A stretch of DNA of 27,031 nucleotides from Deltaproteobacteria bacterium RIFOXYA12_FULL_61_11 (GTDB lineage Bacteria > Bdellovibrionota_F > JAHFAK01 > YA12-FULL-61-11). The notes under the pieces are model-generated. The model worked only from the letters and a program-made list of their open reading frames with translations. It did not search any database and was not told the DNA's origin. Location: positions 1 to 27,031 of the forward strand of contig MGSU01000318.1 of assembly GCA_001799195.1 (NCBI GenBank), read 5' to 3'. A program made the translations under genes and the position numbers. Positions 1 to 27,031 of the stretch are shown here, one piece after another; position 1 is the stretch's first letter, and the number at the start of each line of letters is the position of its first letter.

Positions 1-959
1 ACCCCCTTGGGGTCCTCTCCTTCCTCCAACAGGCTCTGCTCGAACGGGTTGCCTCCTGGCGACTCAACTACACCGAAGACCTTCCACGTAGTTATTCGAA
101 GCGCCTTTCCGTCCTCCGTTTCGGTATACCGGACCATGAACGCATCCACTTGGCCTCGATACTCGCGAGCGTTGGTCGAGCCGTCCCACGTCCAACCGAG
201 GCCATTGCCCAGTATCTACCAGCGCTGAAGCTCACCCCCTTGCCTCTCGAACCTGACTGGCACGAGAATCGGCTTGCTCTCATCGCGCTTTCTTTGTCTG
301 CGGCTCTCCTTATCCTCCTACTGGCGGGAGTTTTCCGACACTTCGGTAAACAATGGACCTCAGTATTCCTCGCCTGTTTGACCCTCCCCGCGATGTTCGT
401 TCCGTGGTGGATCTATGCGGGGGAGAACCGGACTGAACTTTTCACCGGCATCATCACCGAACTCGGCGGTAGCCCTCGACCACTCCTGCTCGAGTTCCCG
501 GTCACCGAACTCGAAGAAGGACTGGAACGCTCGGAAGCGCTGGTTCCGCTTCTAGAAACCTGGCTACGCGAAGGAACGCTGGTCGCATACGAAGCCCCCC
601 ATCAAATTCTGCCATCCCTCCGTCGTCAAACGAACGTGCTGGGCTTGCTGCGCACCTTTACGATCGAACCGCTCAAGGAAAAGATCGAGGACCTGGCAGA
701 ACGGATGGAAAAGACCGGTGGCGACATACTCGATCTGCCCTTGCGCTTGAGCCTCTATGTAGGAGTTCTGGAGAGCATGATCACACTCAGAGGGCCTCTG
801 GAACCACCCTCTCCTACCGAAGTGACTAGGTATTCAGCATTGAGGGCATTCTTCCCAGAACACGGCGGGCAACGCTACCTCGCGATTCGCCTCTTCCCCC
901 CCGACGAAGGGGTCGGACGAGAACGATTGCTGCAACTTGTTGAACGGTTGGATAAGTGA
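1..959 (+). CDS. Partial membrane protein, possible MMPL-type exporter fragment
   Basis: The reading frame is open from base 3 with no stop upstream, so the 5' end lies outside the window; an internal TTG at 150 is not needed as a start. The visible part is about 318 residues. Two hydrophobic stretches (roughly bases 280-345 and 360-420) are followed by about 180 soluble residues. The soluble part begins with a strand, then a helix with the pattern LERSEALVPLLETWLREGTL and a segment APHQILPSLRRQ. This resembles the second extracytoplasmic domain of predicted MMPL/RND exporters (COG4258-like), where a similar helix and a YLPS-type segment occur. In those proteins a second bundle of membrane helices follows, but here translation stops right after the domain, and the opposite strand then carries a convincing gene. 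The match is from memory of the family and is tentative; a stand-alone membrane-anchored domain is the alternative. Confidence 0.55.
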   Translation, partial: PLGVLSFLQQALLERVASWRLNYTEDLPRSYSKRLSVLRFGIPDHERIHLASILASVGRAVPRPTEAIAQYLPALKLTPLPLEPDWHENRLALIALSLSAALLILLLAGVFRHFGKQWTSVFLACLTLPAMFVPWWIYAGENRTELFTGIITELGGSPRPLLLEFPVTELEEGLERSEALVPLLETWLREGTLVAYEAPHQILPSLRRQTNVLGLLRTFTIEPLKEKIEDLAERMEKTGGDILDLPLRLSLYVGVLESMITLRGPLEPPSPTEVTRYSALRAFFPEHGGQRYLAIRLFPPDEGVGRERLLQLVERLDK

Positions 960-978
960 AGGCAGGGTGCCCGCCGAG

Positions 979-1398
979 TCAGGCTTTCGCAGTAAGGTAC
1001 TTCGTATAAGAACCGAACCGCTCATGGAGCCTTTTCGCCCGTTCGAAATCCTGGTCGAGGATCGCGAGCAACCGTTCGTACTGGAGCTGTGAGAACTCAT
1101 CGATGATCTTTTGCGGTGTCGGACTCTGTAACCGATAAGCCTGCCAGTAGACATCCTCTTCAATACTGAGATGGTCCCCTCCGAGACGATCCCCCATCTG
1201 ATAGAGGAATTCGATGACCTCGTAGGGGCCTGGCTGGACCACCAGTTTCACGTTGTGTCGATCGCCGAGCCGTTCGAGTTGCCGATAGTGCTTACTCAGA
1301 ACGTCCTGGTTGCAGAAAAGGACGATACTGAAGGTGACGTTCGGGTCGTCGAATACCACGAGATCGAGCTTGTCCCCGATACTCCTCGTGCCGCGCAT
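979..1398 (-). CDS. Uncharacterised 139-residue soluble protein, coupled to FHA protein
   Basis: I do not recognise the family. The start is supported by a strong ribosome site (GGAGG a few bases before the ATG). There is no signal peptide and no membrane segment. The N-terminal half alternates predicted strands and helices (LDLVVFDDP, FSIVLFCNQ, NVKLVVQPG), suggesting an alpha/beta core, while the C-terminal third is helical and charged (IIDEFSQLQYERLLAILDQD). It lies 11 nt after the FHA-domain gene on the same strand, so the two are probably translated from one mRNA and may act together. It converges on the membrane protein at the window start with 19 nt between stops. Function unknown. Confidence 0.7.
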   Translation of the reverse strand: MRGTRSIGDKLDLVVFDDPNVTFSIVLFCNQDVLSKHYRQLERLGDRHNVKLVVQPGPYEVIEFLYQMGDRLGGDHLSIEEDVYWQAYRLQSPTPQKIIDEFSQLQYERLLAILDQDFERAKRLHERFGSYTKYLTAKA

Positions 1399-1409
1399 GG
1401 TCCCCCTCC

Positions 1410-1868
1410 TCAGAGCTCGGTCTCGTTGAATACCATCGAGGTGCCACCCAAGCGGATGGTGGATCCCTCTGCAAGTCGTGCCACCTCGATCTTGGCCCCG
1501 TCTACGATGGTGCCATTCGTGCTGGCGAGGTCAATGATGCCGACGTACTCGCCGGTATGGAACACCATGGCGTGGAGCCTGGAAATGCTCTCATCATCGA
1601 GGATGAAATCGCCGGTCCTCCGGAAGGAACTCTCCAGTTTGCTGAAATCCTCGAATTGTCCAATCTTGTTTGCCAGGAGAATGGAATTGATCTTCAGAAT
1701 CTCGTCCTCGCGAAGATCCAGACGGTCCTTGACGATAACGGTCTGGTCGTTGCCGAGACTACCGAGGTCAATGCGCCGACCTATTACCTTGCAGGTGCTC
1801 GGTTCGAGAACAACTTTCCGACCCTTTTCTTTGCCCTTGGTCACCGTGACGGTCGCCCGCTTCGCCAT
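1410..1868 (-). CDS. FHA-domain protein with an insertion in the domain
   Basis: A 152-residue cytoplasmic protein that is essentially one forkhead-associated domain, a module that binds phosphothreonine peptides. The usual landmarks are present: Gly30-Arg31, then Ser96-Arg97-x-His99 (the phosphate-contacting S..H), and Asn118-Gly119 in DLASTNGT. In ordinary FHA domains the GR and the SxxH are about 15 to 20 residues apart; here about 65 residues separate them. The extra part (about 33-86) is charged and helical-looking (DRLDLREDEILKINSILL), so it could be a loop insertion or a helical subdomain next to the phosphopeptide site. A GGAGGGAAC ribosome site precedes the ATG. The next gene downstream (139 residues, unknown) follows after 11 nt. 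No kinase gene is visible nearby. The FHA assignment is firm; the partner is unknown. Confidence 0.88.
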   Translation of the reverse strand: MAKRATVTVTKGKEKGRKVVLEPSTCKVIGRRIDLGSLGNDQTVIVKDRLDLREDEILKINSILLANKIGQFEDFSKLESSFRRTGDFILDDESISRLHAMVFHTGEYVGIIDLASTNGTIVDGAKIEVARLAEGSTIRLGGTSMVFNETEL

Positions 1869-1900
1869 GTTCCCTCCATGCTGGCAATCGATAGCAACGC

Positions 1901-1906
1901 AGTATA
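1901..1906 (-). promoter_or_regulatory. Possible -10 box for FHA gene
   Basis: The minus strand reads TATACT, 32 nt before the FHA start codon, which would give a transcript start near 1894 and a short leader. No convincing -35 box is seen at 16 to 18 nt upstream (GGCCAA), so the call rests on the -10 alone. Confidence 0.25.
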
Positions 1907-1965
1907 CTCAAGCAACCAGGTTCTTGGCCACTGCTTTCTCTCCGCTACGGGGAAGGTCCGATCTG

Positions 1966-1995
1966 GGGTGGGTTGCAGCCCCTTGCCAACCACCC
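1966..1995 (-). terminator. Hairpin downstream of cobalamin adenosyltransferase gene
   Basis: An inverted repeat with arms GGGTGGGTTGCA (1966-1977) and TGCCAACCACCC (1984-1995) around a 6-nt loop, paired over most of both arms with a one-base bulge on each side. It starts about 20 nt after the stop codon of the adenosyltransferase gene and lies before the FHA gene. There is no T-tract after it on the minus strand, so it is not a canonical intrinsic terminator; it could stabilise the 3' end or act with Rho. Confidence 0.35.
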
Positions 1996-2014
1996 TCGCC
2001 GCGGCCTCATGGTT

Positions 2015-2599
2015 CTACCTCCACAGATCCTCACCTTGATCATATCTGCGAGCAACCATCCTCGCTAGGACGAAGAGCAGATCGGAAAGGCGGTTGAGAT
2101 ATCGGCGCACCTCACCGGGAACCCATTCGATGCGACCGAGACGCACGACTGCCCGTTCGCTACGCCGGCACACCGTGCGTGCAACATGGGCGAGGGCTGA
2201 TACCTCCCCTCTCCCGGGCAGGACGAAGGAGGTCAAGGGTTCCAGGGTTATATTCCAACGCTCAATATCTTCTTCCAGGGCTCGAACCTCTTGCTCTGGA
2301 ATAGTCTCCCTTCCGGGACGCCGAACAGGAAGGGGGGTAGCCAAGATGGTGCCTACATCGAACAACTCGTCTTGAATCCTGCGTACGACTCGAGCGAAGT
2401 CGGATCCTTCGGCCTCCTGCCGTTCTTCTGCAGCAAGCGTAAGTCTCGCCCGCAAAAGCCCGAGTACGGCTTGCAGTTCATCAATGGAGCCATACGCCTC
2501 TAACCTCGGACTGTCTTTGTCTTCACGCCCCCCCCCGATCACTGCAGTAGTGCCATCATCACCGGTCTTCGTGGTCACACGATCGATTTTCACTGGCAT
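2015..2599 (-). CDS. Cob(I)alamin adenosyltransferase, PduO/MMAB type
   Basis: Transfers the adenosyl group of ATP to cob(I)alamin, making coenzyme B12. The protein has 194 residues, usual for the PduO-type family. The N-terminal ATP-binding motif is clear (T9-T10-K11-T12-G13-D14-D15-G16-T17-T18), followed by the helix with YGSIDELQAVLGLLR. The C-terminal signature helices are also present: VCRRSERAVVRL and YLNRLSDLLFVLAR. The N-terminal segment is complete. A GGGAGG sequence lies about 10 nt upstream of the ATG. It is transcribed divergently from the C25 protease gene and is followed by a hairpin, so it is probably its own transcription unit. In many bacteria this enzyme serves methylmalonyl-CoA mutase; no such gene is visible here. 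Assignment is firm; the choice between symbols pduO, cobO and mmaB is not settled by sequence. Confidence 0.95.
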   Translation of the reverse strand: MPVKIDRVTTKTGDDGTTAVIGGGREDKDSPRLEAYGSIDELQAVLGLLRARLTLAAEERQEAEGSDFARVVRRIQDELFDVGTILATPLPVRRPGRETIPEQEVRALEEDIERWNITLEPLTSFVLPGRGEVSALAHVARTVCRRSERAVVRLGRIEWVPGEVRRYLNRLSDLLFVLARMVARRYDQGEDLWR

Positions 2600-2652
2600 G
2601 GGCTGGAAACCTCCCTCTCTCCGATCAGCATTCTCCCGCCGCGAAGGGGAGT

Positions 2653-2680
2653 AGCATAACGCAGGTGATCACGAATTCAA
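2653..2680 (-). promoter_or_regulatory. Sigma-70-like promoter for the adenosyltransferase
   Basis: On the minus strand TTGAAT (-35, 2675-2680) is 16 nt from TATGCT (-10, 2653-2658), each matching consensus at 4 of 6 positions. The predicted transcript start near 2646 leaves a leader of about 46 nt. Confidence 0.42.
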
Positions 2681-2768
2681 GTCCTCGTAACCAGGTCACT
2701 CTACTCGAGGGAAGTGCCGATGAATAGGCGATCTTCGAGTTTTTTTTCAACTTCAGGGTTTTGTTCCT

Positions 2769-2797
2769 TTGACAAGCTGCATCTTTTCAGCTAGGGT
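2769..2797 (+). promoter_or_regulatory. Sigma-70-like promoter for the C25 protease
   Basis: A perfect TTGACA (2769-2774) is separated by 17 nt from TAGGGT (2792-2797), which keeps the key T, A and final T of a -10 box. The predicted transcript start near 2804 gives a leader of about 58 nt before the start codon at 2862. Confidence 0.45.
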
Positions 2798-2861
2798 GCG
2801 GACGTGCGATCGGTTCGACGGTACAATATCGTGCGACCAACCCTAGAGTAAGGAGGGGGGA

Positions 2862-4859
2862 ATGAGAGCCATTCTATTTGCGTCATTCATTCTATTACCC
2901 GTTTCGATTATGGCCGGTGACTGGGTTCAGACGTTGGATATGGACCTCAAGGTGCCAACGAAGACCTTGGTCGATTCCGACATCGCCTCCAGTACCCTCG
3001 ATTTCACCGTTCCGGGTTACGAGTTGGAAACTATTGATATCAATGGGAAAGATTTTTCTTCCATCACGGTGCCCGAGCTGAACAACTTGAACGAAAAGGG
3101 CATGCCCAGTCTTCCCAAATTGACTGCTAGCGTGATCATTCCGGCCGAAGCCGCGATGAGCTATCGAATTCTCGAAGAAGACTGCCATGTTGAAGCCGTG
3201 GGTCCGATCGTCCCGGCCAAGGGTACGGTCTATCGGAATCAGAACCCCGCGTTGGTTCCTTACAGCTTCTCCAAGTTCTACCAGAGTTCCGACGTCTATC
3301 CACGCTCGAGCGTGAGCCTGAGCGAACCCTTCGTCGTGCGCGGAGTTCGTGGATTGACCGTTCAATATTACCCCTTCCAATACTTGGCCGAGAGCCAAGA
3401 AGTCCGTATCTGTTCGCGGGCACGGGTTGCTCTCTATGCAGATGGGATCTCTACCCACAACGTCGTGTCCGCAGATCTTCCGGCGAGTGCCACGACCGAT
3501 TTCTCGACCATCTACGACAAACTCTTCCTGAACTACCAGACCTACTTGGCGGACGACGAGAAACACGACGTCCCCGAGCAAGATAAACTGCTGATCATTG
3601 CTCATGATCGCTTCGCCAAAGAGATCCAACCCCTCGTGGAGTGGAAGCTGCAAAAGGGTGTCGCCACAAAGTTGGTTCTCACCTCGGCCATCAGTTCTAC
3701 CCCCAATACCCAACCAACACCTCAAGATATCAAGAAGTTCATCCAAAGCGAGTATGACCTGCGCGGTATTTCCCACATCCTACTCGTCGGTGATGCCGAA
3801 GAACTCAAACCCTTCCCCGGAACTTCTGGCAATGTGGTAGGGAAAGAAGCCGACCCCATGTATGTGCTCCTGGCCGGTAATGATAGCTATCCCGACGCTT
3901 TCATCAGCCGTTTCTCCGGCGAGACTCCGGAGCACATCCGCACCCAGGTGGAACGTTCAGTCTCCTACGAACGGCAACCTGAGCTCTCCGACTGGTATAA
4001 CAAAGCCATGGGCCTCGCCGGGGACGACAAGGGCGGTAATCCCAGCTATGCGGACTGGGAACGCGCTGATTTCCTGCGCACCGAATTGCTCAAGTACCCC
4101 TTCGCCTCGGTCGATCAATTCTACCATCGTCCCTTGACGGCCCCGATCCTCGATGCCTTCCGCCAAGGCCGCGGGTTCGTGAACTACATCAACCATGGTT
4201 CGACCACGAGTTGGCCCATCGGCAGCATCACCACCTCCGTGATCAGCCAAATGGATAATTACAACCGCTTGCCCTTCATCGTCTCGGTTGCATGCGTCAA
4301 CGGCAAATTCGCCGGTGGCACCTGTCTCGGTGAAGCTTTCCTCCGCGCCGGTACCCCGGGTAAACCCGCAGGCGCCATTGCTGTCTACGCTTCTTCGACC
4401 AATCAGAGCTGGGTTCCCCCATGTATCGGACAGCGTCGCGTCACCGACCTACTTGTTGCCCGGAAAAAGCTGTCCATCGGTGGCTTGTTCATGAACGGCG
4501 TCATCGCAACCCTCGAAGACGGAGAGAGTTCAGCGGTCCAGACCTATCAGAGCTGGCATGTCTTCGGCGACGGTTCCATCACCTCTCGGACTACGAAACC
4601 CGAGATGTTGAAGGTCGAACATCCCGAAGTGCTCTCCAAGAGTGCCGGCAATCTGCCCGTCACGGTCGAGAAAACCGCCGGGGCACTGGTCAGCATTTAC
4701 GCTGATGGCGTCAATTACGGTGCGGTCACTACCGACGCCAAAGGTGTCGCACTTATCCCGCTCAAAGATTGTGGCTGTATCCCGGTCGAGAAAATGACCT
4801 TAACCGTCACCGGGTTCAATAAAGTTCCCTACATCACCACACTCGCCGTCGTCGACTGA
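2862..4859 (+). CDS. Secreted gingipain-like cysteine protease (peptidase family C25)
   Basis: A 665-residue exported endopeptidase. Residues 1-18 form a Sec signal peptide (hydrophobic LFASFILLPVSIMAG). The N-terminal part is a propeptide-like region, and the caspase-like catalytic domain spans about 235-560. The catalytic dyad is visible: His445 in FVNYINHGS and Cys478 in VSVACVNG. The spacing of 33 residues equals that between His211 and Cys244 of RgpB, and the surrounding motifs match the family. The end (about 580-665) is an Ig-like beta domain as in gingipains (VTVEKTAGALVSIYADG). I see no typical type IX secretion tail, so export may be by Sec plus another route. The start is supported by an AAGGAGGGGGG ribosome site. 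It stands alone, divergent from the cobalamin gene and 164 nt before flhB. Substrate specificity cannot be read from the sequence. Confidence 0.93.
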   Translation: MRAILFASFILLPVSIMAGDWVQTLDMDLKVPTKTLVDSDIASSTLDFTVPGYELETIDINGKDFSSITVPELNNLNEKGMPSLPKLTASVIIPAEAAMSYRILEEDCHVEAVGPIVPAKGTVYRNQNPALVPYSFSKFYQSSDVYPRSSVSLSEPFVVRGVRGLTVQYYPFQYLAESQEVRICSRARVALYADGISTHNVVSADLPASATTDFSTIYDKLFLNYQTYLADDEKHDVPEQDKLLIIAHDRFAKEIQPLVEWKLQKGVATKLVLTSAISSTPNTQPTPQDIKKFIQSEYDLRGISHILLVGDAEELKPFPGTSGNVVGKEADPMYVLLAGNDSYPDAFISRFSGETPEHIRTQVERSVSYERQPELSDWYNKAMGLAGDDKGGNPSYADWERADFLRTELLKYPFASVDQFYHRPLTAPILDAFRQGRGFVNYINHGSTTSWPIGSITTSVISQMDNYNRLPFIVSVACVNGKFAGGTCLGEAFLRAGTPGKPAGAIAVYASSTNQSWVPPCIGQRRVTDLLVARKKLSIGGLFMNGVIATLEDGESSAVQTYQSWHVFGDGSITSRTTKPEMLKVEHPEVLSKSAGNLPVTVEKTAGALVSIYADGVNYGAVTTDAKGVALIPLKDCGCIPVEKMTLTVTGFNKVPYITTLAVVD

Positions 4860-4974
4860 TCCCCATAATCGCCCTCTCGTCACTCTTTTGACATCATAGT
4901 CTTCCACCTCCTGACGGACCTCACATTTTTCTCTGCTTTCTTCTTGCATTTCAATCAGATAGTCTCTCTATTCC

Positions 4975-4991
4975 CTGGTGTGGTCCTTGCT
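4975..4991 (+). promoter_or_regulatory. Sigma-54-type promoter before flhB
   Basis: The sequence CTGG (4975-4978) and TTGCT (4987-4991) place GG and GC exactly 10 nt apart, the hallmark of -24/-12 promoters (consensus TGGCACG-N4-TTGC). Transcription would start near 5002, leaving about 22 nt before the flhB start. Sigma-54 commonly drives flagellar genes, which fits; no activator gene or upstream activator site is identified in the window. Confidence 0.5.
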
Positions 4992-5023
4992 GATCGATTG
5001 GCCACGTCCAGAACGAGGCGCAC

Positions 5024-6091
5024 ATGGCCGAGACGAACGACCAGGAGAAAACTGAAGAGCCTACCCCGAAACGGTACGAAGAGTTCCGCGAACGTGGTCA
5101 GGTCGCGAAAAGTCAGGAACTGAGCCTCGTTGCGACCTTCCTCACCGCACTCGGCCTCTTCCAGTTCAGCGGCGCGGGAATGTTTAGTCAACTGCAGGAA
5201 TTTCTAGCATCTTCCTTCCGTCAATGTGCCACTATCGAAATCAGCGCGAGCAATCTGGGTTCACTCTACGCCCTCACCATCTATCCCTATTTCAAGTTCT
5301 TCATTCCCTTTTTCTCGATCATGCTCCTCGCAGGAATCGGGGTAAATCTTGTTCAGACCGGTCTCCTCTTCTCTCCCAAAGCCATGAAATTCGACCTCAG
5401 TCGCTTAGACCCAATTCAGGGCTTCAAGCGGATGTTCTCGCTCACCTCCCTGTTCGAATTAGTCAAGAACCTCTTCAAAGTCGCGGTGATCTTCGCGATC
5501 GTATTTTACTCGGTCAGAGGCGAACTCGATCAAATCATCAGTCTGTGCCAACTCGACCTCCTCGGTATCATGGATTTCTCCAATCGGGTCCTCTTCACTA
5601 TCTGCTATCGTATCGCCGCCTATCTGGTGATCCTGTCCCTGGTGGACTACCTCTACAAGAGGTGGGACATGAATAAAATGATGAAGATGACTAAGCAAGA
5701 GGTTAAGGACGAGCGAAAGAACATGCACGGCGACCCCAAGGTCAAGGGCGAATTCATCAAGAAACGCCACCAAATCGCTACTTCGCGCATCATGCAAGCA
5801 GTACCTCGGGCAGACGTGGTAGTGACCAATCCGACCCACTTCGCCGTTGCTCTCGAGTACGATCGGACTAAGATGCAGGCTCCTCGCGTAGTCGCAAAAG
5901 GCAAAGACAACATCGCACTGAGCATTCGCGAACTAGCCCAGAGCCTGAGCATCCCGGTGGTCGAGAACCCGCCTCTCGCTCGCGTACTCTATGCCTCTGT
6001 CAAGATTGGACAGCAGATACCGGAACGTCTCTATGCAGCCGTGGCTGAAATCCTGGCCTATGTCTACAAACAGGGCCGTAGGAGGAAGTGA
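5024..6091 (+). CDS. flhB: Flagellar export gate protein FlhB
   Basis: Inner-membrane component of the flagellar type III export apparatus that switches export specificity from hook to filament substrates. At 355 residues it has the usual length. The N-terminus has the family signature (EKTEEPTPKRYEEFRERGQV), followed by four hydrophobic segments between about 32 and 215 and a cytoplasmic C-terminal domain. The self-cleavage site N-P-T-H lies at residues 269-272, the same number as in Salmonella FlhB, and continues FAVAL. The gene opens the flagellar run; flhA begins on the base after its stop codon, and the end of flhB supplies AGGAGG as the ribosome site for flhA. The start has a modest GAGG site. 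fliP, fliQ and fliR are not in this window. Confidence 0.98.
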   Translation: MAETNDQEKTEEPTPKRYEEFRERGQVAKSQELSLVATFLTALGLFQFSGAGMFSQLQEFLASSFRQCATIEISASNLGSLYALTIYPYFKFFIPFFSIMLLAGIGVNLVQTGLLFSPKAMKFDLSRLDPIQGFKRMFSLTSLFELVKNLFKVAVIFAIVFYSVRGELDQIISLCQLDLLGIMDFSNRVLFTICYRIAAYLVILSLVDYLYKRWDMNKMMKMTKQEVKDERKNMHGDPKVKGEFIKKRHQIATSRIMQAVPRADVVVTNPTHFAVALEYDRTKMQAPRVVAKGKDNIALSIRELAQSLSIPVVENPPLARVLYASVKIGQQIPERLYAAVAEILAYVYKQGRRRK

Positions 6092-8203
6092 ATGGAAGGC
6101 AAGCTAGTTACCATCCTCAAACACGGCCGAACACTCATCCTCAACAATCACAACATCACCTTCAGTCTCGGCATCGCCGGACTGTTGATGCTCATGATCG
6201 TCCCTCTCCCAACCTTCATCATGGACGCTCTCCTCTCCTTGAGTATCGCCGTCGGCTTGATCATCCTCTTCGTCGGTATCTATGCTCAGGAACCTCTCGA
6301 TTTCTCGGCCTATCCCACGGTTCTACTCGGCGCAACGCTGTTCCGCTTGGCTTTGAATATTAGTTCCACCCGACTCATTCTGCTCAATGGTGCCGACGGC
6401 ACTGAAGCGGCAGGAAAGGTTATCGAGGCGTTCGGCAACTTCGTTGTCGGCGGGAATTACATCGTCGGCGTGGTCATCTTCCTCATCCTGATCATCATCA
6501 ACTTCGTGGTGATCACCAAAGGCGCCACGCGCATCGCTGAGGTCGCCGCACGTTTCACCCTTGACGCCATGCCGGGAAAACAACTCAGCATCGACGCCGA
6601 CCTCAGCGCGGGTATGCTCACCGAGGCCGAAGCACGCAAGCGCCGAGAGAAGATCCAACTCGAGGCTGATTTCTATGGTGCCATGGACGGTGCCAGTAAA
6701 TTCGTCCGAGGCGATGCTATAGCCGGGGTGCTCATCACCTTGATCAACATCATCGGTGGTATTGCCATCGGTAGTCTGCAATACGGGATGGACCTGGGTC
6801 AGAGTATCGAAGTCTACACCATCTTGACCGTCGGCGACGGTCTAGTGACCCAGATCCCCGCCTTGATCATCTCGACCTCGGCAGGGCTCTTGGTCACTCG
6901 ATCCTCCAAAGAAAAAACCATGGGGGACAACCTTGCTACCCAACTCTTTAGCTACCCCAAGGCTATGGGTATCGTTGCAGGCGTATTATTGCTCTTTGCG
7001 CTCATCCCGGGCATGCCCTTCATTCCCTTCGTTCTCTTGTCCATTAGTTTCGGTGCGGGAGCCTATTACACGCATCTGAATCAGGTTGAGCAAGCCAAGC
7101 AGGAACGGCAACGCCAAACCAATAGTGCCCGTCAGGAGAAGAAGATCGAGGAAGAAGCCATCGACAAAGTCATCCCCCTGGATCTGCTCGAGGTCAATGT
7201 CGGTTACGAGTTGATCTCACTGGTTGACCGTTCCCGCAACGGCGAACTGCTCGACAGGATCAAATCAATCAGGAAGCAGTTTGCTCAAGACTATGGTATT
7301 ATTGTCCCCCCTCTGCACATTCGCGACAACCTCGCCCTTAAGCCGGGAGAGTACAGTATTTTACTCAAGAATAATCCGATCGGTCGAGGAGATCTGAAAC
7401 AGAACTTTGTATTGGCCATGGACGCCGGTGGCGTTGCTACAGATGTCGAAGGTATTCGTACCGTCGAACCGGTCTTCGGTTTACCCGCTGTTTGGATAGC
7501 CCCCTCCGAGCAAGATCGCGCGGTGGTTAATGGTTACACGGTGGTTGATCATTCAACGGTAATCGCTACCCACTTAACTGAACTGCTCAAGGGGCACCTC
7601 CACGAAATGTTCGGTCGCCAAGACCTCGAGCTGTTGTTGACCAATTTCAAGAAAACCTACCCCAAGGTTGTCGAAGAACTCATTCCCGACCTACTCTCCT
7701 TCGGCACCGTGCTTCGGGTATTGCAGAACCTTCTCCGCGAACAAGTGCCCATCCGCGATCTCTTGACCATCTTAGAATGCCTCGGGGATAACGCAATTTA
7801 TACCAAAGACCCCGAGGTCCTCACCGAATTCGTGCGTCAGGCCTTAGCTCGCTCGATAAGCTCACAATACCTAAACCAAAACGGTGACTTGCAAGTCCTC
7901 ACCCTGAACAAGGAAATCGAGGACGTCATCTCCCGATCGATCAAACCCAGCGATCGCGGCAGTATGCTGGCCCTTGACCCGAGCGTTGCCCAGAGTCTCC
8001 TGGTTCAGATCACGAAAAAACTCCAGGACCTCTCCATGCTGGAAACCCAGCCCATCATCCTCTGTGCTTCCACCATTAGGGGACATCTCAAGAAACTCAC
8101 CGAACGCTTCATCCCCAACCTCGTTGTACTCTCCTATGGAGAACTCGACTCAAAAGCACGTATCAAATCACTGGGGGTCATAGGACTATATGATGAGCGT
8201 TAA
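6092..8203 (+). CDS. flhA: Flagellar export gate protein FlhA
   Basis: Nonameric inner-membrane ring protein of the flagellar export gate, which couples proton flow to export and docks chaperone-substrate complexes. The 703-residue length is typical. The N-terminal half holds eight hydrophobic segments with diagnostic motifs: FSAYPTVLLGATLFRLALN near 70-88 and, in the cytoplasmic loop, DAMPGKQLSIDADLSAG near 153-169 followed by EADFYGAMDGASKFVRGDA. The C-terminal cytoplasmic domain (from about 360) contains the PLHIRDNLALKPGEY and GLPAVWI segments of the family. The start immediately follows the flhB stop, implying translational coupling. The last 14 nt overlap flhF. Confidence 0.98.
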   Translation: MEGKLVTILKHGRTLILNNHNITFSLGIAGLLMLMIVPLPTFIMDALLSLSIAVGLIILFVGIYAQEPLDFSAYPTVLLGATLFRLALNISSTRLILLNGADGTEAAGKVIEAFGNFVVGGNYIVGVVIFLILIIINFVVITKGATRIAEVAARFTLDAMPGKQLSIDADLSAGMLTEAEARKRREKIQLEADFYGAMDGASKFVRGDAIAGVLITLINIIGGIAIGSLQYGMDLGQSIEVYTILTVGDGLVTQIPALIISTSAGLLVTRSSKEKTMGDNLATQLFSYPKAMGIVAGVLLLFALIPGMPFIPFVLLSISFGAGAYYTHLNQVEQAKQERQRQTNSARQEKKIEEEAIDKVIPLDLLEVNVGYELISLVDRSRNGELLDRIKSIRKQFAQDYGIIVPPLHIRDNLALKPGEYSILLKNNPIGRGDLKQNFVLAMDAGGVATDVEGIRTVEPVFGLPAVWIAPSEQDRAVVNGYTVVDHSTVIATHLTELLKGHLHEMFGRQDLELLLTNFKKTYPKVVEELIPDLLSFGTVLRVLQNLLREQVPIRDLLTILECLGDNAIYTKDPEVLTEFVRQALARSISSQYLNQNGDLQVLTLNKEIEDVISRSIKPSDRGSMLALDPSVAQSLLVQITKKLQDLSMLETQPIILCASTIRGHLKKLTERFIPNLVVLSYGELDSKARIKSLGVIGLYDER

Positions 8204-9254
8204 AAAGTTCAAGGGTACCTCACTTCCCGAAATACTCACCCGGATCCGGTCCGAGTTCGGTGATAACGCGGTCATCCTCAAAACAGAGGAGATCAACCGC
8301 AAACATCCACGCTTTGTCTCCTCGAACCGAGTGGTGGTCACAGCCGCAGGTGAACCGGTCAAGTCAGCCCAGTTGCCTTCCACTTTGCCCTCATCCAAGA
8401 CTACCGTGGAGGAATTCCTGGCCTCTAACCTGGAGAGATCGAACGATCAGGTATCGAACAAGGCCACCCTCTCGATCCGCCCGAGTGAAACGATAGTCAC
8501 CAATATTGCTGAAGAACTGTGTACCCGGCTGCTCCAACAAGGGATTGACGGCAAGATTCTCGAACGTATGCTCGAGATCTGCTTGCGCCATTTGGATGCA
8601 GGTGCTCTGCAGAACCGTATTGTATTCGTAAAATTCCTGACCTATCTGTTCTTACGCACCTTAACCCGTTACGATGGAAGCGCACCTACTGACTGTTCCC
8701 AACCTATCTGCTTCCTTGGCAGGTCCGGAGCAGGTAAGAGTACGACGATCGCGAAACTCGCTGTCACCTTCCTACGCCAAGGCCGGGATGTGGTAGTGAT
8801 CGCACCACGTGGCGGCAGAAAACAACTGCTCGACTTACTCTCAGAAAGGCGCGGTCTGACGTACCTTGAGGCCTATGACGGTACTGAGGTTGGCCGTTTC
8901 GTTGATTTTTACCGGGATACCCACGTCGTCTTGATCGACACGCCGAGCATCACCACCGAACTGGCCCTCGTTCAACGCTTCTTACCATCCGATCCGAGTA
9001 TCGAACGACATTTGGTCCTGAAAGCGGATGCACAAGAACACAATCTTTACGCCACCCTTGAGGCATTCGAACAACTCGGTTTCAGTAAGCTGGTCTTCAC
9101 CAATTTGGATCAGACAGGTCAGTTCGGTACCTTGCTCAATACTATGTACATTGCAGATCGGCCGATCAGTTTCCTCTCAGAGGGGACATCCTCTCATGGT
9201 ACTATCCACCCGTATTCCAAGGAAAAACTTGTTGCCTTGTTGCGGATCGAATAA
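8190..9254 (+). CDS. flhF: FlhF-like SRP-type GTPase with degenerate GTPase motifs
   Basis: FlhF normally marks the site and number of polar flagella as a GTP-dependent dimer of the SRP/FtsY family. The 354-residue protein has the typical start (SVKKFKGTSLPEILTRIRSE), a variable linker, an N domain (about 105-170) and the G domain. The P-loop is kept but altered (G177-R-S-G-A-G-K183-S184-T-T-IAKLA). Other motifs are not: the DTYR insertion-box element is replaced by APRGG, DTAGR reads D250-T-P-S-I, the TKLD box reads T304-N-L-D, and the closing loop reads SEGTSSHG. The gene overlaps flhA by 14 nt, with two adjacent ATG codons (8190 and 8193) as candidate starts. The flhG gene follows. Identity as FlhF by order and ends is clear; GTP hydrolysis is doubtful. 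Confidence 0.88.
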   Translation: MMSVKKFKGTSLPEILTRIRSEFGDNAVILKTEEINRKHPRFVSSNRVVVTAAGEPVKSAQLPSTLPSSKTTVEEFLASNLERSNDQVSNKATLSIRPSETIVTNIAEELCTRLLQQGIDGKILERMLEICLRHLDAGALQNRIVFVKFLTYLFLRTLTRYDGSAPTDCSQPICFLGRSGAGKSTTIAKLAVTFLRQGRDVVVIAPRGGRKQLLDLLSERRGLTYLEAYDGTEVGRFVDFYRDTHVVLIDTPSITTELALVQRFLPSDPSIERHLVLKADAQEHNLYATLEAFEQLGFSKLVFTNLDQTGQFGTLLNTMYIADRPISFLSEGTSSHGTIHPYSKEKLVALLRIE

Positions 9255-9255
9255 G

Positions 9256-9315
9256 ATGGTCACCCATATCCTGGACGAGTATACCTCGTCATCGGTAGGA
9301 GACAGCATAAGATGA
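9256..9315 (+). CDS. Possible 19-codon leader peptide between flhF and flhG
   Basis: An ATG two bases after the flhF stop opens a 19-codon frame, MVTHILDEYTSSSVGDSIR, whose TGA overlaps the flhG start region by 4 nt. It fills nearly the whole 57-nt gap, and no clear ribosome site of its own is seen beyond the end of flhF. It could carry ribosomes from flhF to flhG, or be a frame-displaced remnant of an N-terminal extension of FlhG. It may also be chance. Confidence 0.25.
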   Translation: MVTHILDEYTSSSVGDSIR

Positions 9316-10118
9316 TCAAGGTCTTTGCAGTGACCAGTGGTAAGGGGGGGGTAGGGAAAAGCAACATCTGCGCCAATGTTGCGCTAAGTCTCGCCAACCT
9401 GGGCCAAAAAGTCCTCCTCTTCGACGCAGATCTCGGTCTTGCAAACCTCGATATCATCTATGGCCTCAAACCCGAGGCAACGATCCAGGACGTCTTCAAT
9501 GGCGATGCAACCCTTGCGGAGGTTATGGTCGAGGCACCCATGGGAGTGAAAGTCATTCCTGCGACATCGGGACTAAATGAAATCAGCGATCTTACTGTTG
9601 ATCAAAAAATGAGTATTCTCAATGGTTTTGACGATCTCAAAGAGGATTTCGACTTTCTCATTGTCGATACCGGGGCCGGAATTTCCACTAATGTCATGTA
9701 CTTCAACGTAGCCTCTCAACAGATCATCGTGGTCGTCAATAAAGAACCCACCTCCATCACCGATGCCTATGCCCTTATGAAGGTGATGAACGAGCGCTAC
9801 GATGTCAAGACCTTCAATCTTTTGGTAAACGAAAGCCGCAGTAGTAACGAAGCTCTCAACGTCTACAAGGCTATCAGTTCTGTGGCCAATCGCTTTCTGA
9901 CCATCTCGATCAATTATTTTGGTTTCATCCCCTTCGACCCCAATCTCCAGAATGCGGTTCTCAAACGCACACCTTTGCGTCAACTCTATCCGACCTCCCC
10001 TGGAAGTATTGCGTTCGACGACCTTGCGAAACGGATGCTGCGCACAGATGCACCTCAGAGTGGCAGCGGCAACATCCGTTTTTTCTGGAAGCGCCTCGTC
10101 GAACTCTCCAACCAATGA
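9312..10118 (+). CDS. flhG: FlhG/FleN-type MinD-like ATPase
   Basis: ParA/MinD-family ATPase that limits flagellar number, partner of FlhF. The 268-residue protein carries the deviant Walker A motif (S9-G-K11-G-G-V-G-K16-S17), the LFDADLGLANLD switch region with Asp38 and Asp40, and the Walker B strand FLIVDTGAG with Asp119. The C-terminus is less hydrophobic than a MinD membrane helix but ends in a basic-aromatic stretch (FFWKRLVELSNQ). Typical FlhG proteins have about 20 extra N-terminal residues with a DQAxxLR motif that stimulates FlhF GTPase activity; here the first motif begins at residue 7 and the extension is absent. AGGAG lies about 10 nt before the start. fliA follows 7 nt after the stop. 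Assignment is firm from the motif set and gene order. Confidence 0.93.
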   Translation: MIKVFAVTSGKGGVGKSNICANVALSLANLGQKVLLFDADLGLANLDIIYGLKPEATIQDVFNGDATLAEVMVEAPMGVKVIPATSGLNEISDLTVDQKMSILNGFDDLKEDFDFLIVDTGAGISTNVMYFNVASQQIIVVVNKEPTSITDAYALMKVMNERYDVKTFNLLVNESRSSNEALNVYKAISSVANRFLTISINYFGFIPFDPNLQNAVLKRTPLRQLYPTSPGSIAFDDLAKRMLRTDAPQSGSGNIRFFWKRLVELSNQ

Positions 10119-10125
10119 CCGCGCG

Positions 10126-10905
10126 ATGACCACCTCACCTCTCAAACTTTATCAGAAGACCATGGATGGAGAGAGATCCGCTCTCAAAGAACCCGACACC
10201 ATCGTCCAGTACCTTCCTCTGGTCAAGCACGTAGCCATGCGTATCTTCCAGCGTACACCACCCAATGTGGAACTCGATGACCTGATCAGTTACGGTATTC
10301 TCGGCTTGATCGATGCTCACAAGAAATTTAATCAACAGAAAAACGTTGAGTTTAAGACCTACGCAGAATTCCGTATTCGTGGGGCCATTCTTGACGAACT
10401 CCGTGCAAAGGACTGGGTACCACGCTCCGTACGCGATAAGGCAAAACGGCTTGAAGAGGTATGTATTCAACTCGAACTCGAACTCGAACGTCAGCCTGAA
10501 GACCATGAAATAGCAGCCGCGATGCAACTTCCAATGGCCGACTACCACAAATATCTCAACGATATTAAATCTATTTCTTTCCTCAGCCTAGACGAGATCT
10601 ATGATCATCCAGACGGTTCCGGAGACAAGCGAGTCGAACTGCAACTCACCGATGACACCATTCCTAGCCCATTCAGCGCAGCTCTTCGTGCTGAACTCAA
10701 AGACCACCTCATCGATGCCCTAGACAAGATGTCAGAGAAGGAACGATTAGTCATCTCGTTGTACTATTATGAAGAATTGACTTTCAAGGAGATAGGTCAG
10801 GTCATGGGCATTACTGAGTCCTATGCCTCGCAGATACACACCCAGGCGATTGTCCGCCTGAAGACAAAACTGCGTAGGCGCAGGAATAAGGGTCTTGTAA
10901 TCTGA
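10126..10905 (+). CDS. fliA: Flagellar sigma factor FliA (sigma-28)
   Basis: Alternative sigma factor for late flagellar and chemotaxis genes. Translation from 10126 gives 259 residues, usual for the family; a GTG-type start upstream would run back into flhG and is unlikely, and ATG at 10162 is an alternative. Region 2 is intact (YLPLVKHVAMRI, NVELDDLISYGILGLIDA, FKTYAEFRIRGAILDELR, DWVPRSVR). Region 3 follows at about 110-150, and region 4 near the end has the helix-turn-helix (ELTFKEIGQVMGITESYASQ) and a basic tail. It starts 7 nt after flhG; no strong ribosome site is seen, so coupling to flhG is likely. No anti-sigma factor FlgM gene is visible here. Confidence 0.97.
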   Translation: MTTSPLKLYQKTMDGERSALKEPDTIVQYLPLVKHVAMRIFQRTPPNVELDDLISYGILGLIDAHKKFNQQKNVEFKTYAEFRIRGAILDELRAKDWVPRSVRDKAKRLEEVCIQLELELERQPEDHEIAAAMQLPMADYHKYLNDIKSISFLSLDEIYDHPDGSGDKRVELQLTDDTIPSPFSAALRAELKDHLIDALDKMSEKERLVISLYYYEELTFKEIGQVMGITESYASQIHTQAIVRLKTKLRRRRNKGLVI

Positions 10906-10924
10906 CTTTCCGAGGAAAACGAAC

Positions 10925-12658
10925 ATGCCCTCGGATGATGTCAAGCAGACCATTGAACGTCGCGAGCGAGAACTCCGTCGCACCTATTTCCGCGAGTTGC
11001 TCGGAGGCAACCCCGAACTTCGCCGCTATTATCGTCGCTATCTCAATGATGTTAATACTCGTTTTCGCGAAATCACCGAAGAGGCCCTACTGCGTTCTTT
11101 CCATCGCTCGCACATCGCAATTATCGGTGACATCCATTACAGCAAACAAGCAAAGAAAAGTATTCGCAATCTAATACGTAAGTTTCTGGAAACTCAGATA
11201 ACTGTGCGTAATAGGTTACTCCAGACAAAACCAGGACAAGTCACGATCGCACTAGAAATCCTCGATGAGGATCAGCTCGATGATCTAGAAGATTTTATCG
11301 CCGACCGTATCGACTTTGTCGAACTCACACACCGCAGCCATTTCTCAACCAATTGGGGACTCAACTTTGAGATCTACTACAAACCGTTGTTCGAATTCAT
11401 GCGAGCCTTCAAGATCCGTCCCTTACCACTGTTCGTCGATCCCCGTCTTGCCCGTGGTAATCTGGCAGCACGCGATCACTTGATGGCGGAAAAAATACTC
11501 GAGTGCTATCGTCAAGATCCTTCACAACACCTCTTTGTCATAGTCGGTGATTGGCACAGTTCGAGCAACCATTTGCAATCAGAACTGATCCGACAGATCA
11601 ATGAAGACACTTCACTGAAAGCAAGCCACCTTGAACGGCGTATCTGTTCCTATTTCCTCAACCATGACAAAATCTGGGAATGGAAGAAAAGCAGAGGGAG
11701 TACCGTAACCCAATACTTCAGAATCGCTCGGAATGTGTATGCTGTTGCCGATACTAGACCAGACGTGAAATTTTTTTCTGTCTATATACAAACAAACATT
11801 GGTGATGATCTCGACCCCGAAGAACTGCTCGATGACGCGCTCTATCAACAAATATTCCATAGTATTGTCAGCGATCTTGCAAAAATCCTCGGCCTTGATC
11901 TTGAACTAGTATCAGACTGGCGCGATAAAATAGAGATCTTCACCCCCTATCTTCTGGACCATTTCTTCGAGCGTCTGACCGAGGCGAAACAAGAACTCGG
12001 GTTCATTTCTGAAAAAAAACTCGAAGAGGTAAAAATCAACGTTTTGACCTTTGGGAGTTGCTTCGTCCCGGTGTCCCCACATAGCAATTGGATATTTATT
12101 TCCAGCATTTGTACTCCTAATCAGTATGCCCAAATGGCCACACGCTACCTCCGCGATACTTTCATCACCAAGAAGAAAGCGGTTGGCGAGATTAACAAAT
12201 TCTACCTCAAGATCATTGACGAAGGCCTCCGCTTTCTAGGTAATAAACTCATCAACTCGTATGTAGAGTGCAATGAGGTAGAAAAACATCTACGAGTTGT
12301 ACGAAGATGCGAAGGCCTTACTCATCGTCCTTCGTACCTAGATCTCGACTTGCAAGTCGCACGCATCGTCCTAGAACACCTCAAGCAAGAATTGACCGGA
12401 CTACATGAGCACTACTGCAAGGATTTTCTTCAAAACTTCTACCTTACCCCACAGGGGTACCAGAGCAATCAACGCAATCATGTCCTCTATCTATCCTGTG
12501 TCCGTTCGCTCGGACGTATTCTTGGACATACTATATGGGATAAAACTGGGGTTGCCGGCGAAGAACCTCGTTTCGAACTACTGCGGAGAACCCTACTGCG
12601 CGATTATTCAGAAAATGCAAGAACCTCGTACCTTGACCTTAAATACCAACCACTATGA
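10925..12658 (+). CDS. ChaN-like (Tiki/haem-binding uptake superfamily) protein with long C-terminal region
   Basis: The first about 225 of 577 residues match the ChaN-like pattern (Pfam Haem_bd_uptake): IIGDIH with His71, TIALEIL with Glu111, a WGLNFEIYYKPL segment, VDPRLARG, ARDHLMAEK (about 182-190) and VGDWHSS with His211. Members bind haem or act as metal-dependent proteins of the EreA/Tiki fold; activity is not known in most. No signal peptide or lipobox is seen, unlike many ChaN lipoproteins, so it is probably cytoplasmic. The remaining about 350 residues have no similarity that I recognise, though they include a region near 375-430 with strands (VKINVLTFGSCFVPV, NWIFISSICTP). GAGGAAAAC precedes the start. 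The stop overlaps the hemE start (ATGA), so the two are coupled, and a haem-related role fits. It lies 19 nt after fliA. Confidence 0.72.
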   Translation: MPSDDVKQTIERRERELRRTYFRELLGGNPELRRYYRRYLNDVNTRFREITEEALLRSFHRSHIAIIGDIHYSKQAKKSIRNLIRKFLETQITVRNRLLQTKPGQVTIALEILDEDQLDDLEDFIADRIDFVELTHRSHFSTNWGLNFEIYYKPLFEFMRAFKIRPLPLFVDPRLARGNLAARDHLMAEKILECYRQDPSQHLFVIVGDWHSSSNHLQSELIRQINEDTSLKASHLERRICSYFLNHDKIWEWKKSRGSTVTQYFRIARNVYAVADTRPDVKFFSVYIQTNIGDDLDPEELLDDALYQQIFHSIVSDLAKILGLDLELVSDWRDKIEIFTPYLLDHFFERLTEAKQELGFISEKKLEEVKINVLTFGSCFVPVSPHSNWIFISSICTPNQYAQMATRYLRDTFITKKKAVGEINKFYLKIIDEGLRFLGNKLINSYVECNEVEKHLRVVRRCEGLTHRPSYLDLDLQVARIVLEHLKQELTGLHEHYCKDFLQNFYLTPQGYQSNQRNHVLYLSCVRSLGRILGHTIWDKTGVAGEEPRFELLRRTLLRDYSENARTSYLDLKYQPL

Positions 12659-13680
12659 ACACGACATTCCTCGATGCATGTAATCTCAAAGAAACCCCAT
12701 ACCGACCGATCTGGTTGATGCGTCAAGCTGGTAGGTACTTAGAGAGTTATCAACAAACCAAGAAGAAAGCCCGTGATTTTGTCGGTCTCTGCACAACTCC
12801 CGCACTTGCTGCTGAGGTAACCCTTCAACCTGTAGACCAACTTGGGGTCGATGCGGCGATCTTGTTCTCGGATATCTTGGTCGTAGTCGAGGCTCTAGGG
12901 TTGCACTACGAAGTCCACCCCGGCAGTGGTCCGATCATCCATGCGTCTACTTCCCCCGCTTGGAAATCCCTCCAACACCTCGACGTAACCGATCGGCTGC
13001 ACTATGTTTTCGAAACAATCCACTTGGTACACCGCGAGTTGGCGGGGCGTGTTCCTCTACTTGGCTTTTCCGCCATGCCTTTCACACTGGCGACCTATAT
13101 CATTGAAGGTGGAACAAGTCGCGACTTTCGTAAAACCAAACAACTCATGTATCAACAACGCAATGAATTCTATACTCTGCTACAACTCATTACCGAAGTG
13201 GTAATTGAATATGCCAAAAAACAGATTGAGTCCGGTGTCGAGGCCCTTCAACTCTTCGACACATGGGCTTCAGTACTCTCGCGCCAAGACTATTACCACT
13301 ATGTACAACCGCACAGTCAGCGCGTGTGCCGCGAACTCCGGTCACTTGGTCGTCCACTCATACACTACATCAATGGAGTGCAACACCTCTTCGACAATGT
13401 AGTATCTCTTGGCACTCAGGTTATCTCTCTCGATTGGCGATGCGATCTTGCATGGGCCAGGGATCGAGTAGCAGGCTCTCGAGCGTTACAGGGCAATTTG
13501 GACCCCCATGCCCTCTACCTCCCTGACCATCTACTCGAACATCGTGTGAGGGAAATGCTCGAAGTCTACTCCAACGCTCCAGGATATATCGTCAACCTCG
13601 GTCATGGTGTTTTCCCTCAAGCCGATCCGTCAAAGGTAAAGCTACTCGTTGATTTGGTTCATGAGTTATCAAGGCATTAA
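12655..13680 (+). CDS. hemE: Uroporphyrinogen decarboxylase
   Basis: Cytoplasmic enzyme that removes four carboxyl groups from uroporphyrinogen III to give coproporphyrinogen III in haem synthesis. The 341-residue length fits. Conserved elements are RPIWLMRQAGRYLESYQ with Arg23 to Arg27, FSDILVV with the substrate-binding Asp73, GFSAMPFTLATYIIEGG, LFDTWASVLS, and near the end GYIVNLGHGVFPQADPSKVK. It is the last gene of the 5024-13680 run and overlaps the ChaN-like gene by four bases. No other haem synthesis gene is present in the window. The next gene is convergent. Confidence 0.98.
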   Translation: MNTTFLDACNLKETPYRPIWLMRQAGRYLESYQQTKKKARDFVGLCTTPALAAEVTLQPVDQLGVDAAILFSDILVVVEALGLHYEVHPGSGPIIHASTSPAWKSLQHLDVTDRLHYVFETIHLVHRELAGRVPLLGFSAMPFTLATYIIEGGTSRDFRKTKQLMYQQRNEFYTLLQLITEVVIEYAKKQIESGVEALQLFDTWASVLSRQDYYHYVQPHSQRVCRELRSLGRPLIHYINGVQHLFDNVVSLGTQVISLDWRCDLAWARDRVAGSRALQGNLDPHALYLPDHLLEHRVREMLEVYSNAPGYIVNLGHGVFPQADPSKVKLLVDLVHELSRH

Positions 13681-13740
13681 TTATATTTTCTTTTTCGTAT
13701 CTGTATAGATAATGAAGGAAAAATCGAAGCGGTGCAAATA

Positions 13741-14268
13741 TCACCACGTAGGTATGCTAGAACGTTGATAGGGCACCAGTGTCTCACACTGGACACAAGG
13801 CATTGTCCGACCATTGACAGGAAGCAGGTATTGCCCATTGGAGGAAAGAGTGCCACTAACAAGCATAGGATTGTAAGTTGTCATCCCAAGTGGCACCATG
13901 ACGAGTTGAGGGTTTTGCCAGGTACGCACTGGATAGAATCCCTGCTGGTTCAGCACCATAGTCTGCCTCGTTCTCAGGGCAGCTTCTTCAGTTGGTGTTT
14001 GCTCCTGCGCATCGGTGCCGATTTGGGTATTACTAGAAGAAGTTCTGGCTAAGACCTGCTTCTTTGTATTCCCGCTCGTGTCTTTCATCTCCTCTTTGCT
14101 CGTATCTTCGCTAGTGTCTTTTCCCTGAGTGTTCGAAGAAGCATCTACAATCTTCTTGAGAACCGGAATGGATGCTTTCAATGGCTTACGTTTTACTGAC
14201 TTCTTGTCGTCACTGCAACCCATGGCTATCATGGCTACACATACGAGAAGAAGTAGCTTGCGTATCAT
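13741..14268 (-). CDS. Small lipoprotein with C-terminal CxxC
   Basis: A 175-residue predicted lipoprotein of unknown role. The start at 14268 is chosen because GGAGGAAAC precedes it and it opens directly on a signal peptide (MIRKLLLLVCVAMIAMGC) with the lipidated Cys18. Residues 20-100 are polar, Ser/Thr/Lys rich and probably unstructured. The last 70 residues are more conserved in appearance: a repetitive stretch (FYPVRTW, LVMVPLGMTTYNPML, QYLLPVNGRT) and a CVQC motif at 158-161, which might bind a metal or form a disulfide. It ends 60 nt from the convergent hemE. I do not recognise the C-terminal domain. Confidence 0.75.
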   Translation of the reverse strand: MIRKLLLLVCVAMIAMGCSDDKKSVKRKPLKASIPVLKKIVDASSNTQGKDTSEDTSKEEMKDTSGNTKKQVLARTSSSNTQIGTDAQEQTPTEEAALRTRQTMVLNQQGFYPVRTWQNPQLVMVPLGMTTYNPMLVSGTLSSNGQYLLPVNGRTMPCVQCETLVPYQRSSIPTW

Positions 14269-14287
14269 GTTTCCTCCACACAGGATC

Positions 14288-14315
14288 AGCATAGGTTCGT
14301 ACCAGATATTTGCAA
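14288..14315 (-). promoter_or_regulatory. Possible sigma-70-like promoter for the small lipoprotein
   Basis: On the minus strand TTGCAA (14310-14315) is 16 nt from TATGCT (14288-14293), each matching 4 of 6 consensus bases. The predicted transcript start near 14281 gives a very short leader that still contains the ribosome site. Confidence 0.33.
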
Positions 14316-14421
14316 AATGCAGACCAACTTTCTGCCCAGCATCTGCCTGACACTATGACTCATTTTCTTGTGCTCAGCCTCATACGGGACAAAAGTGCCG
14401 CGTCGCGAAAGTACTGCCCGC

Positions 14422-15912
14422 TCAGTCGTCCAGACAACAGCGAAAACCAATATCCTCTGTTTGGTGGATGGCCGGTTGAAGGTCGTAATACCCACAGGTC
14501 TCTCCTGCAAGAGCGCCGGTTTTATAGCTACCGCCGAAAAAGAGGTACCCACTTCTGACCTCGGTAGGATCAGCGGTCAAAGCGTCAACATTCGCCAAAC
14601 ACCAGTCCTGTGGAAAACCGATGTTGCATAATTCTCGGCAGGCTTCACGGTTCCCCCCCGCACTCTCAGGATTGCAGCGAAGAGTGCTAGTCCATTCAGC
14701 AAGATTGCCAACCAAATCATAGACAATACTTACCGCATGATTATTCGAACATCCATACCCCGTACTTCGAGTATCAGTCTGGGTCAAATTACAATCTGCC
14801 TGCGAGGTTGCCCCACAAGCAATAGCTAATTCGTCAAACGTGCATAACCTCTTTCCGACATTCTCACAAGCTCGTTGGGCTTGCGCGAAGGTGACATGGC
14901 GCGATGGTTTTACACTGGCAAGTGGGCAAGCATAAAGTTTTATGGTTTCCACGCCACCTGAGCCAACGAGATCCGGGAACCCCTCGGGATAGTCATCTTG
15001 CCCTGCCTTTGTTGCAAAATATTTTCCCGAGAAGCAATCAGGAGAATCGGTTATCAAGCATTCGTACATGTCGATATAATAGGAAGTCCCTGACGAAGCG
15101 TCGTTCACACGCACCATGTGTTCTTTGGGATCTTTGACCTGGAATACAAAATAGTGGCTGATGGTATGTTGCCCATCACTAACCTCAATTTCAATACCTG
15201 GCCGAAGGTCGATGTCATCCAAGGTAGGAGAAAACACCAATAGTCCCTGTTTACTCAATGTGACAAGTTCTTCGGGGCCTTGGATCAAGGTATAGTTCAG
15301 GGTGTCGCCCTCGGGATCTTCAACTTCGTACTGGAAGGTGAAATCCGAACCTGGATATACTTTCACCATCTCGTCAGGCACAGAAACAAACGTAGGTGGA
15401 TCGTTCTTCCACAATACTTTCACATTAAATCGCTTTTTAGCTTTCTCGCTAGTATTCCGAGTCACTTCTACATCAAATATCTCAGTTTCTTTATTTGTCT
15501 TTGTGGGGGTCCAGGTCACTTCACCTGTAGTGGCATCAATAACCATCCCTACGGGACGTAATACCAGTTTATAGCTAAAACTCTCACCACTGGCAGCTTT
15601 GATCCCCATTTTACAGACATAGGGTTCATCTTCGCGAGCCTCGGTTGGACAGGTAAGGAAATCAATGGTAAACTGCGGCGCACCTATCGGTCCCTCCCCG
15701 GTCGTACCAGGATCAGGATTATCGACAACCCCCCCTCCATCATCTCCGGTGCCCTCGCGAATCGGCTCAAAACCTCCCGACGGAGGTTTTCCATCGATCA
15801 GTTGTCCCGGCGGCTTAATGATAGGATCGGGTTCCCCATCAACTACAATTGGATTATCTGTAGGCATACATCCCCAGACCCCCAGAATAAACCACACGAT
15901 AATAATTTTCAT
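14422..15912 (-). CDS. Cys-rich lipoprotein with two Ig-like domains and an FGE-sulfatase-like domain
   Basis: A 496-residue predicted lipoprotein. I chose the ATG at 15912, preceded by AAGGAAG at good spacing, over ATG at 15930 or further upstream; all lead into a signal peptide with lipidated Cys15 (WFILGVWGC). After a Pro/Gly-rich tether come a putative Ig domain of He_PIG type (about 78-166, PVGMVIDATTGEVTWTPT) and a cadherin-like domain (about 170-261, DPEGDTLNYTL). The C-terminal half (about 265-496) is a formylglycine-generating-enzyme/SUMF1-type domain: YYIDMYE, ACENVGKRLCTFDEL, YDLVGNLAEWTS, FFGGSY and a final IGFRCC. The catalytic pair in true FGE is Cys in GGSYxC plus a second Cys five residues later; here GGSYKT lacks the first, so oxidase activity is unlikely. 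At least 16 cysteines follow the lipobox, suggesting disulfides. Paralogous to the next gene. Confidence 0.88.
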   Translation of the reverse strand: MKIIIVWFILGVWGCMPTDNPIVVDGEPDPIIKPPGQLIDGKPPSGGFEPIREGTGDDGGGVVDNPDPGTTGEGPIGAPQFTIDFLTCPTEAREDEPYVCKMGIKAASGESFSYKLVLRPVGMVIDATTGEVTWTPTKTNKETEIFDVEVTRNTSEKAKKRFNVKVLWKNDPPTFVSVPDEMVKVYPGSDFTFQYEVEDPEGDTLNYTLIQGPEELVTLSKQGLLVFSPTLDDIDLRPGIEIEVSDGQHTISHYFVFQVKDPKEHMVRVNDASSGTSYYIDMYECLITDSPDCFSGKYFATKAGQDDYPEGFPDLVGSGGVETIKLYACPLASVKPSRHVTFAQAQRACENVGKRLCTFDELAIACGATSQADCNLTQTDTRSTGYGCSNNHAVSIVYDLVGNLAEWTSTLRCNPESAGGNREACRELCNIGFPQDWCLANVDALTADPTEVRSGYLFFGGSYKTGALAGETCGYYDLQPAIHQTEDIGFRCCLDD

Positions 15913-15996
15913 GGAGTTCTTCCTTTTCATGGCGGTTCTTTCGCTGAGTATGTGCATTTCACCTCATTTGCCACAAAAACCGCTTGTGACTTGATT

Positions 15997-16026
15997 ACTA
16001 TACCTTGAGGGTACCAGGCGGGGCAA
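15997..16026 (-). promoter_or_regulatory. Possible sigma-70-like promoter for the FGE-like lipoprotein
   Basis: On the minus strand TTGCCC (16021-16026) and TATAGT (15997-16002) are 18 nt apart. The -10 box is good and the -35 box half matches. The leader to the start at 15912 would be about 78 nt. Confidence 0.35.
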
Positions 16027-16050
16027 GAGGTAGCACAGAACCTCGGAGGA

Positions 16051-17316
16051 TCAATCCTTACAACAACGCATTCCTATCGCCTCACTCGAGGTTTCTGCTA
16101 TCACCCGCTCGTAGGCGTAACCACCACAACTGGCATAGTCGATACCATTGACGTCATAAAACCCACCTGGGAGAAGATACCCTGTCGAACTCAAGGACTT
16201 CGGTCGAACTAACATAGCCAAGTTCTGAGTATCCGAGCACCATTTCTCGTCCTGCAGGAAGCGACACTGTCGGCCACACTCAATCACATCTTCGGGATTG
16301 CATTGCAGCGAACTTGTCCATTCTTTGATATTCCCGAGTAGATCATAGACCTGATATCGACCGGCACAGTTGCTCTTACTACCTGTTGGAATGGTATCCC
16401 CACCATTCCAGTTGCAATTCTGGGCTTCAGCCTCTGCACATGCCTCCAGCATTTCCATGTAAGTGCATAGGCGTTTACCCACATTGCTACATGCTTGCAG
16501 AGCTTGAACCAAGGTCAACCCACGCGACGGTAGGACCGCGGGAAGGGAACAAGCGTAGAAACGGGTGGAACCCGGCAGAGTGTTTCCCTCTGTCCCTACA
16601 TCATCAGGAAAGTCGGCGGGGAGATCGTCATTGCCTTTGACTTGGCTATAGTATGTACCAGCTTCGCATCCAGCGCTATACGAGATCACCGCTTCATAAG
16701 GATCTATCGAGTAGGATCCAATACGAACCATCTCCTGAGAACTGTCGTGGACCTCGACGATAAAGTCGTGAGCCAATTCCCGGTCCGAAGTATTGGCAAT
16801 AAGTTTGAATTGGTGCAAAGTCCCAACCAGACCTGAACTAGCATCATAGGTAAAAATGCCCTGTTCGTTTATACGAGCATTCCCACCTGTACTACTCTCA
16901 AGGCGGAACGTGGTAACTCCCCCCTTACCATCGTCTTGGAGAGAAAAATCGATAGCTAGACGAGATCCAAGGTACACACCATATTTTTGTAATGGTTTGT
17001 CCATGAATGCAATAGTTGAGGTTACGCTTGCTGCGGCATCAGTGCTAGGCTCTATTGGAGGGGGAGAAGTCACTGGTGGAATAGGCACTCCTACTGGCTC
17101 TTCAGGTGTTGGTATAGATGCGGGTTGAATCGGAGAAGGCCACGTTGCATCGGGAATCTCAGAGTTTGGGAAGGGGACAATCACCTGTTCTAAGGGGTTC
17201 TGTGGTGTTGCTTCTTGTATCTCGCTGGTTTCCGCATTGCCTACTGGGGGTTGAGGGCCGCACCCCAAAGAAACCAGGAAATTAAGTAGTACTATTACTA
17301 TACCAATTATCAACAT
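16051..17316 (-). CDS. Second Cys-rich FGE-like lipoprotein, paralogue of its neighbour
   Basis: A 421-residue predicted lipoprotein. The ATG at 17316 opens a hydrophobic signal segment with lipidated Cys19 (LLNFLVSLGC); its ribosome site is weak, and longer starts exist, but they would put non-hydrophobic sequence in front of the signal. Residues 20-95 are a Pro-rich tether, about 100-190 form an Ig-like domain (FRLESSTGGNARINEQGIFTYD), and about 195-421 form the same FGE-like domain as the gene downstream: MVRIGSYSIDPYEA, ACSNVGKRLCTYMEM, VYDLLGNIKEWTSSLQCNP, PGGFYDVNG and a final IGMRCCKD. The catalytic GGSYxC cysteine of true FGE is missing (GGFYDV). Shared Cys positions and the doublet at the end point to duplication. 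It is divergent from pepD and 138 nt upstream of its paralogue. Confidence 0.85.
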   Translation of the reverse strand: MLIIGIVIVLLNFLVSLGCGPQPPVGNAETSEIQEATPQNPLEQVIVPFPNSEIPDATWPSPIQPASIPTPEEPVGVPIPPVTSPPPIEPSTDAAASVTSTIAFMDKPLQKYGVYLGSRLAIDFSLQDDGKGGVTTFRLESSTGGNARINEQGIFTYDASSGLVGTLHQFKLIANTSDRELAHDFIVEVHDSSQEMVRIGSYSIDPYEAVISYSAGCEAGTYYSQVKGNDDLPADFPDDVGTEGNTLPGSTRFYACSLPAVLPSRGLTLVQALQACSNVGKRLCTYMEMLEACAEAEAQNCNWNGGDTIPTGSKSNCAGRYQVYDLLGNIKEWTSSLQCNPEDVIECGRQCRFLQDEKWCSDTQNLAMLVRPKSLSSTGYLLPGGFYDVNGIDYASCGGYAYERVIAETSSEAIGMRCCKD

Positions 17317-17428
17317 GGAGCATTGACCATCACTCAATTGAAGAATCCTAACACTCATCACCGTATCGAAGCAAGCAGTGCAAGACCAGAGAAGAAGGAT
17401 ATTGGTTGTCAGCACTTAATAGCGGTCA

Positions 17429-17457
17429 TTGCCATACGGATGAAATTCGGCTACAAA
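17429..17457 (+). promoter_or_regulatory. Sigma-70-like promoter for pepD
   Basis: TTGCCA (17429-17434, 5 of 6) and TACAAA (17452-17457, 4 of 6) are separated by 17 nt. The predicted transcript start near 17464 leaves about 37 nt before the start codon at 17501. Confidence 0.45.
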
Positions 17458-17500
17458 ATGGACGTTTTGTTACCTAATGGATTTTCCAAGGGAGATCATC

Positions 17501-18955
17501 ATGGCGAAACTAGACCATCTAGAACCTGGGCTCGTTTGGAGGCACTTCGAACACATTACTTCCATTCCTCACTGTTCTCGCGATGAGAAGGCAATACACC
17601 AACACCTACTCAACCTCGGCGAACACAAGGGCTGGGAGACACGTACCGATCTCGTGGGTAATATTATCTTCGCTTTGCCTGCTAGTCTGGATAGAATGAA
17701 TCATCCGCCAATAGCTCTGCAAGCCCACATGGACATGGTCTGCGAAAAAGTTCTTGAATCTAAACATGATTTCTTGCGCGACCCCCTTGAGGTCTACGAG
17801 GTCGACGGAATTGTTCATGCACGTGGGACTTCTCTTGGAGCCGATAATGGCATAGGCCTTGCTTATCTATTGGCTCTTGCAGAAGAATGTAAGACATTTT
17901 CCCACCCCCCTATGGAATTATTGGTTACCTGTAGCGAAGAAGTCGGTCTTATCGGTGCATCAGAACTCGACCAAAATCTCTTACGTGCAAAGAGGATGAT
18001 CAACCTCGATACTGAAGATTTCGGTGAAATTTTCATAGGTTGTGCGGGGGGGATGGACACGAAAATCGCACTCCCTCTTACTCGAGAAGTCCTCTCAATC
18101 CCAACTCAAGCCTTCAAATTATCCATTACCGGATTAGCAGGAGGACACTCCGGTTGCGACATCAACTCGAATAGGCGAAATTCAATTCGACTCTTAGCAA
18201 CCGCACTGGCTTTCCTCTCTGAGCAGAGTGACCTCCGCCTGTTGGCCCTCAATGGTGGAAATCAACGGAATGCCATCCCTCGTGAAGCCAACGCAGAGTT
18301 CTGCCTCCCTGTCCCAGATCGTGAAAAAATCCAAACCTTGATTTTAGGCTTGGAACACAATTGGCGGCAAGAATTTGGCAGTGTAGAACCTGGTTTGACC
18401 CTGAAGTTGAAGGAGCAAACATCCAACCCCACTCTTCCAATAAACCGCAATATTACTCAGCGGGTTATTGCCCTTCTCTGTGCACTGCCCAGTGGTTTAA
18501 CAGCCATGAGTCCCGAATTGTCCGGACTAGTCGAAACCTCAACCAACCTCGGAGTGCTCAGCAGCACCTCCACGCACCTCCAAATCGGCATGTTGACACG
18601 TTCGTCCGTCGCCACGGCTTTGGACGATCTTACCCTGCGCATTAGAACAATAGCACGATCCTTCGGTGCGCATGTGGAGGAGGAAGGCCGCTATCCTGGA
18701 TGGAAACCGAATCCTACCTCACAACTCTTACAGCAGGCTAGTGACGTGTTTGCCCTACAGTTCGGTAAACCTCCTGTTGTACGCGCTGTTCACGCAGGAC
18801 TTGAATGTGGAGTTTTCTCTGAGCGGTTCCCCGACATTGACCTCATTTCAATGGGACCGACTATACGGAACCCACACAGTCCTGACGAACATGTCATCGT
18901 CACGACAGTCACGGCTTGTTACGACTATCTGAAAAAGTTACTTTCCGCACTCTGA
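17501..18955 (+). CDS. pepD: Xaa-His/cytosolic non-specific dipeptidase (peptidase M20C)
   Basis: Di-zinc metallopeptidase that hydrolyses dipeptides in the cytoplasm. The start at 17501 (MAKLDHLEPG) is preceded by GGGAG and gives 484 residues, the same size as characterised PepD. Metal and catalytic residues are in place: His76 in QAHMDMVCEK, Asp115 in GTSLGADNGIG, Glu146-Glu147 in CSEEVGLIGA, the Asp of MINLDTEDFGE, and the final His in NPHSPDEHV. All lie at nearly the same offset from those of Vibrio PepD (His80, Asp119, Glu149-150). The lid domain motifs GLAGGHSGCDI and NGGNQRNAIP are also present. A lipoprotein gene follows 32 nt downstream and is probably cotranscribed. Confidence 0.96.
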   Translation: MAKLDHLEPGLVWRHFEHITSIPHCSRDEKAIHQHLLNLGEHKGWETRTDLVGNIIFALPASLDRMNHPPIALQAHMDMVCEKVLESKHDFLRDPLEVYEVDGIVHARGTSLGADNGIGLAYLLALAEECKTFSHPPMELLVTCSEEVGLIGASELDQNLLRAKRMINLDTEDFGEIFIGCAGGMDTKIALPLTREVLSIPTQAFKLSITGLAGGHSGCDINSNRRNSIRLLATALAFLSEQSDLRLLALNGGNQRNAIPREANAEFCLPVPDREKIQTLILGLEHNWRQEFGSVEPGLTLKLKEQTSNPTLPINRNITQRVIALLCALPSGLTAMSPELSGLVETSTNLGVLSSTSTHLQIGMLTRSSVATALDDLTLRIRTIARSFGAHVEEEGRYPGWKPNPTSQLLQQASDVFALQFGKPPVVRAVHAGLECGVFSERFPDIDLISMGPTIRNPHSPDEHVIVTTVTACYDYLKKLLSAL

Positions 18956-18987
18956 TTCTCCCGCAACAAGCACAATGAGGTCCCTCG

Positions 18988-19557
18988 ATGGCCTGGTATC
19001 ACATTCTCTTCGTTGCAATCCTACTGAGTTGCCACCCAAAAGCACACACCCCAGAGCCCCATCCTCAACACCCCCCCTTTCGAGAAGTCGAATATCTTGT
19101 TGAAGAACCTCCTCGATTGTACCGACTCATAATGAATACTGATATTCCCAATAAAATCGTAACTTCTCGATGGTATGAGGAATTCGTCAAGAGTAGAGAA
19201 CGACCTCCCAAACTAATCCTCCTCTTGGAACAGGATCATCGGCTTGGAACAGAAGCAATACAGATTCCCAGAGAGAGCTTATATAACCTCCTAGTTATTG
19301 CATGTACTGCCAACGAGAAGTATACTTTTGTCTCCTCCTATGAAGAAGCCGATATACTACTCACCATCACCATTGTGGATAAGCAATTTGAACCGGCGCT
19401 CTCTCTGCACTTGGGATTGGTCCATAAACTCAGCGGGCGATTTTTGATGGAATTCGAGAAAACCGTACGCGTGCAAACTATTACAGTACAAGGAAATACA
19501 ACTGAGAGCATGCAACCATCGTCAAGTCCAAGAGAGGTACACCGGGAAGTGCAGTAG
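18988..19557 (+). CDS. Lipoprotein, possibly LpoB-like
   Basis: A 189-residue predicted lipoprotein. The signal peptide is short (MAWYHILFVAILLSC) with Cys15 as the lipidation site; GAGG lies 7 nt before the ATG. A Pro/His-rich tether (about 16-40) precedes a single domain. Its order of elements resembles LpoB-type activators of penicillin-binding proteins: a helix (IVTSRWYEEFVKS), a strand RPPKLILLLE, a region with ESLYNLLVIAC, the strand YTFVSSYEEADILLTITIV and a final strand pair ALSLHLGLVHKLSGRFLMEFEKTVRV. In LpoB these correspond to the central sheet and to the family's ADYxLxG and lxDLxxGeivW segments. The resemblance is by topology only. The last 25 residues are Ser/Thr rich. It is probably cotranscribed with pepD. 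Confidence 0.62.
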   Translation: MAWYHILFVAILLSCHPKAHTPEPHPQHPPFREVEYLVEEPPRLYRLIMNTDIPNKIVTSRWYEEFVKSRERPPKLILLLEQDHRLGTEAIQIPRESLYNLLVIACTANEKYTFVSSYEEADILLTITIVDKQFEPALSLHLGLVHKLSGRFLMEFEKTVRVQTITVQGNTTESMQPSSSPREVHREVQ

Positions 19558-19597
19558 AAATATCCAGGAGATGGTTGGATGAAACAAACCTCCTCTC

Positions 19598-20977
19598 TTA
19601 CTTGGCGTAAAAGTAGACATCAACGATTTCTTGCAACTCACCTTTACTCGTCTTGAAACTACTTTTCTGGCGTATTGTATTATTGTAGGGATCTGCCTGC
19701 TCGATGGTTTGATATGCGAGATCGATCTCGGCAATACCAAACTCGCTTATGACTTTTACCTCATCAGTCTGAGACCGACCATCCATATTTTTGTCCACCC
19801 ATAGAGCAAGCTGCGAGAATTTTGGATCGAGGGGACTGATTTTACTGTCATTGTTCTCATCAAACTTCTTGAGTTCCTCGAAACCATTAGCCGAGCCACC
19901 AGCAGTTCCGAACAACTCACGGCCACTGTCGATAAATCCATTCCTATTAGCATCGTAGACGAGGAGAGCATCATCAAACTCTCCCAGTTCATCGTTGGCA
20001 ATCCAACCAGTTTCCATTTGCTCGCCTTCCCCATCAAGGTCGAAAAAGATAGGATTATGCTTCTCATCGCCAATTCCCGAAAAGGTGAAACCATCGCCAT
20101 TCAGGTCGAGTACCAGAGGAGAGTATCCGGTTTCGCAATACCCCTGTTCGATACCAGTCGTGTAATAGGTATCGCCACTGCTCTGTTCAGCCGCTGCCTT
20201 GCGAGTGTCGTGAGTATACACGGTGAACCGCGCGGGATGAGGGGCCGCGAGATTAATCGGGGTCCATTCTTTCTGGGCGGCCAAATTCACCCATTCGCCA
20301 GCGACTAGACCATAGAATGCACCTTCTGCTTGCAAGCTTAGGAATTTCACTCCCTTAGCTTCTTGATTCGCAACAAACTCCCGGACGAAGTTGCTCAAAT
20401 TATAATTGAGCGTAAGCAAGGGGTAGAGATTCTTCTGCCTCTTGGTCAGGAGGCTCTTCTGGTCGGTGAAGTCCTGAGTGGCCTCATCGATCTCAGAACC
20501 ATTGACCTTTAGGCGGAATTGCACTTGTTCTGAACTCTCTACGAAGCGATCTTCGCGACCATGATGCGTACATGCGCGAATGACCTCAATCTGAGTCATG
20601 TTCTGAGCATTGGTCTGCGCATTGTTTGTCGAGTTATAATCCTTGTCTTCGAAGGTGAAATACTCTGCGTAGTCGGGTTCGATCGGATTCGGATCGCAAA
20701 CATCGCCCATACCATCGTTATCGCGATCCAACTGATCTTCATTACTCATGAAGGCGCAACTGTCTTCCCAATCGAAAACCCCGTCAGTATCACTATCAGA
20801 ATCGGTAGTGTAAGTTTGAGGTCCCTGGTCTACAACTACTGGAATATCCTGAGCAGGTTGTTGTTGCTCTGTACTCCCCGGCACGGTAGGGGATGCCGTC
20901 TCCTCTGATTCTGAAGAGTTGCAACTAAGCACAAAGAACATCGTCAGGATACCTATCACTGCAAGCATCGTACGCAT
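19598..20977 (-). CDS. Lipoprotein with TSP3 and FrpC-like calcium-loop region
   Basis: A 459-residue predicted lipoprotein; the signal peptide ends in FFVLSC with Cys19, and the ATG follows GAGGGAGGAAGT. Residues 58-97 form thrombospondin type-3-like calcium loops (DSDSDTDGVFDWEDSC, DRDNDGMGDVCDPNP). The middle (about 130-280) is not recognised. Residues 286-422 match a region found in FrpC and other large RTX-type proteins: PLVLDLNGDGF, FFDLDGEGE, a TGW turn, LLVYDANRNGFIDSGRELFG, ANGFEELKKFDENND, LWVDKNMDGRSQTDE and FGIAEIDLAY. The DxNxDG-type loops should bind calcium. Such regions usually sit in very long secreted proteins, so the short lipoprotein form is unusual. A good promoter lies 43 nt upstream. 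It converges on the LpoB-like gene. Confidence 0.86.
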   Translation of the reverse strand: MRTMLAVIGILTMFFVLSCNSSESEETASPTVPGSTEQQQPAQDIPVVVDQGPQTYTTDSDSDTDGVFDWEDSCAFMSNEDQLDRDNDGMGDVCDPNPIEPDYAEYFTFEDKDYNSTNNAQTNAQNMTQIEVIRACTHHGREDRFVESSEQVQFRLKVNGSEIDEATQDFTDQKSLLTKRQKNLYPLLTLNYNLSNFVREFVANQEAKGVKFLSLQAEGAFYGLVAGEWVNLAAQKEWTPINLAAPHPARFTVYTHDTRKAAAEQSSGDTYYTTGIEQGYCETGYSPLVLDLNGDGFTFSGIGDEKHNPIFFDLDGEGEQMETGWIANDELGEFDDALLVYDANRNGFIDSGRELFGTAGGSANGFEELKKFDENNDSKISPLDPKFSQLALWVDKNMDGRSQTDEVKVISEFGIAEIDLAYQTIEQADPYNNTIRQKSSFKTSKGELQEIVDVYFYAK

Positions 20978-21019
20978 ACTTCCTCCCTCAATACACTACA
21001 GTCCTTCACGAACGTCCAG

Positions 21020-21047
21020 AGTATAGCAAAATACGTTCCACTGTCAA
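21020..21047 (-). promoter_or_regulatory. Strong sigma-70-type promoter for the calcium-loop lipoprotein
   Basis: The minus strand carries a perfect TTGACA (21042-21047), a 16-nt spacer and TATACT (21020-21025). The predicted transcript start near 21013 gives a leader of about 36 nt ending in the GGAGG ribosome site. Confidence 0.65.
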
Positions 21048-21392
21048 AGCCTCCTCCCCAGGAAGAAACCTGATGTTATTGTGAGCATATTTTTTCCAGT
21101 CCGCAAAATTCTCATGACAGCGTGCAAGATCTCATACCATGACTGCACATTTTTCCATTTGCAACCTACTACCCTTTCAACACCTATTCATGGTATTAGT
21201 CATTCTATTGCATCGGTCGAGATTGAAGATGCAGCGATACGCTCCTCACCCTCCTTTTTCCCCTCGTAAAAAACGTTCTCTCATCAACTTTTTCCTACAA
21301 CAGCCTTCAACCAATAGATATTTTTCATCTCTATCTTTAACACGACTCGCTGACATACAGATAGTTCTACCTCGAGCGCGGTGGGCATCCTC
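21048..21392 (+). other. Gene-poor stretch with a possible short ORF
   Basis: The stretch separates the divergent calcium-loop lipoprotein and the coiled-coil pseudopilin genes. The only structure I see is an open frame from ATG 21139 (85 codons; shorter starts at 21190 and 21229) whose TGA at 21394-21396 overlaps the next ATG as ATGA. The product (from 21229: MQRYAPHPPFSPRKKRSLI and on) has no recognisable domain and no clear ribosome site. I do not see a convincing promoter for the downstream gene. Confidence 0.3.
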
Positions 21393-23096
21393 ATGACATC
21401 CATTCCTGCCCATTCTCATATTTCGATTCGTCAACATGCTGCACCACACCAAGGGCTTACAATACTTGAGTTTCTGCTCGCGATTGGCTTAACCATTTCA
21501 CTCGCTCTTATTACAATGGCTTGGTCGAACGAACTGCATGTACATGCTCTCCTTTCACATGCAACTTCCCAGGTTCGAACCATTCGCGATCTCGAAGTAC
21601 TCCATTTACTCAATGAATCATCGGACCAAGCAATCTTCGTTCGCTGTCCACCTAGCCCCGACTTCCCACCTCCAGATCAGCCAATTCCATTCGATGACGC
21701 CCTTATCGTTGAGCAACCCGATGGAAGTTCCGCTGCTGGCTGGCTCCTCCTTGGTTTCAAACCAGAAATACCCGAACAAATTAGTTATGCTGTTGAGGTA
21801 TTTTCCGATGGTAGTAGGGCCTTGATTCTCGCCTTTGCCAACCTTAATCCTCCAGATTGGTTACGGTCTTCGAACAGAACCGATCCCTCCCCAACCTCTC
21901 CTAGATTGAAGGTATTGCAGCAGAAAGAATTGGAACTCGAAACGAAAATTGCAAGCCTATTAGGCGATGAGAAATCCGGGATGCAAATCATGCAACTGGA
22001 CCATCTCACTCGGCAAGAACAACTCAAGACCTCATGTGAATTAGAGAGAGAACGTATTGAGGAGTGGTTTCACACAAGAATAAACGAATTACAAGAACTT
22101 ACAAAAACAAGGAAAGAAGCAACCCGCATTGAGTTCGCTCTAGAACAGAAGCTCGCAACTATCGATCTTGAATATCAGAGAAAGCGCCTCAGCCTCGGAA
22201 AACAAGCATCTGAGGCAAAACGAAAGTTAGAACAGGAAATTGCAATTATTCGCAACTCCCAAGAACAGTATAAAACTACATTACGTCAAGAAATCATTGC
22301 CCGGTTTTCCCAACAACGATCCAATCTCAACGAACGTCATACCAAACGATTAGAATTGGTAAAGAAACAAGCTCTCAAAGAACTTCGCGAAATCCGTAAA
22401 GATAAAGCACAATTACTACGTAGCCCCGCGCTTCTTGGAACAGAAGAAGAACGTCGCATCGACGATCAAATTCTCTCTATCAAACGTGATTATCACTCCA
22501 CAGCCCAACGTTATGAAATCGAACAACAACAAGAAATCGAAGCACTGACCATGGCGGAAGAGAAAGAACTGCTCGGCCTCGCCTCGCTTGTCAGTTCATC
22601 TATTAATACAAAAGTGCTTGAACTCACAACCAAGATCAAGACGTACGAATTGCGCACTAAGCAAATTCAGGAGCAAATTGAAGTTGACCGTCAAGAACGT
22701 GAGGAAGAATTAACGCATATACTAAACCATGCTCTTGCGAAAGTCGACACCGAGCGGGAACAACTTCGTCTAGAACTCCACAATCTGCATCGCCAAGAAC
22801 TAGCAAAAAACAATCTCTCCTGCAACCAAGAACTCCAACGTTTACTTGCTGAAAAAGAACTTGCAGAACAGTCCCTCAGGGCTCGTTATCAGCAGATTGT
22901 GCGCATCGAGATTTCTGCACTCAATGAGTTACGCTCCTCTGCAATGAGAGCAAAGGACCATGACCTTCGCGTAGCAACCTTCATCGCACACAAGAGGCAC
23001 CGCAACTTGACAGTACTCTCACTCACTCTCGAAGCTTCCCGAACTGAAACTTCTAGAGTGCGAACCTCGCATATGTACATGGAAGGCTTGCCGTGA
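21393..23096 (+). CDS. Prepilin-like protein with a very long coiled coil
   Basis: About 567 residues from the ATG at 21393 (a GTG 12 nt upstream is in frame). The N-terminus is a type IV prepilin leader: 21 residues ending in Gly, then mature LTILEF with Glu at +5, followed by the hydrophobic helix LLAIGLTISLALITMAW. A prepilin peptidase should cut after Gly21, as in pilins and pseudopilins of type II secretion. Residues 50-165 form a small region (LLLGFKPE, YAVEVFSDGSRALILAFANL). From about 175 to 545 the chain is almost unbroken heptad-like sequence rich in Glu, Lys, Arg, Gln and Leu (ERIEEWFHTRINELQEL, EIEALTMAEEKELLGL). Minor pilins are usually under 350 residues and globular, so this architecture is unusual. 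No other pilus gene is nearby, and the neighbour downstream is convergent. Confidence 0.8.
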   Translation: MTSIPAHSHISIRQHAAPHQGLTILEFLLAIGLTISLALITMAWSNELHVHALLSHATSQVRTIRDLEVLHLLNESSDQAIFVRCPPSPDFPPPDQPIPFDDALIVEQPDGSSAAGWLLLGFKPEIPEQISYAVEVFSDGSRALILAFANLNPPDWLRSSNRTDPSPTSPRLKVLQQKELELETKIASLLGDEKSGMQIMQLDHLTRQEQLKTSCELERERIEEWFHTRINELQELTKTRKEATRIEFALEQKLATIDLEYQRKRLSLGKQASEAKRKLEQEIAIIRNSQEQYKTTLRQEIIARFSQQRSNLNERHTKRLELVKKQALKELREIRKDKAQLLRSPALLGTEEERRIDDQILSIKRDYHSTAQRYEIEQQQEIEALTMAEEKELLGLASLVSSSINTKVLELTTKIKTYELRTKQIQEQIEVDRQEREEELTHILNHALAKVDTEREQLRLELHNLHRQELAKNNLSCNQELQRLLAEKELAEQSLRARYQQIVRIEISALNELRSSAMRAKDHDLRVATFIAHKRHRNLTVLSLTLEASRTETSRVRTSHMYMEGLP

Positions 23097-23133
23097 AAAT
23101 AAATGGGATGTATTGGCAAAATATATTGAGGAT

Positions 23134-24147
23134 CTATTGGAAGTAATTGGTGATCTCAACACAGGCAGCGTCAGTGACCTCATTCAGTGGCTGGAAATCT
23201 TCATCGTAGATTATTTCTTCAACCTTCATGGTGAAGGTGACCTCGACTTCTCCATCTTCGCAATCGCCCTGATCAGCTATTGTGAAAGCCTCACGCTCTG
23301 CTCCGAGATTAAGTCGATAGATCTCTGAGAAATCACCCTCATCCACTAGCCCACGTTTTGTCATCTCTGCAGCTACAAGGTTACGCTTGACCGTGAGATC
23401 TGTCACTCCAGCGGTCAGAGAGAAGAAAGCAGTAGTTTCACCATTGTCCCGTGCATTTGCAGCATCTTCCTGTGTCAAATCCCACTTTTGAATGCCTCCA
23501 AGGGTGGAATAATTGACCGCAGCTTCAATATCCCCCTGAGAAGAGGAAAAGGTGAAGAACTGGATGCACGGCTTACCGCACTCGCAATCGGTCTCCTCAG
23601 CAACTGCCAGCAAGGACGGGTTGTTTAGTGCGAAGTGCAGATATTTCATCGCCTGATCCTTCTCACCAGTGGCGTTCTGGACCTCAAGCTTCATTTCGTT
23701 ATCGTGCTTGTTATAGAAAGATAACCTTCTCAATACCTCGGGTTGCGCTTTGATCAGAATAGTAGCCTTGCTGGCAGGGTCTCCTTGATAGGTTATGGAT
23801 GAAGAACGCAGATCGACGAACTGATTGTTGACCTTGAAGCGGAGCGATCCTGGGTCGAAATCGTTTTCGACATGAAAAGCGAGCTTGATCTCCCCAGCCA
23901 ACTCCGTAATAGCATTGGTCGGCGTGAATTCATCCACCACCAATTTTGGCCCAATGCCATTACTGGTCCCATTGGGGATATCTGTCGACCGGCTCGAATC
24001 ATTTCCCATGGGCATTGCTGTGGCATTTGGATCCAAACCGCTAGGCCCGGTCAAGTCATTCTTGTTACTCTTGCTGCCTCCACCACACCCGGCCAAGACC
24101 AGAACCAGGGTAAGGAGCAATCCAAATAGGACGTTCACGATCTTCAT
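23134..24147 (-). CDS. Lipoprotein of unknown function with CxC..C motif
   Basis: A 337-residue predicted lipoprotein. The ATG at 24147 follows GGGAGGTGAAA and opens a signal peptide with lipidated Cys21 (LTLVLVLAGC) and a Gly-rich start of the mature protein. A polar Asn/Gly/Ser tether reaches about residue 65. Residues 70-175 look like a beta domain (LVVDEFTPTNAITELAGEIK, IKLAFHVENDFDPGSLRFKV). Then comes the motif C188-E-C190-G-K-P-C194, followed by FFTFSSSQGDIEAAVNYST, and a last part with helices and a pair of Cys (296 and 329). I do not recognise the family. It converges with the coiled-coil gene (37 nt between stops) and is divergent from thioredoxin. Confidence 0.78.
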   Translation of the reverse strand: MKIVNVLFGLLLTLVLVLAGCGGGSKSNKNDLTGPSGLDPNATAMPMGNDSSRSTDIPNGTSNGIGPKLVVDEFTPTNAITELAGEIKLAFHVENDFDPGSLRFKVNNQFVDLRSSSITYQGDPASKATILIKAQPEVLRRLSFYNKHDNEMKLEVQNATGEKDQAMKYLHFALNNPSLLAVAEETDCECGKPCIQFFTFSSSQGDIEAAVNYSTLGGIQKWDLTQEDAANARDNGETTAFFSLTAGVTDLTVKRNLVAAEMTKRGLVDEGDFSEIYRLNLGAEREAFTIADQGDCEDGEVEVTFTMKVEEIIYDEDFQPLNEVTDAACVEITNYFQ

Positions 24148-24516
24148 TTTCACCTCCCAGATGCGCAACATCAGTCCGACTTGCAAAGGACATACCCACG
24201 CTATCGGCATCCAAGATTTTACAACCCATTGTCTATCAAAAAGAAGATCACTACAAGCAAGTGCCAACCCACATCTTTCCTTGCAGGAACCCACAGTGGA
24301 CTGCAATGATTGCAGACATAACCGCGATGCGACCTTCACCCTACAGTATCCAGGATCGGCCTGCCCAAACCACTAGAATTTCCTCACTTTCCAGAATGTC
24401 AAAGGGAATATGCATTTCTTGGCAATATCCAGGGAGTATTGACAACACCAGCGCAATGCGGCATAGGCAACATAGTGCTAGTAATTGACCAGTTCAAGAT
24501 AAGGAGGACCTTAATC
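24148..24516. other. Intergenic region between a divergent lipoprotein and thioredoxin
   Basis: No gene is supported: short frames here lack ribosome sites and recognisable products. A TTGACA (24439-24444) lies upstream of thioredoxin, but the hexamer at 17 nt (CATAGG) is poor, so the promoter is uncertain. The AAGGAGG ribosome site of thioredoxin is at 24501-24507. Confidence 0.5.
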
Positions 24517-24840
24517 ATGAGTAATGTCATGCAATTAGACGCAAGTAGTTTTGAGCCCGAGGTTTTACAATCCGAAGTGCCCGTACTCGTTGACTTCTGG
24601 GCTTCTTGGTGTGGTCCTTGCCGGATGCTTGCACCAGTTATGGATGGTTTAGTCGAGGAGTACCAAGGTCGTGCCAAGATCACCAAGCTCTCCACTGAAG
24701 ACCACCCAGAACTCGCTCAGAAATATGGTATCACCGCTATACCCACAGTAATTGCCTTTAAAAATGGAAAAGTTGCCAACGAACTCATCGGAGTACGTAG
24801 CAAGGATGAGTATCGGAGGGTCCTCGACGCACTCCTCTAA
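24517..24840 (+). CDS. trxA: Thioredoxin
   Basis: Small cytoplasmic disulfide reductase of the thioredoxin fold. The start at 24517 is set by AAGGAGG nine bases upstream and gives 107 residues, the usual length. The redox motif W31-C32-G33-P34-C35 and the cis-proline P76 (ITAIPT) are at the same positions as in E. coli thioredoxin. The central Asp26 (VLVDFWASW) and the end GVRSKDEYRRVLDALL also fit. There is no signal peptide. It stands alone between a divergent lipoprotein and a convergent outer-membrane protein. One feature is unusual: the region after the active site reads KLSTEDHPELAQKYG, with Ser-Thr-Glu-Asp-His in place of the common VDxxxNP, which is still within family variation. Which trx paralogue this is cannot be decided. 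Confidence 0.95.
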   Translation: MSNVMQLDASSFEPEVLQSEVPVLVDFWASWCGPCRMLAPVMDGLVEEYQGRAKITKLSTEDHPELAQKYGITAIPTVIAFKNGKVANELIGVRSKDEYRRVLDALL

Positions 24841-24906
24841 ACAGGTTTACCTCTTTCTTTCTTACCTGTCGGCTCTAACCCTGATCTTGGCAAAACGAGG
24901 TGTTAT

Positions 24907-25590
24907 CTAAAACTGCAGGTTCACTGCCAGGCCACATAAGAGATAATGGGTATAGATCGATCCCAACAATCTCGCTGCTATCTCGGTCATCTCATTGCCG
25001 CGCACAAGGAAGTACCGAATTTCCGGTCCGAAAGAGAACACCTCGGCAAACTCCAGATAGAGATGTCCTCCCAGTGCGAAGGTCGGATCGGTGACAATAT
25101 CGCCAGTCGTACCACCAGCTGTAGTAGTAGTAAAACCAGCTCCAAGCATCAGCCCCGGTCGAAAAAGTGGTGCTTCAGTATAGGTGTAGCGCAAAGCTGG
25201 AAGCACGGTGAAAAAATTATGCAGCGTGGTTGGTTCATAGAGTGACGTAGTCGGCATACCCACGCTCGGGGAGGGTATTGTCATACGGCCCCAAGTCATG
25301 GAGACCTCGAGTTTGATGCCACTACTAAATTGATGTCCGAGCCCTCCCCCTATCGCCAAATTATAATAATCATAAGGAGAATCGTACTGGATCGGGTAAA
25401 TAATGCCCGGGAGCAGAGAAATATGAAAACGATCCCGCGCCTGTGGAGCGATATCAGACGGTTGTAAAGTTTGGCCTGGATATGGAATTACTGGAGGCAC
25501 CTGCGGAGGCGATGGAGCAGGTTCTATCTGTGCCCTGAGGGTTCCCATGAACATCAGCGCGAGGAGAAAAAGAACCGAACAACGCGTCAT
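24907..25590 (-). CDS. Outer-membrane beta-barrel protein
   Basis: A 227-residue predicted outer-membrane protein. From the ATG at 25590 the signal peptide is MTRCSVLFLLALMFMGTLRA, with cleavage expected before Gln21. A GTG at 25614 is an alternative with a better AGGTGA site, but it would add residues before the signal. Next comes a Pro-rich linker (PAPSPPQVPPVIPYPG), then alternating amphipathic strands typical of a small barrel (FHISLLPGIIYPIQY, YYNLAIGGGLGHQF, IKLEVSMTWGRMTI, LPALRYTYTEA, FRPGLMLGAGFTTTTAGG, LGGHLYLEFAEVFSFGPEIRYFLVRG). It ends in LAVNLQF, with the terminal Phe used by the barrel insertion machinery. I cannot name the family; it resembles OmpA/OmpW-size barrels in general form. 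It converges with thioredoxin. Confidence 0.82.
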   Translation of the reverse strand: MTRCSVLFLLALMFMGTLRAQIEPAPSPPQVPPVIPYPGQTLQPSDIAPQARDRFHISLLPGIIYPIQYDSPYDYYNLAIGGGLGHQFSSGIKLEVSMTWGRMTIPSPSVGMPTTSLYEPTTLHNFFTVLPALRYTYTEAPLFRPGLMLGAGFTTTTAGGTTGDIVTDPTFALGGHLYLEFAEVFSFGPEIRYFLVRGNEMTEIAARLLGSIYTHYLLCGLAVNLQF

Positions 25591-25984
25591 AACAGCATCC
25601 ACGAGACAGCTCACTGTCCTTCACCTAGCCCATTCCTCCATGAAGTGCAAGGTCTTCCTACTTCCTATGATCATTCACCACTCGAATCCCCACCCCCTCT
25701 TGGCATTGCTATGCATCATTAATATTACTTGTCATGTTTTTTCTGTAGGCACACGCCATTTTTCCCGAATCCCCGCTTCCCCTTGTCCAGTGCCGCCCTG
25801 CGCGTACGCGTGTGTTAACCCACCCCAAACCCTGCTCAAGGCCGACGACACCACGATTAGCGTCCTATGAACTATTCATGGAAAACGAGGATAGGTTTTT
25901 TCTTCCAGCGGAGAGGCAAACACAAAGGTGGGAGTTCTTACTATTGCCCTAAGGTTCAGAGCATGGCAGGAAAAGAAATAAATA
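25591..25984. other. Intergenic region without a supported gene
   Basis: Between the outer-membrane protein and the FadN-type gene, both on the minus strand, I find no coding frame with a ribosome site. A small palindrome ATGAA-CTA-TTCAT lies at 25867-25879. An AT-rich stretch near 25720-25745 could hold the promoter of the barrel gene, but no clean pair of boxes is present. Confidence 0.5.
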
Positions 25985-27031
25985 CTAATTAATCAATGGC
26001 TTTCCCGTTTTCAGCATATATGCCATGCGTTCCTGAGTGGCGTCCATCGCGCAGAGCTTGACAAAACCCTCCCGCTCCAAGGCCAACATGTCATCCACAC
26101 TGACAGCAGCCGAGGGTTTTGCCCTGTTACCACCGGTGAGGATGAATGCTTGCACTCGTGCGATCTCGGCGCTGTGATCCGAGATCTTTCCGCTCCTGAC
26201 CATTCCATCGATGGCGTTGGTCATCGCAAGATACCCCGCCTCACCAGGAAGCCACAGCGGATCTTTTGGTAATGGCTGGAAGCCATCGACCATTCCCAAG
26301 GCCACCTTTTTCGCAGAGAGCAGCAACTCGTCCTGATTGCGAACCACGACATCGCTGAGGTCGAGTAAACCCAAATCAATCGCATTATCGGCAGAGTTCG
26401 AAACCTTGCCAAAACCGATCAGCTCAAAAGCAGCCTGGACGGGGACCATCGGGCCAGGCTTCTTGGAAGCCATCGAGTCGATGAACTGCTTAAGTAACAG
26501 GGTACAACCCCCACCTGCCGGGATCAGACCAACTCCGACCTCGACCAAGCCACCATAGAATTCGGCATGGACAACCCTACGTCGACCACCGAGCGCGATT
26601 TCCATCCCGCCTCCGAGGGTCAGGCCATGTGGAGCTACCACGACAGGATAGGCTGCATGTCGGAAGGACAGGTTAATATCCTGGAGCATTCCGGATATGA
26701 ATTCGATAACCTTCCACTGCTTTGCCTTGGCCAACTCGAGGACCATTGCCAACTGGGCGCCCACACTGAAGTTTTTACCCTTGCCGCCCACAACTAAGGC
26801 CTGGAAACGTCCACCTGCCAAGAAGTTGCGGGCCTTGTCCAACATTGAAAGGACATGGTCGTCAACGGGATTCATGCCTGGAACCATGCTGGCTTGGAGT
26901 TGGGCATACAGTACATTGTCTCCCATGTCCCAGAGACTGGCCGAAAGATTCTCCGCCAGCGGCGCAACAGCAGTGCCGAAAAGGACTGCACGAACCTCCC
27001 GTTCCCTGTCGATGAGCGGCTTGAAAACCAT
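25985..27031 (-). CDS. FadN-type 3-hydroxyacyl-CoA dehydrogenase/enoyl-CoA hydratase, C-terminal part
   Basis: Only the last 348 residues are in the window and the gene continues past 27031; the first ATG seen is probably internal. The visible part is a crotonase domain: GKGKNFSVGAQLA forms the first oxyanion-hole segment, PHGLTLGGGMEIALG the second, and VEVGVGLIPAGGGCTLL follows. The two general acid-base glutamates of enoyl-CoA hydratases appear present (in GGMEIAL and GLVEVGVGL). In front of the domain, FKPLIDREREVRAVLFGTA and LSASLWDMGDNVLYAQLQ look like the linker after the 3-hydroxyacyl-CoA dehydrogenase domains, the order found in FadN and unlike FadB. This makes it a beta-oxidation enzyme that hydrates enoyl-CoA and oxidises 3-hydroxyacyl-CoA; a thiolase partner is probably outside the window. 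The dehydrogenase half is inferred. Confidence 0.85.
   Translation of the reverse strand: MVFKPLIDREREVRAVLFGTAVAPLAENLSASLWDMGDNVLYAQLQASMVPGMNPVDDHVLSMLDKARNFLAGGRFQALVVGGKGKNFSVGAQLAMVLELAKAKQWKVIEFISGMLQDINLSFRHAAYPVVVAPHGLTLGGGMEIALGGRRRVVHAEFYGGLVEVGVGLIPAGGGCTLLLKQFIDSMASKKPGPMVPVQAAFELIGFGKVSNSADNAIDLGLLDLSDVVVRNQDELLLSAKKVALGMVDGFQPLPKDPLWLPGEAGYLAMTNAIDGMVRSGKISDHSAEIARVQAFILTGGNRAKPSAAVSVDDMLALEREGFVKLCAMDATQERMAYMLKTGKPLIN

Follow-up and report, generated by a model that had tools for sequence, protein, structure and literature searches.

Modular pilins, in which an extra module is grafted onto a pilin module, are a known and diverse class. A survey based on database domains counted 264 of their architectures (Raynaud et al. 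2021, PMC8179133), and, as its authors noted, modules that lack database signatures would escape such a count. In Streptococcus sanguinis, PilB and PilC consist of a class III signal peptide, a small pilin module, a linker, and a large C-terminal module (PMC8179133). A rod-like helical module goes unmentioned in the passages of the survey drawn on here, the word "coiled" is absent from the whole paper, and the open-licence literature that we searched held no description of pilins with coiled-coil or hendecad modules. Here, we describe a gene from Deltaproteobacteria bacterium RIFOXYA12_FULL_61_11 whose predicted product joins a prepilin-type start and a pilin-like head to a long helical rod. 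The gene lies in a stretch of 27,031 nucleotides (contig MGSU01000318.1), which we call the window.

Results

The focal gene is a single intact open reading frame (ORF) on the forward strand (window positions 21393 to 23096) that opens at an ATG (21393) or a GTG (21381), closes with a TGA (23094 to 23096), and encodes 567 or 571 amino acids, with no stop or frameshift within. The leader, the pilin-like head, and the hendecad rod share one frame; a frameshift between leader and coil was looked for and none was seen, and an artefact of frameshift or fusion can be rejected as far as the sequence allows. The leader contains one arginine and several histidines and ends in glycine; residues 14 to 45 read QHAAPHQG followed by LTILEFLLAIGLTISLALITMAWS. 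Prepilin peptidase is predicted to cleave after G21, and the residues around this point (HQG, then LTILEF, with Glu at +5 and an uncharged stretch next) are those of a prepilin-type start. The same junction, HQG followed by LTILEFLLAIGLTISLALITMAW, has the form of the class III signal peptide of modular type IV pilins, and the first 20 mature residues were modelled with a pLDDT of about 95 in a head-only AlphaFold2 model.

The specificity of this leader was gauged by running a prepilin expression as a six-frame scan over every locus examined. The expression matched 36 ORF products, one of them clearly spurious and nearly all others either annotated prepilins or from loci that had been chosen for their prepilins. 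Since these matches are almost all prepilins, the prepilin-like leader of the focal protein is unlikely to have arisen by chance. The leader proposed in an earlier, sequence-only reading of this DNA (Gly, LTILEF, Glu at +5, and a hydrophobic stretch) was thus borne out in an intact ORF, and it matches a specific expression. By the standard of the profiles, however, the leader is atypical: the prepilin models of Pfam and NCBIfam did not report the protein even at an E value of 10, and it was absent from the matches of a whole-genome N_methyl search.

Table 1. Predicted features of the focal protein and its flanking genes, in window coordinates
Feature	Residues	Position	Strand	Basis or remark
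Predicted lipoprotein, thrombospondin-3-type match		19598-20977	-	Flanks the focal gene
Alternative GTG start		21381	+	4 extra residues on the leader
Leader peptide	1-21	21393..21455	+	Sequence; leader pattern is specific
Mature N-terminal pilin helix alpha1 (LTILEFLLAIGLTISLALITMAW..., Glu +5)	22-72	21456..21608	+	AlphaFold2 helix 20-72
Small pilin-like head, motif GWLLLGFKPEIPEQISYAVEV	73-152	21609..21848	+	hhalign to five PilA-type pilins; strands in both models, low confidence
Pro/Ser-rich linker between head and stalk	153-171	21849..21905	+	Sequence; no regular structure in model
First stalk helix	172-342	21906..22418	+	AlphaFold2 helix 170-342; net charge +9 in distal part 246-342
Break or turn between long helices (RSPALLGT)	343-350	22419..22442	+	Only Pro between 171 and 566; gap in AlphaFold2 helices
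Second stalk helix	351-525	22443..22967	+	AlphaFold2 helix 351-552; strong 11-residue periodicity; net charge -9 in 351-447
C-terminal tail (NLTVLSLTLEAS)	526-567	22968..23093	+	Basic, His-rich; low COILS-type score; pLDDT 31-57
Another predicted lipoprotein		23134-24339	-	Flanks the focal gene on the other side

The small domain that had been noticed after the leader is present, and it can be described more closely as pilin-like. Leader and head together matched an alignment of five PilA-type pilins (hhalign E of 4e-7, probability 93%). After removal of the leader and membrane helix, the head still scored 34.2 (E of 4e-5); no score among 40 shuffles exceeded 21.1, and the reversed sequence of the head gave 10.0. 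In these alignments, GWLLLGFKPEIPEQISYAVEV of the head falls on the W..LG..P....Y.V pattern shared by PilA-type pilins of this assembly and of another genome (G015). A direct search of genomes with the whole protein gave the G015 pilin as its sole match, pairing query residues 19 to 140 with an ordinary pilin that has no rod (E of 7e-4). Because the alignment of five includes this very pilin, the direct-search and hhalign lines of evidence overlap. The similarity covers the first strands only and stops soon after, and the pilin fold would therefore be truncated. Both the full-length and the head-only AlphaFold2 models show an N-terminal helix and then short strands (near W117 and at residues 131 to 136 and 143 to 148), with low confidence (pLDDT below 50). 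A fold search with the head-only model was dropped because the model was too poor. On this computed evidence, residues 73 to 152 are a probable reduced pilin module. As in modular type IV pilins, an extra module with no specific tie to pilus biology follows by way of a linker, here a Pro/Ser-rich segment (153 to 171) that leads into predicted helices at 170 to 342 and 351 to 552.

The helical part of the protein spans about 370 residues, judged from composition and prediction, and a single proline occurs between residues 171 and 566. AlphaFold2, run on the single sequence, predicted the two long helices with a pLDDT of 70 to 89 over residues 200 to 500 or so; the extended helix that a structure predictor was expected to find is therefore present in the model. 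A coiled coil of that length had been claimed, and the long helical region stands, but the COILS-type score of the rod is only modestly raised (mean of 1.377 versus 1.302 ± 0.030 for shuffles, with a scoring matrix entered by hand). Since the score is little above that of shuffles, the coiled-coil signal comes mostly from composition, with a modest share from residue order.

The periodicity of the rod is that of hendecads. The strongest peak in its hydrophobic spectrum is at 3.64 residues per turn, not 3.5 (P = 0.002 on a binary scale), and an unshifted 11-residue register runs through the whole rod (P = 0.0002), whereas a 7-residue register is weak (P = 0.08) and does not amount to a canonical heptad coiled coil; these P values are uncorrected, with several scales and periods tried, and the period and register tests agree. 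Helix by helix, the 11-residue register of helix 2 was reached by none of 3000 shuffles, and helix 1 alone gave a weak signal (P = 0.12). The agreement between the period and the register indicates that the rod is built of hendecads and forms a nearly straight bundle. The nearly continuous heptad-like sequence described in the sequence-only reading is thus replaced by a different register, which is interrupted by the turn at residues 343 to 350. No internal repeats rose above the shuffle limit in the rod. Past the second helix, residues 526 to 560 carry a charge of +5, and the tail as a whole is possibly beta-prone.

In the single-sequence AlphaFold2 model, the rod doubles back as an antiparallel hairpin about 26 nm long (173 residues at 0.15 nm each), compared with about 55 nm for an extended parallel rod. 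The closest structural analogues of the model (VIA-align) are likewise antiparallel hairpins, namely, a chemoreceptor (2ch7; Z of 11.9) and Smc arms (Z of about 10), where matches at Z of 10 to 12 show arrangement only. Foldseek returned no match to the model with an E value below 0.001, and a sequence search of the PDB with the focal protein returned none. The halves that would face each other (246 to 342 and 351 to 447) are opposite in net charge (P = 0.036), which fits a hairpin, and residue-by-residue pairing of charged and hydrophobic positions gave no clear optimum. Going by the model, the rod is probably a hairpin rather than one continuous rod.

Apart from the rodless G015 pilin, no homologues of the whole protein or of the head were found among GTDB-species contigs, 59 whole genomes, viral contigs, phages, and plasmids. 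The source phylum is a deep lineage represented by two genomes in the collection searched, and the second contained no match to the focal protein. Among the sequences searched, the leader-head-rod fusion is thus unique to this protein. In a comparison with stretches from other genomes that bear long prepilins, a small and non-systematic sample picked mostly for a long prepilin frame, a 30-residue coil run occurred in 1 of 11 stretches, and the run in the focal protein is 105 residues. Prepilin-type proteins of about 1060 (L042) and 1635 (L041) residues, from genomes G046 and G036, had no coiled coil by the score used.

The focal gene stands alone, adjoining no pilus gene. Elsewhere in the window, two predicted lipoproteins that lie side by side and are built alike (14422 to 15957 and 16051 to 17415, both on the reverse strand) contain Ig-like regions and a weak C terminus of the sulfatase-modifying-factor type; the first protein alone reaches Pfam. 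A complete gingipain-like C25 cysteine peptidase with a propeptide and an Ig-like C-terminal domain (2862 to 4859, forward strand; Pfam C25, E of 4e-51) adjoins flagellar flhB and flhA.

The source assembly is a metagenome-assembled genome of 4.64 Mb that is 87% complete. It encodes a type II secretion system (T2SS) operon on a separate contig, C108 (GspD/E/F/G/H/I/J/K/L/M/N-like ORFs), four PilA-type pilins, including tandem PilA genes, and PilW/PilX-like minor pilins. It also encodes a prepilin-type minor pilin of 796 amino acids (L019:8342-10732, forward strand) with a short prepilin-like ORF after it; the C-terminal half of the 796-residue protein looks lectin (LamG)-like by eye, and Pfam is silent at an E value of 0.001. 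A GspE/PilB-type ATPase (L020:2550-5021, forward strand) has an N-terminal GAF domain ahead of MshEN. Despite the T2SS operon and a dozen pilins, no match to prepilin peptidase (PF01478, Peptidase_A24) was found in the 87%-complete assembly; such a gene probably falls in the 13% that is missing, or is divergent.

The origin of the contig bears on this point. The GC content of the window is 0.50, versus 0.58 to 0.64 in the pilus and other contigs of the bin, and along the window it falls from 0.57 to 0.44 toward the focal gene. The tetranucleotide signature of the window is intermediate: the half with the focal gene correlates with the assembly's own contigs at 0.29 to 0.48, barely above some unrelated genomes, and the other half at 0.54 to 0.68. 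The focal gene may thus sit in a divergent AT-rich island, or the contig may be misbinned. The window holds the assembly's only FlhA, and flagellar rod and hook genes lie on its GC-rich contigs, so the contig may, as a provisional assignment, belong to the assembly. Conversely, given the missing peptidase match and the GC content of the window, the pilus machinery may come from another organism.

Discussion

We give an even chance to the reading that the focal protein serves a type 4 filament as a modular minor pilin, with a helical stalk as its extra module. Under this proposal, the leader would, like other class III signal peptides, be removed after Gly21 by the prepilin peptidase of the inner membrane, and the mature hydrophobic helix (residues 22 to about 72), with its Glu at +5, would anchor the subunit in the membrane and later in the filament core. 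The pilin-like head (about 73 to 152) would then lie at the surface or tip of the filament. The Pro/Ser-rich linker would bear the hendecad helices (172 to 342 and 351 to about 525), folded back into a stiff, near-straight hairpin about 26 nm long. This hairpin would stick out from the filament, most probably at its tip, and serve as a stalk or adhesin-like spacer with a possible binding role. The assembly, in which no prepilin peptidase match was found, does encode an assembly machine in its T2SS operon. More tentatively, a type 4 filament subunit with such a straight hendecad hairpin would be a pilin-borne stalk, for which we found no description among pilins.

The sequence-only reading had offered a stalk, a tether spanning the periplasm, or a surface fibre; we favour the stalk and consider the tether rather unlikely. 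As a tether, the pilin-type segment, with or without processing, would fix the protein in the inner membrane, and the hairpin would span the periplasm toward the peptidoglycan or outer membrane with no polymerisation. The length of the hairpin is near the width that a diderm periplasm generally has, the gene stands alone among predicted lipoprotein and secreted-protein genes, and so bulky a rod would not easily pack within a filament. However, an ordinary anchor would need neither a Gly cleavage motif with Glu at +5 nor a head that matches pilins.

The protein had also been called a pseudopilin. It is probably of pilin type, but its gene stands alone with no link to the gsp operon, it has no T2SS Pfam match, no relative was found, and it may instead be a minor pilin. 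We regard as improbable the idea that it is a T2SS pseudopilin, for example, a tip subunit, whose rod would resemble the alpha-domain insertion of GspK and whose basic tail would complete the pilin sheet after the hairpin. Such a hairpin would return the tail to the head, the pilin sheet of GspK does have a helical domain inserted into it (PMC8179133), and the LTILEF of the leader resembles the FSILEV of a GspI-like ORF in the same assembly, where a T2SS operon is present. Yet G, H, I, J, and K-like genes are already part of that operon, the stand-alone focal gene is unlinked to it and shows no homology to GspI/J/K, and no match in sequence between the tail and a pilin strand was seen. Only slightly more doubtful is an unrelated protein of the inner membrane that resembles a prepilin at its start by chance and has a cytoplasmic or periplasmic coiled coil, which would fit a rapidly evolving, AT-rich, ORFan-like gene with no Pfam or NCBIfam match but would require both the specificity of the leader pattern and the separate similarity of the head to be chance.

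If the focal protein is a modular minor pilin, its interest lies in the kind of module grafted. In modular pilins, extra domains give new functions to a simple filament, and what a rod contributes would be mechanical (reach, stiffness, or spacing) instead of a binding domain. It would also raise a question of packing, namely, how a subunit that bears a hairpin of 26 nm gets through the secretin or is retained at the tip. Since Pfam and NCBIfam are silent on this protein, our data suggest that counts of modular pilins made from domain databases miss helical modules. The sequence-only reading named no family with a pilin-anchored rod; we found no description of a rod-type module on a pilin, but pilins with grafted modules are known (PMC8179133), and a helical stalk, as predicted here from sequence, would be a new type of module within that established principle.

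Comparison with known systems places the protein as follows. With S. sanguinis PilB and PilC (PMC8179133) it shares, by prediction, the order of class III signal peptide, small pilin module, linker, and large C-terminal module. The extra modules of modular pilins in that survey are globular (vWA, lectin, PA14, peptidases, and others), whereas here about 370 residues are helical. With the PilA-type major pilins (contig C339 of the same assembly and G015) it has in common the leader, alpha1, and the W..LG..P....Y.V motif of the head, but those proteins end after the head, at about 170 to 215 amino acids, with no rod. GspK, a minor pseudopilin of the T2SS, also joins a pilin module to a large helical addition; however, the sheet of GspK is where its alpha-domain is inserted, and the GspK of this assembly is recognised by Pfam (PF21687), which does not match the focal protein. 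The hairpins of chemoreceptors and Smc arms (2ch7, 5nnv, and 5xg2) consist of two long antiparallel helices, as does the predicted stalk, but they are cytoplasmic and have no sequence relationship to it.
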